The position numbers and the translations under genes were made by a program. Shown piece by piece: positions 1 through 64,000 of a DNA stretch of 64,000 nucleotides (positions within the stretch are counted from its first letter, which is position 1; each line of letters starts with the position of its first letter). The stretch lies in the NCBI GenBank assembly GCA_017649485.1, contig JAGCGS010000013.1:1-64000 (forward strand). The letters run 5' to 3'. The notes under the pieces were generated by a model, which worked only from the letters and a program-made list of their open reading frames with translations, was not told the DNA's origin and searched no databases. The stretch comes from Bacteroidaceae bacterium (GTDB lineage: Bacteria; Bacteroidota; Bacteroidia; Bacteroidales; Bacteroidaceae).

Positions 1-148
1 ACGGTGTACTGAGGTAGGTACATGGTGTACCCTTTTGTACAACCTGAAAACGTCGATGAAATGGCTAAAAATTTATTTGAAGGCAAAATGAAAATCCTTG
101 CGTTTTTTTGGAGCAAGTGTATAGTTGGTCAGAAATAAACGATTCTCG

Positions 149-1168
149 TTAATGCAAAATCTTATATATTAATTCTCGTAATAGATCTGCATCATTTACA
201 GAATTATTACCTACACCCTTCGAACGGGCATCGGTATAGCGTATTTCATGGATAATCTGCATAACTTTTACGCCTGAATACTTACGCATGGCAGCGATAT
301 AATCTTTTGCCGTCCAGGATTGACGTAGCTCCAGGAATGAAGCCACCCCAGTTTCACTCTTGTCTGGCGCATAATAAGCCATGAACAAAGTTGAGAAGAA
401 GCTGAAAAGTATGGCCAAAGTCATTTGTATGGGGTTGGTCTTGGGATTCTTGGCGAAATAATTGATGATGCGGTTAGCTTTCAGCACATCTTTCTCAATG
501 AGTGCGTTACGCAATTCAAAGTTGTTAAATTCCTTGCTTATGCCAATGTTCTGCTCAATTTGCTCAGGAGTTATACGCTTTTGCCCTTGAGGCAGTGTGA
601 TGATGAGCTTATCCAGTTCCCCTGTCATACGGCTCAGATCCGACCCTACAAAATCCGCCATCATCTGAGTAGCCTTGTTGTCTATCTCTAAGCCTTTCTG
701 CTTCATGTAGCTATTGATAAACTGAGGCAACTGGTTATCTTTGAGCTTCTTCGACTCAAACAAGACCCCTACCTTACCAATCTCTGCCACCCACTTCTTA
801 CGTCGGTCAAGGGATCCATTCTTATGGCAAAGCACTAAGATGGTAGATAGTAATGGCTTTTGTAAATAAAACGCCAATTCATCCATGTTCTTGATGTTTT
901 GAGCCTCCTTGATCGCTACCACCTGGTATTGCGACATCATGGGATAACGCTTGGCGGCATTGATTACTGTGGCGATATCCACATCAGCACCATAGGCAAC
1001 AGTCAAATTGAACTCTTTCTCATCGTTTGTCAGCACATGGTCGATGATGTAGTTGGCTATCAAGTCGATGAAATAGCCTTCCTCACCCATCAAGTAATAG
1101 ATGGGCGCATACTGCTTCGCCTTGAGACCCGACATGATTTCGTCAAATGTAAGTTCCTGTTTTGCCAT
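149..1168 (-). CDS. holA: DNA polymerase III delta subunit (HolA)
   Basis: Clamp-loader delta subunit, 339 aa, which opens the beta sliding clamp inside the replicative polymerase complex in the cytoplasm. The N-terminal segment (YYLMGEEGYFID, then a KRYPMM...VVAIKEAQNIK stretch) matches the Bacteroidetes HolA family, and the length is normal for it. It starts at ATG 1168, only 3 bp after the amn stop codon, so the two are almost certainly co-transcribed. The Walker-type NTPase site of the related gamma subunit is absent, as expected for delta. Identification rests on recognised family sequence. Confidence 0.9.
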   Translation of the reverse strand: MAKQELTFDEIMSGLKAKQYAPIYYLMGEEGYFIDLIANYIIDHVLTNDEKEFNLTVAYGADVDIATVINAAKRYPMMSQYQVVAIKEAQNIKNMDELAFYLQKPLLSTILVLCHKNGSLDRRKKWVAEIGKVGVLFESKKLKDNQLPQFINSYMKQKGLEIDNKATQMMADFVGSDLSRMTGELDKLIITLPQGQKRITPEQIEQNIGISKEFNNFELRNALIEKDVLKANRIINYFAKNPKTNPIQMTLAILFSFFSTLFMAYYAPDKSETGVASFLELRQSWTAKDYIAAMRKYSGVKVMQIIHEIRYTDARSKGVGNNSVNDADLLRELIYKILH

Positions 1169-1171
1169 AAC

Positions 1172-1948
1172 TTACCAGTCGAATTTCAAGTGTTTAACGG
1201 TCTTCTTCTCCTCTATGATCATGCGTAATGCCTCAATGCCAATCTCCACATGCTCGTGCACAAACTGGGAAGTGACCTTCCTGTCGCTCTGCTCAGTTTT
1301 CACCCCTTCCGGTGTCATGGGTTGGTCGGACACCAATAGTAAGGCACCTGTAGGAATATGATTAGCAAACCCACAGGTAAAGAGTGTGGCCGTTTCCATA
1401 TCCACCCCCATGGCATGCGTCTTTTTCAGGTATTCCTTGAAATCGTCATCGTGCTCCCAAATACGACGGTTGGTGGTATAGATGGTGCCTGTCCAATAGT
1501 CATGTGCAAAGTTTCGGATAGCCGTTGATACGGCACGTTGCAGCATAAATGCTGGAAGTGCAGGTACTTCAGGTGGAAAATAGTCATTGCTGGTTCCCTC
1601 GCCACGAATGGCGGCAATAGGCAGGATAAAGTCGCCCAACTGATTTTTTTTGTCGATTCCACCGCATTTTCCCAAGAACAGACACGCCTTGGGTCTTACA
1701 GCACTGAGCAAATCCATGATGATAGCTGCATTGGGGCTTCCCATACCAAAATTGATGATGGTCATGCCCTTGGCAGATGCAGAACACATGTTTGCATCTC
1801 TACCCACTACAGGCACATTAAACTTTTCGGCAAATATCTCCACATAATTCGTGAAGTTGGTCAGCAGAATATACTTACTGAATTCCTCCAACGGCCGCTT
1901 CGTATATCTCGGTAGCCAATTTGCCACTATTTCTTCTTTGGTTTTCAT
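1172..1948 (-). CDS. amn: AMP nucleosidase
   Basis: Splits AMP into adenine and ribose 5-phosphate (purine salvage). The 258-aa form is the short Bacteroidetes type. Core features are NFGMGSPNAAIIMDLLSAVRPKACLFLGKCGG in meaning (a phosphorylase-fold glycine-rich loop followed by the FLGKCGG turn) and the MGVDMETATLF segment that binds the ribose in this superfamily. The reading frame stays open upstream to 2281, but the start MKTKEEIV at 1948 is chosen because the upstream part overlaps the divergent gene at 2005 and the promoter region. A -7 box on this strand lies at 1992-2000. First gene of an amn-holA pair. Confidence 0.9.
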   Translation of the reverse strand: MKTKEEIVANWLPRYTKRPLEEFSKYILLTNFTNYVEIFAEKFNVPVVGRDANMCSASAKGMTIINFGMGSPNAAIIMDLLSAVRPKACLFLGKCGGIDKKNQLGDFILPIAAIRGEGTSNDYFPPEVPALPAFMLQRAVSTAIRNFAHDYWTGTIYTTNRRIWEHDDDFKEYLKKTHAMGVDMETATLFTCGFANHIPTGALLLVSDQPMTPEGVKTEQSDRKVTSQFVHEHVEIGIEALRMIIEEKKTVKHLKFDW

Positions 1949-2000
1949 CAATATTATCCTTATCTTTGCAAAGCAATGGTATTTTAATACTACAAAGATA
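1937..2000. promoter_or_regulatory. Facing promoters of amn and the HSDR_N gene
   Basis: On the plus strand TTTG (1937-1940) and TATCTTTGC (1961-1969) are 20 bp apart, the classic Bacteroidetes -33/-7 layout, pointing at the gene starting 2005. On the minus strand TATCTTTGT reads 2000-1992 toward amn. The boxes form an 8-bp inverted repeat facing each other, so the two transcripts would start inside the same 25 bp and overlap slightly. The minus-strand -33 is not obvious. Confidence 0.6.
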
Positions 2001-2004
2001 GCAA

Positions 2005-2484
2005 ATGTTAACGTTAAACCTACCTTCTTTTGAGGTAAAAATAAAGGATGATGGCTCAAAAAAGTTGATTTTCGATGTAATCCGTCGGAAATACGTAGCT
2101 CTGACACCCGAAGAATGGGTTCGTCAGCACTTTGTCCATTACCTGATTGAAGACTTAGGCTATCCAAAAGAGTTGCTCGCCAACGAAGTTGAAGTATCAT
2201 TGAACGGTATGAGCAAACGTTGTGACACTGTGCTATATGACCAAAATTTGCGGGCGCAGTTAATTGTGGAATATAAGTCAACTGACGTTGCCATCACTCA
2301 GAAGGTGTTTAACCAGATTATGCTGTACAATATGGTGTTGCGAGTGGATTACCTGATTGTGAGCAATGGGTTGGAGCATTATTGCTGTAAGATGAATTAT
2401 GATAGCTATAGCTATGAGTTTATAACAGAGATACCGAAGTATGAAGATATAAAAAAAGGAGATGTGAAAATCACATCTCCTTGA
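2005..2484 (+). CDS. HSDR_N-type (type I restriction enzyme R N-terminal) domain protein
   Basis: A 159-aa stand-alone protein resembling the N-terminal nuclease domain of type I restriction R subunits (HSDR_N_2 family). Residues about 30-145 contain the fold: RKYVALTPEEWVRQHFVHYL, then RCDTVLYD and LIVEYKS, which fit a PD-(D/E)xK arrangement with D near residue 74 and E-x-K near 88-90. There is no helicase domain and no hsdM/hsdS nearby, so it is not a restriction system. Proteins like this sit next to holA/amn in many Bacteroidales, which suggests a conserved housekeeping function that is not known to me. Its last codons form a transcription terminator. Confidence 0.75.
   Translation: MLTLNLPSFEVKIKDDGSKKLIFDVIRRKYVALTPEEWVRQHFVHYLIEDLGYPKELLANEVEVSLNGMSKRCDTVLYDQNLRAQLIVEYKSTDVAITQKVFNQIMLYNMVLRVDYLIVSNGLEHYCCKMNYDSYSYEFITEIPKYEDIKKGDVKITSP
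2456..2482 (-). terminator. Intrinsic terminator for the zinc-ribbon gene, embedded in the convergent CDS
   Basis: A perfect 12-bp stem (arms 2456-2467 and 2471-2482, loop AAA) is followed on the minus strand by a run of seven T (plus-strand A 2451-2457). It ends the Nif3/zinc-ribbon transcript. The hairpin lies completely within the last nine codons of the convergent gene ending at 2484. Confidence 0.8.
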
Positions 2485-2489
2485 CTATA

Positions 2490-3317
2490 TTACTCTTGCG
2501 TCGTCTTCTTTGCACGGGAAGAAGTTCTCGGTTTTCTCTTCTTTTCCTCTTTTGGAGTAATGGAAACACCAGCCAATTCAGGATCTATCATGATACGACC
2601 ACAATACTCACAAACGATGATTTTCTTATGCGACTTGATATCGAGCTGTCGCTGTGGAGGGATGTGGTTAAAGCAACCACCGCAAGCATCACGTTGCACA
2701 TAAACAATACCCAAGCCATTGCGTGTATTCTTGCGGATACGCTTGAAAGATTGGAGCAAACGAGGTTCAATCTTCGTTTCCAAGTCCTTAGACTTCTCAC
2801 GAAGCTTCTCTTCCTCTGCCTTTGTTTCGGCAATAATGTCTTCCAGCTCAGATTTCTTCTCTACCAAGTCGTTTTCACGCTCCTGCAAACCTGTATTTGC
2901 CCGCTCCAAGTCCTCATTCCTGATTACTAAGGCTTCATTGGCTTCACGGCTCTTCTTCTCAGCAAGCTCCACCTCAAGTGCCTGGTAGTCAATTTCCTTG
3001 CTCAGCAAGTCAAACTGACGGTTATTGCTCACATTGTCGAGCTGCTCTTTATATCTCTCAATAGAAGCCTTCGCCTTATCAATATCCGCTTTGCGGCTCA
3101 CCAATTCATGACGTAGGTCACTGATGTCCAGTTTAATTTTCTCAATACGAGTCTTCAAACCCTCAATCTCGTCTTCCAGATCTTCCACTTCCAAAGGTAA
3201 TTCGCCTCTCAGTGTCTTGATTTCATCAATCTTAGACAAAGTTGTCTGCAACTGATACAATGTCTTCAGTTTCTCCTCCACGGTCAGGTCCTGTGGGTCT
3301 TTCTTTTCTCTTGCCAT
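2490..3317 (-). CDS. Coiled-coil protein with C4 zinc ribbon (CT398-like)
   Basis: 275 aa. Residues about 10-190 are a long charged coiled-coil hairpin; residues about 205-250 are a C4 zinc ribbon (CGGC...CEYCGR), the zf-RING_7 family C-terminal module. The family member CT398 of Chlamydia binds sigma-54 and a secretion-apparatus component, but no function is established in Bacteroidetes. The gene lies 5 bp after the Nif3-like gene on the same strand, a pairing that is conserved and implies a shared role. The C-terminal tail after the ribbon is lysine/arginine-rich, as in nucleic-acid-binding proteins. Confidence 0.85.
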   Translation of the reverse strand: MAREKKDPQDLTVEEKLKTLYQLQTTLSKIDEIKTLRGELPLEVEDLEDEIEGLKTRIEKIKLDISDLRHELVSRKADIDKAKASIERYKEQLDNVSNNRQFDLLSKEIDYQALEVELAEKKSREANEALVIRNEDLERANTGLQERENDLVEKKSELEDIIAETKAEEEKLREKSKDLETKIEPRLLQSFKRIRKNTRNGLGIVYVQRDACGGCFNHIPPQRQLDIKSHKKIIVCEYCGRIMIDPELAGVSITPKEEKKRKPRTSSRAKKTTQE

Positions 3318-3322
3318 AGTCT

Positions 3323-4111
3323 TTACAAGTAATTAATTGGGTTTGTATTCACCTCCGTCATCCTGGTTGGCACTTCGGGGAATCTCTCCCTTATGAATTG
3401 TTCAAATATTTCTTTTGTATATTGTTCGCTCTCGTAATGTCCTATCTCTGCCAGTACGATGTCTTCGCCATGACCGAAATAGTCGTGATACTTTATCTCG
3501 CCTGTTATGAAGATATCGGCTCCCTGACAAATGGCTTCATCCATGAGGAAAGCCCCTGCTCCACCACACAGGGCTACTTTGCGTATCATCTTACCATTCA
3601 ATGCCGTATGCTTGACACAACCTACTTGAAACACCTCTTTAATCTGCTTCAAGAAGTCGATATCAACAGTTGGGTTGGTCAGCTCGCCAATAACACCTGC
3701 ACCTGCCGAGAGAGGTTCGCAATCAGTTTTTGGCTCCAAAAACCCTATTTTTTGCAGGCCTATCTTCTCTGCCATCTTGAAACTCACCCCATGCAGGGCA
3801 TTATCCAAGTTTGTGTGAGCCGAATACACCACGATATCGTGCTTCACGGCTTGCATGATGCATCGCTCGATATAGTTCGCTCCAGTGAGTGACTTTACGC
3901 CACGGAATATCAATGGGTGGTGCGAAATAATCAAGTTAAACCCCAGTGCTATAGCCTCTTCAACCACGGCTTCAGTCACGTCAAGGCACAATAAAGCCCC
4001 TGTAACTTCCGCTTCTGTCAATCCTACTTGCAAGCCTGCATTATCGTAGCTGTCTTGCAAAGGCAGAGGCGCGAATTGTCCAAGGGCGCACACGATCTCC
4101 TTTATTTTCAT
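3323..4111 (-). CDS. Nif3-like dinuclear metal-centre protein
   Basis: 262 aa, NIF3/YbgI family (also annotated as GTP cyclohydrolase 1 type 2 homolog), a toroidal hexamer with two metals per subunit. Seen here: NAGLQVG near the N-terminus, LIISHHPLIFRG (metal-binding His pair), AHTNLDNA, and GHYESEQ near the C-terminus, all family hallmarks. It is the short form without the inserted PII-like domain being obviously extended. The frame continues to a TTG at 4123, but that codon lies within the -7 promoter box, so ATG 4111 is the start. The mRNA leader would be only a few bases. Biochemical role uncertain; co-transcribed with the zinc-ribbon gene. Confidence 0.88.
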   Translation of the reverse strand: MKIKEIVCALGQFAPLPLQDSYDNAGLQVGLTEAEVTGALLCLDVTEAVVEEAIALGFNLIISHHPLIFRGVKSLTGANYIERCIMQAVKHDIVVYSAHTNLDNALHGVSFKMAEKIGLQKIGFLEPKTDCEPLSAGAGVIGELTNPTVDIDFLKQIKEVFQVGCVKHTALNGKMIRKVALCGGAGAFLMDEAICQGADIFITGEIKYHDYFGHGEDIVLAEIGHYESEQYTKEIFEQFIRERFPEVPTRMTEVNTNPINYL

Positions 4112-4119
4112 ATTCGGTT

Positions 4120-4151
4120 GCAAAGTTACTTCTTTTTCTTCACATTACAAA
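4120..4151 (-). promoter_or_regulatory. Promoter of the Nif3/zinc-ribbon operon
   Basis: Minus strand: TTTG (4151-4148), 19 bp, TAACTTTGC (4128-4120). Only 8 bp separate the end of the -7 box from the ATG at 4111, which predicts a leaderless or nearly leaderless mRNA. Confidence 0.65.
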
Positions 4152-4204
4152 ATATCGATTCAATATTTTTGCATGCAGGGCTGATAAACCAAGTGGTACT
4201 CACC

Positions 4205-4264
4205 TACTTCGGGAAGAAGGGTGCTTTACTTCGGGAAAAAGGGTGCTTTACTTCGGGAAAAAGC
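4205..4264. repeat. 22-bp tandem repeat, about 2.7 copies
   Basis: Units begin at 4205, 4227 and 4249 with TACTTCGGGAA; the first two copies differ at one base and the third is truncated after about 16 bp. The array sits in the gap between the Nif3 promoter and the proS terminator and is not coding. It has the same 22-bp period as the unrelated-sequence array at 49553-49618. Confidence 0.85.
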
Positions 4265-4274
4265 TAAAAGAAAA

Positions 4275-4308
4275 CAGCACCCAAGCTGGAATGTTTGCCC
4301 GAGTGCTG
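4275..4308 (-). terminator. proS terminator
   Basis: Minus strand: 12-bp stem (arms 4308-4297 and 4286-4275, three G-U pairs), 10-nt loop, then TTTTCTTTT. It lies 25 bp past the proS stop codon. Confidence 0.75.
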
Positions 4309-4332
4309 CTAAATCTTTAAGAGAAGGCCTTG

Positions 4333-5823
4333 TCAGTAGGCACGAGCGAAGAGTACACGGCATTTTGACGGTTTACCGGTAACCATACACTTGCCTGGCT
4401 CCTTGTCTCCCTCAACAAAGGTCTCAAAAGGTACGCAACGGATGGTAGCTTTGGTTTCCTCCTTAATCTTAGCTTCAGTTTCAGGAGTACCATCCCAATG
4501 CGCCATGATAAAGCCGCCCTCTTCTATCTTCTGCTTGAATTCATCGTAGGTGTCAACACTGATAATTCGCGAGTTACGATAATTCAATGCCTTCTGATAG
4601 ACATTCTGCTGGATTTCATCGAGCAACTGCTGAACATACTCCTCGATGCTGTCGCAGCTACGGGTTTCCTTCTCCAGGGTGTCACGACGCATCACCTCGA
4701 TGGTATTGTTTTCAAGATCTCTGCCACCCATTACTAAGCGAACAGGCACACCCTTCACCTCATAGTCGGCAAACTTGAAGCCCGGACGCTTGTTGTCGGC
4801 ATTGTCGTACTTCACGCTGATGCCCATGCCACGTAACTTAGCCACGATGCCATCCACCTTCGCGTCAATCTGTTTCAGCTGGTCGTCACCCTTGTAGATA
4901 GGAACGATAACCACCTGTATAGGAGCCAGTTTTGGAGGCAACACCAAACCGTTGTCATCGCTATGGGTCATGATGAGCGCACCCATCAAGCGAGTGGAAA
5001 CACCCCAAGAGGTTGCCCATACATATTGCAGCTGGTTGTTCTGGTCGATGAACTGCACATCGAAACTCTTGGCGAAGTTCTGACCTAAGAAGTGGGAAGT
5101 ACCGCTCTGCAGCGCCTTACCGTCCTGCATCATCGCCTCGATGGTATAAGTATCCTTGGCCCCTGCAAAACGTTCCGTCTCGCTCTTTACACCCTTAACC
5201 ACAGGAACTGCCATATAGTTCTCGGCAAAGTCGGCATATACGTTCAACATACGCTGAGCTTCGGCAACAGCCTCTTGTTCAGTGGCATGAGCCGTATGAC
5301 CTTCTTGCCACAGGAACTCTGCAGTGCGGAGGAACAGGCGTGTACGCATCTCCCAACGCATCACGTTAGCCCACTGGTTGCAGAGGATAGGCAGGTCGCG
5401 ATAACTCTTAATCCAATTCTTGTAGGTGTTCCATATAATTGTTTCAGAAGTAGGACGAACAATCAGCTCCTCCTCCAACTTAGCTTCGGGGTCAACCTCA
5501 ATGCCACCACCTTCAGCTTCACGCAAGCGATAGTGAGTCACTACAGCACACTCTTTTGCAAAGCCCTTCACATGCTCGGCTTCACGGCCAAAGAAAGATT
5601 TGGGGATGAGCAATGGGAAATAAGCGTTCTGATGACCCGTTTCCTTAAACATACGGTCGAGTTCATGTTGCATTTTTTCCCAGATTGCATAGCCGTAAGG
5701 TTTGATGACCATACAACCACGTACTGCCGATTGTTCTGCCAAATCGGCCTTGACTACCAGCTCATTATACCACTGCGAATAATTTTCGCTACGCTTGGTG
5801 AGGTTCTTTAATTCTACTGCCAT
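4333..5823 (-). CDS. proS: Prolyl-tRNA synthetase (archaeal/eukaryote-like type)
   Basis: Charges tRNA-Pro with proline. 496 aa, the short form without the bacterial INS editing domain. Class II core: [10 protein letters not shown], then motif 2 ([22 protein letters not shown] and [24 protein letters not shown]), motif 3 region around [15 protein letters not shown] and [13 protein letters not shown]. The anticodon-binding domain ([13 protein letters not shown] onward) and the C-terminal zinc-like domain ending in VLFARAY follow. This ProRS type is normal in Bacteroidetes. Monocistronic by its own promoter and terminator. Confidence 0.95.
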
Positions 5824-5856
5824 TATTGAAAAATTATTATTTTTTTGTTTGAGGGT

Positions 5857-5889
5857 GCAAAGTTAGTGCATACCCTGCAAAAAAACAAG
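5857..5889 (-). promoter_or_regulatory. proS promoter
   Basis: Minus-strand TAACTTTGC at 5865-5857, with CTTG about 20 bp upstream (5889-5886). The -7 box ends 33 bp before the ATG at 5823. Confidence 0.5.
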
Positions 5890-5897
5890 AAAAGCAA

Positions 5898-7526
5898 TTA
5901 CATTTTCTTCAAAGTGAAACGATCGATATCTGGTGCCCAGAAGATGGTGTTGTTCATTGCCACCTTATTGAAGCCTGGCTTCAGGGTAACTTTCACCTTC
6001 AAAGCCTCGATTTCATCGCTATGTAGGTTGTTCAGCACCGCTTGTTCCAAATCGTTCACCAGTACATGCAAATCACGTTTCTTCTCGTTTCTCTTATACT
6101 TGCTGTTGCAATAAACGGTCATCTCATAGTCGCCACCATTCTCGCTATACACATTGTTCCAAACGATGTCATTGCCCGGCTGACCACCGATGTTGGTAAC
6201 CATCATACCACCAGAAGCCGTTGTCTCAGGCAAGAAGTTAATCATCTGACGGCGAGTGCCTATCTCATTATAGAAAGGCAAGTAAGCCCATTCGGCTTCA
6301 TATACATCGGTTTCCAATCGCTGACCTTCGATACTTGCCACCAGAACGCCATGAGGTTCAACGGTATAAGTAAAGCTTCCAGCAAATGAACCTAAGTCTT
6401 TTTGATGTACTAAGTCGCGCACCTTCACATCACCTGCCAGTTCCATTGTCTTCCAATCCAGCTTAAACTCAAAAGGTTTTTCTGTGGGGTTGTAGAGAGC
6501 CATCGCACGTTTGTTGCCATGCAGGGCTTCAATGTCTTTTACGAATGCATAGCAATCGCCAAAACGTTGTGCCACGTATGCCTGTAAGCCAAGTTTATCT
6601 TGGTTAATGGCAATTAGTTCCTTGTTCTTCAATAGGTTAAGCGATGACTCACGAATGTTGGTCATATCGCAACCAATCAACAAAGGAGAACTCATGATGC
6701 ACCAGATACCGAAATGCACTTCTTCTTCTGAGGGCGTGAGGCTACGGCCGATCTCCAGCATGTCCATATCGTTGTAATGACCATCATGTGCAAACGCAGA
6801 AAGATAGAGGCTCTCACCTATGATGCTCTTCACAAAGCTCCAACCATCCTGAATATCACCACTCATACGCCATGAACGTGCCAACTCTGCTGCCCATGCA
6901 CCAGGGTATGCCCAACGGCAGATGTTAATAGACACATCATCGCGACCAGTCTTATGGATGGCATCAACAATCTCTTTATAACGCTGATACTCATCCAAAC
7001 CGAGTTCGCTACCCCCGCAATAATCAATCTTGATAAAGTCGAAGCCCCACTCTTTCAGGTACAAATCCATATCCTGCTGCTCATGACCATACAATCCGGA
7101 ACCTACACCACGCTCATCGTTGTCACCCATAGAGCCGCAGGTGTTAGTGCCGGCATCAGAATAGATGCCCGCTTTGAGTCCTAAAGAATGGATATGATCA
7201 GCCACAGGTTTCATGCCATTAGGGAAACGGTCGGGATGAGCATGCATCAAGCCCGTTTCATCGCGCCAACCAAAGAAACCATCGTCGGTATTGATGTATA
7301 GGTAACCTACATCTTTCAGGCCTTGACTCACCATTGCATCTGCCTGACGCTTAATCAATTCCTCATTGATATTCACATGATAGGTATTCCAAGAGCTCCA
7401 ACCCATCAATGGAGGGAGGAAAGATGCTTCTTGTGGTTCATCAGTTACGCTTGTTTTTTCTGCATTTCCGCTATCGCAAGAAGTGAGGGCTCCAGCAAGC
7501 AAAGCCAAGAGCATGAGTTTTTTCAT
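5898..7526 (-). CDS. GH27 alpha-galactosidase lipoprotein with CBM-like C-terminus
   Basis: Removes terminal alpha-1,4/1,6-galactose from plant or host glycans. 542 aa. Residues 1-17 are a lipoprotein signal (LTSC, Cys17). The GH27 barrel begins PPLMGWSSWNTYH and carries the nucleophile D168 in FIKIDYCGG and the likely acid/base D224 in WRMSGDIQDGW. A beta-sandwich follows (about 330-405), then a carbohydrate-binding-like module starting YEAEWAYLP (about 410-540, CBM6/35-like by its YEAE start). Surface or periplasmic anchoring is inferred. It lies 19 bp behind the GNAT gene, without a clear promoter, so may be read from upstream. No SusC/D pair is next to it. Confidence 0.88.
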   Translation of the reverse strand: MKKLMLLALLAGALTSCDSGNAEKTSVTDEPQEASFLPPLMGWSSWNTYHVNINEELIKRQADAMVSQGLKDVGYLYINTDDGFFGWRDETGLMHAHPDRFPNGMKPVADHIHSLGLKAGIYSDAGTNTCGSMGDNDERGVGSGLYGHEQQDMDLYLKEWGFDFIKIDYCGGSELGLDEYQRYKEIVDAIHKTGRDDVSINICRWAYPGAWAAELARSWRMSGDIQDGWSFVKSIIGESLYLSAFAHDGHYNDMDMLEIGRSLTPSEEEVHFGIWCIMSSPLLIGCDMTNIRESSLNLLKNKELIAINQDKLGLQAYVAQRFGDCYAFVKDIEALHGNKRAMALYNPTEKPFEFKLDWKTMELAGDVKVRDLVHQKDLGSFAGSFTYTVEPHGVLVASIEGQRLETDVYEAEWAYLPFYNEIGTRRQMINFLPETTASGGMMVTNIGGQPGNDIVWNNVYSENGGDYEMTVYCNSKYKRNEKKRDLHVLVNDLEQAVLNNLHSDEIEALKVKVTLKPGFNKVAMNNTIFWAPDIDRFTLKKM

Positions 7527-7545
7527 TGCTTTTATTGATTAAGGT

Positions 7546-8046
7546 TTAAATAGTTATAGCCATGATGTAATCGTTCATGTAGAAGCCGTTTCCTATGGAG
7601 AAATCTCCCTGACGGTCTTTGTGCATGCCCATGTGTTCATAAAACGTAACTGCTTTGTTGTAACGATTGACATTCAGTTCCATCACACAAGGCTCCGGAT
7701 GCACCTCCTTAATATATTTAATGGCTTCCTTGAACAAAAACTTACCAGCCTTCATACCCTGATACTGCGGCAAAACATAGATTTTCTGCAGATGATATAG
7801 GTTTTCACCTTGGGGTTGCACACTGACATAGCCAACATAATTATCGTTTTCATCAGATGCCAACATATAAACATGCCCCTCTTCTGTCATCTGTTTCTGC
7901 AGATTAGGAATGCTATACATCCAATCCATCATGTATTCCAACTGTTCGGGTGAAAGGATTTCCTTATATGTCAAAGGAAAAATTATGGTCGCCAACTCGT
8001 GAATGAGCTGGCAGTCATCGATATTTGCTTTGCGGATTTTCAACAT
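7546..8046 (-). CDS. GNAT-family N-acetyltransferase
   Basis: 166 aa. Acetyl-CoA-dependent transferase of the GNAT fold; substrate unknown. The acetyl-CoA binding motif A is visible as LQKIYVLPQYQGMKAGKFLFKEA (Q-x-G-x-K-A-G form) and motif B as NVNRYNKAVTFYEHMGM. The gene follows a strong hairpin (8061-8088) after the POT transporter and precedes the alpha-galactosidase by 19 bp. Resemblance to RimI-like or spermidine acetyltransferases is generic, so no specific role is proposed. Confidence 0.85.
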   Translation of the reverse strand: MLKIRKANIDDCQLIHELATIIFPLTYKEILSPEQLEYMMDWMYSIPNLQKQMTEEGHVYMLASDENDNYVGYVSVQPQGENLYHLQKIYVLPQYQGMKAGKFLFKEAIKYIKEVHPEPCVMELNVNRYNKAVTFYEHMGMHKDRQGDFSIGNGFYMNDYIMAITI

Positions 8047-8060
8047 TATCTATAAAATGA

Positions 8061-8088
8061 TGAGACGGGGCTTTGACACCCCGTCTCA
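8061..8088 (-). terminator. Hairpin after the POT transporter
   Basis: Perfect 10-bp G/C-rich stem (8061-8070 and 8079-8088) with an 8-nt loop, 15 bp past the transporter stop. The downstream T-run on the minus strand is weak (TCATTTTAT), so it may be a terminator or a partial attenuator for the GNAT and galactosidase genes. Confidence 0.6.
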
Positions 8089-8103
8089 ATTATTATTTCA
8101 CTA

Positions 8104-9657
8104 TTATTTTGCTACTTTCTCCAGACGTTTCATGATAGAGAACATGAACAAAGCGGCCAGGAGACAGAGGATGACGAATACGCTCCAAACAACCCATAGA
8201 GGCAGTGGGCCCCACAGCAGGCCGCCCACCATGACCAGCTGGTTGCCGATGGCGGTTGCCACAAACCAGGCACCCATCATCATACCTTTATACTTAGGAG
8301 GAGCCACCTTGGTGACAAATGAGATACCCATAGGGCTGAGCAGCAGTTCAGCGAAAGTCAATATCAAGTAAGTACCAATCAGCAAGTACGGTGTCTGGTC
8401 AGCCACATGCTTGGCTACTTGATAACCGTCAGGACCTATTTCTGTCTGAGGTTGAGGTAAACCAACAGAGAACGCAGCCAATACCAAGAATGCAAAAGCT
8501 GCAATAATCATACCCCAGGCAATCTTACGAGGAGCACTCGGTGCCTTGCCCTTACGACCCAAATAGGCAAACAAAGCCATACTGAACGGAGTCAATGCTA
8601 CCACATAGAACGGATTGAAATGCTGGAAGATAGGAGCACTTACTGCAACCTCTCCTTCAAGTGTCAAATACTTGCCCACAAGCACGATAATCGCAAATGC
8701 AATGATACCCCAACAGATAGCCTTAGCCTTGCCTGTCTTGGCATCACGCAAAGAGAAGCCCGCATAGATAATCAGGATGATCATCACCAAGTTGAACACA
8801 TCAAACCACATGCTTTCCAAGCCAGAAGAGCTCTGAGCCGTAAACTCGTTGGCGAAGTAAGTCAGAGAAAGACCATTCTGATGGAACGCCATCCAGAAGA
8901 ATACAATCACGGCATAAACCAAAACGAGTGCAATCATGCGCTCCTTTGTCTCTTTGAGACTTAGTTCAGGCACATTCTGCTGAGCAGCAGCAACGGCTCT
9001 CTTGCCGCCTTCCACATGACGGAAGGTAAAGCGGAAAATATAATAAATAAGTATGGAGACAATCAGTGATACGCATGCCACAGCAAACGAGAAATGGTAG
9101 GCATCATTGCCACTGAAACCCAATGAGTTTTCTGCCCATTCCTTAATACCAATGGCTGCTGTAGGTGCAAACAACGCACCGATGTTGATGGCCATGTAGA
9201 ACAATGAAAAACCATCATCGCGCTTGGCAGAATATGCGGGGTCATCGTAGAGATTGCCCACCATCACCTGCAGGTTGCCCTTGAACAAGCCCGTTCCGAA
9301 TCCGATGGCCAACAAGGCCACAATCATGACACCCATAGCCATCATATCTGTCTGACCAGTTGCCGTAACACCACCCAACGGTATTGACAACAGCAAGTAA
9401 CCCAGGAACATGACGATGATGCCTGTGGTTACCATCTTGCCAAAGCCGAACTTGTCGGCAAGCATACCACCAATCAGCGGGAAGAAATAAACAAACATCA
9501 AGAATGAACTGTAGATAGTTCCTGCCACACCGGCACTCAAACCGAAATTGGCTCTCAAGAATAAGGCGAAAACGGCAATCATGGTATAGTAGCCGAATCG
9601 CTCACCTGTGTTGGCTAATGCTAAAGCCCACAGGCCTTTAGGTTGTCCTTCGAACAT
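8104..9657 (-). CDS. POT/PTR2-family proton-dependent oligopeptide transporter
   Basis: Inner-membrane symporter taking up di- and tripeptides with protons; 517 aa, about 14 hydrophobic segments. Family signatures visible: NTGERFGYYTM (variant of ExxERFxYY in which the first Glu is Asn), GGMLADKFGFGKMV, GFGTGLFKGNLQVMVGNLY and FYMAINIGALFAP (PTR2 signature). The C-terminal half has LSPMGISFVTKVAPPKYKGMMMGAWF, also typical. It has its own promoter at 9711-9742, located inside the small ORF upstream. Peptide uptake suits an amino-acid-fermenting Bacteroidales lifestyle, but the actual substrate is inferred. Confidence 0.92.
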   Translation of the reverse strand: MFEGQPKGLWALALANTGERFGYYTMIAVFALFLRANFGLSAGVAGTIYSSFLMFVYFFPLIGGMLADKFGFGKMVTTGIIVMFLGYLLLSIPLGGVTATGQTDMMAMGVMIVALLAIGFGTGLFKGNLQVMVGNLYDDPAYSAKRDDGFSLFYMAINIGALFAPTAAIGIKEWAENSLGFSGNDAYHFSFAVACVSLIVSILIYYIFRFTFRHVEGGKRAVAAAQQNVPELSLKETKERMIALVLVYAVIVFFWMAFHQNGLSLTYFANEFTAQSSSGLESMWFDVFNLVMIILIIYAGFSLRDAKTGKAKAICWGIIAFAIIVLVGKYLTLEGEVAVSAPIFQHFNPFYVVALTPFSMALFAYLGRKGKAPSAPRKIAWGMIIAAFAFLVLAAFSVGLPQPQTEIGPDGYQVAKHVADQTPYLLIGTYLILTFAELLLSPMGISFVTKVAPPKYKGMMMGAWFVATAIGNQLVMVGGLLWGPLPLWVVWSVFVILCLLAALFMFSIMKRLEKVAK

Positions 9658-9673
9658 AGATTAAAAAGTTTAT

Positions 9674-9913
9674 TTAGTTATAATTTATCTTTAAATTATT
9701 GTTGTGAAGGACAAAGATAAATATCTTTTGGAATATTTCAAAATTATTCACACATCTTTCTCTTAAAACTTCGAGATTGGAGCAAACTTTATCAGAGGCG
9801 TTCGTCAAATGCTTATCCTCAGCCTCACTACAGTCATCAAGCACCTCTAAGCCCTCTTCATTGAATATATTGGGTTTCTTCTGCTCAATCTGTTCTGCTG
9901 TTAATGTTGCCAT
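9674..9913 (-). CDS. Small hypothetical protein, doubtful
   Basis: 79 aa starting MATLTAEQIEQKKPNIFNEE, 33 bp after uvrA on the same strand. The N-terminal two thirds are acidic with two Cys (DDC and KVC); the C-terminal end turns hydrophobic and asparagine-rich and looks non-coding. The start resembles that of short leader-like peptides, but there is no GG cleavage site or maturation enzyme nearby. The promoter of the POT transporter (9711-9742) lies inside it, which argues that at least its 3' part is not under strong coding selection. No function can be given. Confidence 0.35.
   Translation of the reverse strand: MATLTAEQIEQKKPNIFNEEGLEVLDDCSEAEDKHLTNASDKVCSNLEVLRERCVNNFEIFQKIFIFVLHNNNLKINYN
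9711..9742 (-). promoter_or_regulatory. Promoter of the POT transporter
   Basis: Minus strand TTTG (9742-9739), 19 bp, TATCTTTGT (9719-9711); a good match to the Bacteroidetes consensus, about 50 bp before the transporter ATG. Confidence 0.65.
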
Positions 9914-9946
9914 GATTTAAAGTTAGTTGATATGCAAATTAAAAGA

Positions 9947-12799
9947 TTAATTATGGCATTTGCAGATGTCCAGCTCTTCACGCAAGAACCTAGGTGTATA
10001 GCCTTGATTGCTCATAGCAACCTCTTCTGGAGTGCCCGTTGAAAGTACTGTTCCACCACCTCGACCACCTTCAGGACCCATATCGATAATATAATCGGCC
10101 ATCTTGATGACATCCATGTTGTGCTCAATCACAACAACTGTATTGCCTTGATCCACCAAGCGGTTAAGTACCCCCATAAGTACCCTTATATCTTCGAAAT
10201 GTAAGCCTGTAGTAGGTTCGTCAAGTATATAAAGCGTCTTGCCGGTGCCTCGCTTGCTCAGCTCTGTGGCCAGTTTCACTCGCTGACTCTCGCCGCCTGA
10301 CAATGTGGTTGAAGATTGACCCAACTTGATATACCCCAAGCCCACATCCTGTATCACCTTTATCTTATTCAGGATATTCGGCACGTTCTCAAAGAACTCA
10401 ACCGCTTGGTTGATAGTCATATCCAGAATATCAGATATACTCTTGCCCTTGAATCTCACCTCTAATGTTTCATGACTGTAGCGCTTCCCGTGACACACCT
10501 CGCAAGGCACATACACATCGGGCAGGAAATTCATCTCGATGGTCTTGTAGCCGTTGCCTTGGCATGCTTCGCAACGTCCCCCTTTCACGTTGAAGGAGAA
10601 ACGTCCTGGCTTATAGCCTCTTATCTTTGCCTCTGGAAGGTCAACAAACAGGTTGCGGATGTCAGTAAAGACATTGGTATATGTAGCCGGATTTGAACGT
10701 GGAGTCCTACCGATAGGCGACTGATCCACATTCACCACCTTATCGATATATTCTATGCCTTCAATGCTGTCGTAAGGCAAGGGGTCTTGCAAAGAACGAT
10801 AGAACTTTTGCGACAGAATGGGTTGTAAGGTTTCATTGACAAGGGTAGATTTTCCACTGCCAGAAACGCCTGTAACACAAATAAGTTTACCCAATGGGAA
10901 AGCCACATCAATGTGTTTCAGGTTATTGCCTGATGCCCCTTTTATCACCAATTGCTTGCCATTGCCAGGCCTTCGTTGTTTAGGTACTTCGATACTTTTC
11001 TCGCCATTGAGGTATTGCGAAGTCAGTGTATGTGTTTGCATCATCTCGCGGGGAGTGCCTTGAAACACCACCTTGCCCCCTAACCTGCCCGCCTTGGGAC
11101 CTAAATCCACCACATAGTCGGCTGCCAGCATCATGTCTTTGTCGTGCTCTACCACAATCACGGTATTACCCAAATCCCTCAACTCCTTCAATGAACTGAT
11201 AAGACGTTGGTTATCACGCTGATGCAAGCCAATACTCGGCTCATCAAGGATATAGAGCACATTAACCAACTGCGAGCCAATCTGTGTGGCAAGCCTGATG
11301 CGTTGGCTCTCACCACCCGACAAACTGGCTGCAGAACGATCCAACGAGAGGTATTCCAATCCTACATCCAACAAGAACTTCAGGCGGGTGCGTATTTCTT
11401 TAAGTATCTCTGAGGCAATGATACTCTGTTTGTGCGACAAAAACGGATTCACTTGTTGCATCCATTCATACAACTCGCTGATATCCATACAAGAAAGTTC
11501 ATAGATATTTTTGTCGTGCAAACGATAAGAAAGGGCTATCTTGTTCAGTTTTGCCCCTCCACACTCTGGGCATGCAGTTGTCTTGGCAAACTGTTCTGCC
11601 CATTTCTGTTCACTGGCAGAAACATCGCTTTGTTGCAACATTTGAATGTATTTCACCACACCTTCAAAGTTCATGAAATAGTCAGATGAAGTCCCTATCA
11701 GTGAACTCTTTATCTTGATGCGTTCAGATGTGCCATAAAGTATCTCGTCAATGGTTTCATCTGTCAACTCACTGATGGGAGTATCAAGACTATAGTCGTT
11801 CTTCTCAAGCACCGCTTCCACTTGCCAGAACACCATACTATTCTTGTACCTGCCTAAAGGAACAATGCCACCTTCCCTAACGGAAAGGCTTCTATCTGGT
11901 ATCACTTTGCTAATGTCAATTTGATTCACTACCCCCAAGCCTTTGCACTTAGGACATGCACCTTGCGGGGAGTTAAATGAGAAGCTATGTGGGGCAGGTT
12001 CGGGATACGACAAGCCTGATACAGGATCCATCAGGAGCTTACTGTAATGCTTAATCTTGTTGGTTTCTGAATCAAGTATAAGCATTAATCCATTACCTTG
12101 TTGCATGGCGTTGTTAACGCTATTCTTTAATCTGACATCATCCTTGTCAGCCACCCTCAACTTATCGATTACCACCTCGATATCGTGGTTCTTGTAGCGA
12201 TCCACCTTCATGCCCTGCACCGTTTCCTTTATCTCTCCATCCACACGCACATTCAGGAATCCTTTCTTGCGTATGGTTTCAAATAATTCACGATAATGAC
12301 CCTTTCGGCTTTTCACTAACGGTGCCAAAATATAGATGCGACGACCCTTGTAATCATTCAGTATCAAGTCGAGTATCTGCTCCTCAGTATATTTCACCAT
12401 CTTTTCACCTGTGAGATAGGAATATGCTTCACCAGCACGAGCAAAGAGTAATCGCATATAGTCATAAATCTCTGTGGTGGTACCCACAGTAGAACGGGGA
12501 TTTTTGTTGGTAGTTTTCTGCTCGATGGATATCACAGGGCTCAACCCCGTGATTTTATCAACATCAGGACGGCTTAAATTCCCCAAGAAATTGCGAGCGT
12601 ATGCAGAAAAAGTCTCAATGTAACGACGTTGCCCTTCGGCATAAATCGTATCGAATGCTAACGACGATTTGCCGCTGCCACTCAATCCTGTCATCACAGT
12701 TAAACTCCCCCTTGGAATGATGGCGTCGATGTTCTTCAGATTGTGAACTCGCGCCCCATATACATATATTTTCTCTGTCTCTTCATTCATAATTTCCAT
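9947..12799 (-). CDS. uvrA: Excinuclease ABC subunit A
   Basis: DNA-damage recognition ATPase of nucleotide excision repair. Up to 950 aa, full length. First ABC module: Walker A GLSGSGKSS near residue 40, signature LSGGESQR near 500; second: GVSGSGKST near 650, signature LSGGESQR near 850. Zinc modules are seen as CPKCKGLG and CEACQGNG...CEVCHGKRY. Two in-frame ATGs are possible, 12799 and 12790 (MNEETEKIY). The promoter -7 box ends at 12808, so the first ATG would give an almost leaderless mRNA and the second a 17-bp spacing. Many Bacteroidales carry two uvrA paralogs; only this one is in the window. Confidence 0.96.
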   Translation of the reverse strand: MEIMNEETEKIYVYGARVHNLKNIDAIIPRGSLTVMTGLSGSGKSSLAFDTIYAEGQRRYIETFSAYARNFLGNLSRPDVDKITGLSPVISIEQKTTNKNPRSTVGTTTEIYDYMRLLFARAGEAYSYLTGEKMVKYTEEQILDLILNDYKGRRIYILAPLVKSRKGHYRELFETIRKKGFLNVRVDGEIKETVQGMKVDRYKNHDIEVVIDKLRVADKDDVRLKNSVNNAMQQGNGLMLILDSETNKIKHYSKLLMDPVSGLSYPEPAPHSFSFNSPQGACPKCKGLGVVNQIDISKVIPDRSLSVREGGIVPLGRYKNSMVFWQVEAVLEKNDYSLDTPISELTDETIDEILYGTSERIKIKSSLIGTSSDYFMNFEGVVKYIQMLQQSDVSASEQKWAEQFAKTTACPECGGAKLNKIALSYRLHDKNIYELSCMDISELYEWMQQVNPFLSHKQSIIASEILKEIRTRLKFLLDVGLEYLSLDRSAASLSGGESQRIRLATQIGSQLVNVLYILDEPSIGLHQRDNQRLISSLKELRDLGNTVIVVEHDKDMMLAADYVVDLGPKAGRLGGKVVFQGTPREMMQTHTLTSQYLNGEKSIEVPKQRRPGNGKQLVIKGASGNNLKHIDVAFPLGKLICVTGVSGSGKSTLVNETLQPILSQKFYRSLQDPLPYDSIEGIEYIDKVVNVDQSPIGRTPRSNPATYTNVFTDIRNLFVDLPEAKIRGYKPGRFSFNVKGGRCEACQGNGYKTIEMNFLPDVYVPCEVCHGKRYSHETLEVRFKGKSISDILDMTINQAVEFFENVPNILNKIKVIQDVGLGYIKLGQSSTTLSGGESQRVKLATELSKRGTGKTLYILDEPTTGLHFEDIRVLMGVLNRLVDQGNTVVVIEHNMDVIKMADYIIDMGPEGGRGGGTVLSTGTPEEVAMSNQGYTPRFLREELDICKCHN

Positions 12800-12807
12800 T
12801 TTAAATT

Positions 12808-12840
12808 ACAAAAATAAAAGAAAAGTATGGCAAAAACAAA
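12808..12840 (-). promoter_or_regulatory. uvrA promoter
   Basis: Minus strand TTTG (12840-12837), 20 bp, TATTTTTGT (12816-12808). Ends 8 bp before ATG 12799. Confidence 0.6.
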
Positions 12841-12867
12841 GCCGACCACAAAAAAGTGTGCCTTTTG

Positions 12868-12900
12868 TTGAAATAATTCAATTAAAAAAAGTATTTTTGC
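12868..12900 (+). promoter_or_regulatory. Promoter of the LysM-PorT-recombinase operon
   Basis: TTG (12868-12870), 21 bp, TATTTTTGC (12892-12900), about 50 bp before ATG 12950. The leader contains a small 6-bp stem (12902-12907 with 12917-12922). Confidence 0.55.
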
Positions 12901-12949
12901 ATCAAGGAAATTTATGCCTTGACGTAAAAAGTAATAAAAACACAGAGAA

Positions 12950-14773
12950 ATGAAGATTTTAAGCAAAATTTGCCTCATATTCCTGATAGCTTCTTTCATG
13001 GTAATTAATGCCAAAGCACAGGAAAACCAGACATACATTATTCACACTATCGAGAAGGGGCAGAGCCTCTACTCTATCGCTAATATGTATAGTACCACTG
13101 TCGATGCTATCGTTAAGCTGAACCCCGGTAGCGAACAGGTAATCGTAGAGGGTAAACAACTGAAGGTGCCTCGTCCAGATACCGTGACAGATCAAGGAAC
13201 ATTCCACACCATTCAACAAGGCGAGACGTTATATGGTTTGTCTCAGAAATATAAGGTATCAGTGAAGTCTATCTTGAACGCTAACCCCGGCCTAAATGAA
13301 AAGAATTTCCGCTACGGTCAAGTTGTGAATATCCCTAAAGATGACGGTAGTGCTGCTACAGAAACTCCTGTTCAGCAAGAGCAATCTGCTCAACCAGAGG
13401 AGCCAAAAGCTCAGCAGGGTATTCCAGGACCTGTACAGAGCCGATGCAAGGAGATGCACAAAGTGGCTCGTAAAGAAACGATTTACAGCATCGCCCGCAT
13501 GTATGGCATCACTGAACAGGAATTGTTGGAAGCTAACCCAGAAATCAGCGATGCTAAGAAACTGAAGAGAGGCAAATTACTTTGCATTCCATATCCTAAG
13601 ACTCAGCAAACTGAGCAACCCAAAGAGGTGAAGGAACCCACAAATGCTGAGCTTTTCGACCAGAATAAGGTAATTGACCATAATATCAGTGTCATTAAGG
13701 CGGCAGTTGTTCTACCCCTTCTGCCTGGAGATCAGGGTAATGCCGAGAGTGCCCGCATGTTGGAATATTACCAAGGCTTCCTCATGGCAGTTGACAGCTT
13801 GAAACGTACTGGTTCATCAATCGACCTATACACTTATGATTCAGGTGCTACTGTGGCTTCAGTCAATGCCATTTTGGCTAAGCCAGAGATGCAGCGCATG
13901 GATATCATCTTTGGTCCTCTTTATACGGAACAGATAAAGCCGATGGCAGACTTTGCCACCAAGCATCACATCCGTTTGGTAATTCCGTTTACCAGTCGCG
14001 ACAATACTGTGTATCGCAATCCTGACATTTATCAGATTAATACACCTCAGTCCTATCTCTATTCAGAGGTTTACGATCACTTTACCCGTCAGTTCCCGAA
14101 ATCGCATGTCATCTTCCTCAACGCCAAGGCTGGTGCAGAAGAAAAGGCCGATTTCATCAAAGGTTTCCAAGAGGAGTTAAAAAACAAGCAGATTCCGTTT
14201 ACTAACCTCAGCGAGGATGCTACCTCTCAACAAATGCAGGCAGCTTTACAAAAAGATAAAGCTAATATCTTTGTACCCACATCAGGAAGTAATACGGTAC
14301 TAATCAAGACTTTGCCTCAACTTAGTTCCATGGTTGGCGACTCTCTGTACAAAGAAAAAATCAATGCGGAGGTACATTTGTTTGGATATCCTGAATGGCA
14401 AACCTACACAAAAGATCATCTGTCAGCATTCTTCGAGCTGGATACTTATTTCTATACATCGTTCTATACCAACAACTTGTTGGTGGCTCCTCGCAGTTTT
14501 TCTACCAACTTCCGCCGGTGGTATGGTAAAGACATGGAAGAGCGTTATCCAAAATACGGCATGTTAGGTTTCGATACGGGCTTCTTCTTCCTGAAGGGCT
14601 TGTCTCGTTACGGCTCAGGCTTGGAGAATAACCTCGACAAGATGAATCTCACGCCTATCCAAACGGGCTTTAAGTTCCAACGTGTTAACAATTGGGGTGG
14701 CTTTATAAATAAAAAGGTGTTCTTCGTGAGGTTTACTCCAAAGTATGAACTCTTTAAACTTGATTTCGATTGA
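12950..14773 (+). CDS. Triple-LysM protein fused to a periplasmic-binding-protein-like domain
   Basis: 607 aa, exported: signal peptide residues 1-23 (cut after AKA). Three LysM peptidoglycan-binding repeats follow (about 27-72, 84-131, 166-212), each with the Y-x-I-A-x-x-Y and NP pattern. Residues about 245-605 resemble the type-1 periplasmic ligand-binding fold of ABC amino-acid receptors (AAVVLPLLPGD, YYQGFLMAVDSLKRTG, IFGPLYTEQIKPMADFA). No ABC permease or ATPase lies nearby, so transport is unlikely; anchoring to peptidoglycan and binding a ligand or partner is more plausible. First gene of a trio with a PorT-like barrel (TGATG stop/start overlap) and a recombinase-like gene. Confidence 0.85.
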   Translation: MKILSKICLIFLIASFMVINAKAQENQTYIIHTIEKGQSLYSIANMYSTTVDAIVKLNPGSEQVIVEGKQLKVPRPDTVTDQGTFHTIQQGETLYGLSQKYKVSVKSILNANPGLNEKNFRYGQVVNIPKDDGSAATETPVQQEQSAQPEEPKAQQGIPGPVQSRCKEMHKVARKETIYSIARMYGITEQELLEANPEISDAKKLKRGKLLCIPYPKTQQTEQPKEVKEPTNAELFDQNKVIDHNISVIKAAVVLPLLPGDQGNAESARMLEYYQGFLMAVDSLKRTGSSIDLYTYDSGATVASVNAILAKPEMQRMDIIFGPLYTEQIKPMADFATKHHIRLVIPFTSRDNTVYRNPDIYQINTPQSYLYSEVYDHFTRQFPKSHVIFLNAKAGAEEKADFIKGFQEELKNKQIPFTNLSEDATSQQMQAALQKDKANIFVPTSGSNTVLIKTLPQLSSMVGDSLYKEKINAEVHLFGYPEWQTYTKDHLSAFFELDTYFYTSFYTNNLLVAPRSFSTNFRRWYGKDMEERYPKYGMLGFDTGFFFLKGLSRYGSGLENNLDKMNLTPIQTGFKFQRVNNWGGFINKKVFFVRFTPKYELFKLDFD

Positions 14774-15459
14774 TGAGGTGGCTTCGTTGCATAGTGTTTA
14801 GTTGCCTGATGGTTTTTACAGCTATCAGTGCAACAGCGCAGGTGGGCGATTTGATGCATAATTTCTCTATCGGTGTCAATGCAGGTGTCAACTTGACCAG
14901 TGCAGAGTTTAGCCCTACCGTTCGTCAGAACCAATTGACTGGCATGGTGTTTGGTGTGACTGGCCGTTATATTTCCGAGAAATATTTCGGCATGACCTGC
15001 GGTGTGCGTTTAGAGGTTAATTATTCTCAGCATGGATGGAAGGAGTTTGTTGAAGGCTTTGACGATCTGCAGTTTCAGCGCAAGTTGAATTATATCGACA
15101 TACCATTCCTGGCTCATTTGGGTTTCGGCAAGAAGAAATTCCAGTTCTTCATCGATGGCGGCCCGCAGATTGGCTTCTACATGAGTGATAGCAGTAAAAT
15201 TGGAGGCGATTGGGAGAGTATGTCAGGTGTGATTGTAGAACAGCATACGCTGGACGTGAAGCACAAATTCGACTATGGTATTGCAGGTGGCATTGGCTTT
15301 GAGTTGAAGACCCGCAAAGCAGGCAATTTCCTGTTGGAAGGGAGATATTACTATGCTTTATCCGACTTCTTCGGCAACGAGAAACAGGATTATTTCGGGC
15401 GTTCAGCTAACACCACCATCAGCATCAAGCTTACCTATTTATATGATATAACTAAATAA
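14773..15459 (+). CDS. PorT-like outer-membrane beta-barrel protein
   Basis: 228 aa, PF13568-type barrel as in PorT. Signal peptide about 1-23 (ends ATA or SATAQ), then alternating beta strands such as FSIGVNAGVNL, CGVRLEVNYSQHGW, YIDIPFLAHLGFG, FFIDGGPQIGFYM and a C-terminal TISIKLTYLYD strand. In Porphyromonas PorT is needed for type IX secretion, but the family is broad and the assignment to that system is not shown here. The ATG at 14773 overlaps the upstream stop codon, so translation is likely coupled to the LysM protein; a physical link between barrel and peptidoglycan is a reasonable inference. Confidence 0.82.
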   Translation: MRWLRCIVFSCLMVFTAISATAQVGDLMHNFSIGVNAGVNLTSAEFSPTVRQNQLTGMVFGVTGRYISEKYFGMTCGVRLEVNYSQHGWKEFVEGFDDLQFQRKLNYIDIPFLAHLGFGKKKFQFFIDGGPQIGFYMSDSSKIGGDWESMSGVIVEQHTLDVKHKFDYGIAGGIGFELKTRKAGNFLLEGRYYYALSDFFGNEKQDYFGRSANTTISIKLTYLYDITK

Positions 15460-15467
15460 TTCAGGTT

Positions 15468-16148
15468 ATGAAGATTGGGTATGCATTCAGAAGCAGGGTT
15501 GAGCCTTTGTTAGATGAACAAATCAATAGGCTGGAAGAATCGGGATGTGAGAAGATATATCACGAGGTGCTTTCTGGTGTACGTGCTCAAAGACCAGTCT
15601 TAAAGAAATGCCTTGACAATCTACGTGCCGGTGACACACTTATCGTTTGTCGTGTGGATCGCATAGGAAGCTCTATCGAGCAGGTGTTGCAATTGCTCAA
15701 TGAGCTGTATGCCATGGATGTTACCTTTATTTCATTAGATGATAACTTTAATACAAACGGCCTGACAGGACAGGTGCTAAGCCACCTTTCCCAAGTACTC
15801 ATGACACTCAAAAAAGACGTGTTTATTTCTCGAGTGCACGAAGGTCGCAAAGAGGCAGAAAACAGAGGAGTTCTGTTTGGCAGAAAAAAGGGAGGTGTAA
15901 ACAAGCGCAACAAGAACAAGCCACAACTTTGTCGCCAACTCTACGACAACGGCTTGCCCATTAGTCGCATCATGACTTTGCTCAACATCCGCAGCTACTC
16001 CACTGTTTATCGTTATCTCCGTGAGACAGGTCCCTACCCTACAGTTGTTAAGGAAGATACTGTCAAGCCGACCAAACTGTCAAAGAAGGAGTTGCAAAAG
16101 CTCAAGAAAGAAGCTTATGACAACAGTCATCAACTCGACTTATTTTAA
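15468..16148 (+). CDS. Serine-recombinase-like protein with degraded active site
   Basis: 226 aa. Resolvase/invertase fold: GYAFRSR, GDTLIVCRVDRIGSS, HEGRKEAENRGVLFGRKKG and a C-terminal helix-turn-helix (LPISRIMTLLNIRSYSTVYRYL). Compared with gamma-delta resolvase the nucleophile Ser is kept (S9), as are R42, D64, R65 and R122, but R8 is F7, R71 is S68 and E118-R119 are Lys-Lys (115-116). Strand exchange is therefore doubtful and a DNA-binding or regulatory role is possible. It starts 8 bp after the PorT-like gene, so it seems a stable member of this operon and not a mobile element; no invertible repeats are seen beside it. About 50 basic C-terminal residues extend beyond the HTH. Confidence 0.78.
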   Translation: MKIGYAFRSRVEPLLDEQINRLEESGCEKIYHEVLSGVRAQRPVLKKCLDNLRAGDTLIVCRVDRIGSSIEQVLQLLNELYAMDVTFISLDDNFNTNGLTGQVLSHLSQVLMTLKKDVFISRVHEGRKEAENRGVLFGRKKGGVNKRNKNKPQLCRQLYDNGLPISRIMTLLNIRSYSTVYRYLRETGPYPTVVKEDTVKPTKLSKKELQKLKKEAYDNSHQLDLF

Positions 16149-16407
16149 ATAGTTAATCTTTGATCTCATCATGCCTAAGTTTTGCCTCTGTGTCCAATAA
16201 TATGTAGAAAACGGTAAAAACAACAATATCCCTCTCATAAAAAACTGACCTACTGACATGGCACCATATTTGTAATCGTCCCCAAACTTTTTCTGCTTTT
16301 CTTTGCATTGTATCATTAATAATTCCTATCTTTGCTGAACATAAAGTGTTGATTTCTGAACGACAAGTAGATACGAGAGATGAAAGGAATAATAAAGAAC
16401 AAACTCT
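16149..16407. other. Intergenic stretch with the promoter of a small gene
   Basis: No gene is seen. The only clear signal is a promoter: TTTG (16302-16305), 21 bp, TATCTTTGC (16327-16335), which leads to the small ORF at 16408. No terminator with a T-run is visible after the recombinase-like gene. Confidence 0.55.
16302..16335 (+). promoter_or_regulatory. Promoter of the 55-aa membrane peptide
   Basis: TTTG (16302-16305), 21 bp, TATCTTTGC (16327-16335); expected leader of about 65-70 nt before ATG 16408. Confidence 0.6.
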
Positions 16408-16575
16408 ATGAAGATTACTGAAAAGCTGCCTGATGGCAGTTACATAACATACGAAAATATGCCGGAGTATATGACTGGCTGCATCTATAAGTATTTTGGA
16501 TGCTCAGGCTGTCTTATTGTTATTCTGCTCATAATAGGTGCTGTGGTTGAGTTCTTTTCCTTATTCTCTTCTTGA
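16408..16575 (+). CDS. Small membrane peptide (55 aa)
   Basis: A short reading frame, MKITEKLPDGSYITYENMPE..., with a soluble N-terminal half of about 30 residues, a Cys-rich turn (C24, C32, C35) and one transmembrane segment (about 33-50, LIVILLIIGAVVEFF). It is supported by a consensus promoter 70 bp upstream and a plausible protein-like composition. No family is recognised. It lies alone between the recombinase-like gene and a membrane protein on the same strand. Possible roles such as a small regulator or toxin-like peptide cannot be told from sequence. Confidence 0.5.
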   Translation: MKITEKLPDGSYITYENMPEYMTGCIYKYFGCSGCLIVILLIIGAVVEFFSLFSS

Positions 16576-16686
16576 AAGTGATGAAACATCGCAAACTACC
16601 CCTCATAGCTCATGTCTGATACATAGCAATCACTTAACGAGGAATTTATTATTATGTTAAATAAGCATAATCTGCTGTCTTTTTTG

Positions 16687-16695
16687 TATCTTTGC
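16687..16695 (+). promoter_or_regulatory. -7 box of the membrane protein gene
   Basis: TATCTTTGC at 16687-16695, 67 bp before ATG 16763; no convincing -33 element. Confidence 0.45.
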
Positions 16696-16762
16696 CTCCG
16701 AAAATAAACAACAAGCTTAGGGAGACTTATTCCCAAAGGCATGACATCAAAAAAGAACAAAA

Positions 16763-17326
16763 ATGGAAACAAGATTCAAGAAGAAAGCTCAGATATTCGA
16801 CATCGTGATAACCGCAGTAGCAGCCATCTTCTCGGTGGGCATCATGCTCTATGGAGTCAACCATTTCGGACTCAATGAGGCATGGCCAGAATTAGTGCTT
16901 AACATGTTCTACATCGCCTGCTTGGTTATGATGTGGATGTACTTCTTCAATAAACTTGACACCCAGCGGTTTAACTACTGGTGCTCAGTGTGCGTGGGCG
17001 TAACGGTGCTGTTGCGCGACATTCTCTTTCCGCCACCATTGGCTAATTTCCCTCTTCATCTTACGTGTCTTACCCTATCGGTACTGCTGCTCCTCATGCT
17101 TACTTTCTTCTATGCCCGCAAGAATTGGAAAAGCTACTCCAAGAGCAACCTGTGGATGATTTGTGCTGTCGATATGGTAATTGCCGCACTCTACAACTAT
17201 GATATCTATCTTGAACCCATCAACGAATACACCGACTATCTGCTAACGGAAATCTGGATTCGCCCCACCATTACCTATGGTCTCGTGGCCTGCTTCGTGA
17301 CGGAGACGGAAAGAAACGACAAATAA
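16763..17326 (+). CDS. Hypothetical integral membrane protein
   Basis: 187 aa, not recognised. Hydrophobicity suggests about five transmembrane segments (about 12-32, 44-62, 73-88, 97-118, 128-146), with a short charged N-terminus METRFKKK and a tail ending TETERNDK. No catalytic motif is visible. It has its own -7 box and is followed by a candidate mobile element, so it is likely transcribed alone. Family assignment would need a search. Confidence 0.7.
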   Translation: METRFKKKAQIFDIVITAVAAIFSVGIMLYGVNHFGLNEAWPELVLNMFYIACLVMMWMYFFNKLDTQRFNYWCSVCVGVTVLLRDILFPPPLANFPLHLTCLTLSVLLLLMLTFFYARKNWKSYSKSNLWMICAVDMVIAALYNYDIYLEPINEYTDYLLTEIWIRPTITYGLVACFVTETERNDK

Positions 17327-17544
17327 TAAAAAGAGTTTTGTAAGCATTCAATTATTTTTTTCGTAAAAAAACTACATAGTTACACTATGGGTGTTAGCAT
17401 ATTGTATATTAATGACTTATGTTAGTGTACCTTTTTAATAAAGTTACATTTTTTAGGCGAAAAAGGCATCTTCAGATGTAAAACCTGCAAAAGTAACAGG
17501 GTACAGACTATGATTCCCTCATCAAAAAGAAGTAATGCGCTCCC

Positions 17545-17565
17545 ACCAAAACAAGTTGTTTTGGT
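17545..17565. repeat. Palindrome, copy 1 (10-bp arms)
   Basis: Perfect inverted repeat ACCAAAACAA / TTGTTTTGGT around a central G (17555). The left flank (CGCTCCC) resembles that of copy 2 but the right flank has diverged, so this looks like a decayed copy of the longer palindrome. Confidence 0.85.
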
Positions 17566-17604
17566 ATCGTCATATTGCCTTCTATTAAGGTGTCGGATAG
17601 TATT

Positions 17605-17639
17605 CGCTCTCACCAAAACAAGTTGTTTTGGTGAGAGCG
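17605..17639. repeat. Palindrome, copy 2 (17-bp arms)
   Basis: Perfect inverted repeat with 17-bp arms (CGCTCTCACCAAAACAA and its complement) around G17622, 67 bp from the centre of copy 1. No T-run follows on either strand, so it is not an ordinary terminator; it looks like a REP-type palindromic unit. Confidence 0.9.
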
Positions 17640-17740
17640 TAAGCAATGTAACTTCCGAGAGAAGATAAACTTGATTAAAGTCAATACGTATCAAACGATT
17701 AACAAGAATAGTGTAACTATGAACTAAAACTATGAAATAA

Positions 17741-18739
17741 TCAGAATCGTTTGCCAAGAATCAAACGGGTGCGCCATTTGTAGTGCCTGATTCGAATGGA
17801 TTCATAGTCGCCTGCGGAGGAGTAGTTGTACACCAATGTGAGACCTGCGAAGAAGTGCTTGAAATAGTGTACAACGGATGCGCGACCTACTAAGGAAATC
17901 TCGGGGAACGTTGCAGGCAGCTCTTCATTATGCCCCATCATGACGACTTTGTTCTCACGCCATAGCACCAGCGAAGGCAAGGCGGAAAGATGTAGGAGCC
18001 ATTGGCGATGGGGTACAAAGTTGTAGCCATAGCCTACGCCTACACTGAAATAGTTGAGCTTGATCTTGCGGATATTGTCTTCCTGATAATACTCCTCATC
18101 TTGGTTTACGATGTCAACACTGCCGTGGTGGAAAGAGGCACCCAACATCAAGCTTCCGGCACTGCGCTTCTGGATAAAAGACTGACTAAAGGCGGCAGGA
18201 TAAGAGAACTTTCGTCCATTAAAGGCATAATAGCCATTGATGGTCATACTTGACTCCTCGATTTCGTCATTCAAATGCTCATATATATCTCCCCATCTGA
18301 CAGTACCTTCAAAACTGCCATTTTTCTCGTAGATAAAGTCGAAGCCATAGCGATTGCTGTAGGAGTTGATGTTAAACTCAGTGCTTGTTTTTCTGCCAAA
18401 CAAATGTTCCGGATTAACGGCAAAAGCCACCGCCAAGCCACGATAATTGGCGCTTAAAGTAACCGTATGACGAAGGGGATCCCAAAAGCGAACGTTTGCC
18501 TTACTATCATCAAACATGGTGAGTTTCAATGTAAAATTCGTACCTGACAGATTATTAATTAGGCGTAGTGTCCAACGACTGTCAGGCCTCACCACATAAT
18601 TAGTATCTGTCTTGGGTGTTTTCTGCCTCACCTCCAACATACTGTCAAGTTTGTTGAGCAAAGGGATCCGTAATTGTGCCGTTGTATTAGACGAACACAG
18701 CAGCAGCATCAGCCAAGTAATAAAAAGGCATCTAAACAT
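17741..18739 (-). CDS. DUF4421-family outer-membrane protein
   Basis: 332 aa from ATG 18739 (an upstream TTG at 18748 in frame is less likely). Signal peptide about 1-22 (LCSSNTTAQ). The DTNYVVRPDSRWTLRL segment near residue 45 and the repeated amphipathic strands (HTVTLSANYRGLAVAFAV, NYFSVGVGYGYNF, RLILGKRF at the end) fit DUF4421, a Bacteroidetes beta-barrel family with no known function. Monocistronic; its 3' end is 20 bp from the candidate MITE. Confidence 0.78.
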   Translation of the reverse strand: MFRCLFITWLMLLLCSSNTTAQLRIPLLNKLDSMLEVRQKTPKTDTNYVVRPDSRWTLRLINNLSGTNFTLKLTMFDDSKANVRFWDPLRHTVTLSANYRGLAVAFAVNPEHLFGRKTSTEFNINSYSNRYGFDFIYEKNGSFEGTVRWGDIYEHLNDEIEESSMTINGYYAFNGRKFSYPAAFSQSFIQKRSAGSLMLGASFHHGSVDIVNQDEEYYQEDNIRKIKLNYFSVGVGYGYNFVPHRQWLLHLSALPSLVLWRENKVVMMGHNEELPATFPEISLVGRASVVHYFKHFFAGLTLVYNYSSAGDYESIRIRHYKWRTRLILGKRF

Positions 18740-18780
18740 CTCCAACAAACGTTCTTGTCAAAAAAAATTTACAAAATAAT

Positions 18781-18812
18781 TTTGAAATCTCAATTATTTA
18801 CTATACCTTTGC
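18781..18812 (+). promoter_or_regulatory. Orphan promoter on the plus strand
   Basis: TTTG (18781-18784), 19 bp, TACCTTTGC (18804-18812). It points away from the DUF4421 gene and toward the 3' end of the opposite-strand rnf operon; no coding sequence lies in front of it, only a short hairpin region ending in a terminator. Confidence 0.6.
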
Positions 18813-18817
18813 ATAGG

Positions 18818-18888
18818 TTTGATTTATCAAATCACTTATTTGAATTTCGGTGTAAAGGCAATTGTCTGTGAAGATAGTTGCCTTTTTT
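18818..18888 (+). ncRNA. Candidate small RNA of about 70 nt
   Basis: A consensus promoter (18781-18812) and an intrinsic terminator (arms 18857-18866 and 18873-18882, then six T at 18883-18888) frame this stretch with no reading frame between. Near its start a 6-bp stem TTTGAT/ATCAAA is possible. The 3' end stops 4 bp short of the rnfA stop codon on the other strand. The hairpin could equally serve as a bidirectional terminator of the rnf operon, so the RNA itself is inferred. Confidence 0.35.
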
Positions 18889-18891
18889 ATA

Positions 18892-19470
18892 TCATACTTT
18901 TACTACACCGCTAAAGCCCATGAAAGCCATAGCGAGCAAGCCTGCCACGATGAGTGCTATAGGCGTTCCTTTCATGCCCTTGGGGATGTTCACAAGGCTC
19001 ATCTGCTCACGAATACCCGCAAACAGTGTTAGTGCCAAGCCAAAGCCAATGGCAGTAGAGAACGCATATACTACACCTGTCAAGAGGTCGTAATCCTTCT
19101 GAATCACCAGAATGGCTACACCAAGTACGGCACAGTTAGTAGTGATAAGAGGCAGGAAAACGCCCAATGCCTGATAGAACGATGGCGAAACCTTCTTGAG
19201 AACAATCTCTAACATCTGCACCAATGAGGCGATGACAAGAATGAAAGTGATTGTCTGTAAATATTGTAAGCCGAAAGCATCGAGCACGAACTTCTGTATC
19301 AGGTAAGTAACAATGGTGGCGAGCACCAACACGAATGCCACTGCGGCACTCATGCCTAAAGCCGTATCAATCTTTTTGGATACTCCCAGGAACGGACAGA
19401 TGCCGAGGAACTGAGAGAAGACGATGTTATTAACGAAAATCGCCGCGATAAAAATAATTAAATATTCCAT
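18892..19470 (-). CDS. rnfA: Electron transport complex subunit RnfA
   Basis: Membrane subunit of the Rnf complex (ferredoxin:NAD oxidoreductase coupled to Na+ or H+ export); 192 aa with six transmembrane segments. Family hallmarks: NNIVFSQFLGICPFLGVSKK, where a Cys helps bind the intramembrane iron centre, and VFLPLITTNCAVLGVAI with the second conserved Cys. Last gene of the operon, 12 bp after rnfE. RnfA and RnfE are inverted-topology homologs, and both conserved Cys motifs are present in each here. Confidence 0.95.
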   Translation of the reverse strand: MEYLIIFIAAIFVNNIVFSQFLGICPFLGVSKKIDTALGMSAAVAFVLVLATIVTYLIQKFVLDAFGLQYLQTITFILVIASLVQMLEIVLKKVSPSFYQALGVFLPLITTNCAVLGVAILVIQKDYDLLTGVVYAFSTAIGFGLALTLFAGIREQMSLVNIPKGMKGTPIALIVAGLLAMAFMGFSGVVKV

Positions 19471-19482
19471 ATCAGTTCTGTT

Positions 19483-20073
19483 TTATCCGTTAACTTTTCT
19501 CATACTGTTAACCGCTGCACAAAGATAGCCCAAAGCGATGAAAGCACCAGGAGCAAGAACAAAGAGCAGCATACCGTAGTCTTCAGGAACAAGAGAGAGG
19601 TTGAACACCTTGCCAGTGCCCAATAACTCACGCACAGCACCCAGCAATGTGAGAGCCATGGTGAAGCCCAAGCCGATGCCCAAGCCATCGAAGAACGAAG
19701 ACACAGGACCGTTCTTAGATGCAAACGCCTCTGCGCGACCTAATACGATGCAGTTCACCACAATCAGCGGAATGAACAAGCCAAGCGTCTTGTAGAGATC
19801 AGGGAAATACGCCTGCATCACCATCTGCAGCAACGTCACAAACGATGCGATGATGACAATGAAGGAAGGAATGCGCACCATATTGGGGATGACATTCTTG
19901 ACAGCCGCAATCACGGTGTTTGAACAAATCAGCACGAAGGCTGTGGCAAGACCCATCGACATGCCATTGATGGCACTGGAAGTTGTACCCAGTGTGGGGC
20001 ACATACCCAACATCAAGACAAACGTGGGGTTCTCGTTGACGATACCGTTTATTAAAACTTTCAGGTTACTCAT
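19483..20073 (-). CDS. rnfE: Electron transport complex subunit RnfE
   Basis: 196-aa membrane subunit of Rnf, homologous to RnfA and NqrD. Contains MLGMCPTLGTTSSAINGM (first Cys motif) and LFIPLIVVNCIVLGRAEAFASKNG (second Cys motif), then a long loop with DGLGIGLGFTMALTLLGAVRELLG. Six hydrophobic segments. Starts 19 bp after rnfG and is followed by rnfA after 12 bp. Confidence 0.95.
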   Translation of the reverse strand: MSNLKVLINGIVNENPTFVLMLGMCPTLGTTSSAINGMSMGLATAFVLICSNTVIAAVKNVIPNMVRIPSFIVIIASFVTLLQMVMQAYFPDLYKTLGLFIPLIVVNCIVLGRAEAFASKNGPVSSFFDGLGIGLGFTMALTLLGAVRELLGTGKVFNLSLVPEDYGMLLFVLAPGAFIALGYLCAAVNSMRKVNG

Positions 20074-20092
20074 AATCTAATCCCCTCCTCTA

Positions 20093-20746
20093 TTAATTAG
20101 CGGCACCTTTTGAGGTAGCCTGTTCCACTTTAATATTTGCATTGGCCTGCGTACTTGCACCTGATGTACCATCAACCTGCTGGCCAGAATAAGCTGCATA
20201 AGCAGCATTTACAGCCTTCAGGAAGGCACGTGAGGTGATGGTTGACGCTGTGATGGCATCAATCTGTCCGCCGTCCTTGCTCACCGATAGGGCACCATTC
20301 TTAGGACTCTTGCCAGTGATGTCGCCCTTGTTGCCACTCTTGAACCAAACATCGGCCTTGGCACCCAAGCCAGGAGTTTCTGCATGATTCAACAGCGAAT
20401 AGTCATTAATATTACCGTCTTTATCGAAACCCACCAGGATGGTAAGGTCGCCACCAAAGCCCATGACGGTAGATTCAACAGCGGCACCAATAAACTCACT
20501 GCCTTTCATGGCAGGATAGATGGTATATTCAACGCCATCAACCACCTGGGTCTTCTGCTCTGCAATGGGATTATTGTCGAAGCCTGGTACAACAGCGTTT
20601 ACCGCATCGCTCAATGTCTTGGCATTTGCAGCGGCTATAGGCTCTTTGGTCACCTCATTCATAACCGCCAGCAAACCTACACAGATGATGGTGATGCCTG
20701 TGAGCACCAGCACCATATTCTTTAATGATGATTCTAACTTCTTCAT
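20093..20746 (-). CDS. rnfG: Electron transport complex subunit RnfG
   Basis: 217 aa; one N-terminal membrane helix (about 10-28) and a periplasmic FMN-binding domain. The covalent FMN attachment region is DAITASTITSRAFLKAV near residue 160, where a Thr of the (S/T)x(S/T)T-type motif carries FMN by a phosphoester bond in this family. The C-terminal 25 residues (GTSGASTQANANIKVEQATSKG) are a low-complexity tail. Its ATG overlaps the rnfD stop by 4 bp (ATGA), indicating translational coupling. Confidence 0.93.
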   Translation of the reverse strand: MKKLESSLKNMVLVLTGITIICVGLLAVMNEVTKEPIAAANAKTLSDAVNAVVPGFDNNPIAEQKTQVVDGVEYTIYPAMKGSEFIGAAVESTVMGFGGDLTILVGFDKDGNINDYSLLNHAETPGLGAKADVWFKSGNKGDITGKSPKNGALSVSKDGGQIDAITASTITSRAFLKAVNAAYAAYSGQQVDGTSGASTQANANIKVEQATSKGAAN

Positions 20747-21750
20747 TTCTTTATTTGTACAGCCTTGCTGCTGAATCTTTGAGGTTTAACATACGTATTG
20801 ATAAGAGGTACGAACGCATTCATGATAAAGATTGCGAATGACATACCTTCAGGATAAGAGCCCCACAGACGGATAACCATAGTGATAAGACCGATGCAGA
20901 CACCATAGATAAGTTGTCCGCGATGGCTCATCGGTGAGGTTACATAGTCTGTAGCCATGAAGATGGCACCCAGCATCAGACCACCACTGAGCAGATGATA
21001 CTCAGGTGAAGGATAGATAGTTGGGTCAATCAAATACATGATACCTGCAAACACACACCCCGTAACTAATATAGAAACAGGAATATGCCAGGTGATAATC
21101 TTCTTCCACAGCATATAAGCACCGCCTAACAGCAACGCCAAGGCACTAACTTCACCCAATGAACCTCCTATATTGTTTCCAAGCAGCATACCCAACGCGT
21201 CGGGCAAATCACCCAATGCTGCAGGATTACCAGTAACGGCTTGCTTCATCAACGACAAAGGTGTAGCTGCTGTAGTAGCATCCACATAAGAGGTTAGCTG
21301 TCCTGCTACAGGCCATGAGGTCATCTGTACAGGGAATGAAATCAACAGGAAAATACGGCCTGCCAATGCGGGGTTAAAGGGGTTGCAGCCCAAGCCACCG
21401 AACGACATCTTACCTACGCCAATGGCAAACAAGGCACCGAGGATGATAATCCAAATGGGGAGGTTAGATGGCAAGTTGAACGCCAGCAGTACACCGGTAA
21501 TGATGGCAGAGCCATCGGTGATGGTGAGACGTTCCCGCTTCAAGATATACTTGCTAATGGCCCACTCGAAGAAAATACAAGCAGCTACTGATACAGCAGT
21601 AACCACCAGTGCACCAATGCCAAAAGCCAGGAGTGAAACCAAGAAAGCTGGTATCAGTGCGATAAGTACACCGTACATATTCTTCTGCACACTATCATTG
21701 GCATGGTCGTGGGGCGAAGGAGATACTATTAATTTATTATCCATAGTCAT
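20743..21750 (-). CDS. rnfD: Electron transport complex subunit RnfD
   Basis: 335-aa membrane subunit with covalently bound FMN, homologous to NqrB. Visible family segments: PHDHANDSVQKNMYGVLIALIPA at the N-terminus, GGLGCNPFNPALAGRIFLLISFP, the flavinylation region VDATTAATPLSLM (the family motif is normally DGVTGATPL-like, here TTAATPL) and ATDYVTSPMSHRGQLIYG. The ATG overlaps the rnfC stop by one base (TAATG). Confidence 0.94.
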   Translation of the reverse strand: MTMDNKLIVSPSPHDHANDSVQKNMYGVLIALIPAFLVSLLAFGIGALVVTAVSVAACIFFEWAISKYILKRERLTITDGSAIITGVLLAFNLPSNLPIWIIILGALFAIGVGKMSFGGLGCNPFNPALAGRIFLLISFPVQMTSWPVAGQLTSYVDATTAATPLSLMKQAVTGNPAALGDLPDALGMLLGNNIGGSLGEVSALALLLGGAYMLWKKIITWHIPVSILVTGCVFAGIMYLIDPTIYPSPEYHLLSGGLMLGAIFMATDYVTSPMSHRGQLIYGVCIGLITMVIRLWGSYPEGMSFAIFIMNAFVPLINTYVKPQRFSSKAVQIKK

Positions 21751-23087
21751 TATTTTTTAGCACTGCGGGCACGAATGATAGCTCCTACCCTCGCCTTACC
21801 CAAGCTGATGTAATCCAGCAATGGACGATTGGCAGGACAGGTGAACTGGCAGGCGCCGCAACTCAAGCAGTCCATAATGTCTTCTTTCTCTAATCTCTCG
21901 AACTCAGCATGCTCAGCCAACTGTGCGATGAGATAAGGCTCCAAGCCCATCGGGCATGCACTCACGCACTTGGCACAACGGATACATGGTTGTGGCTCGC
22001 CACGCTTGGCATCCTTTATATTTAATATGGTAATGCCAGACGTGCCTTTTGCTGTAGGCACCTCAGTATTGACCAGTGCCTTACCCATCATAGGACCGCC
22101 ACTGATGACCTTGCCTGTATCTTCAGGCAAACCGCCACAAGCATCGATGAGTTGCTGAATAGGAGTACCGATGCGTGCCAGGAAGTTGCCAGGATTCTTG
22201 ACAGACTTACCAGTAACGGTTACCACGCGTTCAAACAAAGGTTTGTTTTTCTGCACAGCCTCATAAACAGCGAAGGCAGTACCTACATTCTGCACCAATG
22301 CACCCGTAGAGATAGGCAATGCTCCACTACCAACGTATTTGTTGGTAATGGCTTGAATAAGCTGTTTCTCACCTCCTTGCGGATATTTCATTCTAAGAGG
22401 CACAATCTCAATGCCTTTAAAATCTTTGGCAGCATCGCTCAAAGCCTTGATAGCGTCAGGTTTATTGTTTTCTACACCAATGTAAGCCTTGTTTACACGC
22501 ATAGACTTCATGAGAATGCTCACACCCACCACAATCTCAGGAGCATGTTCCACCATCAATCGATGATCGGCTGTAAGGTAAGGCTCACACTCGGCACCGT
22601 TAATTACCACACACTCAGGTTTGAAAGCAGGAGGTGGAGAAAGTTTCACTTGTGTAGGGAAGCAAGCACCGCCTAAACCAACGATGCCCATATCTGCCAC
22701 TTTCTTATTGATTTCTTCTGGAGTGAGTGTGCACTCCTTCACCAGCGTGTCAGTACGGTCGATGCTCTCAAGCCACTCATCACCCTCCACATCAATGAAG
22801 ATGGCAGGCTTTGGGTAGCCACTGGCATCGATGATGGTGTCAATCTTTGACACCTTACCACTAACGGATGAATGAATGGCAGCAGACACGAAACCTCCAG
22901 GTTCCGCAATTTTCTGCCCCACTTTCACCGTATCACCCTTTGCCACGAGAGGTTTTGAGGGGGCGCCAATGTGCTGACTCAACAAGATGGCCACCTTGTT
23001 GGGGATTACAGCCTTGACGATGGGCTGACCTGCTGAAAGTTTATTTCCGTGAGGATGAACTCCTCCGATTGAAAATGTCTTCAACAT
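21750..23087 (-). CDS. rnfC: Electron transport complex subunit RnfC
   Basis: 445 aa, the peripheral subunit that carries the NADH/FMN site and two [4Fe-4S] clusters. N-terminal barrel-sandwich region with IGAPSKPLVAKGDTVKVGQKIAEP; flavin/NAD domain starting GIVGLGGACFPTQVKL and VINGAECEPYLTADHRLM; C-terminal clusters CIRCAKCVSACP and CLSCGACQFTCP. Fourteen bp behind rnfB. The length matches the short RnfC form without the long Ala/Lys repeat tail of enterobacteria. Confidence 0.95.
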   Translation of the reverse strand: MLKTFSIGGVHPHGNKLSAGQPIVKAVIPNKVAILLSQHIGAPSKPLVAKGDTVKVGQKIAEPGGFVSAAIHSSVSGKVSKIDTIIDASGYPKPAIFIDVEGDEWLESIDRTDTLVKECTLTPEEINKKVADMGIVGLGGACFPTQVKLSPPPAFKPECVVINGAECEPYLTADHRLMVEHAPEIVVGVSILMKSMRVNKAYIGVENNKPDAIKALSDAAKDFKGIEIVPLRMKYPQGGEKQLIQAITNKYVGSGALPISTGALVQNVGTAFAVYEAVQKNKPLFERVVTVTGKSVKNPGNFLARIGTPIQQLIDACGGLPEDTGKVISGGPMMGKALVNTEVPTAKGTSGITILNIKDAKRGEPQPCIRCAKCVSACPMGLEPYLIAQLAEHAEFERLEKEDIMDCLSCGACQFTCPANRPLLDYISLGKARVGAIIRARSAKK

Positions 23088-23101
23088 ATATCTAAATGTT
23101 T

Positions 23102-24520
23102 TTATTTACTTGGTTTATACAGCGTAGAAGCTATCTTATCTACTACAGCTACAGCTTCTTCCTTCGACTTGGCGGCAATCTTCTGAGGAGCCATCAAACC
23201 TGTGGTTTTAACAGGTACCAACGGACTATTGTCCACCAAACGCGTTTCAGCTTTCTGAGGATTCTTAGCTGCCATAGCCAATGCCTGAGCAGCTATCTTA
23301 GCTACCACATCAACCTTAGGATGAGCAGCAATGTTCACCAACTCAAAAGTAGGTACAGCAACCTTTGCTGCAGCAGGTTTATCTGTAGATGAAGGAGTAG
23401 CTTCGGATGCCTTAGGCGCTTCAGCAGGAGCGGCTTTCAGCAAAGCTGCTATCTTAGCCATTACCTCGTCACCTCCAACAGAACACGACTTATCACCTAT
23501 GCCACCCTCTTTCACAATAGCACCAGCAAATGCCGCACAGTCATCAAAACCACAAGCTGCACAATTGGCTTGTGGCAACAGGTTTGCAATGGAAGCGACA
23601 CTTGGCATCGCTACGGAAGCTGTTGCTACAGGCTTTTCAGCTTGAGCTGCAGGCATGGCAATGGGTTTTGTATCTGTTGCAGGAACAGCAGGTTTAACAG
23701 GCTTAGGTGGGAAATTCAAGTCAATGATGGCATGGGTAGGACAAACATCCACGCACTTACGGCAAGACTTACACTTATTGAAGTCGATATAGGCCACATT
23801 GTTAGCCACTGTAATAGCTCCAAATGGACAAGTCTTCTCGCACTTGCCACAACCGATGCAACCTACAGAACAAGCCTTGCGAGTTACAGCGCCCTTATCT
23901 TTATTTACGCAACGCACATACACACGACGGTTCTTCAAGCCCTTTTTGCGCAACTCAATGATGCTCTTGGGACAAGCTTTCACACAAGCACCACAAGCGG
24001 TACACTTATTGTCGTCCACCTCTGGCAACCCAGTTTCAGGATTGACATTGATGGCACCGAACTTACAAGCCATGGTGCAATCGCCACAACCCAAACAGCC
24101 ATAGCTACATCCCGTTTCACCACCATAGAGAGCAGCAGCAATGGCACAGCTCTTCACTCCATCATATCGGTTAATACGCGGACGGTTGGCACAAGTACCA
24201 TTACACCTCAAGACAGCTACCATTGGCTCCTTGGCTTCTGCAGTGAGTCCCATAACGGCAGCTACCTTCTCCATCACGGGCTGACCACCCACAGGGCAGG
24301 ACTTACCTTCCAGTGAACCAGCCTTCACGATGGCACTTGCCAAACCGCTACAACCTGGATAGCCGCAACCTCCACAGTTGGCTTGAGGTAACACCTCAGC
24401 TACCTGAGCGATACGCGGGTCTTCATACACAGCAAATCTCTTAGAAGCTACGTAAAGCACCAATGCTGCCACCAATGCCATTACCCCTACTGAGATCACT
24501 GCTATCAGAATTACATTCAT
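23102..24520 (-). CDS. rnfB: Electron transport complex subunit RnfB, extended, six predicted [4Fe-4S] sites
   Basis: 472 aa, ferredoxin-like subunit that accepts electrons from ferredoxin. One membrane helix (about 4-25), then a 4Fe-4S domain with C49, C52, C57, C75 (CGGCGYPGC...C). The middle has four CxxCxxCxxxC motifs (CLGCGDCTMAC, CTACGACVKAC, CIGCGKCEKTC, CKSCRKCVDVC). After a Pro/Ala/Lys linker, a second 4Fe-4S-type domain (CAACGFDDC...C, about residue 315-350) repeats the N-terminal one, and an Ala/Lys-rich tail follows. E. coli RsxB has about 190 aa and three clusters, so this form is much expanded. First rnf gene, 43 bp after rseC. Confidence 0.92.
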   Translation of the reverse strand: MNVILIAVISVGVMALVAALVLYVASKRFAVYEDPRIAQVAEVLPQANCGGCGYPGCSGLASAIVKAGSLEGKSCPVGGQPVMEKVAAVMGLTAEAKEPMVAVLRCNGTCANRPRINRYDGVKSCAIAAALYGGETGCSYGCLGCGDCTMACKFGAINVNPETGLPEVDDNKCTACGACVKACPKSIIELRKKGLKNRRVYVRCVNKDKGAVTRKACSVGCIGCGKCEKTCPFGAITVANNVAYIDFNKCKSCRKCVDVCPTHAIIDLNFPPKPVKPAVPATDTKPIAMPAAQAEKPVATASVAMPSVASIANLLPQANCAACGFDDCAAFAGAIVKEGGIGDKSCSVGGDEVMAKIAALLKAAPAEAPKASEATPSSTDKPAAAKVAVPTFELVNIAAHPKVDVVAKIAAQALAMAAKNPQKAETRLVDNSPLVPVKTTGLMAPQKIAAKSKEEAVAVVDKIASTLYKPSK

Positions 24521-24563
24521 AAATTAGTTAGTATTAAGTTGTTGATTATAATCATTTAAATCA

Positions 24564-24995
24564 TCAGTTCATAGGTTGCACCGAGAAATTGAATGCTTTT
24601 TTCATCTTATCTTTCCCAAAGTAATACAACAGAAAATAATAAACTGCTATGCAAACCAAAGAGCCGAGTGCCACACTGAGTTCATGTTCTTTGCCAAACC
24701 ATGACATAAAACCGATAAGTAATGCCATCAATAACAGCAATGGCAACAGATAGCCATACCATACAGCCTTACGCCCCATACTTGTGGAACCAATGACCCA
24801 TACTTTATCACCCACATGATAACGTAAGGCTTCCTTATCATATACCCTAATAAGATGTTCCTTTGATTCGGCTGTTGTGCAATGAGTCTTGATACTGCAT
24901 GAAGAACATGCGGCCGTCTGCACTATCTTAACCTGCAGAAAGTTACCTTCAATCTGCAGGACCTCTCCACTATGTTTAACTACATCGTTCTTCAT
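24564..24995 (-). CDS. rseC: RseC/SoxR-reducing-system-type membrane protein
   Basis: 143 aa, RseC/MucC family (PF04246). The N-terminal domain has the Cys pattern TAACSSCSIKTHC that probably holds an Fe-S cluster; two membrane helices follow (about 82-100 and 107-126). In E. coli an RseC protein works with the Rsx/Rnf complex to reduce SoxR. It is the first gene of the rnf operon here, with the promoter directly upstream. The exact partner in this organism is inferred from the context. Confidence 0.88.
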   Translation of the reverse strand: MKNDVVKHSGEVLQIEGNFLQVKIVQTAACSSCSIKTHCTTAESKEHLIRVYDKEALRYHVGDKVWVIGSTSMGRKAVWYGYLLPLLLLMALLIGFMSWFGKEHELSVALGSLVCIAVYYFLLYYFGKDKMKKAFNFSVQPMN

Positions 24996-25025
24996 GGTTA
25001 CAATTGTTCTAAAACGAATAACCTT

Positions 25026-25057
25026 GCAAATTTAATGTTTTATATTGTAAAGACAAA
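25026..25057 (-). promoter_or_regulatory. Promoter of the rseC-rnf operon
   Basis: Minus strand TTTG (25057-25054), 19 bp, TAAATTTGC (25034-25026), 30 bp before the rseC ATG. Its -33 element is within the T-run of the upstream gene's terminator. Confidence 0.65.
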
Positions 25058-25062
25058 AAAAA

Positions 25063-25089
25063 GGGAGATGATTTTGGCAACCATCCCCC
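25063..25089 (-). terminator. Terminator of the DUF3078 gene
   Basis: Minus strand: 9-bp stem (25089-25081 with 25071-25063, two G-U pairs) and a run of eight T (25062-25055). It is 18 bp after the stop codon at 25107. Confidence 0.75.
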
Positions 25090-25106
25090 TATTCTGGCAA
25101 TATTTA

Positions 25107-26567
25107 TTACCAACTATAACTTAAACCGAAGCTAAGCAGCTCACTTAATTGGAAGTAACTTGTACTACCATTTAGTGGTACTGCACTGTCGTCATACCTT
25201 GCATGCACATATACTTTGGTGGAGAGGAACTTATTGATAGCCAAATTCAAGGTATTCTCCCACTCCACGCGCACCCACTTGTAACTTGTGAGGTAATCGA
25301 GACGAGATTCCAAGGTGATGTTCTTGGCAATATTCCAAGTCAGTGTTGGTTGAATCTCAGAACCGAAGTTATGCTTTACACTCTTACCTTCATCAAGACC
25401 GTATGATGTTTCATCCACATCCTTGCTGCCGATGTATCTCATAGTCCAGTTCAACGGTGCAAGCAACAGAGAAAACGCATATTTGTCAGTCTTTTTCTTG
25501 AAGTCCATACCAATTGCCACCGTCAAGTCAGCAGGTGCCATGAAAGTAGATATCAGCTTATCGTCATTAGGCTTATAGCCATTGACAAACTGTGTCTTGA
25601 ACTCAGCTGATATGGTATAATACCAGTTTTTGGCAGCCTGGATACCTAACTTGCTGAAAATACGCAATTGGTCGGTGTTAGTGAGGTACTTATGTACTTG
25701 GTCTGATGGTGTGGAAGCCAAGCCTAACTTTGCATCCAACAGATTCTCCCACTGTACCTTCTCCTTATCATTATAATTAGCAGATATTTGGAAGGTACCA
25801 ATCATAGACACACTACTTACACCACCCTTGTACCAGTTATCGGATAAGTAATGTTGAGAAAACTGCAAAGAGCCATTGCCTGCCACTGTCCAAAACTGGG
25901 GCTTGCGCACCTCCACTTCAGCCTGCTGATCCAATTCTAAAGGAGAATTACCAGTGAGCACATCCATCATATTGCTCTTCACATTGTGAACATTTACATC
26001 TTCTTCTGAAGCAATATTATCTACAAAAACACCCACTGCATCCAGCTCATCTTCCGTAAAAACAACCAAGTCAGGATTGTTTAAGTAGAGATTCATTAAA
26101 GTTTTATCAACAACCTTATTTACACGATTTTTAGTGGTATAAAGATTGTTGTCTATTGGCAAGAATTCTTGACTTACGTCATTGGTCTTCGAGGGGAACG
26201 AATCATCTACCTGAACGTTGGACAGTTGCCCGATAGCCGACTTATAATAAGTGGTAGGCACGAAAAGTCGATAATAATCGGGATCAGTCTCAATAAACCT
26301 GGCAGGTGTATTGGGATTGTTCAACGAATCCAGTTTTCCAAAATATTGTTCATGTAAATAAGATACTGTGTCGTTTCGATACACATTTCTTTTCTCCGTT
26401 GGATTTTGACGTACAAAAAAATACTTTGCCACTACTCCTTGTAACGGCTTAATCTTGGGTGGAATCAACTCCATCTGACTGTCTTCAGGAACAACATCAC
26501 CAGCCCAAGCCAATGAGACTGATAGCATTGAGCCCAGAAGCAGCATTGTAAAATATCTCTCTTTCAT
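25107..26567 (-). CDS. DUF3078-family outer-membrane protein
   Basis: 486 aa. Signal peptide about 1-22 (LSVSLAWAG). An N-terminal region of about 180 residues without barrel character is followed by a beta-rich part with SLQFSQHYLSDNWYKGG, FQISANYNDKEKVQWENLLDAKLGL and a C-terminal strand FQLSELLSFGLSYSW, typical of DUF3078. The family is Bacteroidetes-specific and probably an outer-membrane barrel; function unknown. Own promoter and terminator. No substrate-binding residues can be identified. Confidence 0.85.
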   Translation of the reverse strand: MKERYFTMLLLGSMLSVSLAWAGDVVPEDSQMELIPPKIKPLQGVVAKYFFVRQNPTEKRNVYRNDTVSYLHEQYFGKLDSLNNPNTPARFIETDPDYYRLFVPTTYYKSAIGQLSNVQVDDSFPSKTNDVSQEFLPIDNNLYTTKNRVNKVVDKTLMNLYLNNPDLVVFTEDELDAVGVFVDNIASEEDVNVHNVKSNMMDVLTGNSPLELDQQAEVEVRKPQFWTVAGNGSLQFSQHYLSDNWYKGGVSSVSMIGTFQISANYNDKEKVQWENLLDAKLGLASTPSDQVHKYLTNTDQLRIFSKLGIQAAKNWYYTISAEFKTQFVNGYKPNDDKLISTFMAPADLTVAIGMDFKKKTDKYAFSLLLAPLNWTMRYIGSKDVDETSYGLDEGKSVKHNFGSEIQPTLTWNIAKNITLESRLDYLTSYKWVRVEWENTLNLAINKFLSTKVYVHARYDDSAVPLNGSTSYFQLSELLSFGLSYSW

Positions 26568-26602
26568 CGTTCAAATGCTATTAAAATTGGTTATTTCTTT
26601 AT

Positions 26603-26635
26603 GCAAAGATAATGTAAATAACTTTATCAAGCAAG
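26603..26635 (-). promoter_or_regulatory. Promoter of the DUF3078 gene
   Basis: Minus-strand TATCTTTGC at 26611-26603 with CTTG about 20 bp upstream (26635-26632). Confidence 0.5.
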
Positions 26636-26683
26636 AATATTGAAAAAAATTGCCTTTCTTTAGGCACTTCAGTCTTATTTTAT

Positions 26684-26692
26684 TAATTTTGC
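26684..26692 (+). promoter_or_regulatory. -7 box of yidC
   Basis: TAATTTTGC (26684-26692), about 60 bp before the ATG. It lies between the arms of an inverted repeat TTTAGGC / GCCTAAA that might act on transcription; no good -33 element seen. Confidence 0.4.
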
Positions 26693-26753
26693 GCCTAAAA
26701 TCGTAAAAAACGACTTTACTTAACTATATTTATTAAAAAAAGAAATAAAGAAA

Positions 26754-28598
26754 ATGGACAAAAATACCATTACCGGCATGGCGTTGATCTTTCTTGTACT
26801 GATTGTTTTCAGTTACTTGAGTCGTCCCTCACAAGAACAACTGGCTGCTCAGCAGCAGTATTATGACTCTATTGCACAGGTTCAACAACGTGCTGCAGAA
26901 CTACAAGCCAAGGCCGAAGCAGCTCTTGCCAATGAGCGTATGACAGCGGCTAAAGACTCTACCTCTCTATTTTTCAGTGCTACACAAGGTACTGAACAAC
27001 TGGTGAGCATAGAGAACAATTTGGCTAAACTGACGTTGAATACCAGTGGTGGAAGTCTTTACTCTGTAATGCTGAAGGAGTATATGAGTCAGGATAAAGT
27101 GACTCCAGTTACTTTATTTGAGGACAGCGATGTTTCCCTTAACTACCTGTTGTACAACACTCAGGGTGTGATTGAAACGAGCGATTACTTTTTTACTCCT
27201 ATAAACCAAAGTACCAATGCCGTTACTATGCGTCTGCAAGCTTCTCCTGAGAGTTTTGTAGATTTCACTTATACTATGCACGATGACACATACCTGGTGG
27301 ATTTAGACATTCAGGCAGTGGGCATGGATGGTAAATTGGCTTCTTCTGCCAACCACATCGACATTGAGTGGAAGCAGAAAGCCCGTCAGATAGAAAAGGG
27401 CTACACTTATGAAAACCGTTTGGCTCAGTTAACTTATAAGACAGCCGACGATGTGGAGGAAATGTCTGCCAGTGGCGAAGATCAGGACGAAGTGGAAGAA
27501 CCTATTACTTGGGTAGCTTTCAAGAACCAATTCTTTTCAGCTGTAATGATTAGTGATGCAGGCTTTAACAATGCCAAGCTAACCTCGAAGATGGAAGACC
27601 GAAATAGTGGCTATATCAAAGATTATTCAGCTGATATGAACACAGTGTTTGACCCATCAGGGAATCAGCCTACACAGATGCATTTCTATTTTGGTCCTAA
27701 CCACTACAAGATTCTTTCAGCTTTGGATGATGGTCGTGAGAAAGATTGGGACATGCAACGATTGGTTTACCTTGGATGGCCTATACTGAGATGGATTAAC
27801 CAGTTCTTCACGATCAACGTGTTTGATTGGTTGAGTAAATTGGGCATGGGCATGGGTCTCGTATTGCTCTTTATGACGCTGATTGTTAAGATTGTGGTAT
27901 TCCCTACCACATGGAAAACATTCATTTCTTCTGCCAAGATGAGGGCTCTAAAACCGAAAGTGGATGAAATCAATGCCAAGTATCCTAACGAAGCAGATGC
28001 CATGAAGAAACAACAGGAAATTATGACAATGTATAGTCAATATAGAGTTAGTCCGATGGGTGGTTGTTTGCCAATGCTTATACAGTTCCCGATTCTGATG
28101 GCGCTGTTCTTATTCGTGCCAAGTGCTATTGAACTGCGTCAACAAAGCTTTCTGTGGGCTGATGATTTGAGTACCTACGACTCTATCGTGACATTCCCAT
28201 TCAACATCCCATTCTTGGGTAATCACCTGAGTCTATTCTGCTTGCTGATGACTGTAACCAACTTGTTATACATGACTTACAACATGAAGATGCAAGATAC
28301 TGGAGCCAATCCATCTATGGCAGCTATGAAATACATGAATTACATCATGCCAGTGGTATTCCTTTTCATCTTGAACGATTATCCTGCAGGCTTAAACTAT
28401 TACTATTTCTTGAGTACCCTTATTAGTGTGGCAACGATGGCTTGGATGAGATACACTACTGATGATGCCAAACTATTGGCACAATTAGAGGCTAACAAGA
28501 AAGATCCGAAGGAGATGCGTAAGACTGGTTTCCAGGCTCGTCTGGAAGCTATGCAAAAGCAACAAGAGGAATTACAGAGACAACGTAAGAACAAATAG
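26754..28598 (+). CDS. yidC: Membrane protein insertase YidC
   Basis: Inserts and folds inner-membrane proteins with or without SecYEG. 614 aa: N-terminal helix (about 6-22), a large periplasmic beta domain (about 60-340), then the conserved core with a hydrophilic groove: [64 protein letters not shown], and later helices. The first core helix contains the conserved basic residue (K in LIVKIVVFP). The basic tail [14 protein letters not shown] may contact the ribosome. The metallophosphoesterase gene follows after 2 bp. Confidence 0.96.
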
Positions 28599-28600
28599 TT

Positions 28601-29662
28601 ATGGCTGAGAAACATTCGATAAATCGTCGCCAATTCATTAAAAATTCGGCCTTGCTGAGTATGAGTGGCTTTATTCCTGCATCAGGGATAGCTGCAACTC
28701 GTCGTGCAACCACCAATGGTGAGAAGTTCATGAACTTTACCTTCAAACCTAATGGCAAATTCAAGATCCTTCAACTCACCGATACACATTACATTACTGG
28801 TGACCCACGATCCGAACGCGCTTTGAAGAATGTGAACGAAATGCTTGATGCAGAGAAGCCAGATTTGGTTATACATACAGGTGACACTATTTTTGGCAAA
28901 CCAGCCGAAAAGAGTGTTCGTGAGATTTTTGCCCCTATTTCTGAGCGAAAGATTCCATTTGCCGTTGCTTTGGGTAACCACGACAGTGATTTCGACCTTT
29001 CACGCAAGGAAATATTTGATGTCATCAAATCGTTGCCATACAATATAAACTCCACAGTAACAGGTTTACATGGAGTGAGTAACGACATCATTACACTATC
29101 GAAAGAGAATGATGACAAACCTCAATGGGTGTTCTATCTGTTCGATTCCAACAACCGTGCAGAGCTTCCCGGTTTCGAGGAGAGCTGGGGCTATATTCAT
29201 ATTGAAGAAATTAACTGGTATCGCCAACATAGTCAGGAGTTCACCAAACAGAATGGTGGTGTACCAGTGCCTTCCCTTTCGTTCTTCCACATTCCCCTAC
29301 CCGAATTTGGCTATGCTTTCAAATTGGATAAACATCGCATCATGAAAGGTAACTACGGTGAGGAACCATGTGCACCAGACATCAATTCTGGCATGTTTGT
29401 GGCGATGAAAGAGATGGGCGACATGAAAGCAGTTATCTGTGGCCACGACCACGATGATGACTTTGCCATGAAATGGAATGACATTTTCCTGATGTATGGT
29501 CGCTTTAGTGGATGTGACACTGTGTATAACAACCTGAAACCAAATGGTGCCCGCATTATTGAGTTAACGCAAGATGATCAGACCTTCCGCTCGTGGGTAA
29601 GATTGTATGGTGGTGAAATTACTCAGAATCTGAAATATCCAGACGATTTCAGGACATACTAA
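28601..29662 (+). CDS. Exported calcineurin-like metallophosphoesterase
   Basis: 353 aa. The N-terminus carries a twin-arginine-like signal (RRQFIK, residues 9-14, then a hydrophobic stretch ALLSMSGFIPASGIAA), suggesting folded export or a Sec signal with two Arg. Metal ligands of the calcineurin fold are all there: D-x-H in LTDTHYI, GD in HTGDTIFG, GNHD, H in FFHIPLPEF and GHDHDDD. Such Bacteroidetes proteins act as phosphodiesterases on unknown substrates. It follows yidC by 2 bp and ends in a terminator at 29669-29691, so the two are likely one transcript. Confidence 0.85.
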   Translation: MAEKHSINRRQFIKNSALLSMSGFIPASGIAATRRATTNGEKFMNFTFKPNGKFKILQLTDTHYITGDPRSERALKNVNEMLDAEKPDLVIHTGDTIFGKPAEKSVREIFAPISERKIPFAVALGNHDSDFDLSRKEIFDVIKSLPYNINSTVTGLHGVSNDIITLSKENDDKPQWVFYLFDSNNRAELPGFEESWGYIHIEEINWYRQHSQEFTKQNGGVPVPSLSFFHIPLPEFGYAFKLDKHRIMKGNYGEEPCAPDINSGMFVAMKEMGDMKAVICGHDHDDDFAMKWNDIFLMYGRFSGCDTVYNNLKPNGARIIELTQDDQTFRSWVRLYGGEITQNLKYPDDFRTY

Positions 29663-29668
29663 AGAAAA

Positions 29669-29691
29669 AAGCTGCTTGAATATAGCAGCTT
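29669..29691 (+). terminator. Bidirectional terminator of yidC operon and tRNA-Asp
   Basis: Stem AAGCTGC/GCAGCTT (29669-29675 and 29685-29691), loop of 9, followed by T-rich 29692-29699. The A-run before it gives T on the minus strand, so it can end the tRNA transcript as well. Confidence 0.8.
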
Positions 29692-29700
29692 TTTTTCTTG

Positions 29701-29774
29701 CGGTGCGTACGAGACTCGAACTCGTGACCCCGTGCGTGACAGGCACGTATTCTAACCAACTGAACTAACGCACC
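29701..29774 (-). tRNA. tRNA-Asp (anticodon GTC)
   Basis: 74-nt cloverleaf on the minus strand: acceptor arm GGTGCGT/ACGCACC (5' end at 29774), D-arm region GTTCAGTTGGTTAGAA, anticodon stem CGTGC/GCACG with loop CTGTCAC (anticodon GTC), T-loop GTTCGAGTC, discriminator G at 29701. The CCA end is not encoded. Confidence 0.97.
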
Positions 29775-29875
29775 AATTAGGATAAGCGCTGCAAAGGTAA
29801 TACTTTATTTTGATTTCGCAATAAATAATCCCCAAAAACAAACACTCCTTGCTTATTTTTCTTTCAATTATCCGC

Positions 29876-31174
29876 TTATTCTAAATGTCCAGTAACACGT
29901 AGATACTCCGTTTCATAAATCTTCAGCTGTGTTTGTGCCTCAATCAAATTACTACGAGCCTGTTGCCATTGTGATTGGGCATCCAAAAGATCGGTCATAG
30001 AACATAATTGATTGTCGAACTTTTGGCGCATGACACGCAAGTTCTCATCAGCTTGTTTTTGTCCGATGGTAGCAGTTTCCACCATTCTTTGACCATCTGT
30101 AATATTCTGCACTGCCTGACGCACCTGAATACGCATACCCCGCTCATTCTGTTCCAGTTGTAGCTGTGAGTCGTTTAGGTCAAGCTTAGCTTTCTTAACT
30201 TTCTTCAACTCAGCCCCCCAATGAAAGATAGGTACTTGAACAGACAACAAAGCGTATGGATTGCCACCACTAAACGTATGGCTGACAGTGAGAGGCATAC
30301 CACTGAGATTATTGAAGGAGCCCTTCAGCTTCAAGTTATCATAGTGACTGTAGCTACCCACCAACGCCACCGTTGGTAGATAGTTGGACCGCGCCCTCTT
30401 CACCTGCAGTTCGTTGGCCTTTACTTGCTGCTGAAGCAAAATTAAATCGGGACGTGTTGAGAAGTCTTCACTGAGCTCATCAGTTAAGCTCGCCTCCAAA
30501 AGGGTGTCTGTAGGAATAACCATTACATCGAAATCCGTTCCAATCACATTGGCTAGAGCTAACTGGCAAAGCTGTTCACCATTGTTGGCCTTCTGCAGCT
30601 GATAATTGATTTCATTTTGTTTTGTAGCAATGCGTAGTAGGTCGTTTTCTGTTGCCATCTCAACACGAACACTCAATTCAACCTGATCGTACAATCCCTG
30701 CATCTGGCGTGCGTATGCTTCCAGCATCTTGATCTTTGATTGTACCGAGATAAGTGTATAATAAGCATTATCGACATCGGCAATGACCTGCATGCGAGCC
30801 TTTCTTTGCTGCTCTTCGCTAACCGTTTGACCTATTTTGGCCAAACGGTTGGCAGCTGTCAGTTGTCCGCCTACATAGAGTGGTAACGTAATATTGATGC
30901 CGGCCAAATAGGTGCCTCGTGTCTGTAACGACATGCCTATAATGTCCTGATCCTTCATCTGGAGGGCAGTAATTGATCCATCCACCTTAGGCAAATACTG
31001 GGCAAAGGCAATCTGTCGGTCTAATTTTGCCTTATTAACTGCGTTTTCAGCGGCTTTGAGGCTTTCGTTATGTTCAAGGGCCAGTTGGCGGCATTCCTGT
31101 AAGCTCAAATTCAATGTCTGTGCATGAAGGCCTACAGTTGCAATAGTTATCATAGATAAAATCAAACGTTTCAT
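29876..31174 (-). CDS. TolC-family outer-membrane efflux channel
   Basis: 432 aa. Signal peptide 1-18 (TVGLHAQ), then the two long helical repeats of the TolC family (LSLQECRQLALEHNESLKAAENAVNKAKLD..., and the second starting LILLQQQVKANELQVKRARSNYLPTVALVGSY). It forms a trimeric outer-membrane tunnel for the neighbouring pump. Its ATG overlaps the pump's stop codon by 4 bp (ATGA). Last gene of the AraC-adaptor-pump-channel operon. Confidence 0.92.
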   Translation of the reverse strand: MKRLILSMITIATVGLHAQTLNLSLQECRQLALEHNESLKAAENAVNKAKLDRQIAFAQYLPKVDGSITALQMKDQDIIGMSLQTRGTYLAGINITLPLYVGGQLTAANRLAKIGQTVSEEQQRKARMQVIADVDNAYYTLISVQSKIKMLEAYARQMQGLYDQVELSVRVEMATENDLLRIATKQNEINYQLQKANNGEQLCQLALANVIGTDFDVMVIPTDTLLEASLTDELSEDFSTRPDLILLQQQVKANELQVKRARSNYLPTVALVGSYSHYDNLKLKGSFNNLSGMPLTVSHTFSGGNPYALLSVQVPIFHWGAELKKVKKAKLDLNDSQLQLEQNERGMRIQVRQAVQNITDGQRMVETATIGQKQADENLRVMRQKFDNQLCSMTDLLDAQSQWQQARSNLIEAQTQLKIYETEYLRVTGHLE

Positions 31175-34100
31175 GCGTCTTTCGTTTTTTGAACATTAAA
31201 GATAGTAGAATACAATATTGGCAGGAATACCAGGATGATGAGCGTTCCCATAGCAAGGCCTGCCATGATGCAGACTGCCATAGAACCATACATCGGGTCA
31301 GGTACCAGCGGAGCCATACCTAGAATGGTGGTCAGTGAAGCCATGATAACTGGGCTTGTGCGACTCACCGTAGCATTTACGACAGCATTGTAAGCAGGCA
31401 ATTTCTCTTCGTTCCTCAGTCGGTTTATTTCATCAACAAGGACTATACCGTTCTTAATCATCATACCTACCAAGCCCATAGCACCCAGGATCGCGATGAA
31501 GGTAAATGGCATACCCAACAACAGCAATGCGGGTACAACGCCCACAACGATGAAAGGTAAGCAGAACACAATGGTAAGCACTTGCTTCCAGCTATTAAAC
31601 AACAACAGCATAATGATTAATATGAATACGAAAGCGAGCGGGAAGAGTCCCAAAATAGAACCTGCTGCTTCGCCAGAACTACTTCCCTCTCCCTGCCATG
31701 ACATTGAATAGCCTTGTGGCAACTCAATGTTCTCGATATCTTTCTTAATGTCGGCTATCACCTTGTCTGGAGTAGCTGCATCTATGTCTGGGTTCGGATC
31801 ACACTCTGCCTGAATAGTACGTTGTCCGTTACGACGGAAGATATAATCTTCTTCCCACTCCAAATGAATGTCGCTGTTAACCGTACTCAGCGGTATGCTG
31901 TTTGCGAGACGGCTTTCCAATTCTTCCACACTAGTAGTACCCACCATCAAACCTTTAAAGTCATCTGGCGTTACATGAAGGTTCAATGTACTCCATACAG
32001 GAATATTACCAATGGTTTTAATCTTAGAGCCATCTTCGTTGCGTACCTGCAGCTGTACAATCACGGTCTTGTCCTGGTCGTTGATAACGCCCACGGGTAG
32101 TCCGTCTGTTGCTGCAAGCAATGCATTAGCCACATTTCCACGGTTAAGTCCGCTACGTATAGCATCAGCTTGAACATAATCAGTTACAAGTGACTTACCT
32201 TTATTCTGCCAGTTGTTTTGAACCGAGTATGTATCAGCATATTTCGAGTTACGCATGATGGCTTCGGCCTGATGTACCAGATCGCGCAAAACCTCGGGAT
32301 CAGGACCTTGGAATTCCACCTCTACAGTATGTGTAGTACTAATGCTGAAGTTATAGTTACGGAAACGGATATAGGCATCTGGATAAGCTTCACGAAGCTG
32401 AGGGCGGATTTCCTTAATAGCAGCCTTCATGGTTTTGAAGTCCTTGCAATCCACTATCAGTTCTCCATAGTGTTCGCCACCGCTATTCATCGGGCGAACC
32501 AAGCTGTATCTTACTGGAGACGAACCCATAGCCGCCGCAACACGATTAATTTTCGGATTCTCTAACAAGGTGCCTGTTATCTCCAAGAGGTCTTCACGTA
32601 CACGATCGGGACTGGTTTGATCGGGTAAGTAGTATTCCACAACAAACTGTCCATAGTCAAAGTCGGGGAAGAACACCTGTTTCACTTTCGTAAAACCAAA
32701 GCCACAGATGACCAACAGAGCGACTGCAATACCAATTGTAGCATAACGATAGTTTATCAGTTTACCAATCAGCTTACGGATAAAAGCTTGAAGTTTGGTG
32801 TCCTTCACTTCACCACCAGAAGATTTCTCCTTTGAGCGAAGTGGCATCCATGCTACCACACAAGATGGTACCTGCACCATAGCCATTACCCAAGAGGCCA
32901 GCAGTGAAATGCAAAGCACGAGAAACAAGTCACGACAGTACTCACCCGCCGTACTAGGAGAAAGATAGGTGGGGAAGAATGTCAATACAGCAATCACCGT
33001 AGCTCCAAGCATAGGTAACGCCGTGTTATTGACTATATTGTAAAGATACGACTTAGGCCCGAGACCTTTTTTCCGATCAACAAGTATGCCATCCATCACC
33101 ACGATGGCATTATCTACCAGCATACCCATCGCCACGATGAAAGCTCCTAATGAAATACGTTGCAAGGTGCTATCAAGCATAAGCAAGATAGGGAATGTAA
33201 TGAAGATGGCGAGTACCAAACTGGTACCGATAATCATACCACCCCGGAAACCATAGCTGAACATCAGTACGACAATCACGATAAGCACCGATTCAAGCAG
33301 ATTTATGAGGAAACCATTAACGGCATTAGTCACCTGGTCGGCTTGAAAGAAAATCTTGTCTGTTTCAAAACCCACAGGAACACGATCCATCACCTCAGCC
33401 AACTTCTTATCAACTGCCTTACCTACATCAGGAACAATAGCATCGTCGTTCAAAGTGATACAAATACCCAAAGCTTGCTTAGCATTGACAAAGAAACCTC
33501 CAGTCTGTGGTTCTTTATAATCGCGCTCCACAGTGGCAATGTCACCAATACGAATCTGCTTGCCTGTGGTAGTGCGGATAATCATGTTAGCTATGTCCTC
33601 TTCATCCTCCAAAGCATTATTCACACGGAACTGCAAACGGTCATCACCATTCTCATATTTCCCTGCATTCACCGTCTTACCTGAGTTTTGTATGCCCAGC
33701 ATAATCTGAGTTGGGAGGATACCAGTACGAGCCAGTTTCTCCTTATCTATAATAATATTGATAACTTCACTTCTGGTACCAATAATATTGATGCGTTTAA
33801 CGCCTTTAACCGTTAAAAGCTCCCGCCTTACCAGCTTGGCATATTTCTCTAGTTCTGCATAGCTATATCCTTCGCCCATGAAAGCATAGAACAAGCCATA
33901 TACATCCAGCATATCATCTACTACCATAGGTGCATAGCATCCCGATGGCAACTTACTCTGTACATCGTTTGCTTTGCGACGAAGCTGGTCAAAGTGTTGC
34001 TCCATTTCAGCCATCTTTACCTTATCTTGGAACTTTACACCAATAATGGCCATTCCTGGACGGCAATCTGTGTTCAGTTCCTTGACATCGGCCAAAGTAC

Positions 34101-34323
34101 GTAGTTCATCTTCCATCACTTGAACAGCCTCCAACTCAACCTCATGCGCTGTAGCACCAGGATAAATCAGTACTACTGAAGCTTGCTTCACAGCAACGGC
34201 CGGATCTTCCAATTTGGGCATATTGATGTAGCTGAACACGCCCATAACGAGAATACCCACCACGAAACTCCAAAAAATCGTTGGCCGCTTAACGAAAAAT
34301 TCTGTCAGTGCTCTTGCATTCAT
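31171..34323 (-). CDS. RND efflux pump, inner-membrane subunit (AcrB/SwrC-like)
   Basis: 1050 aa from ATG 34323 (a TTG 9 bp further up is also in frame). Twelve transmembrane segments and two large periplasmic loops. The proton-relay helix reads GMLVDNAIVVMDG: the first Asp is kept and the second (D408 of AcrB) is Asn, as in SwrC-type pumps; the TM10 Lys is present (IKNGIVLVDEINRL). The pump start RPTIFWSFVVGILVMGVFSYINMPKLEDP is typical of HAE-type exporters. Substrate unknown; bile acids, detergents or drugs are plausible. It follows the adaptor by 9 bp. Confidence 0.93.
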   Translation of the reverse strand: MNARALTEFFVKRPTIFWSFVVGILVMGVFSYINMPKLEDPAVAVKQASVVLIYPGATAHEVELEAVQVMEDELRTLADVKELNTDCRPGMAIIGVKFQDKVKMAEMEQHFDQLRRKANDVQSKLPSGCYAPMVVDDMLDVYGLFYAFMGEGYSYAELEKYAKLVRRELLTVKGVKRINIIGTRSEVINIIIDKEKLARTGILPTQIMLGIQNSGKTVNAGKYENGDDRLQFRVNNALEDEEDIANMIIRTTTGKQIRIGDIATVERDYKEPQTGGFFVNAKQALGICITLNDDAIVPDVGKAVDKKLAEVMDRVPVGFETDKIFFQADQVTNAVNGFLINLLESVLIVIVVLMFSYGFRGGMIIGTSLVLAIFITFPILLMLDSTLQRISLGAFIVAMGMLVDNAIVVMDGILVDRKKGLGPKSYLYNIVNNTALPMLGATVIAVLTFFPTYLSPSTAGEYCRDLFLVLCISLLASWVMAMVQVPSCVVAWMPLRSKEKSSGGEVKDTKLQAFIRKLIGKLINYRYATIGIAVALLVICGFGFTKVKQVFFPDFDYGQFVVEYYLPDQTSPDRVREDLLEITGTLLENPKINRVAAAMGSSPVRYSLVRPMNSGGEHYGELIVDCKDFKTMKAAIKEIRPQLREAYPDAYIRFRNYNFSISTTHTVEVEFQGPDPEVLRDLVHQAEAIMRNSKYADTYSVQNNWQNKGKSLVTDYVQADAIRSGLNRGNVANALLAATDGLPVGVINDQDKTVIVQLQVRNEDGSKIKTIGNIPVWSTLNLHVTPDDFKGLMVGTTSVEELESRLANSIPLSTVNSDIHLEWEEDYIFRRNGQRTIQAECDPNPDIDAATPDKVIADIKKDIENIELPQGYSMSWQGEGSSSGEAAGSILGLFPLAFVFILIIMLLLFNSWKQVLTIVFCLPFIVVGVVPALLLLGMPFTFIAILGAMGLVGMMIKNGIVLVDEINRLRNEEKLPAYNAVVNATVSRTSPVIMASLTTILGMAPLVPDPMYGSMAVCIMAGLAMGTLIILVFLPILYSTIFNVQKTKDA

Positions 34324-34332
34324 AATTTTCAA

Positions 34333-35382
34333 TTATAAAAGATCCCCCACATTGGTTTTTTGCTGGGTAACAACCTTCACTTTGTCACCCTCATGCAAAG
34401 CATTTACTCCAGCTTTCACCACGCGATCATTGGCAGAGATACCACTGGTAACAACGGCCATCCCTTCAGAATCTACGCCACCGAGTGTGATGGCATGACG
34501 CCTCACAATATCGCCTTGTTCCACCACCCATACGTAAGGTTTGTCACCTTCTTCAAAAATAGCGTGAGCAGGAATAGACAAGCCACTAACAGCAACATCC
34601 CCTCCCATCTCAATATATACATTCACATTAACACCGGCACTGAGATGACCATCTATACCATACTTAACCGCAAAAAGCTGGTTAGCATCAGCTTTTACTA
34701 ATGCACTTTTTTTATGTAAGTTATAACGCTGACCAGCAGAAATGCAATAAGCCTCGGTGGTGTTGGCCAATAGGCGATATACATCAGCTGGAATATTGAT
34801 TTCTACTTCCAAACTACTGGTATCTACAAGATCCATTACTGGCAACCCAGCGCTCACCATCTCTGAAGCTTCAAAGTTCACTTTCTGGATGGTACCATCC
34901 ACAGGAGCCGTTAATTGCGTGTAGCTCAGTTGATTCTTGGCGTTCTCTAAATTGATACGCAACTGTTCTAATCCACTGGTAACCTTCTCATAATCATTGC
35001 CAGAAATACTCTTGCTCTCATACAGCTTGCCAAGTCGATCAGCTTCGTTCTTCATCTGGTCATAGCGTGTCTGAGCTGCATCCACTGCCAACTGATAATC
35101 TTTCGTATCTAACGTAGCTACCACTTGTCCACGTCTCACACGAGCACCTTCCTTTACCAAAACCCTTGCTATTTGCCCGGGAGTACGGAAACTCAGGCTA
35201 ACGGTGCTGTTTTCCTTCACCACACCAGAAAAATTCTTCACTGCCGACTCCTGACGGTTTATAGGTAACACGGTCATCACGCTATGAACTTTAGCCGTTT
35301 CTTTATTATCACTACCTCCGCAGGCTGTCAATACTCCGGCTGCGAGTAATGCCATTAATAAGTTTTTCATTGTTCTATTCAT
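34333..35382 (-). CDS. RND periplasmic adaptor lipoprotein (HlyD/MFP family)
   Basis: 349 aa. Lipoprotein signal with lipobox LTAC (Cys near residue 21), then the lipoyl domain (VLVKEGARVRRGQVVATLD), an alpha hairpin (about 85-140), second lipoyl half (LTAPVDGTIQKVNFEASEMVSAGLPVMDLVD) and beta-barrel domain. It bridges pump and channel. Two ATGs are possible, 35382 and MKNLLMALL at 35370; the signal peptide fits the second slightly better. Six bp behind the AraC gene. Confidence 0.92.
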   Translation of the reverse strand: MNRTMKNLLMALLAAGVLTACGGSDNKETAKVHSVMTVLPINRQESAVKNFSGVVKENSTVSLSFRTPGQIARVLVKEGARVRRGQVVATLDTKDYQLAVDAAQTRYDQMKNEADRLGKLYESKSISGNDYEKVTSGLEQLRINLENAKNQLSYTQLTAPVDGTIQKVNFEASEMVSAGLPVMDLVDTSSLEVEINIPADVYRLLANTTEAYCISAGQRYNLHKKSALVKADANQLFAVKYGIDGHLSAGVNVNVYIEMGGDVAVSGLSIPAHAIFEEGDKPYVWVVEQGDIVRRHAITLGGVDSEGMAVVTSGISANDRVVKAGVNALHEGDKVKVVTQQKTNVGDLL

Positions 35383-35388
35383 TTATAT

Positions 35389-36294
35389 TTAACTCTTTCT
35401 ATGTTTTCCTATATAAAATAATAATCGATAATCCAACGGTGTCATTCCTGAATGTTCTTTAAAGAATTTGCCGAAAAATGATGCATTAGGGAAGTTCAAA
35501 TCATTGGATATTTCTTTCATTGTCATGTCAGTAAAACGTAAACGGTGCTCAATGGCCTTCATCGTAAAGAGTTGTATTATTTCACTTGGCCTACGATTCA
35601 TCGTTTCCTTTAGAATGGTCGATAGGTATTTAGGCGAGATATTGAGTTTATTGGCGAAAACATCCACTTTTCGTATGCGTCCGTCACTTTGTTCTACCAT
35701 AAGCAAGAATTTGTCTACCAGCCGTCTTTTATGGAAGCCAGAAGATGTGTCTTTAGTTAAGTCCTGAGCTAACTCCTCCTTTACATCGCGTCGTATCATA
35801 ACTAACATTTCGAGAAATAATGTGCTAACAAGTGAACGCACAATGTCGGCGGGTGCGTTATCTCTCATTCTACGGCACAACAATTGAAAGTAATCGCCAA
35901 GCAGGGACACATCTTTATCATTTAGGTGCACCAATGGGTGTTGCTTGAGGAATGCAAGGTCGGAAAAGTTTGTATCGCTGTAGAGATTGATATTCCACAA
36001 CTCAGCACGGGTAAACCATATCTGTTTGCAATTAAAATTTGATGAAGCCATAAAATTACTAGCTATGCTATGAGCCATATAAAGGAACAGGTCGTTCTTC
36101 TGAAACTGGATTACTGCTCCATCGTATTCAAATTGTGCACGCCCTTCAGTACAAATGAAAATAACACCATGATTATCTGAGCAAACCATACCATCTGGAA
36201 TAGCAGCTATATTCTCCATCACGACAAGATTGTCGCTATCATCTATCCTCAGGGCGTCACTTCCTCTTCTTGGGGTTAGTTTCTTTATCTCCAT
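35389..36294 (-). CDS. AraC-family transcriptional regulator of the efflux operon
   Basis: 301 aa from ATG 36294 (MEIKKLTPRRGS); the frame extends to a TTG at 36327 but that part overlaps a palindrome. N-terminal sensing domain with a cupin-like section (GRAQFEYDGAVIQFQKNDLFLYM); C-terminal pair of HTHs about 195-295 (VDVFANKLNISPKYLSTILKE and MTMKEISNDLNFPNASFFGKFFKEHSGMTPLDYR). It is the first gene of the operon AraC-adaptor-pump-channel, so it likely controls its own transcript in response to a pump substrate. Confidence 0.9.
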   Translation of the reverse strand: MEIKKLTPRRGSDALRIDDSDNLVVMENIAAIPDGMVCSDNHGVIFICTEGRAQFEYDGAVIQFQKNDLFLYMAHSIASNFMASSNFNCKQIWFTRAELWNINLYSDTNFSDLAFLKQHPLVHLNDKDVSLLGDYFQLLCRRMRDNAPADIVRSLVSTLFLEMLVMIRRDVKEELAQDLTKDTSSGFHKRRLVDKFLLMVEQSDGRIRKVDVFANKLNISPKYLSTILKETMNRRPSEIIQLFTMKAIEHRLRFTDMTMKEISNDLNFPNASFFGKFFKEHSGMTPLDYRLLFYIGKHRKS

Positions 36295-36615
36295 TCTAAT
36301 CCTTTTTACTGTATTTGCATTTTGCAAATGTCGGAAATTATATCCGAAAACAGATGTTCAATATTTCTTGAATAATGCTCTTTTGTTTACAAGTCATCAC
36401 AAAATTTGACCATTGACTATAATTTAGGTAAAACAAAACATTTTTTTATGACTGATTTCTTCTTTTTTGATACTTCTCCAATTATTTTCGGCTTTGATAT
36501 GAAGTATGGAATAGAGGTAATGTGTTTCTTTGAGCGCTAGTTAGTGTGCGATGGGAATTGAATGTATAATCTAAAGTTCAGGCTAATGATTGTATGGAAA
36601 ACAGTGCTGAAGCTT
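36295..36615. other. Intergenic region upstream of the AraC gene
   Basis: No gene. It holds the palindrome at 36313-36329 and AT-rich sequence with small imperfect inverted repeats (for example CGGA...TCCG near 36339-36353). No clean -7 box of the TAnnTTTGC type is seen for the AraC gene, consistent with an activator-dependent promoter. No clear terminator after the lipid kinase gene. Confidence 0.5.
36313..36329. promoter_or_regulatory. Candidate operator of the AraC-RND operon
   Basis: Perfect inverted repeat ATTTGCA-TTT-TGCAAAT, 19 bp ahead of the regulator's ATG (36294). Position and symmetry suggest a regulator binding site, perhaps for autoregulation; AraC proteins often prefer direct repeats, so another regulator is possible. 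Confidence 0.4.
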
Positions 36616-37659
36616 TCAAAGTTTTGTAAGCTTTTTCAACTGCTCCTTCCCATGCATTAATAACTCACTGTTACGTTGTCGAATGCCTTCAAAGATATTG
36701 TCGTTCATTTGACGAATGCCATTGATTACCTCTTGTGCACGATCAAAAACAGTTAGGTTCTTACTATCGTCCGCAGGTACAATCACCTGTAAACCTGCAT
36801 GATGAATCTTCACATCCAAATTTAAACCCATTTTTACAGGGTCACCATCATAATGGACAACACCCGGAGCCTCACGACGTATATGCAAGGTCTTACAACG
36901 GAAAGTCTTAATATGACTGTTCTGATCTATCGTCTTTGTAAACAACTGTAAAGCCAATGAAGGTACATCTAAAGGTGTGAAAGGACTTAGCACCGTAACA
37001 TCCAGCAACCCATCTGTTAAAGTAGCCTTAGGGGCGATATATGCATTGTTGCCATACTGCGCTGCATTTCCACAAGCAATGAGAAAAGCCTCGTACCTCT
37101 CAGTTTCATTGCCATCTATTGTCACTTGGTATGTCTCAGGCTTATAATTTAAAGTGGCATTCAACGATTGCTCAATATATGTTGTGAGGCCTCGCTTACC
37201 TGCTTCTGAGAACTTCAAGCTCACAAAAGCATCGAAGCCCACGCCACAAGTACAGAAGAACTTACGCCTATTTATTGTGCCATAGTCAATACTTTCAATA
37301 AAGCCCTCATTGATGACTTCCAACGCCTTTTTCGGTGTCAGTCCAATCTGTAAGTGACGAGCTAAGCCATTACCTGATCCACAGGGAATAATACCCAAAG
37401 CTGTATGTGTATGTGTCAAAGCACGAGCTATCTCATTCACCGTACCATCCCCTCCAATAGCCACTACTGCGAAACGCCCTTCCTCAGCACATCTTGTGGC
37501 AATCTTCTGTGCATGACCAGCATACTCAGTATAGATTACATCATGAATATATTTTTCTTTATTCAAGCACTCGTCAATAAACCCCACAATCTGTCCTTTT
37601 TCCTGTGTACCAGATATAGGATTAACAATAAAGGTAATATGTTTCAATTCTTTTTTCAT
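36616..37659 (-). CDS. Diacylglycerol/sphingosine-kinase-type lipid kinase
   Basis: 347 aa, DAGK/YegS/BmrU family; phosphorylates a lipid hydroxyl with ATP at the inner face of the membrane. Motifs: IVNPISGT (residues 11-18), VVAIGGDGTVNEIA with GGDGT, and PCGSGNGLARHL, all nucleotide-binding loops of the fold. The C-terminal beta domain has IAPKATLTDGLLDVTVL and the conserved HYDGDP. Extra C-terminal helix (about 300-347) ends in a lysine-rich tail. It begins 11 bp after the TonB-dependent receptor and closes the six-gene signalling operon; whether it makes a lipid signal for the system is inference. Confidence 0.88.
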   Translation of the reverse strand: MKKELKHITFIVNPISGTQEKGQIVGFIDECLNKEKYIHDVIYTEYAGHAQKIATRCAEEGRFAVVAIGGDGTVNEIARALTHTHTALGIIPCGSGNGLARHLQIGLTPKKALEVINEGFIESIDYGTINRRKFFCTCGVGFDAFVSLKFSEAGKRGLTTYIEQSLNATLNYKPETYQVTIDGNETERYEAFLIACGNAAQYGNNAYIAPKATLTDGLLDVTVLSPFTPLDVPSLALQLFTKTIDQNSHIKTFRCKTLHIRREAPGVVHYDGDPVKMGLNLDVKIHHAGLQVIVPADDSKNLTVFDRAQEVINGIRQMNDNIFEGIRQRNSELLMHGKEQLKKLTKL

Positions 37660-37670
37660 AGTTAAAGCAG

Positions 37671-40016
37671 TTAAAACTTATAGGCTACAGAACCCAAGAA
37701 CCACCTGCTCTGTTGCTGCACTTCACCAGTACCCAAACCACTCTGCTTATAATTCTTATTAAACAAGTTATTGACATTGAAACTGAATTCCATGCGACCA
37801 ATTCTATAGTCTGCACCCAAATCCATAAGCAAACGTCCATCCACAAGTTCTTCAAATACTAGTGTAGTCTGATAATTTGTATAATAAACATATTGAGTGC
37901 CAATAGCAGACAAATGAGTGTGCAATGTCAAACCTCTGAGAGGTTGCCATGCAAAAACTGCACTTCCAGACATACTCGGCACATTGAGCATGTGATGCAT
38001 TTTCTTATCAAAATATTCGGCATCTAACACCTTTACTGCTTCCATAGACAGATTTGCCTTAAATCGATTCGTTTTATATTCCACACTCAACTCTGCTCCT
38101 AAACTCTTGCCAGTACCAGCATTGGCATTCATCCATCCTCGTGGATAAATCAGTCGGTCTGCCACATTATAAAAACCATTCAGCTCCACGGTCAAACCTG
38201 GCAACGGATTAACTGCTTGAACGGTAAGCTGTAATGAATGTAAGATTTCAGATTCCAAGTTTCGGGTTTCCTTCAGCATCAAGTTAGTCTTACGATAATA
38301 ATAAGGTGCGTCCACAAACGATTTGGAATAACTGAGCTTTGCATTCCATTTCGGTTGGATATAAATTAATGCTATACGTGGCGATAATTCTCTAACCACA
38401 TGGTCATCAAATCGTTTTTTGGAGTCAAATCTCAAACCGGCATTAAAGATAAAATTATTCCAGGTATGCTTGAGTTGAACGAATGCATCCAAACTATGTT
38501 CTTTGCCCTTTGCAAAGGTACTTACATCTGTCACATCGAGCAAAGTAATGTCATAATAGCCACCCAAGATGAATTTACTATCAATCATTTCAAACTTATT
38601 GTAATGCATACCAAAGCTCAACACGCCTTGATGACTCTTATTCAATTGGTAAGAGTAATCTCCTTTCAATTGCACACCATAGTTTCTATCCTGTCCATCC
38701 AAATATCTATAAATACCGGGGATATCAGTTAGCAGAGAGTCAAGATATTCAGATGTACCCAACACTTCGCTCAATGCATCTTCCGTAGGCAACTCTGTTA
38801 CTATATTATAACGCATCATATCTGAAGAATCGTAAGTAACACTAGCTTTCAAAGTCAAATCTCCCCAATTCTTAGTATAACTCAAATCTGCATGGCTCGA
38901 CTTCGTACCATAACCAGGTGACATACCTCTAAAAGTATGGTATAAGTCATAAGAATAAGGGGAGAAAGTATAAGAAAATGTGTACGGGGAGATAATTTGT
39001 GAAAAATGTGTGTCATACATAAACGAGAAGCCATTCCAGTTTAAGGTCAAGCCGAAATCGTAAGAAGGTTTGTTCCCCACTCCACCCACAATGATATCGC
39101 CACTACCACCAGTACCAGAAAACATAGAAGGTACAAAAAAGCGTTCTCCTTTTGCTTTATAAATACTACCCCATGTCAACACGTCAAGATCGAAATAGCG
39201 TTTGCCAAACAGCAGGTCGCCACGCACTTGACCATAATTTCCCAAGCTTCCTTTTACTTTAAAGCCATCCATGTCAGCACCTTGCTTGGTAATGATGTTC
39301 ACTACTGCTGACAATGCTACGCCACCATACAATGATGATGCAGGACCTCGCAAAACCTCTATCTGCTTTACTTTCTCCAGGCTCAAGCTGAAATCAGGAG
39401 CTGCTACATTGGTACTATAGCTGTTTAATCGATGACCGTTTAGCATGAACAGAATCTTTTCTTGTCCTGCACTATAGATAGAGCGCATGGCCATATTAAT
39501 GTCGTCATTGCAATCCACGCTTAACATGCCAGGCACATATGCCATCAGTACTTCCTTCAGGTTTCTACCACCACTGTTGCGAATCATCTCCTCTGTGATA
39601 AGTGTCACAGGTACAGGCGACTCATTCAGGTTCTCCGCCTTGCTTGAAGCTGTAGTAATAGTAGCTCCCATGCCACTTTTAATATCCTCCACCATATCCA
39701 CAAAACGCTGAGGATCATCGGGCACAGTGCTATAATATGGATTCTCCCTCAACAGGCTCCTAACATATTGTTCTGCCTCCTCCTGTTTGTCGAGTTCCAG
39801 GTTTGCCAAGGCGAGCAATCGGTAGGCACTCTGCTTCAAAGTACCCTTAAAAAAAGCCACACGATCACCTAAAAGCTCTTGCACCTGCTCCACACGTCCG
39901 ATGATATAAGCGTTCTCGGCATCATTGTAAACCTCTCTTTGGTCATCGTCCTGAGTCTGTGCCCAAGTGGATAGGCTCATCAACACTATGCTAATATATA
40001 TGATACACCTTTTCAT
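37671..40016 (-). CDS. TonB-dependent receptor with TPR-like N-terminal extension
   Basis: 781 aa. Signal peptide 1-19 (LSTWAQ). Residues about 25-112 form a helical TPR-like stretch (AYRLLALANLELDKQEEAEQYVRSLLRENPYY) instead of the carboxypeptidase-like repeat common in SusC. The plug runs about 128-240 (VPVTLITEEMIRNSGGRNLKEVLMAYVPG, ILFMLNGHR, IEVLRGPASSLYGGVALSAVVNIITK), then the 22-strand barrel ending WFLGSVAYKF. No SusD partner. Position inside a two-component operon (4-bp overlap with the soluble kinase) suggests it transports or senses the ligand of that system, as inference. The closest general class is vitamin B12/siderophore-like receptors. Confidence 0.9.
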   Translation of the reverse strand: MKRCIIYISIVLMSLSTWAQTQDDDQREVYNDAENAYIIGRVEQVQELLGDRVAFFKGTLKQSAYRLLALANLELDKQEEAEQYVRSLLRENPYYSTVPDDPQRFVDMVEDIKSGMGATITTASSKAENLNESPVPVTLITEEMIRNSGGRNLKEVLMAYVPGMLSVDCNDDINMAMRSIYSAGQEKILFMLNGHRLNSYSTNVAAPDFSLSLEKVKQIEVLRGPASSLYGGVALSAVVNIITKQGADMDGFKVKGSLGNYGQVRGDLLFGKRYFDLDVLTWGSIYKAKGERFFVPSMFSGTGGSGDIIVGGVGNKPSYDFGLTLNWNGFSFMYDTHFSQIISPYTFSYTFSPYSYDLYHTFRGMSPGYGTKSSHADLSYTKNWGDLTLKASVTYDSSDMMRYNIVTELPTEDALSEVLGTSEYLDSLLTDIPGIYRYLDGQDRNYGVQLKGDYSYQLNKSHQGVLSFGMHYNKFEMIDSKFILGGYYDITLLDVTDVSTFAKGKEHSLDAFVQLKHTWNNFIFNAGLRFDSKKRFDDHVVRELSPRIALIYIQPKWNAKLSYSKSFVDAPYYYRKTNLMLKETRNLESEILHSLQLTVQAVNPLPGLTVELNGFYNVADRLIYPRGWMNANAGTGKSLGAELSVEYKTNRFKANLSMEAVKVLDAEYFDKKMHHMLNVPSMSGSAVFAWQPLRGLTLHTHLSAIGTQYVYYTNYQTTLVFEELVDGRLLMDLGADYRIGRMEFSFNVNNLFNKNYKQSGLGTGEVQQQSRWFLGSVAYKF

Positions 40017-40846
40017 TTTAGCTTAGCGGGAATGATGAAAGTGAAACATGCATATTCACCCTCTTTCGTATCCATTTCAATACGACCATGATGATGCTTT
40101 TCAATGATATCGCGAGTAATGCCCATACCTAATCCTGTGCCCTTACCAACTGGTTTTGTACTGAAGAAGTTCTCATAGATTCGTCGTTTCACTTCTTCAT
40201 TCATACCCACGCCATTATCCTTTATCATAATTCTCACCTCGTGGCCATCATAAGTCACTTTGACATTCAAGGCAGGCGTATAGTCACCTCCCATTTCTTC
40301 CGACTTTTTAAAAACAGAATAGCAAGCATTGTTAGCCACATTCAGAACAGCTCGGCTAATGCCTTGAGGAATCACCATAATCAGTGGAATATCAGACTGA
40401 TACTCTTCATGAATAGAAATATTGAAATTCTTGTTATTGGCACGCATAGCATGATAAGAAAGCCACACATACTCCTTAACGATATGACAGATATCAGATG
40501 GGATGAACTCATCTTCTTTGCCCCTTGAAACCAACAGGATCCCCTGGATAATACTAATAGCTCTCTCGCCATGCTCCACAATTTTCTCCAAATTCTCATT
40601 AAGATCAGACATTATCTCTTCCAAGTCTTCACGGTCAGCCACGTCAATTTTGTCCTCATTGTCGGCCACAATCTCCTTCAGGTCTTTCAACAGTTTGTTG
40701 GACATCTTACTGAAATTGATAACGAAATTCAGAGGATTCTGAATCTCATGTGCAATGCCAGCACTCAACATGCCTAATGATGCTAACTTCTCCTGTTGCT
40801 TCAACTGTTGCCTCAGTGTTGCCAATTCTTGATTCTGCGTTTCCAT
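40013..40846 (-). CDS. Soluble histidine kinase with intact H-box
   Basis: 277 aa without membrane segment or sensor domain: a short coiled coil (1-20), a DHp domain with His33-Glu34 in AGIAHEIQNPLNF, a long helical insertion (about 50-100), and a HATPase domain with N-box (NVANNACYSVF), G1 (DNGVGM) and G2 (GKGTGLGMG). All catalytic elements are present. It lies 4 bp behind the propeller kinase and overlaps the receptor gene by 4 bp. Its DHp aligns without gaps to that of the propeller kinase, so heterodimers of the two are plausible, with this protein supplying the phospho-acceptor. Confidence 0.9.
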   Translation of the reverse strand: METQNQELATLRQQLKQQEKLASLGMLSAGIAHEIQNPLNFVINFSKMSNKLLKDLKEIVADNEDKIDVADREDLEEIMSDLNENLEKIVEHGERAISIIQGILLVSRGKEDEFIPSDICHIVKEYVWLSYHAMRANNKNFNISIHEEYQSDIPLIMVIPQGISRAVLNVANNACYSVFKKSEEMGGDYTPALNVKVTYDGHEVRIMIKDNGVGMNEEVKRRIYENFFSTKPVGKGTGLGMGITRDIIEKHHHGRIEMDTKEGEYACFTFIIPAKLK

Positions 40847-40850
40847 ATCG

Positions 40851-43658
40851 TCAACTATTTTTTAACAAGGGAATTACTATCTTAAACTCACTATATTTAT
40901 CTTTCTCAGACTCTACGAAAATCTCTCCTCCATGAGATTGTACAATTTCATGTACCAAATACAAACCCACACCAGCTGCTTCACCAGTAGTCTTTGTGGT
41001 AAAGAACGGGTCGAATATCTTTTCGAGAATGGTATGCTCAATACCCACACCATTGTCGCGCACTATCACCTGAACCTTATCTTCATCGCTTGTAGCCTTA
41101 AACAACAGTTCTGGTTGGTAGTCTTCTCTTTGTGCCTTCTTTACAATGGCGTATATGCTATTGCTCAAAATGCTCATGAACGACTTGCTCAACTGCTCTG
41201 TATTTCCATTAATCATCAATGTTTGATACGGGCAATCCAATGTTACGGTGATGTGGTACTTAGCTATCTCCTTGACAAAGAACGTGTCTGTTGCTTCCTT
41301 GTTTACGCGCAACAACTCCACCAGGTTCATGGCCTGCATGCCTCCAGAACGGTCTTTCAATATCTCCTCCATGGCTTTGAGGATACGAGTTGTATTTAAT
41401 CCATGTTGTTCTACCTTTTCCAAGTTCTGTTCCAACATACCAATCACATCCATAGAATCCTCAAAGTTTTCCTTGTCCATGTGTTCCTCCTCATCCTCTA
41501 AATTGGCTTTTAAGACTTTAATAAAGCCACTTGAAAGTTTTGAGAAGTTATTAATATAATTCATGGGGTTCAGAATACGATCAATCAAACCATGTGTCAA
41601 TTTACCCACTGTTGCCATCTTTTCCTGTTGGATGAGTTTGCTTTGTGCCTGTCTCAATTCAGCTGTTCGCTCTTGCACTATATTCTCCAGTTGTATCTTT
41701 TCCTGTTCCAGTCTGTGCGTACGCCATCTTGACACCAACATCACAAGCGAGAGAAATAATAACGCATCAATAAACAACATGTACCATGACATATAGAAAG
41801 GATAGCTGATACGGAAACGCAGAGGCTCGGCCTCCCACACCTGTCCTTTAGCATCCATTCCTTGCACCTCTAACTGATATTTGCCGTAGTAAAGATTCAC
41901 AAACTCAGTGGAATGACTCTCCGACCAAGATGTCCAACTGTTATTATTCAATTTATATCTATACAAAGTATTGCCAATCAACGACTCATGATGTAATGCG
42001 TAGGTCATTTTCAGGTGTCTCTCATTGCTCTTGAGTTTATTCAATTTCTCAGGTACCTCACCATAGCCTGCCCAAATCAAACTGTCATTACCCATCCTAA
42101 CAGAACAAATATCTAAACCATTGTCTGCAGTAAGCAAGGGGTCAGGCCTCACCATATCAATAGCCACCAAGCCAAAGGAACCTCCCACCCACAACAAATT
42201 ATTGTGTACAACAATGGATCTCACAGAATAATCCTTTAACGGAGATAGCAACTGATCATACTCCTCGAGGCGTTTGCCATCCTTGTATACATACAAATTC
42301 TTGCTCTCATTGTCGGTAAGCCACAACAAACCATTGTCATCCACATATGAAAAACCCGGATATGGGAAAGGCTCATCATCGTTGGCATTCACCAAAATCA
42401 TCTCATCCTGATAATAAATAAAAGTAGCCAAGTCTTCACTTCCAATAAAGTTTACCTCATTTTTCACCTCTCTGATGTCTCTCACCTGACCAACCTGTCC
42501 ATATATATTTCGCAACCACAAAGACCCCTGATTGTCAATCTGCATTGAGGTCACATTTTCTAAATTCACTACTTTCTTGTGTTCTCCTTGTGCACTGTTA
42601 TAATAAACAGCGTCAATTTCACCACTATAAAAGCCATTATCCATAGGTAATATAGATGTTGTACTAGCGGTAGTCAGTTGCTCCACCTTGCCATTTCTAA
42701 GGCGATACACCCCAGAAGAGGTAGCAGCTAACAAAGCGTCTTTACGTCTATCCAGCATCCAACAAGCGTGGTTAATGCCTGGTATTGGTACAAAGCGTGT
42801 GCCCTCTTGGCGAAATAGACCAGACAAAGTGCCGACATACAGCTGATTTTCAAAAATATATGTAGAAAGCACTTCACCTCGCAAACCCTCTGAAGCCATA
42901 TATCTGGTATAAGCTGAAGGCACCATCATGGCAAACACACCATTGTCGGTCGCTCCCCACAAGATGCCATTACCATTATAGGCTAATCGACTTATATTAT
43001 TATTTATTAATCCATTCTCTTCAGTCATCCTGAAAATTTCATGCTCTTCAGCATCCACAAACTTAACACCTCGTTCCTCATCGACTATTGCAATGAAACC
43101 GTCCATCAGTTGTAGTCGCTGTGTATTGCCTTCTTGATAGGACTGATAGCCCCTACGAATATTTGTATGACTCCCATTGACATCATAATCTACTTTCGTC
43201 CAATTATCTCCCTCAACACGGAATGTCTGATTATCCACAGTATTGAACATCACTACCCCATTCTCTTCCCAGATTTTGTTCACCTCACCTCTGAAAACTG
43301 ATATTCCTTCCAAAAGATGTATCTGCAAGTCTTGTATCTCATTGAGTTCCAAGTAACCTATACAATTATAGCCACCTATCCAAATTGTCCCTTTGCTATC
43401 TTGGTATAGGGAAGTGACTCGTGTAAGACCTGGGGTATGAACAATATCCCATTCTGCTTGGTCATAATACAGCAACCCTTCAAAGTTTGCCACATACACC
43501 ACTCCTTCTTCTCTGTCCACCAGAATATCGAAGTTGCGGTTGTGGGCATCATATTCATCTGGCAGGTAATTACGAATAAAAGGTAAGCCTTGGGCACCTA
43601 CTTGGGAGAAGCTAAGTACCAAAACGCAAAAAGTTAATATATATCTCGTTAATTTCAT
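40851..43658 (-). CDS. Propeller-type sensor kinase lacking the phospho-acceptor His
   Basis: 935 aa. Signal peptide 1-22; periplasmic two-component regulator propeller repeats (about 30-560) ending in a Y_Y_Y domain (about 565-620); membrane helix about 623-644; coiled coil 645-680; DHp and HATPase domain to the end. The H-box reads GLIDRILNP: aligned with GIAHEIQNP of the neighbouring kinase, His-Glu is Asp693-Arg694. The HATPase boxes look intact (LSNSIYAI, DNGVGI, GEAAGVGL). So it should bind ATP but not carry the phosphate itself at the usual place; His689 is four residues off. Probably a sensing pseudokinase. The periplasmic propeller suggests carbohydrate-like or protein ligand sensing. 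Confidence 0.88.
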   Translation of the reverse strand: MKLTRYILTFCVLVLSFSQVGAQGLPFIRNYLPDEYDAHNRNFDILVDREEGVVYVANFEGLLYYDQAEWDIVHTPGLTRVTSLYQDSKGTIWIGGYNCIGYLELNEIQDLQIHLLEGISVFRGEVNKIWEENGVVMFNTVDNQTFRVEGDNWTKVDYDVNGSHTNIRRGYQSYQEGNTQRLQLMDGFIAIVDEERGVKFVDAEEHEIFRMTEENGLINNNISRLAYNGNGILWGATDNGVFAMMVPSAYTRYMASEGLRGEVLSTYIFENQLYVGTLSGLFRQEGTRFVPIPGINHACWMLDRRKDALLAATSSGVYRLRNGKVEQLTTASTTSILPMDNGFYSGEIDAVYYNSAQGEHKKVVNLENVTSMQIDNQGSLWLRNIYGQVGQVRDIREVKNEVNFIGSEDLATFIYYQDEMILVNANDDEPFPYPGFSYVDDNGLLWLTDNESKNLYVYKDGKRLEEYDQLLSPLKDYSVRSIVVHNNLLWVGGSFGLVAIDMVRPDPLLTADNGLDICSVRMGNDSLIWAGYGEVPEKLNKLKSNERHLKMTYALHHESLIGNTLYRYKLNNNSWTSWSESHSTEFVNLYYGKYQLEVQGMDAKGQVWEAEPLRFRISYPFYMSWYMLFIDALLFLSLVMLVSRWRTHRLEQEKIQLENIVQERTAELRQAQSKLIQQEKMATVGKLTHGLIDRILNPMNYINNFSKLSSGFIKVLKANLEDEEEHMDKENFEDSMDVIGMLEQNLEKVEQHGLNTTRILKAMEEILKDRSGGMQAMNLVELLRVNKEATDTFFVKEIAKYHITVTLDCPYQTLMINGNTEQLSKSFMSILSNSIYAIVKKAQREDYQPELLFKATSDEDKVQVIVRDNGVGIEHTILEKIFDPFFTTKTTGEAAGVGLYLVHEIVQSHGGEIFVESEKDKYSEFKIVIPLLKNS

Positions 43659-43663
43659 GTTAG

Positions 43664-45262
43664 TTACCTGTCAGTAAAGCTTTCGTAAGGGATGTTGTCA
43701 CCAATGTAATAAGACCATTCATCACTTGTAAAGTTACGAGTCAGTTGACTTTTAGCCACCTCTGCCATTTTAGGTGCGGAGATGAGCGTACGAGTCAGGT
43801 TTCCCATCTGATCACCCGTCCAGAGGTAATCACCTGAATGGTCAAACGATGAAAACAACACCCAGTTGTTAGATGAAAACACATTTATGGGTTCAGGTTT
43901 CTCGTTTTCAAGGTTCCAGAATTTCACTGTCCCATCATAACTTGAAGACACTAAAGTCTCTTTAATTCCTACCTTCGATGACATTTTTGACAAGGATGCC
44001 ACCCTCGACACACGTGAGCGATGTCCCACCAGACGAGTCATCTTACCTTGTTTATCAATTACTATTACCACGCCATCTGTGGTGCCAAAGACATCAACTC
44101 CCAGTTCTTCATTTTTATAGAAAGAATACACTCTTTCTTGGAAAGGCAGCTTTTCCTTCCTCAATTTCCAACTATTAGCGTCAACCACAATCATCTGATC
44201 AGAGTCACCAAACAGACAAAATTCATTTTTCCTTATTCCTGAGATGGAAACAGGCATGTCAAAAGGGATAACTCTGCCAATTTTCAAATTGCCTTGCTCA
44301 ATAATAAACAGACCATTTTCTGCCACTACCGCCAACTGAATATCGTTCAATGAATAGATACGAAAAGGATGTATAGCCCCTTCAATGTGCTGTATCACAA
44401 AAGTGTTATTAGGCCTTAACATGATGACGTCGCCTGTTCTGCTAACAGCATATTTCATGCCATTATTAAACACAACCATATCACGCAAGTCATAGGTTTT
44501 ATTTTGGAAAAGAACCTTAGACGTGAGTTTTCCACTCTCAAACCTATGCTCTAACATTTCTCCGTAAGTACTTATAGTTAAAAGATTATCGTTATCGTCT
44601 CCAACCCATTCCATACTACGTGTAGGGCCTATGTGTACCTTCCATGACTGATCGCTATTTGTCACTAAGGAGAGGGCTTCGAAGATAGCTCTTTGATACA
44701 CATCATCCCCATATCTATTGGCAAAGTTGTAGGCAGAATAGGCCAATAACAAAGCCAGCTCATGGTTGCCTGCATTCTCTTGAATCGAAGCCATATTGCC
44801 CAATGAACGAGCCAAGGCACGATAGCTCAATGTATCCGCCACACTACGTGCAAACTCGGCTTCCTCACGTTGTTGTTCGGCCACCAATCGTTGACTCTCT
44901 GCCAAATGAGAAGCATCAACGGCTCGTTTCTCCGACTCCAGGGCATTGCGTTCAGCCTCAATAGCATTTTGTCTCTCAATCTCAGAACGGCGACGCATTT
45001 CATTGGCAATGCTCGTCTGTTGCAAAGCCTCCTCACGTTGCTGGTCAGAAATTTCCTTCTGCTGATAGGCTATTTCCTCCATCTGCGTACTGATGCTGCG
45101 TTCAATAGCACTACGTTTCTCCTTCTCAGTCAAGTCTTTTAACTGAGCTTGCAACTCTTTGTTCTCACGAGAGTTAGCTGAATAGCCAGCCCAAAAAGCA
45201 ATAATACCAGCTATCAAGACAGCCAGTAACGACAATAGCCATATTTTATTTTCCTTACTCAA
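43664..45262 (-). CDS. Membrane-anchored coiled-coil WD40-like beta-propeller protein
   Basis: 532 aa. One N-terminal membrane helix (about 8-26) after a short positively charged start, so the rest should face the periplasm. Residues 30-140 are a charged coiled coil with Gln/Glu/Arg repeats; about 140-190 is a helical section (RALARSLGNMASIQENAGNHELALLLAYSAYNFANRYG) resembling the region before WD40 repeats in STAND-type proteins. The beta-propeller follows, best seen at LVGHRSRVSRVASL and VSSSYDGTVKFWNLENEKP. No catalytic motif. It sits between the phosphatase regulator and the propeller kinase (gaps of 8 and 5 bp). A scaffold or sensor part is inferred. Confidence 0.75.
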   Translation of the reverse strand: MSKENKIWLLSLLAVLIAGIIAFWAGYSANSRENKELQAQLKDLTEKEKRSAIERSISTQMEEIAYQQKEISDQQREEALQQTSIANEMRRRSEIERQNAIEAERNALESEKRAVDASHLAESQRLVAEQQREEAEFARSVADTLSYRALARSLGNMASIQENAGNHELALLLAYSAYNFANRYGDDVYQRAIFEALSLVTNSDQSWKVHIGPTRSMEWVGDDNDNLLTISTYGEMLEHRFESGKLTSKVLFQNKTYDLRDMVVFNNGMKYAVSRTGDVIMLRPNNTFVIQHIEGAIHPFRIYSLNDIQLAVVAENGLFIIEQGNLKIGRVIPFDMPVSISGIRKNEFCLFGDSDQMIVVDANSWKLRKEKLPFQERVYSFYKNEELGVDVFGTTDGVVIVIDKQGKMTRLVGHRSRVSRVASLSKMSSKVGIKETLVSSSYDGTVKFWNLENEKPEPINVFSSNNWVLFSSFDHSGDYLWTGDQMGNLTRTLISAPKMAEVAKSQLTRNFTSDEWSYYIGDNIPYESFTDR

Positions 45263-45270
45263 TTAAATCG

Positions 45271-46449
45271 TCAATTCTCAATCGTCAGTGGTTTCACTGT
45301 CATAACTGTAATATCATCACTTTGAGGAGCATCACCTGTAAATTCCTTCACCTTACCCAACACCATGTCGATGGTCTCCAAACAAGTAGCCCCCAGACAA
45401 GAAGTCAAGGTCTGCTCCAAGCGCTTATCAGTAAACTCCTCATTCAAAGCGTTGCATGCTTCATCCACTCCATCGGTGTAAAGAACCAACATGTCTCCCT
45501 CATTCAGCTTGACGTATTCATCAGAAAACTCGAAGAAATCAAATACTCCCAACATACCACTGTCACTGTTAGGCAATCTTTCCAATTTTCCGTCTTTACG
45601 CAAGATATAAGGAGGATTATGCCCTGCATTACAATAGTTTACTTCACCAGTTTTGACATTATAGATGGCATAGAACACCGTTACAAACATATTGTCGGCA
45701 CTCTCCCTGCAAAGCATGGCATTGCTCACCCTCATACATTCAGCGGCAGAATAGTCGCGTTGCAAACCACTGATATGTATCATGGTACGACTCACTGCCA
45801 TGAAGATAGCAGCAGGTATGCCTTTACCACTCACGTCAGCTATTACCAAACCCATCCGCTCATCGTCAATCTGGAAGAAGTCATAGAAATCTCCACCAAT
45901 ATCCTTGGCAGGAATCATCACCTTTGCCAGGTCAAATTTCCCTTTACAATGCTTGAACTCTGGTAGTTTTTTCGGCAAGATAGCTTGTTGAATCTCTGCT
46001 GCAACAGCTAAGTCAGTCTTGATCATCTCCAACTGTTGATGCTCTTTTTGGGAGTTCTTAACGAAGTTGATCTGGTCAATGGCCTTTTCAATAGTCAAGC
46101 TTAAGTCATCAAGGTCAATGGGTTTTGTTGCAAAGTCAAAGGCACCATTATTCATTGCTGTGCGTATGTTGCCCATATCACCATAGGCTGATACCATGAT
46201 ACACTTCAAAGCAGGATTTCTCAACTCGTTTATTTTGGTGAGCAAGGTCAGTCCATCCATCTCTGGCATGTTGATGTCACTCAGAATAATATCAATATCA
46301 GGTTGTTCCAACAACATCCTAAGTGCCTCAATACCATTGTGTGCGAAGAAGAACTCATATTCGCCCTTACGTATCTTTCTTCTGAAATATTGTGTTAATA
46401 AAACTTCGAGATCATTCTCATCATCAACACTTAAAATTTTAATTGCCAT
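45271..46449 (-). CDS. Response regulator with SpoIIE/PP2C phosphatase output
   Basis: 392 aa from ATG 46449; the frame is open to 46485 but that ATG lies in the -7 box. Receiver domain 1-120 with D9, D10, phospho-acceptor D58 (LSDINMPEMDG), S87 and K109. A linker helix (about 125-165, AAEIQQAILP) leads into a PP2C/SpoIIE domain with all metal-binding segments: KDIGGDFYDF, ADVSGKGIPAA, NAGHNPP, YTDGVDEA and QSDDITV. In known systems such phosphatases dephosphorylate anti-anti-sigma (STAS) proteins, but no STAS protein or anti-sigma factor is in the window. First gene of the six-gene operon. Confidence 0.9.
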   Translation of the reverse strand: MAIKILSVDDENDLEVLLTQYFRRKIRKGEYEFFFAHNGIEALRMLLEQPDIDIILSDINMPEMDGLTLLTKINELRNPALKCIMVSAYGDMGNIRTAMNNGAFDFATKPIDLDDLSLTIEKAIDQINFVKNSQKEHQQLEMIKTDLAVAAEIQQAILPKKLPEFKHCKGKFDLAKVMIPAKDIGGDFYDFFQIDDERMGLVIADVSGKGIPAAIFMAVSRTMIHISGLQRDYSAAECMRVSNAMLCRESADNMFVTVFYAIYNVKTGEVNYCNAGHNPPYILRKDGKLERLPNSDSGMLGVFDFFEFSDEYVKLNEGDMLVLYTDGVDEACNALNEEFTDKRLEQTLTSCLGATCLETIDMVLGKVKEFTGDAPQSDDITVMTVKPLTIEN

Positions 46450-46481
46450 AATTAATTTTAAATACATTCTTAATTTATTAT

Positions 46482-46511
46482 GCAAATATAAGCATTTTTT
46501 GTTATCTTTGC
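46482..46511. promoter_or_regulatory. Back-to-back promoters of the signalling operon and the acyl-AMP ligase
   Basis: Minus strand TATATTTGC (46490-46482), 32 bp before the response-regulator ATG; plus strand TATCTTTGC (46503-46511), 24 bp before ATG 46536. Neither has a perfect -33; both boxes lie 12 bp apart, so the promoters overlap. Confidence 0.55.
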
Positions 46512-46535
46512 ACCGAATTACCGAAAAAAAGTGAT

Positions 46536-48164
46536 ATGACAGATTTTAAAACTATCTTTGAAAGCCGTTATACATGGATAGAGGGCTTTATGCGTAACGT
46601 TAGACGTTATGGCAATAAAATGGCGATGATAAATCCAGATGATAATCGGAAATGGACTTATGCCGAATTGAATCAAGAATGCAATAGACTTTGTAACTCA
46701 TTGGCATTCGATGGTCTGAAAAAAGGTGACGTTATCATGTTACAATTGGTGAATTGTCCGGAATTTGCCTTTGGTTACTTGGCTGCTCATAAGAGTCACG
46801 CCGTTTGTTGCCCAGTGAATTTTAGGTTAAAGCCTGGTGAATTGGCATTTAACATTGACGACTCTAAACCATTGACAATAATTTTTAATGAGACCAACAA
46901 AGCAGATGTGCTTGAAGCTCTTACCATGACTAAGCATCAGCCAAAGCGACTGATTGTAGTAGGTGGAAAGACCGATGGTAAGGTGATTTCTTACGAAGAT
47001 TATACTCGTCCTTCTTCTATCCAAGAGCCATATTTTACCTGTGATTATAATATTTACGATGAGACCACTCGACTCTATACATCAGGAACTACAGGCTTCC
47101 CTAAAGCGGTACCTCTAACCAGTATTAATGAGGTGTTATCAGCTCACGACGTAATGATTCATTTCCCAATGAATTACAAGGATGTTACAATGAACACCAC
47201 ACCTTGGTTTCATCGTGGTGGTTTGCATTGTGCAGGTCCTTGTCCAGCCTTTTATGCAGGTGCCACCATCGTGGTGATGAGCAAATTCAACGCAGAACTC
47301 ACCCTGAGGTATGTAGGAGAATACAAGATTACGTTTATCGTAGGTGTACCCACCGTCTTAGAGGAACTAGCTGACAATCAAGAGCGTTTGGCACACGATA
47401 TTAGTACATTGAAAGGTATCGTTACCATGGGTAGTCCGTTGGAACGCTCAGCTTGCATCCGTTACCAGCATGTGCTCACGCCAAACATTTACAACGGTTA
47501 TGGTACTACAGAGACATTCTGGAATACCTTCCTCCGTCCGTTCGACTTGCCAGCCAATGCTGGTACAGCTGGTGCTTCATGCATTGATGACGACGTGCGT
47601 GTAGTGAAGATTTACGACGACCATCGTGCTACTCCCGGCGATCTTGCAGCCAAGGATGGCATTGAAGTAGGTGAAGTGATTATCAGTTCACCTGCCAAAT
47701 CACCTTATGTCTATGCAAATAATGTGGGTGAAACTGATCGCAAATACGCCGATGGCTTTATCTACACCAATGACCTGGCCACATGGGACAAGAACCAGTT
47801 CATCACCATCGTAGGTCGCAAGGACGACATGATCATTTCTTCTGGCGAAAACATTTACCCAACTGAAGTAGAGGCAGTTTTGAATATGCACCCGAAAGTA
47901 AAGGATTGTATCGTAACTTCGGTGCCAGACAAAATGCGAGGTCAAATTGTCACTGCATATATCGTGCGAGACGATTTGTCGCTCACACCTGAAGAATTGG
48001 ATGATTATTGCAAGAATAGTCCGAACATCGCTAACTTCAAGCGTCCCCGTTTCTATCGCTTTGTAGCACAGATTCCTTTCAATGCCACTGGCAAGAAGCT
48101 GCATGTCAGAATTAAGGAAACAGCTTTAGATGACCTTAAAAATGGCTTGCTCTATCGAGTTTAG
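46536..48164 (+). CDS. Acyl/aryl-CoA synthetase-like AMP-binding enzyme
   Basis: 542 aa, ANL superfamily: activates a carboxylic acid with ATP to an acyl-AMP and transfers it, usually to CoA. Motifs: P-loop-like RLYTSGTTGFPKAV (about 172-185), NGYGTTE (A5), GRKDDMIISSGENIYPTEVE (A8), and the catalytic C-terminal Lys in FNATGKKLHVRI near 527. Full length and intact. Substrate cannot be read off; fatty or aromatic acids are possible. Divergent from the signalling operon, monocistronic with a strong terminator. Confidence 0.88.
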   Translation: MTDFKTIFESRYTWIEGFMRNVRRYGNKMAMINPDDNRKWTYAELNQECNRLCNSLAFDGLKKGDVIMLQLVNCPEFAFGYLAAHKSHAVCCPVNFRLKPGELAFNIDDSKPLTIIFNETNKADVLEALTMTKHQPKRLIVVGGKTDGKVISYEDYTRPSSIQEPYFTCDYNIYDETTRLYTSGTTGFPKAVPLTSINEVLSAHDVMIHFPMNYKDVTMNTTPWFHRGGLHCAGPCPAFYAGATIVVMSKFNAELTLRYVGEYKITFIVGVPTVLEELADNQERLAHDISTLKGIVTMGSPLERSACIRYQHVLTPNIYNGYGTTETFWNTFLRPFDLPANAGTAGASCIDDDVRVVKIYDDHRATPGDLAAKDGIEVGEVIISSPAKSPYVYANNVGETDRKYADGFIYTNDLATWDKNQFITIVGRKDDMIISSGENIYPTEVEAVLNMHPKVKDCIVTSVPDKMRGQIVTAYIVRDDLSLTPEELDDYCKNSPNIANFKRPRFYRFVAQIPFNATGKKLHVRIKETALDDLKNGLLYRV

Positions 48165-48198
48165 TTAAGCTGGCATAAAATTCACCTATTATAATATG

Positions 48199-48241
48199 CT
48201 TGTAATCACTCTCACCATTGGGAGTGGTTACAAGTTTTTTT
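48199..48241 (+). terminator. Terminator of the acyl-AMP ligase gene
   Basis: 13-bp stem (48199-48211 with 48222-48234, one G-U) followed by seven T (48235-48241). Confidence 0.85.
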
Positions 48242-48279
48242 AAATCACGTCATAAAAACATGTTTACCTGTTCTGACAT

Positions 48280-48984
48280 TTAAAAACCTATCGTCAGGCC
48301 AAACACAAAAAACAACTGCTTGATATTTGGGTTGCCTACCAACTGCGCAAACACTGGTAGGGAAAACTTATCTGTTATCGGCAGCTCTTTGGATGCCATT
48401 AGACTCAAATTTGTCACCCTAAAACCATCTGCTGAATAAAAGTCTGATGCATAAGGCACTACACCCATCCTGCCCTCCCACTCGCAAGTAGCGAGGTAAA
48501 AAGGCACACACATCTCCACATACGATGAATAAGTTCGTTTATTGCTCTGCTCAAAATAGTCTTGACCTGCAAAGAACGTTTGCCAAGAAAGGCTCAGCAA
48601 GCCAAAGTCATAGCATAAACCTGCTTCAAACACATGACTGGTTGTACTTGAATGGTAGTCAAAATACTTGGGATTGGGTGAGTCTGTCCAATAATCAGTT
48701 ACTTTCAACGTAAGCCCTCCAATAGTGTATGAAGCTTCCAAGTCAATCTCAGACACATCGGACGAGTCAGTGATCCCTACGCTACCCCATGCCGACAAAC
48801 TCAACCCCTTCCAGCTGATACCCAATGTAGGTTGTATACTGGCATGTCCATTCTTATAGCCACGCCATATGAATTGATTCACCACATCAGCCTGTAAAGT
48901 TACCTCCACTTCATCCTGTGCTTGTACTACCAATCCTGAATAGCAAAGCAATAAAACCAAAATATATGTAATCCTACTTCTCAT
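48280..48984 (-). CDS. Outer-membrane beta-barrel protein (TorF-like putative porin)
   Basis: 234 aa; signal peptide 1-22 (SGLVVQAQ). Start of the mature protein EVEVTLQADVVNQFIWRGYKNGHASIQPTLGISWKGL recalls the TorF-type porin family; amphipathic strands follow and it ends VFGLTIGF with a terminal Phe, as expected of a barrel. Function unknown. A -7 box ends only 7 bp before the ATG, so the mRNA may be leaderless. Confidence 0.7.
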   Translation of the reverse strand: MRSRITYILVLLLCYSGLVVQAQDEVEVTLQADVVNQFIWRGYKNGHASIQPTLGISWKGLSLSAWGSVGITDSSDVSEIDLEASYTIGGLTLKVTDYWTDSPNPKYFDYHSSTTSHVFEAGLCYDFGLLSLSWQTFFAGQDYFEQSNKRTYSSYVEMCVPFYLATCEWEGRMGVVPYASDFYSADGFRVTNLSLMASKELPITDKFSLPVFAQLVGNPNIKQLFFVFGLTIGF

Positions 48985-48991
48985 ATTGCTG

Positions 48992-49000
48992 ACAAAGATA
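48992..49000 (-). promoter_or_regulatory. -7 box of the porin-like gene
   Basis: Minus-strand TATCTTTGT (49000-48992), 7 bp from the ATG at 48984; no clear -33. Confidence 0.4.
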
Positions 49001-49030
49001 ACACATTTTCCTTAAAAAATGCTAATATTA

Positions 49031-49063
49031 TTTGGATAATACAAAATAACTTCGTAAAATTGC
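49031..49063 (+). promoter_or_regulatory. Promoter of the HMA-domain gene
   Basis: TTTG (49031-49034), 20 bp, TAAAATTGC (49055-49063, one mismatch). The leader (about 70 nt) has a 6-bp stem at 49090-49105 inside a longer pairing of GTTACA (49085-49090) with TGTAAC (49136-49141) directly before the ATG. Confidence 0.45.
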
Positions 49064-49141
49064 ATTTGAAGAAAGTAAAGAGTGGTTACAGTAATGATGA
49101 TTACTATTTTGATTATTAACATTTTAAACAATTAATGTAAC

Positions 49142-49492
49142 ATGAAAAAAAGTATTTTAGTAATTGGATTATACCTTATGGCAATCTCATGCTTTGCCAA
49201 AGACATTAAGACCGTGGTTGTAACCACTACACCTCAGATGTTCTGTGCAAATTGTGAGAATCGTGTAAAGACTAACCTCATTAAGGTGAAGGGCGTGGAG
49301 GGCATAACCACAAGCCTTGTGAACCAGACGGTTATAGTTAAGTACGATGCTGACAAGATTTCTGAAGAGAACCTTATTAAGAGTTTCAGTGATTTCAAGT
49401 ATGAAGCTCGCAAACTCATGCCAGGCGAAAAGGTAGTTCGTGAAAAGCATGAGTGCGAAGAAGAGAACAAGGTGGTTTATGAAACAGAATAA
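49142..49492 (+). CDS. Exported heavy-metal-associated (HMA) domain protein
   Basis: 116 aa; signal peptide 1-20 (AISCFAK). The single HMA/CopZ-like domain (about 23-90) has the metal site MFCANCENRV (C35, C38) and the ferredoxin-like beta-alpha fold ending YDADKISEENLIKSFSDFKYEARKL. The tail is acidic with one more Cys (KHECEEENK). It should bind Cu, Zn or a similar ion in the periplasm or outside. No metal-transport ATPase lies beside it. Confidence 0.85.
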   Translation: MKKSILVIGLYLMAISCFAKDIKTVVVTTTPQMFCANCENRVKTNLIKVKGVEGITTSLVNQTVIVKYDADKISEENLIKSFSDFKYEARKLMPGEKVVREKHECEEENKVVYETE

Positions 49493-49519
49493 CCAAAATT
49501 ATAATCGTATTGTTTTTAG

Positions 49520-49551
49520 CAGCACAACTCAAAAAGTTGTGCTGTTTTTTT
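49520..49551 (+). terminator. Terminator of the HMA gene
   Basis: Perfect 10-bp stem CAGCACAACT/AGTTGTGCTG (49520-49529, 49535-49544) and seven T (49545-49551). Confidence 0.9.
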
Positions 49552-49552
49552 A

Positions 49553-49618
49553 GTTCAGCTAATCGACCTGTTTACTTCAACTAATTGACCTGTTTGCTTC
49601 AGCTAATTGAATTGTTTG
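49553..49618. repeat. 22-bp tandem repeat, three copies
   Basis: Copies at 49553-49574, 49575-49596 and 49597-49618 share the core TTCAgCTAATtGAccTGTTT with 1-4 differences each. Intergenic, between the HMA terminator and the thioesterase terminator. Same period as 4205-4264 though the sequence is different apart from the CTTC start. Confidence 0.8.
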
Positions 49619-49660
49619 AAATCATTGAAGTATCTGCAGGTAGATTTTCAATTTTGTACA

Positions 49661-49691
49661 AAAAACAAGAGCAGCTATCTGACTGCTCTTG
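49661..49691 (-). terminator. Terminator of the thioesterase gene
   Basis: Perfect 9-bp stem (49666-49674 and 49683-49691) with the T-run on the minus strand at 49665-49660. Confidence 0.8.
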
Positions 49692-49737
49692 CATTATATC
49701 CTTTTGGGGGTTAACTGCATATTATTATTTGTAGTAT

Positions 49738-50142
49738 TCATTCTGTTGGTAAAGGGATGGATTTGCGATAGCCTATGCCTGTGACATGGCAGATTAAGTG
49801 AGCGTCTTGATTGGTTACCCTAACTTCAACGGTAGGAATCTTATGATGGTCGGCCACAATAACAGCTTCAGCACGAAGCAAATCACCTTCTTTGGCACTA
49901 GATACAAACATGATGCTATTACTCAAGCCCAGAGTTAACTGACCTTGACAGTTCATCAAGGCTGCTATGGCCAAGTCAGCCAACGTAAATAAGGCGCCTC
50001 CCTGACAAACATGACCACCATTCAGGTGTTCAGCTGTCACCTTCATCTCAGCCACAACATGGTGGGCATCCACCTCCACAATCCTGCAACCAGCATTTGC
50101 AGCAAACCTGTCGGTAGTATTCAATAACTCTCCTATATTCAT
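49738..50142 (-). CDS. PaaI-family hotdog thioesterase
   Basis: 134 aa from ATG 50142 (MNIGELLNTTDRF); the open frame reaches 50235 but overlaps the upstream gene. Hydrolyses acyl-CoA thioesters. Hotdog fold with GGHVCQGGALFTLADLAIAAL: the usual HGG is QGG preceded by Cys, a variant seen in Bacteroidetes members, and the Asp in LAD is retained. Substrate unknown. It follows the exported flavin-reductase-like gene by 25 bp, so they are probably co-transcribed although one is secreted and the other cytoplasmic. Confidence 0.83.
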   Translation of the reverse strand: MNIGELLNTTDRFAANAGCRIVEVDAHHVVAEMKVTAEHLNGGHVCQGGALFTLADLAIAALMNCQGQLTLGLSNSIMFVSSAKEGDLLRAEAVIVADHHKIPTVEVRVTNQDAHLICHVTGIGYRKSIPLPTE

Positions 50143-50167
50143 AGCATTAACATAGCACACAAAGCCA

Positions 50168-50755
50168 TCACTTAGTCCAAACATGCACGATTTCAGCCAA
50201 GAATTGCTGATGGGCAGGACGACGCTCACCATCACGATAGAAGGAAGACTTGATGCTATCGTCCAACTTGCTTTCGTCCCAAACGCCAGTATAAATCATG
50301 CGACATTCAATCACTAGATTAGCCTGCTCAAAAAAGGGATTACCCATCTCTGTTTTGCTCACTTCTAGACCAGCATCCTTGATTTTGTCGGAACCATCCC
50401 TACCTGAATGATGACCAAGATAGTCCAAACTTTCCTTATATTGCTCAGGGAAAACTGCCAGGGTGAAGTAAGAATTCTTCTGCAACAATTCGTAAGTGAA
50501 GCGACTCTCATTCACGAATATAGAAACAACTGGTTTGCCTCTGAATACACCCAAAGTACCCATGGTCAACAACATGGCATTGGGCTTATCACCATTGTTG
50601 ACAGACAATACTATCCAATCCTGAAAGAGGCTAACAGAATTGACATTTATCTCCGTTGGTTGGACTTCTTTCCAAGCACTACTAGGAGACACATTCTGTG
50701 CCAAAACATTCATACTCATTGTGAGTAAGCAGGATAAGTAAACAACTTTCTTCAT
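50168..50755 (-). CDS. Exported flavin-reductase-like protein
   Basis: 195 aa from ATG 50755 (MKKVVYLSCLLTMSMNVLAQ, signal peptide of 20 residues); an ATG 21 bp upstream is also in frame. The mature part resembles the flavin reductase split-barrel domain: DWIVLSVNNGDKPNAMLLTMGTLGVFRGKPVVSIFV, ESRFTYELLQKNSYFTLAVF. Family members normally sit in the cytoplasm and bind FMN; a signal peptide is unusual. The H/S/T-rich flavin-binding stretch is partly altered, so activity is unsure. Confidence 0.75.
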   Translation of the reverse strand: MKKVVYLSCLLTMSMNVLAQNVSPSSAWKEVQPTEINVNSVSLFQDWIVLSVNNGDKPNAMLLTMGTLGVFRGKPVVSIFVNESRFTYELLQKNSYFTLAVFPEQYKESLDYLGHHSGRDGSDKIKDAGLEVSKTEMGNPFFEQANLVIECRMIYTGVWDESKLDDSIKSSFYRDGERRPAHQQFLAEIVHVWTK

Positions 50756-50794
50756 AATAAATACATTTTTATACATACAACTTAGTTAAGCTGT

Positions 50795-50826
50795 CAAATA
50801 TAAACAAATCCCACAAAACCGCCAAA
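50795..50826 (-). promoter_or_regulatory. Promoter of the flavin-reductase-like gene
   Basis: Minus strand TTTG (50826-50823), 20 bp, TATATTTGA... (50802-50794). Confidence 0.5.
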
Positions 50827-50837
50827 TTTAAGAGAAC

Positions 50838-50919
50838 AAATGTAAGTTCCCCTAAAGCACTTCGACGAATATAGACAAACGCGATAAGTACCTAAATAAA
50901 ACGGGGTATACTTACATTT
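50838..50919. repeat. Long inverted repeat between rhamnosidase and flavin-reductase genes
   Basis: AAATGTAAG-TT-CCCC (50838-50852) pairs with GGGG-TATA-CTTACATTT (50903-50919), leaving a loop of 50 nt. It lies just after the rhamnosidase stop and may stabilise or end that mRNA; there is no T-run directly after. Confidence 0.5.
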
Positions 50920-50956
50920 AATCCATAAAAACGCAGACGGATCAATTAAACTAAAA

Positions 50957-53900
50957 TCATTCCACCACTACCCTATTGCCCTGTAAAGCAAAACGGAAGG
51001 AGCCAGATGTAAGTTCATACTTGGCACAATCCACACCATTGTGTACCTCCTTACCTATATAGTGTACACCATTGGCATCAGCATAGGACGAGGCTACAAT
51101 GGGGAGATACAAAGTAGCAGAGGTGTTGGCAGGAACAGTAGCCTGATAACCCGTCATGTTTCCCTTACCATCAGCCTGCCAAGCGCTTACTATGTCACCA
51201 TAATTACTGCGATAACTACCCTCAAGGCTGGTATAGTTAGCACCAGCTGAAGGCTGTAGGATAAAGTGCTGGTAGCCTCCCTGACCATGCACATGATCAG
51301 ACGTGATGCCCAACTGATACTCATACATCCACTGCCCAACAGCTCCTAAAGCAAAATGGTTGAACGAGTTCATATTGTTCTGGTTGTTCTTGCCAAAAGC
51401 CACTTCCAATCCATTCCAACGTTCCCACACTGAAGTGGCACCTTTGGTGACTGGATAGAGCCAAGAAGTAAAATCGGTGCAAGTGAACATGCTAAACGCC
51501 TCTTTGGTCTTGCCCGAGCGACTCAGGGCAGGCAAAATGTTAGGCGTGCCAGAGAAACCTGTAGTGATGGTATAAGCAGGGAACTTCATGCTTCCATCGC
51601 CACTTGCTGATGGGTTAGCAGCTAAGGTAGCCAAGTGCTCAATTGCCTTAACTCGGTTCTGATCGTTGAAGCAGTTAAAATTCAATGGAGTTGCATAAGA
51701 TGCCTGTGAGTGAATGATTTTTTTTCCATCTGCACTACGTGTTTTGCCAGTGGCAGGATCCACATATGCCTCGTTCCACTCACGCAAGGCAGCATCATGT
51801 CGCATACGCAGGGTGTTAGCATAGTCGGTTTTGCCAATGACATCAGCCATGATAGCAGTGACCTCCATCATATAAATATATATAGCATTATTCACCAGGT
51901 CAGATGGGGTGTTATTGTCCATCGCCAGCCAATCGGCCAAACCGCTTGCCTTGGATGACAGATGTGGAAATTGTTCATTGAAATCGTAGAAATCCATACC
52001 ATTGAGCCAAGCCATCATCGCCTCCATATTCTCTTCGATGATTTGTGTATTGCCATATTGGATATAGAGCTGCCATGGCACCATGCACACAGCAGCAGCC
52101 CATGTCGTTCCGTCAGCAAAAGAGGTATCGTCCTGCTTGTTGTAAGTAGGCACAGTGCTGCCAATGCCGCCGGGAGCCTCACTGTCGCTACCAACGCCTT
52201 GATCGGCACGGAGTGCCACCATCCATTGACGGAAGAAGTTCTGGGCATCACTATTGTAAGTAGCCGTGCGCGTGTAAGCCTGAGCATCGCCCGTCCATCC
52301 CATGCGCTCGTTGCGCTGCGGACAGTCGGTAGGAATCGTGAAGAAATTACCCAACTGGCTGCGCTGTATATTCTTAATCAGCTGGTTCACCAGATTGGCA
52401 GTCTTGTTATTATCAGCAGTAGTAGCCACGTAAGTACCTGTAGGCAAAGCATCGCTCGACATCACCAAGCCTTTGATGTTGGCTGTAGGCAAAGCTCCCT
52501 TGTGATTAGGCAAAGTAATCTGGATATACTGGTAGCCACGATAGGTAGTGCTTGGCTGAATGATCACTTCACCACTGCCCTTCGCCACGTAGAAGTCGGT
52601 TGCCAAAGCCGCGCGGAAGGTTTCATACAACGGACGCCCTGCAATATTCTTGCCCTTCGTTCCGTATGTATCCACATAGTATTTCTCATCGCCCTTGAAA
52701 CCAGGGTAAAGCTGTTCGGCATAGCGCAGAATCACCACGTCACCCTTTTGCAGATAGCCTGCAGGAATGGTAATCTGCGGCACACCCACCATATTCACGC
52801 CCATATCATAGATAAAGGTGTGCTGGTCGGCACTGTGAGTTGGCATTACACGCTGTGCGGTAAGAGTCTCGCGTACTTTCACAGGCTCATCGTAGCGCGC
52901 CATGAAGTCGAAGTTCACCCAATCGCGCTGTGCAATCACCTCGGCTTGTTGCCAAGCACTGTCGTTAAAGCCAGCAGACTTCCATCCGTCTATGGATGCT
53001 TCATAATTAGCATCATAGCGTTCGCCCTGGAAGAAACTGCCAAACCGTATAGGACCGTCATTAAAGGCCTTCCAAGTCTGCGGACTGCTCACGATAGTCT
53101 GCTTTGATCCGTCATCGTAGGTAATCACCAACTTCATCAGCAACGCTTCGTGGTCGCCGAAGAAATTATAGTTGCTGGTAGTGAAGGTCATATAGCCGGT
53201 AAACCAGCCTGGACTTAATTGTGCACCGATAGCATTCTGTCCGTTCTGCAACATGGAAGTCACATCGTAGGCATGATAACCCATCGTCTCACGATATTGG
53301 CTGTCGCCAGGGGTAAACCAGTTCTCGCCCATGCGTTTACCATTGATAAACAGTTCGTAAGCACCCATAGCAGTGGCATACAGCTTGGCTTTCTTAATCT
53401 GCTTGCCATCGGTAGTGGCAAACTCAGTGCGTAGCATCGTCATGGCACCATGCGAAGGATCGGCATAGCCCATCAGCATCTTATTGCCTTCATTGACAAC
53501 GGTGATGGTCTTGCCACTAACCTTTACGCCGGGTAAGTTACTGAAGATGCTATAATGACGGCTGTCAAACGCCACGTTATCAACAGCCTGTCCACTATTC
53601 TTTATCTGGTAGTCGGTATATTCAACAGTTGAACCTGGCATAGCAGCAAAGCCTATTTCTGCCAAATTAGGAGCTGTGTTGAAGTTGTTGCCATTGCCCC
53701 AAGGTCCGATGTTAATGCGAGTAGCGTTGCTTACTGGCATATTGGTACTGCCAACGGCAAAACCACCAAAGCGGCGACGATTAGGGTCAGCAGGTACTGT
53801 AATGAGATCCTTGCCATTAATAGTGAAATACACATTGCTATTCTCAACATCAATGGTAATGTAATATACCCCGTTCTTGGTGGTAATCAGCTCGTTGAGG

Positions 53901-54637
53901 TTGGTCTTAGGGAACTTCTCCTTATTAATAGCAATAAAAGGCACGTCGGCCTTGTCGCCTTTGGCATAGCCTACACGATAGATATTCAGGGCAGCACCTT
54001 TGTCTGTGCCTACTCCACTAAAGTCGAACTCAAAGCGGAAGTAATTCTCACCCTGCATATTGTCAATATTCTGGAAAGCATCCTTCAGACGGAAGTCGTT
54101 GGCACCAAGAATGATGCTGGCCTTGTCGCCCTGAAGGATGAGCATCTTGGTGGCAAGCTGGAAATAGAAATGAGAAGCCGCATCGAGGGTCATTTCCTTA
54201 GAGCCAATCCATTGTGCCCCACTCCATGCCGCTTGTTTGGCATTCATTAAGCCAGTCTCAAAACGGCTCTGTTGCTGGTGACTGTTGCCTTGGCCGTCCC
54301 ATACTTCTACCTGCCAAGTGTAGGCTGTTTCGGGTTGTAATGCCACACCCATGTAGGGGATATTGACGGAGGCATTGCTCTGCACCTTGCCAGTTTGCCA
54401 CATCACCTTACCGTCGCTCTCGCGGCAAATTGTCAGACTATAGGCCTGTTGATACTGCCCTCTGCTATCCGACTCCATCACCCAGCTGAACAACGGATGG
54501 CGATCTTCTATCGCCATAGGTTCCACACTGTCTTGCACGCGCAGATTGGTAATCTGCGTACCAGCCCATGACAAGAGAGGCATCATTGCCATCATGCCTG
54601 CCATAAGCCATGTCTTCATTTGTTTTTGCATGTTCAT
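50957..54637 (-). CDS. GH78 alpha-L-rhamnosidase, large multidomain form
   Basis: 1226 aa; releases L-rhamnose from plant polysaccharides (such as rhamnogalacturonan side structures) or glycosides. Signal peptide about 1-25; Fn3-like domain 27-130; an inserted beta-rich module about 140-390 resembling a LamG/concanavalin fold (HFYFQLATKMLILQGDKASIILGANDFR, NGVYYITIDVENSNVYFTINGKDL); rhamnosidase N-domain about 405-580; (alpha/alpha)6 catalytic domain with D771-C-P-Q-R-N-E777 and D784 in GDAQ; C-terminal beta domain from about 1090. Typical GH78 are 900-1000 aa, so the insert is the odd part. Divergent from the MenD-like gene, with a shared inverted repeat between them. Confidence 0.92.
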   Translation of the reverse strand: MNMQKQMKTWLMAGMMAMMPLLSWAGTQITNLRVQDSVEPMAIEDRHPLFSWVMESDSRGQYQQAYSLTICRESDGKVMWQTGKVQSNASVNIPYMGVALQPETAYTWQVEVWDGQGNSHQQQSRFETGLMNAKQAAWSGAQWIGSKEMTLDAASHFYFQLATKMLILQGDKASIILGANDFRLKDAFQNIDNMQGENYFRFEFDFSGVGTDKGAALNIYRVGYAKGDKADVPFIAINKEKFPKTNLNELITTKNGVYYITIDVENSNVYFTINGKDLITVPADPNRRRFGGFAVGSTNMPVSNATRINIGPWGNGNNFNTAPNLAEIGFAAMPGSTVEYTDYQIKNSGQAVDNVAFDSRHYSIFSNLPGVKVSGKTITVVNEGNKMLMGYADPSHGAMTMLRTEFATTDGKQIKKAKLYATAMGAYELFINGKRMGENWFTPGDSQYRETMGYHAYDVTSMLQNGQNAIGAQLSPGWFTGYMTFTTSNYNFFGDHEALLMKLVITYDDGSKQTIVSSPQTWKAFNDGPIRFGSFFQGERYDANYEASIDGWKSAGFNDSAWQQAEVIAQRDWVNFDFMARYDEPVKVRETLTAQRVMPTHSADQHTFIYDMGVNMVGVPQITIPAGYLQKGDVVILRYAEQLYPGFKGDEKYYVDTYGTKGKNIAGRPLYETFRAALATDFYVAKGSGEVIIQPSTTYRGYQYIQITLPNHKGALPTANIKGLVMSSDALPTGTYVATTADNNKTANLVNQLIKNIQRSQLGNFFTIPTDCPQRNERMGWTGDAQAYTRTATYNSDAQNFFRQWMVALRADQGVGSDSEAPGGIGSTVPTYNKQDDTSFADGTTWAAAVCMVPWQLYIQYGNTQIIEENMEAMMAWLNGMDFYDFNEQFPHLSSKASGLADWLAMDNNTPSDLVNNAIYIYMMEVTAIMADVIGKTDYANTLRMRHDAALREWNEAYVDPATGKTRSADGKKIIHSQASYATPLNFNCFNDQNRVKAIEHLATLAANPSASGDGSMKFPAYTITTGFSGTPNILPALSRSGKTKEAFSMFTCTDFTSWLYPVTKGATSVWERWNGLEVAFGKNNQNNMNSFNHFALGAVGQWMYEYQLGITSDHVHGQGGYQHFILQPSAGANYTSLEGSYRSNYGDIVSAWQADGKGNMTGYQATVPANTSATLYLPIVASSYADANGVHYIGKEVHNGVDCAKYELTSGSFRFALQGNRVVVE

Positions 54638-54671
54638 ATCCTTAATTATTTTTATTATTCGGAATATTTGA

Positions 54672-54695
54672 TTACCTTTACAGCCTCAAAGGTAA
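54672..54695. promoter_or_regulatory. Divergent promoter/operator between rhamnosidase and MenD-like gene
   Basis: Perfect inverted repeat TTACCTTT-N8-AAAGGTAA. The arms contain TACCTTTAC on the plus strand and TACCTTTGA on the minus strand, both similar to -7 boxes, so it may be a pair of promoters or an operator serving both genes. Confidence 0.45.
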
Positions 54696-54718
54696 CAAAA
54701 AATTTCACATTATTAAAT

Positions 54719-56359
54719 ATGTATAGCGATAAAAAATCAATCCAACAGCTCTCCGTATTGCTGAGGGCACATGAGGTGAAGAAGGTGGTGATGTGTCCGG
54801 GAAACGTGAATGTTCCTTTGATTCAGACGCTTTTGCATATTTCCGACTTCACCTGCTACTCTATGAATGACGAGCGTAATGCAGGGTTCTTTGCTTTAGG
54901 ACTGGCTTTGCACGAGACACATCCCGTGGCAGTGATGTGTGCGGAAGGAAGCGGACTTGCCAACCTTCTGCCTGTGGTGGCAGAAGCCCGCAGACAACAG
55001 GTGCAGTTGGTGGTGATTTCTGTAGGTGTTGGCAAGGGAGAGGCAGCAGCTAAGGTGTCATTGGCTGATGGCGTGAAATGTACAGTCTGCCTGACAGATG
55101 ATAATTCTGAGGAATCAGCACAATATAGGAATTTGCTGATTAACAAAGCACTGCTTGAGTGCAAGCATCATGGCAAGGGACCTGTACACATTAGCGTACA
55201 GCTAAGTGAACCGTTCTTTGCCTGCAACTCCACAGACCTGCCCGAAGAGCGTGTGATTGAGCGCTATCAGGGATTGAACATGTATGAGCAAGACTATCAG
55301 CCACTGATAGATAAGCTGAACAGATACAAGAAGCGCATGGTGATTGCCGGACAGATGAACACCATTTATGAGTTCGACAAGAAGCATGAACGTACGCTGG
55401 CAAAGCAGATGGTGTGGATGACAGAGCTTTTGAGCAACCACACAACGCCTGGCATGCCAATCAGACGGATGGAAGAGCTGCTTTATCCCATGGACTTAAA
55501 GACACAGGAGAGCCTGTCACCAGAACTGCTGATTACCTTTGGCGGTGCCATCGTATCTCGGCGTGTAAAGTATTTCCTGCGCAAACATAAACCACTGGAA
55601 CACTGGCATGTATCAAAAGACGGGGAGCTGAACGATGTCTTTGGTGCCTTGACGGTGGTGATTGAGATGGATCCGTTTGAGTTTTTCGAGAAAATAGCAA
55701 GCCTTATTGAAGATGTACCCCCACTCTATCCACGGCAATGGGAGCAGCTGGCAGAAAAGTTGCCTGCACCCCGCTTCCCTTATTCTGAGATGATGGCAGT
55801 GGGCAGGCTTATGACATTATTACCAAGTGGATGTTCATTGCATTTAGGCACAGGTTCAGTGGTACGCTACGCCCAGATGTTTGCTTTGCCTGAGGATGTT
55901 GAGATTCAATCGAATATGGGCTTGGAAGGTGCCGAAGGCGTTCTGGCTACCGGACTTGGCTATGCTACTGCCAGTGAGAAAATCAATTATATTGTATTAG
56001 GTGACGTGAGTTTTTTCAGCGGCATGAACGCTTTGTGGAACATGAATTACGGTTCTAACATACGAATCATGGTGGTTAACAATGGCGGACACGAACAGCT
56101 ACAGAATCTGCCTGGCTTCAATGGCGATGAACGCACCATGCGGTTTGTGACAGGCAGTCATCAGGTTTCTGCTCAGGCTTGGGCTACAGACCGGGGATTC
56201 ACCTATCTATCCGCCCATAACGAGGCTGAATTGGAAGAAGTTTTGCCAAAGTTTACCAAAGCAGACATTACCCGTCAGCCCATTATCTTGGAAGTGTTTA
56301 CCGATATGGCTTCCGATGCTGAAGTGCTCAAGCAATACTATAAAAGTCTGAAGAAATAA
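54719..56359 (+). CDS. MenD-fold thiamine-diphosphate enzyme of unknown substrate
   Basis: 546 aa from ATG 54719 (MYSDKKSIQQL); the frame extends upstream into the rhamnosidase start. ThDP enzyme with the catalytic Glu (E52 in NDERNAGFFALGLAL) and the C-terminal ThDP/Mg segment GDVSFFSGMNALWNMNYGSNIRIMVVNNGG. MenD enzymes have PGSRSTP (Arg33 for isochorismate) and TADRP; here these are PGNVNVP (27-33) and SVGVGKGE, so the menaquinone reaction is unlikely. Other men genes are not beside it. A conserved zinc-peptidase-like small protein follows directly. Possible roles in capsule or sugar-acid chemistry are speculation. Confidence 0.75.
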   Translation: MYSDKKSIQQLSVLLRAHEVKKVVMCPGNVNVPLIQTLLHISDFTCYSMNDERNAGFFALGLALHETHPVAVMCAEGSGLANLLPVVAEARRQQVQLVVISVGVGKGEAAAKVSLADGVKCTVCLTDDNSEESAQYRNLLINKALLECKHHGKGPVHISVQLSEPFFACNSTDLPEERVIERYQGLNMYEQDYQPLIDKLNRYKKRMVIAGQMNTIYEFDKKHERTLAKQMVWMTELLSNHTTPGMPIRRMEELLYPMDLKTQESLSPELLITFGGAIVSRRVKYFLRKHKPLEHWHVSKDGELNDVFGALTVVIEMDPFEFFEKIASLIEDVPPLYPRQWEQLAEKLPAPRFPYSEMMAVGRLMTLLPSGCSLHLGTGSVVRYAQMFALPEDVEIQSNMGLEGAEGVLATGLGYATASEKINYIVLGDVSFFSGMNALWNMNYGSNIRIMVVNNGGHEQLQNLPGFNGDERTMRFVTGSHQVSAQAWATDRGFTYLSAHNEAELEEVLPKFTKADITRQPIILEVFTDMASDAEVLKQYYKSLKK

Positions 56360-56689
56360 ATGTTTATCATCAGAAACAGATTAGTGCCTTTCAAACGGTT
56401 CAATGCCATCAACATCTTGGGGGTGTTGTTTGCACGCCCCGATGCCGAGATGGATGAACAGCTGTTAAACCACGAGCGCATCCATACCCGCCAGATGGTA
56501 GAGATGCTCGTGGTGGGCTTCTATCTGTGGTACTTCATTGAATGGCTTATCCGCCTAACTATGAAAGGAAATGCCTATCGCAATATCAGCTTTGAGCGAG
56601 AGGCATACACCCATGAACGCAACCTGCATTATCTTGAGGAACGCAAGCTTTTCGCCTGGATTTCATTTTTGAAATCATCACATGCCTGA
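56360..56689 (+). CDS. Small membrane-associated protein with HExxH motif
   Basis: 109 aa starting directly after the preceding stop codon (TAAATG). It has HERIH (residues 39-43) in LLNHERIHTRQM, an HExxH-type zinc site, a hydrophobic stretch (about 48-66, LVVGFYLWYFIEWLIRL) and FEREAYTHERNLHYL, whose Glu could be the third ligand. I know the same arrangement from other Bacteroidales as hypothetical proteins. It may be a minimal metalloprotease or a remnant of one. Its last 12 bp overlap the convergent Nudix gene. Confidence 0.6.
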   Translation: MFIIRNRLVPFKRFNAINILGVLFARPDAEMDEQLLNHERIHTRQMVEMLVVGFYLWYFIEWLIRLTMKGNAYRNISFEREAYTHERNLHYLEERKLFAWISFLKSSHA

Positions 56690-57217
56690 AAAGTATTTCA
56701 GCATGGGAACCAGCATAAGCGACTGGACAAAATCACCACGCCTGATCATGGCTTTTACCTCTTCCTGCGGGAATAGATAGACCTCGATATCTTCAGTAGC
56801 ATCTAAATGCTGCTGGCTCATCTTTTCTACCCCAGTAGCTAAGAAGCAATGGGTTATATTTGTAGTAGTACTGGGGTTGGCTGAAATACAAGCTATTTCT
56901 TTCCATTCGCCACCACCATATCCTGCCTCTTCCAACAACTCACGTTTGGCAGCCTCAATGGGTTTCTCGCCCTGTTCCACTACACCAGCCACTATCTCAA
57001 AGTTAGTCTGTCCCAAAGCATGACGATACTGGCGCACTAATACCATAGACCCGTCTTTAGTTATAGCCGTAATATTGACCCATGTAGGATATTCCAAAAC
57101 ATAATATTCGAGATTAACACGGCCATCAGGCAATTCCACTACATCACGCCTGGCAGTAAGCCAAGGTCTCTTGATCAGGTATTCGGAAGAGAGAATCTTC
57201 CACTTCATGTCTTTCAT
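56678..57217 (-). CDS. Nudix hydrolase (ADP-ribose pyrophosphatase-like)
   Basis: 179 aa from ATG 57217. Cleaves nucleoside diphosphates linked to another group; ADP-sugars are the common substrates. The Nudix box is complete: GVVEQGEKPIEAAKRELLEEAGY (G-x5-E-x7-R-E-x2-E-E-x-G). The preceding VRQYRHALGQTNFEIVAG is typical of the ADP-ribose branch. Overlaps the convergent HExxH gene by 12 bp at the 3' end. Confidence 0.9.
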   Translation of the reverse strand: MKDMKWKILSSEYLIKRPWLTARRDVVELPDGRVNLEYYVLEYPTWVNITAITKDGSMVLVRQYRHALGQTNFEIVAGVVEQGEKPIEAAKRELLEEAGYGGGEWKEIACISANPSTTTNITHCFLATGVEKMSQQHLDATEDIEVYLFPQEEVKAMIRRGDFVQSLMLVPMLKYFSGM

Positions 57218-57237
57218 ACACACAAACTATTTATTGT

Positions 57238-57271
57238 GCAAAAATACGATTTATTGTTCATAAACACCAAA
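57238..57271 (-). promoter_or_regulatory. Promoter of the Nudix gene
   Basis: Minus strand TTTG (57271-57268), 21 bp, TATTTTTGC (57246-57238), 20 bp before the ATG. Confidence 0.55.
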
Positions 57272-57349
57272 TAAAGTCCATTTCTTTCTCAAAAATGTTA
57301 ATAATTTATAAAGGAAGGAAGTTTCTATAGAATAATCCACTGATTTTGG

Positions 57350-57387
57350 TTGCTATTGAAACTTTATTTATTAACTTTGCAAAGTTA
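57350..57387 (+). promoter_or_regulatory. Promoter of the FadL-type gene
   Basis: TTG (57350-57352), 19 bp, TAACTTTGC (57372-57380). The box is half of a 16-bp palindrome TAACTTTGCAAAGTTA (57372-57387). Confidence 0.55.
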
Positions 57388-57415
57388 CAAGTGAAACTAA
57401 CAAATATAATTATAT

Positions 57416-58813
57416 ATGAAAAAAAGTTTTATCTTAGGACTCCTGCTTAGTACCTACATCATGGCCCAGGCTGGTGGCTTGATGACTAACACTAATTATC
57501 ACATTGCTTTCGACCGTATGATGGCTCGTGGTACTTCATTTGACATCGATGCAATATTCTCGAACCCAGCTGGTATAGTTTGGGGGCATGAAGGCTTACA
57601 GCTTTCCGTGAACTTTCAAAAACCATGGCAATATCGTGACATCACGAATAATGGAGTGCTATTCGAAGGGAAGGCATCAGCTCCTATCGTACCTGCCTTG
57701 TTTGCTTCTTACAAGAAAGACCGTTGGGCCATCTCTGCTATGATTGGCATTGTGGGTAGTGGTGGTTCTGTGGAGTATAAGAATGGTGTTCCTATGTTCA
57801 ATGCTCTGATATCCAACACAATTACCCAACTAACAGGAGGCTTGTCACAAGCAGTAGGTGGAGTCATCCCTGCCATTACACCAGATCAGTATAACTTTGA
57901 CTCTTCCATGAAAGGTAAGCAATATATATATGCTGGACAAGTGAACTTCGCATATAAATTTACGGATAATTTCTCAGGAGCTGTGGGTTTCCGTGCCAAC
58001 TACTATGATGGCTACTATCGTGGTCATGTAATAGCGGGAAATCATGCTAGCAAGGGTACCCTTGCAAAACTTGCCCTGGACGTTGACCAGCGTGGTTGGG
58101 GCTTTACCCCCCTTGTTAGCTTAAACTTCCATCAGGGTCCACTAACCTTAGCAGCCCGCTATGAGTTCCGCACAAAGTTGCAAACAAAAAACACGACTAA
58201 CATTCTGGAAGCCAATCTTAATTCGGAAGGAATGATTCAAGAGCCGTTGACACAACTGGTGATGGCAGGTGCCATTACACAACAACAGGCAGGTGCCATA
58301 GTCAGTGGTATCCAAGAGAAAATGGGTGGTGGCCTTAGCGCATACACTGCTCCTTATGAGGATGGTGCAAAGACTCGTTACGATATGCCTGCATTACTGA
58401 CCTTTGCAGTTGGGTATGAGTTCACTCCAAAACTTCGTGCCACCTTGGAATATCATTTCTTTGACGACAAAAATGCCAAGATGTCAAATGACCGTCAGAA
58501 AGAGTTGAAGCATGGCACTCATGAGTTCCTAGCAGGTATCGAATATGATATCAACGAAAAGTTTACCATCAGTTGTGGTGGTCAACGTACTGACTATGGC
58601 CTGAGCGATGGATATCAGCAAGATACCTCATTTGCATGCGATAGTTATAGCGTAGGTTTAGGTGGTGCCTGGAACATCAACAAGACTCTACGTCTTAATG
58701 CGGGCTACTTTTGTTCCATCTATTCTGATTACACAAAACAAGCCAGCTATGGCACTGAGGTGTTTTCTCGTACCAACCATGTAATAGGTATCGGCATGGA
58801 CTTTAAATTCTAA
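57416..58813 (+). CDS. FadL/OmpP1/TodX-family outer-membrane channel
   Basis: 465 aa. Signal peptide about 1-19; mature start GGLMTNTNYHIAFDRMMARGTSFDIDAIFSNPAGIVW has the SNPAG signature of the family (the Asn-Pro-Ala start of the hatch). A 14-strand barrel follows and ends VIGIGMDFKF. It should let hydrophobic molecules such as fatty acids or aromatic compounds diffuse across the outer membrane. Monocistronic, with its own promoter and terminator. Confidence 0.9.
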   Translation: MKKSFILGLLLSTYIMAQAGGLMTNTNYHIAFDRMMARGTSFDIDAIFSNPAGIVWGHEGLQLSVNFQKPWQYRDITNNGVLFEGKASAPIVPALFASYKKDRWAISAMIGIVGSGGSVEYKNGVPMFNALISNTITQLTGGLSQAVGGVIPAITPDQYNFDSSMKGKQYIYAGQVNFAYKFTDNFSGAVGFRANYYDGYYRGHVIAGNHASKGTLAKLALDVDQRGWGFTPLVSLNFHQGPLTLAARYEFRTKLQTKNTTNILEANLNSEGMIQEPLTQLVMAGAITQQQAGAIVSGIQEKMGGGLSAYTAPYEDGAKTRYDMPALLTFAVGYEFTPKLRATLEYHFFDDKNAKMSNDRQKELKHGTHEFLAGIEYDINEKFTISCGGQRTDYGLSDGYQQDTSFACDSYSVGLGGAWNINKTLRLNAGYFCSIYSDYTKQASYGTEVFSRTNHVIGIGMDFKF

Positions 58814-58853
58814 AGGTTATTGTTCCTAACAATAGATAATTGCTTCAGTCAGA

Positions 58854-58896
58854 GCGGCTACCCTCCAAGCGTGGAATTCGGTAGTCGCTTTTTTTT
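58854..58896 (+). terminator. Terminator of the FadL-type gene
   Basis: 9-bp stem (58854-58862 with 58880-58888, one G-U) and eight T (58889-58896). A small 6-bp hairpin ATTGTT/AACAAT lies in front of it near 58820. Confidence 0.85.
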
Positions 58897-58922
58897 GCAA
58901 GATACCCCTATAAAACAAAAAA

Positions 58923-58951
58923 AGCCCGCTTGGAAATGTTCCAAACGAGCC
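58923..58951 (-). terminator. Terminator of the thioredoxin-fold gene
   Basis: Minus strand: 13-bp stem with three wobbles (58951-58939 and 58935-58923), loop of 3, then T-run. Confidence 0.8.
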
Positions 58952-59013
58952 GCGTCATTTGTTGTATCAGTCCTCAATTGTTTGTAAACATTCTTCTTAT
59001 ATGCTCAGAACTA

Positions 59014-59535
59014 TCAAAAATGACGTTCATTCAAATAAGAAGAAAGCTCTGCAACCGAGATGTTTTTGGCAATTATCATACCATTCTCATCTAGTAAGTA
59101 GTTCGTCAATCCTTTCTTCAGATCATATCTCCTGAAGATTGTCGACTTTTCGCCAGACGTATCCACAAAACTGGCACCGACTATACCATCATTACGAACC
59201 GTTTCACGAAATATTGACGCATATTCGTCGAAAGAAACGGATACGTATTCAACCTGATTCTGGGCATCCATACTCGCCAAGGTACGACTCAATTCAATGT
59301 TTCGGATGCGTGATGATGCGTCGTAAGAAGCCCAGAAATTAACCAGTACATAGTTGCCATGAAAACTTGAAAGCCTCTGTACTGGATGCTCAACGTTGGA
59401 GGCTTCACCACCAATCATAAAATCGGGTGCATATTCTCCAATGCTCAACCCTGTCACGGGTCTGTCTTTCTCAATAAATGATGTCAAGGAACTAATAAAT
59501 AATACAACAAAAAACCATCTTACACAATACCTCAT
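59014..59535 (-). CDS. Exported thioredoxin-fold protein without catalytic cysteines
   Basis: 173 aa. Signal peptide about 1-20. The TlpA/ResA-like fold starts IGEYAPDFMIGG, with NYVLVNFWASYDASSRIRNIELSR: the usual WCxxC is WASYDASSR, so the two Cys are D72 and S75. The remaining fold (VSVSFDEYASIFRETV, YLLDENGMIIAKN) is regular. It cannot act as a thiol oxidoreductase; a structural or binding role is likely. I believe such WASYDA proteins occur in other Bacteroidales. Confidence 0.75.
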   Translation of the reverse strand: MRYCVRWFFVVLFISSLTSFIEKDRPVTGLSIGEYAPDFMIGGEASNVEHPVQRLSSFHGNYVLVNFWASYDASSRIRNIELSRTLASMDAQNQVEYVSVSFDEYASIFRETVRNDGIVGASFVDTSGEKSTIFRRYDLKKGLTNYLLDENGMIIAKNISVAELSSYLNERHF

Positions 59536-59755
59536 GTAACCTGTTTTTAGTTAATACTAATGTAAGATTCAACGTCCGGAGCCGTTCATTCTTATCCATA
59601 TTTCTTCACGAAATCGGGTGCAAAGTAAAGTATTATTTTCGCAATTACCAAAGATTTTATGCTAAATAACATATTTTTGGCATATTATCGTTTTGTTATG
59701 GGGGTTAATTGGGAAAAAACAACTAATTTTACACCCGAATTTGAGATTTATAGAA

Positions 59756-61003
59756 ATGAAATTTGATGAACTTGACTTACATGATGACGTGTTGGATGCC
59801 CTTTGGGACATGCATTTTGAGGAGTGCACACCAATCCAAGAACAAGCTATACCCGTGTTGTTAGAAGGAAGAGACTTGATAGGCGTGGCTCAGACTGGTA
59901 CTGGCAAAACTGCTGCTTACCTGCTTCCTGTTCTTGACAAACTGGCTACAGGAGATCTGCCAGAAGACGCCATCAATTGTGTCATCATGGCTCCAACACG
60001 AGAGTTAGCTCAACAGATTGACCAACAGATGCAGGGTTTTTCTTATTTCATGAACGTCAGTAGCGTGCCTGTTTATGGAGGAGGAGACGGGGTGGTATTT
60101 GCACAACAGAAACGCGGACTGACGATGGGTGCTGATGTGGTGATTGCCACACCCGGAAGATTGTTGGCCCACCTAAGCTTGGGATATGTGGATTTGTCGA
60201 AAGTGTCATTTTTTATCTTAGACGAAGCAGACCGTATGCTCGACATGGGGTTCTATGACGATATTATGCAGATTGTAAACATGTTGCCAAAATGGAGACA
60301 AACAATCATGTTCTCTGCTACCATGCCTGATAAAATTCAACTGTTAGCAAGAAACATCTTGACAGACCCTGTGGAGGTGAAGATTGCCGTATCGAAACCA
60401 GCTGACAAAATTATACAAGCTGCATATATTTGTCACGAGACGCAGAAGCTGAAGATAGTTCTAAGTCTGTTTCAAGACACAAAGCCTGAGCGTGTACTCA
60501 TCTTTGCCTCTAAGAAAATTAAAGTAAAGGAGTTAGCTAATACCTTAAAGATGAAGGGGGTGAATGCTGATGCCATGCATTCTGACTTGGAGCAATCACA
60601 ACGTGATGACGTAATGTATAGGTTTAAGAGTGGCAAAATTGACATTCTGGTGGCTACAGACATTCTTTCTAGAGGCATCGATGTGGATGACATACGCTTG
60701 GTTATCAACTATGACGTGCCTTTTGACTGCGAGGATTATGTGCATCGAGTGGGACGAACTGCCCGTGCCAACAATGATGGTTTGGCTTTGACGTTCGTAT
60801 GTGATGAGCAACAAAACGACTTCAAAAGAATAGAAGATTTCCTGGGCAAAGATATCTATAAAATCCCCGTACCTGTTGAACTAGGTGATACACCTATTTA
60901 TAGACCAAACAAAAAACCTCGTGGGAAACAGGCACTTTCCAAATCTTCAAGTAAGGATACCAAAAAAATTAAAACGAACAATAAGCAAAGGAAGCAATCA
61001 TAA
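59756..61003 (+). CDS. DEAD-box ATP-dependent RNA helicase
   Basis: 415 aa from ATG 59756 (MKFDELDLHDDVLDAL). Unwinds RNA during ribosome assembly or mRNA decay. Motifs in order: Q-motif CTPIQEQAIP, Walker A AQTGTGKT, PTRELAQQ, TPGRLLAH, DEAD (LDEADRMLDMGF), SAT, then domain 2 with ATDILSRGIDV and HRVGRTAR. A Lys/Ser-rich tail (about 375-415) is RNA-binding in many relatives. Its stop codon directly abuts that of the convergent DUF4738 gene with no spacer. Belongs to the RhlE-like group, though exact naming is not certain. Confidence 0.93.
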   Translation: MKFDELDLHDDVLDALWDMHFEECTPIQEQAIPVLLEGRDLIGVAQTGTGKTAAYLLPVLDKLATGDLPEDAINCVIMAPTRELAQQIDQQMQGFSYFMNVSSVPVYGGGDGVVFAQQKRGLTMGADVVIATPGRLLAHLSLGYVDLSKVSFFILDEADRMLDMGFYDDIMQIVNMLPKWRQTIMFSATMPDKIQLLARNILTDPVEVKIAVSKPADKIIQAAYICHETQKLKIVLSLFQDTKPERVLIFASKKIKVKELANTLKMKGVNADAMHSDLEQSQRDDVMYRFKSGKIDILVATDILSRGIDVDDIRLVINYDVPFDCEDYVHRVGRTARANNDGLALTFVCDEQQNDFKRIEDFLGKDIYKIPVPVELGDTPIYRPNKKPRGKQALSKSSSKDTKKIKTNNKQRKQS

Positions 61004-61801
61004 TTATTCAGACACTATCTGCAACTGACCTTGTGGTGAGATGGTCAAAGACATGTAATATAAAGCAGGACTCTCCGGTATCGATAAAGTGGCTTTATAG
61101 TGATAACCTTCGTCATCTACATTTATGAAATCCATATCCGAAAGAATTGCTACTGACAACACCTCAGGGTCGATAAAGTCACTGAACAATTTTTTGTCAA
61201 CATCCCTACCATACAGCTCTGTCGCACCCTCATACACACAGATATGGATGATATTGTCGAAATAGACACGTTCCACGGCGATACCATTTTCATCTAATAT
61301 CTGACGTACCACTTTATATTTTGAAGGATTGATGAACACATAACCACGATAACGGACTCCATCATACACTATGATGCTGTCTTTCTGCACTTTCTCCTGA
61401 ATAGCCTTCACATCTTCGACTATTTTTGGAGGAAGAAATGCCAATTTATCTTCCTCTTCTTGTGAACGGTATAATTTCATCAAATCATCGGCTTCGGTTT
61501 GCAACCAGAACGTATTCTCACCTTGACGAACAATTTTATAAGATATGGTGTCAAGTCCCAACAGATAAATGGAATCTAGTATAATCTTAAACGCTACAGG
61601 AGTAGCATTGGGGTATGCATAGTGGAGTGAATCACCTTCAAAGAGGATGAGAGGCATGTCGGAAACTTCGTCAAGCCACACACCTTGCAAGAGTTGCTTG
61701 GCTACTTTGTCTTCTGACATGTGCAAGAGAAGACTTTCTCCTTGGTGACAAGATGCCATTATAAGCAAAAACAAGACTATAAGTATTCTTATTGCTCTCA
61801 T
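61004..61801 (-). CDS. DUF4738-family lipoprotein
   Basis: 265 aa. Lipoprotein signal with lipobox MASC (Cys18). The mature part has the two segments known for DUF4738: LLQGVWLDEVSDMPLILFEGDSLHYAYP and, near residue 145, IIVYDGVRYRGYVFINPSKYKV. Function unknown, envelope location predicted. Its end meets the helicase gene with no intergenic base pair. A -7 box (61829-61837, minus strand TATTTTTGC) lies 27 bp before the ATG. Confidence 0.8.
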   Translation of the reverse strand: MRAIRILIVLFLLIMASCHQGESLLLHMSEDKVAKQLLQGVWLDEVSDMPLILFEGDSLHYAYPNATPVAFKIILDSIYLLGLDTISYKIVRQGENTFWLQTEADDLMKLYRSQEEEDKLAFLPPKIVEDVKAIQEKVQKDSIIVYDGVRYRGYVFINPSKYKVVRQILDENGIAVERVYFDNIIHICVYEGATELYGRDVDKKLFSDFIDPEVLSVAILSDMDFINVDDEGYHYKATLSIPESPALYYMSLTISPQGQLQIVSE

Positions 61802-61828
61802 TTAACAACTCTATTCATTCTCTAAGGT

Positions 61829-61837
61829 GCAAAAATA
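61829..61837 (-). promoter_or_regulatory. -7 box of the DUF4738 gene
   Basis: TATTTTTGC on the minus strand; no -33 element seen. Confidence 0.4.
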
Positions 61838-61846
61838 ATCTTTTTT

Positions 61847-61879
61847 TTTGATAAAATAAAATATTTGTAGTAACTTCGC
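61847..61879 (+). promoter_or_regulatory. Promoter of the HU/SPOR gene
   Basis: TTTG (61847-61850), 20 bp, TAACTTCGC (61871-61879, one mismatch), ending 8 bp before ATG 61888: a leaderless mRNA is likely. Confidence 0.5.
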
Positions 61880-61887
61880 ATCCGTAA

Positions 61888-63072
61888 ATGAAAGAATTAT
61901 CCCAACATATTGCCTCGTTATTATTGGAGAATGATTGCGTGATTATCCCAGGGTTTGGAGGGTTTATTGCCCATTACAACCCTGCTCAACTAGTAGAGGA
62001 AGATCATCTTTTCTTACCTCCTATGCGAATAGTAGGTTTCAATCCTCAACTCCGCATTAATGATGGATTGTTGGCACAATCTTATATGTCGGTTTATGGT
62101 ACTACCTTCCCTGATGCTGTGAAAATGATTGAACAGCAGGTAAAGGAGCTAACATCTTCATTGCATGAGACTGGTCGTATGGAGTTGGAAAATGTAGGAG
62201 AACTACATTTCAACATTCATGGGAAGTATGAGTTCACACCTTTTGACAACCGTATCTCTACTCCTGGATTCTATGGTTTGGATAGTTTTAAGATACTGGA
62301 ACTGAAAAATTTACAGCCTAAGCAGGAGGTTACAGAGCTACCCATTACAAGTAAAACAATGGTTCAAAGACCGGTGGCAGAACAGAAAGAGGAGAAGACC
62401 GTAACAATCGTGCATATGCAACCTGTGATAAAGGATGAGCCTATAGCGCCCCAGGAATCTTTAACCTTGCAGGAGCCAAAAGGAAAACTTCCAGTGAAGA
62501 CAAATGAGGAGAAAGCCAAAGTGGTAAGTTTCAGAAGATATTGGTATCAAGTTGCATCTGTAGCAGCAATTTTGTTGATCATTATTGGCTCTATCTTTCT
62601 TACTACACCATTCAAGAACTCAGACATCAGCAAAACGGAGGCAAATGTATTGCCCAAAGAGATTCTGAATGAATCTTTGGCGATGAGTTCCATCGTCACT
62701 CATCAAACAACTGATGACAAGCAAACGACTGATGATCAAATATCTAATATTCAAGAGAATAAATCTATAGACGTTACCTCTAAACAAGACGCGCCAACAT
62801 CACAAGTAGCTATCTCTCAACCTATCACTTCCCCAGCTCCCACCCTCAAGCTTTACAATGTGATAGTGGCAAGTGTGGGTAATCCTGAAGCTGCACAAAA
62901 GGCAGCAGAGAACTTAGTAAAAGAAGGTTATCCCCATGCTAAAGCCATCATTGGAGAAGGCAAGGCACGTGTCAGTGTGGATTCTTTCGAGAAGGAAGCT
63001 GACGCTTATCGTGCCATCCAACATTATCAAGCCAAAGGGCAATTTGATGCTGCGTGGGTACTCAGAAGGTAA
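61888..63072 (+). CDS. CCDC81-type HU-domain and SPOR-domain membrane protein
   Basis: 394 aa. N-terminal tandem HU-like domains (about 1-65 and 66-145; MKELSQHIASLLLENDCVIIPGFGGFIAHY is the typical start), a Pro/Glu/Lys-rich linker, one membrane helix (about 220-242, VASVAAILLIIIGSIFL), a Ser/Thr/Gln linker, and a C-terminal SPOR domain (about 325-394, YNVIVASVGNPEAAQKAAENL). The SPOR part should bind denuded glycan in the periplasm at the division site, while the HU-like part remains cytoplasmic. This could link DNA or a cytoplasmic partner to septal peptidoglycan; the family's function is not settled. Confidence 0.88.
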   Translation: MKELSQHIASLLLENDCVIIPGFGGFIAHYNPAQLVEEDHLFLPPMRIVGFNPQLRINDGLLAQSYMSVYGTTFPDAVKMIEQQVKELTSSLHETGRMELENVGELHFNIHGKYEFTPFDNRISTPGFYGLDSFKILELKNLQPKQEVTELPITSKTMVQRPVAEQKEEKTVTIVHMQPVIKDEPIAPQESLTLQEPKGKLPVKTNEEKAKVVSFRRYWYQVASVAAILLIIIGSIFLTTPFKNSDISKTEANVLPKEILNESLAMSSIVTHQTTDDKQTTDDQISNIQENKSIDVTSKQDAPTSQVAISQPITSPAPTLKLYNVIVASVGNPEAAQKAAENLVKEGYPHAKAIIGEGKARVSVDSFEKEADAYRAIQHYQAKGQFDAAWVLRR

Positions 63073-63204
63073 ATGTAACGTACCTTTTTTCCCTAAAAGT
63101 AAACTATTTCTCTAATACCCCGAAAAAAAGGACATTTTTTGTTCTTTCATTTGGTTTTTATATACTAATTTTGTATTGTTTTTTGAAAAGAAGAAATTTG
63201 AGAT

Positions 63205-64000
63205 ATGAATAAACTATTAGTTGTCATTGGATTCATTGCTCTGTCGATGAATACTCAAGCACAATCTATTCAACTGTCTCTCGACAGTTGTCGTAGCTTG
63301 GCCATTACCAATAATAAAGATTTGCTGATTTCTCAAGAAAATATCAATGCAGCTCATTATCAACATAAAGCAGCTGTTACCAACTACTTGCCTAAAGTGA
63401 GTTTAATGGCAGGTTATGTGCGTAGTCAACGAAAAGTGCAATTGTTGGATGATGATACGAAAGGGATGTTGGAACAGATGCCTGGCATGGTTGCATCAAT
63501 CAGGAACGATCTTCAAACAAAAGCTATAACGATGGCTCAGTCGATGCCGCAGATGGCTCCACTCATTCAGTCGCTCTCCACTACCCTCGCCCCTTTGGGA
63601 AGTGTTGTGGAAGGTATTGGTCCAAGTATCCTAAATGCTTTCGATACAGATAATAGGAATATGTTTGCAGGTGCTCTGACATTATTGCAACCTGTGTTCA
63701 TGGGAGGCAAGATAGCGGCCTACGACAAAATTACCCGTTATGCAGAAGAACTAGCTACCACGCAACATGTTACTGGTATGGAAGAGGTAATTCTGAGTGT
63801 TGATCAAGCTTATTGGCAGGTGGTTTCCCTAGCACATAAGTACCAGTTGGCACAAAACTATTTGTCTTTATTGGAACGACTTGAGAGTGATGTAAACAAG
63901 TTGATTGATAATGGCTTTGCCACCCGTGCAGATGGGTTGAGCATAGCCGTGAAGAAGAATGAGGCGGAACTGACACTCACGAAGGTGGAAGATGGGCTGA
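63205..64000 (+). CDS. TolC-family outer-membrane protein, 5' part (cut by window end)
   Basis: Starts at ATG 63205 with a signal peptide (residues 1-19, SMNTQAQ) and runs open to the window end, 265 residues. Start of the mature part, IQLSLDSCRSLAITNNKDLLISQENINAAHYQHKAAVTNYLPKVSLMAGYV, is the typical TolC-type repeat start. An unusual long insertion with many Met (about 75-145) precedes NMFAGALTLLQPVFMGGKI. A tripartite exporter is probably encoded further on. A possible -7 box TAATTTTGT is at 63166-63174. Confidence 0.88.
   Translation, partial: MNKLLVVIGFIALSMNTQAQSIQLSLDSCRSLAITNNKDLLISQENINAAHYQHKAAVTNYLPKVSLMAGYVRSQRKVQLLDDDTKGMLEQMPGMVASIRNDLQTKAITMAQSMPQMAPLIQSLSTTLAPLGSVVEGIGPSILNAFDTDNRNMFAGALTLLQPVFMGGKIAAYDKITRYAEELATTQHVTGMEEVILSVDQAYWQVVSLAHKYQLAQNYLSLLERLESDVNKLIDNGFATRADGLSIAVKKNEAELTLTKVEDGL

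Follow-up and report, generated by a model that had tools for sequence, protein, structure and literature searches.

A conserved five-gene module with a kinase-like sensor lacking its acceptor histidine as a candidate input for a partner switch in Bacteroidia

What kind of signalling system is encoded by an operon that joins an outer-membrane receptor, two kinase-like proteins, a phosphatase and a lipid kinase in a Bacteroidaceae bacterium? The operon lies at positions 36616..46449 of the window, by which we mean the whole 64,000-nucleotide stretch that was analysed, and belongs to a genome assembly of 2.6 Mb that is 82.6% complete. It consists of six ORFs, all on the minus strand, with successive gaps of 8, 5, 4, −4 and 11 bp, and the ORF coordinates bear out the original prediction of six same-strand genes with gaps of 4-11 bp or a 4-bp overlap. 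Its G+C content (0.39-0.43) is similar to that of the flanks and gives no sign of foreign DNA. A scan counted 37 promoter-like sites where 28 ± 5.9 were expected and four terminator-like sites where 6.1 were, and so speaks neither for nor against internal promoters. The domain assignments first proposed for the six genes agree with the Pfam and NCBIfam matches, save for HisKA in the first of the two kinases (HK1).

The first gene (45271..46449, minus strand) encodes a 392-residue protein with a receiver and a SpoIIE/PP2C phosphatase domain (RRSP), both Response_reg and SpoIIE scoring over the Pfam cut-off. The longest ORF starts at TTG 46485, and the ATG at 46449 fits the sequence and the relatives. 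Asp58, found within ILSDINMPEMDG, is presumably the acceptor site, and the motifs DIGGDFYDF, VIADVSGKG, YTDG and SDDIT, which we take to be the metal sites, are all found. The top NCBIfam match, RssB of Pseudomonas, reached 116.8 bits and lies below its cut-off of 700. The second gene (43664..45262, minus strand) encodes a protein (WD) with a hydrophobic N-terminal segment at residues 7-25, a coiled-coil-like stretch, judged by eye, and a WD40-like beta-propeller, for which Pfam matches stay under the cut-offs and the profile match to WD40 chains is strong; the protein is probably periplasmic. The fifth gene (37671..40016, minus strand) encodes a TonB-dependent receptor (TBDR), with a plug at residues 130-238 over the Pfam cut-off and a barrel whose profile matches solved siderophore and colicin receptors, the colicin I and enterobactin receptors being the best. 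Its N-terminal extension of ~95 residues is TPR-like by eye and has no Pfam TPR match. The sixth gene (36616..37659, minus strand) encodes a YegS/BmrU-type lipid kinase (LK) with DAGK_cat and YegS_C domains, which scores 127.7 bits against the cut-off of 118.65 bits for TIGR00147 (YegS/Rv2252/BmrU lipid kinase).

Two familiar architectures were considered and rejected. In FecA-FecR-FecI systems an outer-membrane TonB-dependent receptor feeds a cytoplasmic response; the operon shares the receptor, but the domain search found no STN domain, FecR or sigma domain of the FecI type among the six proteins, so a FecA-type transducer was discarded. In the HTCS of Bacteroides a periplasmic Reg_prop propeller and Y_Y_Y domain precede the kinase core, and an acceptor histidine, a receiver and an AraC-type domain are contained within one chain. 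HK1, the product of the third gene (40851..43658, minus strand), comprises a signal-like segment at residues 7-25, a Reg_prop propeller, Y_Y_Y, a hydrophobic segment at residues 624-642 and a kinase-like core with HATPase_c. It thus resembles the HTCS in its propeller and Y_Y_Y, but the acceptor histidine is missing and the domain search found neither a receiver nor an AraC-type domain in the chain, on account of which HTCS identity was not retained.

The fourth gene (40013..40846, minus strand) encodes HK2, a kinase of 277 residues with HisKA and HATPase_c, in which His33-Glu34 (codons at 40745..40750, minus strand) is kept and in which domain and hydrophobicity searches found no sensor domain and no hydrophobic segment. 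Aligned to GIAHEIQNPLNFVINFS of HK2, HK1 reads GLIDRILNPMNYINNFS, with Asp693-Arg694 (codons at 41577..41582, minus strand) at the place of the His-Glu of normal HisKA kinases. No HisKA domain was detected in HK1 at E ≤ 0.01, and the helix-1 sequences of HK1 and HK2 are similar. The same division, Asp-Arg in HK1 and His-Glu in HK2, was observed in 12 of 12 loci of the family that had been found through the WD protein. That both of the unequal kinases foreseen in the original prediction are active is not supported: HK2 retains its His-Glu, and HK1 lacks the acceptor histidine in the window and at all twelve of these loci.

The remainder of the HK1 core has been better preserved. Among 28 Asp-Arg kinases, which were selected by that box and include eight of the 80 loci of the wider scan described below, N833, D868, G870, G872, G896 and G898 show no variation and N869 is kept in 27, so that the N-box, the G1-box and two G2-box residues are retained; the first G2-box glycine is replaced by alanine in the window's HK1 and in most relatives. 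The partner kinases carry His33-Glu34 in 25 of 25 cases. When 81 kinase cores were placed in a tree, with the Asp-Arg columns included, a single branch (SH-aLRT 99) set the Asp-Arg rows apart from the rest, and 23 of the 25 His-Glu partners formed a separate set (100), those of families f32 and f72 falling elsewhere. The simplest reading of these sequences is that the acceptor histidine was lost once, long ago, and that the altered form was then retained.

An absent acceptor histidine throughout orthologues in which the other boxes are mostly kept recalls, in kind, DivL of Caulobacter. DivL orthologues have lost the acceptor histidine, which is replaced by Tyr or, in one, by Ala, and keep the other boxes, and DivL acts on the CckA phosphorelay (PMC4211667). 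DivL is alphaproteobacterial, has PAS sensors and binds DivK, whereas HK1 has Asp-Arg, a periplasmic propeller and a partner kinase that is usually encoded by the next gene. The mechanism that we favour below has HK1 controlling HK2, and a sharper form of it would be a split histidine kinase, in which the ATP domain of HK1 phosphorylates His33 of HK2 within a heterodimer. This form is possible, and we hold it with more doubt than confidence. The ATP-site boxes are invariant in the 28 Asp-Arg kinases despite the loss of the acceptor, the HK1 and HK2 genes adjoin in 11 of 12 family loci (the exception is L034) and their helix-1 sequences are alike, all of which would suit such a pair; the alanine at the first G2-box glycine would not, and DivL retains its boxes yet is without kinase activity (PMC4211667).

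The conservation of the gene order was followed at several distances. In a map built from all ORFs of the twelve family loci other than that of the window, RRSP-WD-HK1-HK2-TBDR are consecutive in nine, and L067, from another family, has the five genes consecutively as well. Among the other family loci, RRSP and WD are separated by six genes in L023, L025 has the module without TBDR, and in L034 the genes fall into two groups, TBDR-WD-HK1 and, divergent from it, RRSP-HK2, which hints at one sub-unit for sensing and another forming the core. A survey of 201 family genomes gave RRSP in 13 and the Asp-Arg DNA signature (DRILNPxNY) in the identical 13 (Fisher p = 1e-20, kinship ignored); WD is found in those 13 and in G140, a genome with two weak matches and no such locus. 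RRSP and the signature are absent from 12 of 12 other same-genus genomes in the sample, a pattern that either loss or acquisition could have produced. In the order sample the signature occurs in seven of 295 genomes, all seven with RRSP. In the phylum sample it occurs in two of 296, the window's own and a distant relative, G681, which has three copies. The first of these copies lies in a cluster of a WD40 gene cut by the stretch edge, a TBDR gene, two others, a propeller Asp-Arg kinase, a His-Glu kinase and RRSP; the second adjoins three His-Glu kinases and the third has no adjoining kinase, and since neither has RRSP within 20 kb, the pairing of Asp-Arg kinase with RRSP has exceptions.

A wider contig scan was evaluated for the best 80 of 448 relatives of the Asp-Arg region of HK1; a scan with the WD protein as query gave no match. 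The five genes occur in order, intervening genes permitted, in 70 of these best 80 loci. Asp-Arg was read in 80 boxes, two HK1 fragments having no readable box, a count that is not independent since the query contained Asp-Arg, as opposed to the family and order counts, which are; His-Glu was read in 73 HK2 proteins, with one unreadable. With the first possible start codon assumed, overlaps are seen in 58 of 79 WD-HK1 pairs and in 52 of 71 HK2-TBDR pairs. Five of the ten loci without the full order are truncated at a contig end (L127, L159, L172, L173 and L202), L164 has RRSP as fragments only, judged by eye, on a contig that ends within TBDR, and L151 has neither WD nor TBDR on its 8 kb contig. 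The other three (L170, L182 and L195) have WD-HK1-TBDR, with RRSP and HK2 absent from the 20 kb stretch. The best 80 records are titled Prevotella, Prevotellaceae, Bacteroidaceae or Bacteroidales, and many come from the rumen or other herbivore gut. Among them is the cultured Prevotella communis E15-14, in which the full module is present (L126); records of Prevotella sp. ne3005, Prevotella sp. tf2-5 and Prevotellaceae HUN156 also belong here. A related core of two Asp-Arg kinases, one His-Glu kinase and RRSP was observed in a 39.5 kb record of Parabacteroides distasonis, in which a gene annotated as TonB-dependent receptor has no Pfam match and was not counted as TBDR; P. communis and P. distasonis thus make the system accessible in the laboratory. 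This record is the one match of HK1 among 72,556 plasmid records; it carries topA and argS and may be a piece of chromosome, and spread by plasmids was set aside.

The arrangement goes beyond chance, because the order is kept across many genomes. Gene order confined to close strains, which the original prediction had named as evidence against it, was looked for and not found. The first five genes of the predicted six-gene order are conserved in relatives, and the sixth, the lipid kinase, rarely adjoins them. From the sequences compared, RRSP, WD, HK1, HK2 and TBDR appear as a conserved module, with the lipid kinase as a neighbour. The gene order, the phosphatase output and the receptor all support the proposal of a conserved operon that signals from the envelope to the cytoplasm.

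The lipid kinase gene stands 11 bp from TBDR in the window and is perhaps co-transcribed with it, and a lipid kinase follows TBDR directly in six of the best 80 loci. These two observations are in line with the six-gene relay of the original prediction, in which two active kinases are accompanied by a lipid-signal branch, but we regard that model as highly improbable. A lipid kinase was found in 19 of 20 genomes whether the module is present or not, including seven of seven same-genus genomes without it. Of these seven, all of which were searched, five were compared over 20 kb around the lipid kinase, with window ORFs of at least 150 residues between 26 and 62 kb and E ≤ 1e-25; no immediate neighbour was common with the window, and one of the five, L209, has relatives of two genes that lie more than 20 kb away in the window. 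Moreover, HK1 has no acceptor histidine with which to act as the second kinase of such a relay. Lipid signalling was consequently dropped, as the lipid kinase is widespread and seldom adjoins the module.

The output of the module depends on what RRSP dephosphorylates. It had been stated that no STAS partner is present; this holds for the window's operon, yet two STAS/RsbW pairs exist elsewhere in the genome, and such genes occur in operons of relatives. The two pairs are stand-alone and unlinked, on contigs C40 and C56. On C40, STAS and RsbW are accompanied by an alpha-amylase, a Cache-HAMP-SpoIIE protein and an isoamylase/GlgX-like enzyme, and on C56 the genes are RsbW, a CitMHS/TrkA_C permease and STAS. 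In each STAS protein the S-x-G-L loop carries its serine, which we take to be the phosphorylated residue in RsbV. The C56 RsbW shares 60-63% identity with the RsbW encoded inside the operon of L153; in the RsbW tree, in which the placement of the C56 protein is weakly supported, the C40 RsbW clusters with its counterparts from L023 and L067 (support 100). The C56 pair is the likelier cognate of the module and the C40 pair is a second candidate. Judged from the beginnings of the ORFs, no sigma factor or other target was noticed beside either pair.

Linkage between the two systems is found in a number of relatives. In the window no STAS/RsbW gene lies close to the module, and the stretches fetched for nine of the twelve family loci have none; those of the other three (L023, L027 and L030) do. 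Outside these, L067 carries STAS-GlgX-STAS-RsbW-DJ1-RRSP-WD-HK1-HK2-TBDR on a single strand, and in L138, L142, L153 and L157 RsbW or STAS lies within the gene run, that of L138 being single-stranded too. L068 and L069 read STAS-RsbW-HK1-HK2-RRSP on a single strand without WD, propeller or TBDR, so the core does not depend on them. When 31 loci of the order were fetched for RRSP alone, RsbW was observed in 13, STAS in 17 (four of these matches being weak, at 26-30% identity) and either in 18; some of the 31 share families (three f83 and three f75) and some stretches are short. A strong RsbW-type domain is present in 13 of 13 module genomes against 71 of 201 family genomes (hypergeometric p = 6e-7, kinship ignored), the latter counted by hand at E under 1e-16 with stand-alone or fused domains; mere presence of the domain is weak evidence, because 71 of 201 family genomes have one.

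It is conceivable that RRSP acts on a protein other than STAS, the nearby STAS/RsbW genes being there by chance or belonging with different phosphatases. The window's genome does encode two further SpoIIE proteins, one of which adjoins the C40 pair, and its operon has no STAS gene. With STAS or RsbW in 18 of the 31 loci fetched for RRSP alone, and with single-strand runs joining both systems in L067, L068, L069 and L138, we consider a substrate other than STAS quite unlikely.

Taking a STAS protein as the probable substrate, several elements of a partner switch are at hand: a receiver-PP2C regulator, the histidine-bearing kinase HK2, and, elsewhere in the genome, STAS with its loop serine together with RsbW. 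On balance we think it probable, from the sequences and gene neighbourhoods, that the first five genes make up the input side of a partner switch driven by a two-component system and running from the HK1 pseudokinase through HK2 and RRSP to STAS/RsbW. The outer-membrane TBDR and the periplasmic WD would report a ligand or the state of the envelope to the periplasmic propeller of HK1. HK1, spanning the inner membrane, would be the sensory member, a pseudo-histidine kinase that forms a pair with HK2, which has no sensor, or controls it in some other way. HK2 would autophosphorylate at His33 and pass the phosphate to Asp58 of RRSP, and the receiver phosphate would alter the PP2C activity in either direction. 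The PP2C domain may then dephosphorylate an RsbV-like STAS protein, which would bind an RsbW-like anti-factor and cause it to release its target. The service of HK2 to RRSP and the order of events in the envelope are deduced from gene neighbourhood, and the protein contacts, the direction of the signal, the ligand and the output are likewise proposals. The conservation of the module, the loss of the acceptor in HK1 with most of its ATP site kept, the intact motifs of HK2 and RRSP and the linkage to STAS/RsbW in some relatives can be seen in the sequences themselves.

Each step of the proposed path, taken separately, has a precedent in RsbK/RsbY, RsfSR or DivL. RsbK-RsbY of Bacillus cereus, which controls RsbV/RsbW/sigmaB, resembles the path proposed for the module: a histidine kinase works through a receiver-PP2C phosphatase whose substrate is an RsbV-type STAS protein, and the receiver phosphate was proposed to raise the phosphatase activity (PMC4574943). 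That system has one membrane kinase bearing an acceptor histidine, a methyltransferase and sigmaB as target, whereas in the module a pseudokinase and a second kinase are combined with a WD40 protein and an outer-membrane receptor. RsfS-RsfR of Mycobacterium smegmatis is likewise a two-component system with a receiver-PP2C regulator on a STAS antagonist, controlling RsfB/RsbW1/SigF, but has a single kinase with its own sensor (PMC10950880). In that source phosphorylation of RsfR lowers the phosphatase activity, and the sign of the receiver effect therefore should not be assumed for RRSP. A joined assembly that adds an outer-membrane receptor and a WD40 protein of the periplasm to these steps was not found in the open-licence literature searched.

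What the receptor might sense is hinted at by the genes that accompany the module. NRPS-like genes lie within the gene run in 25 of the best 80 loci, nine of them between HK2 and TBDR and 16 after the core, and further away in a 26th; in five of the twelve family loci such a gene adjoins TBDR. Three examples have the domain orders A-T-C-A-T-TE, C-A-T and A-T. One may ask, then, whether the module mainly serves the uptake or sensing of a small NRPS-made peptide, such as a siderophore or self-signal, a reading to which the synthetase genes beside the receptor and the best profile matches of TBDR to the colicin I and enterobactin receptors would be favourable. We judge it unlikely, as searches for a condensation domain came back empty for the window's genome, at its 82.6% completeness, and for four of the 12 other module genomes, and 54 of the best 80 loci have no synthetase in the fetched stretch. 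The variable neighbours are probably things that the module controls or senses rather than parts of it. If the separate strands are combined, one arrives at a class of two-chain kinases in Bacteroidia, with a periplasmic sensor, ATP domain and Asp-Arg in one chain and the acceptor histidine but no sensor in the other, that would drive a partner switch through a receiver-PP2C protein and report from a receptor, in some rumen Prevotella on the peptide of a synthetase encoded in the same operon; as a whole this picture is doubtful and is offered as a tentative one.

For the biology of the Bacteroidia two consequences follow. No RsbU/RsbV/RsbW-type pathway in this class was found in the open-licence literature searched, and the module, if the proposed path is true, would be a concrete input for one. 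And because the pseudokinase and its candidate partner adjoin in 11 of 12 family loci, the module offers a natural test of signalling by a kinase without an acceptor residue.

The response regulators of loci L097-L102 carry receivers with 56-60% identity to that of the receiver-SpoIIE phosphatase (RRSP), their output, of ~200 aa, differs from that of RRSP, and His-Glu kinases of the same kind adjoin them. This is an output swap on one receiver. In the window, a gene assigned by its sequence as AMP-binding and acyl-CoA ligase-like (46536-48164) lies on the strand opposite RRSP, its start 86 bp from that gene.

Asp-Arg kinases, the HK1-type in which the phospho-acceptor His-Glu is replaced, were also found in Parabacteroides distasonis NZ_OY725770.1, which is labelled a plasmid and bears topA and argS. 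There, a run (L215, 5946-15034) comprises a TPR protein, a product annotated as a TonB-dependent receptor that lacks a Pfam match, a pair of Asp-Arg kinases, a single His-Glu kinase and RRSP. The distant relative G681 has, besides the one clustered with RRSP, two Asp-Arg kinases (L212, 8589-10613; L213, 9146-11335), with no RRSP found near either in the 20 kb fetched and no kinase adjoining that of L212.

NRPS-like genes of differing layouts recur within the signalling operon or directly after it, in 25 of the 80 loci representing the best 80 of 448 relatives of the HK1 Asp-Arg region and in 5/12 family loci found via the WD40 protein. They include L126 (11601-16931), L163 (11596-16968), L034 (3148-6831) and L033 (16764-19205), besides further loci; domain content was examined for three.

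A CitMHS/TrkA_C permease is a repeated neighbour of STAS/RsbW genes and of the module (L113, 9423-11207; L027, 17501-19282), with putative examples, assigned by length and sequence start, downstream of the TonB-dependent receptor in L149 and L152. This permease might be a target of the partner switch. On contig C40 of the same genome as the window, alpha-amylase, Cache-HAMP-SpoIIE, STAS, a GlgX-like enzyme and RsbW form a single run (L112, 6453-12409). The GlgX-like enzyme of this run shares 84% identity with its counterpart within the module locus of genome G168, which hints at a tie between partner switching and storage glucan.
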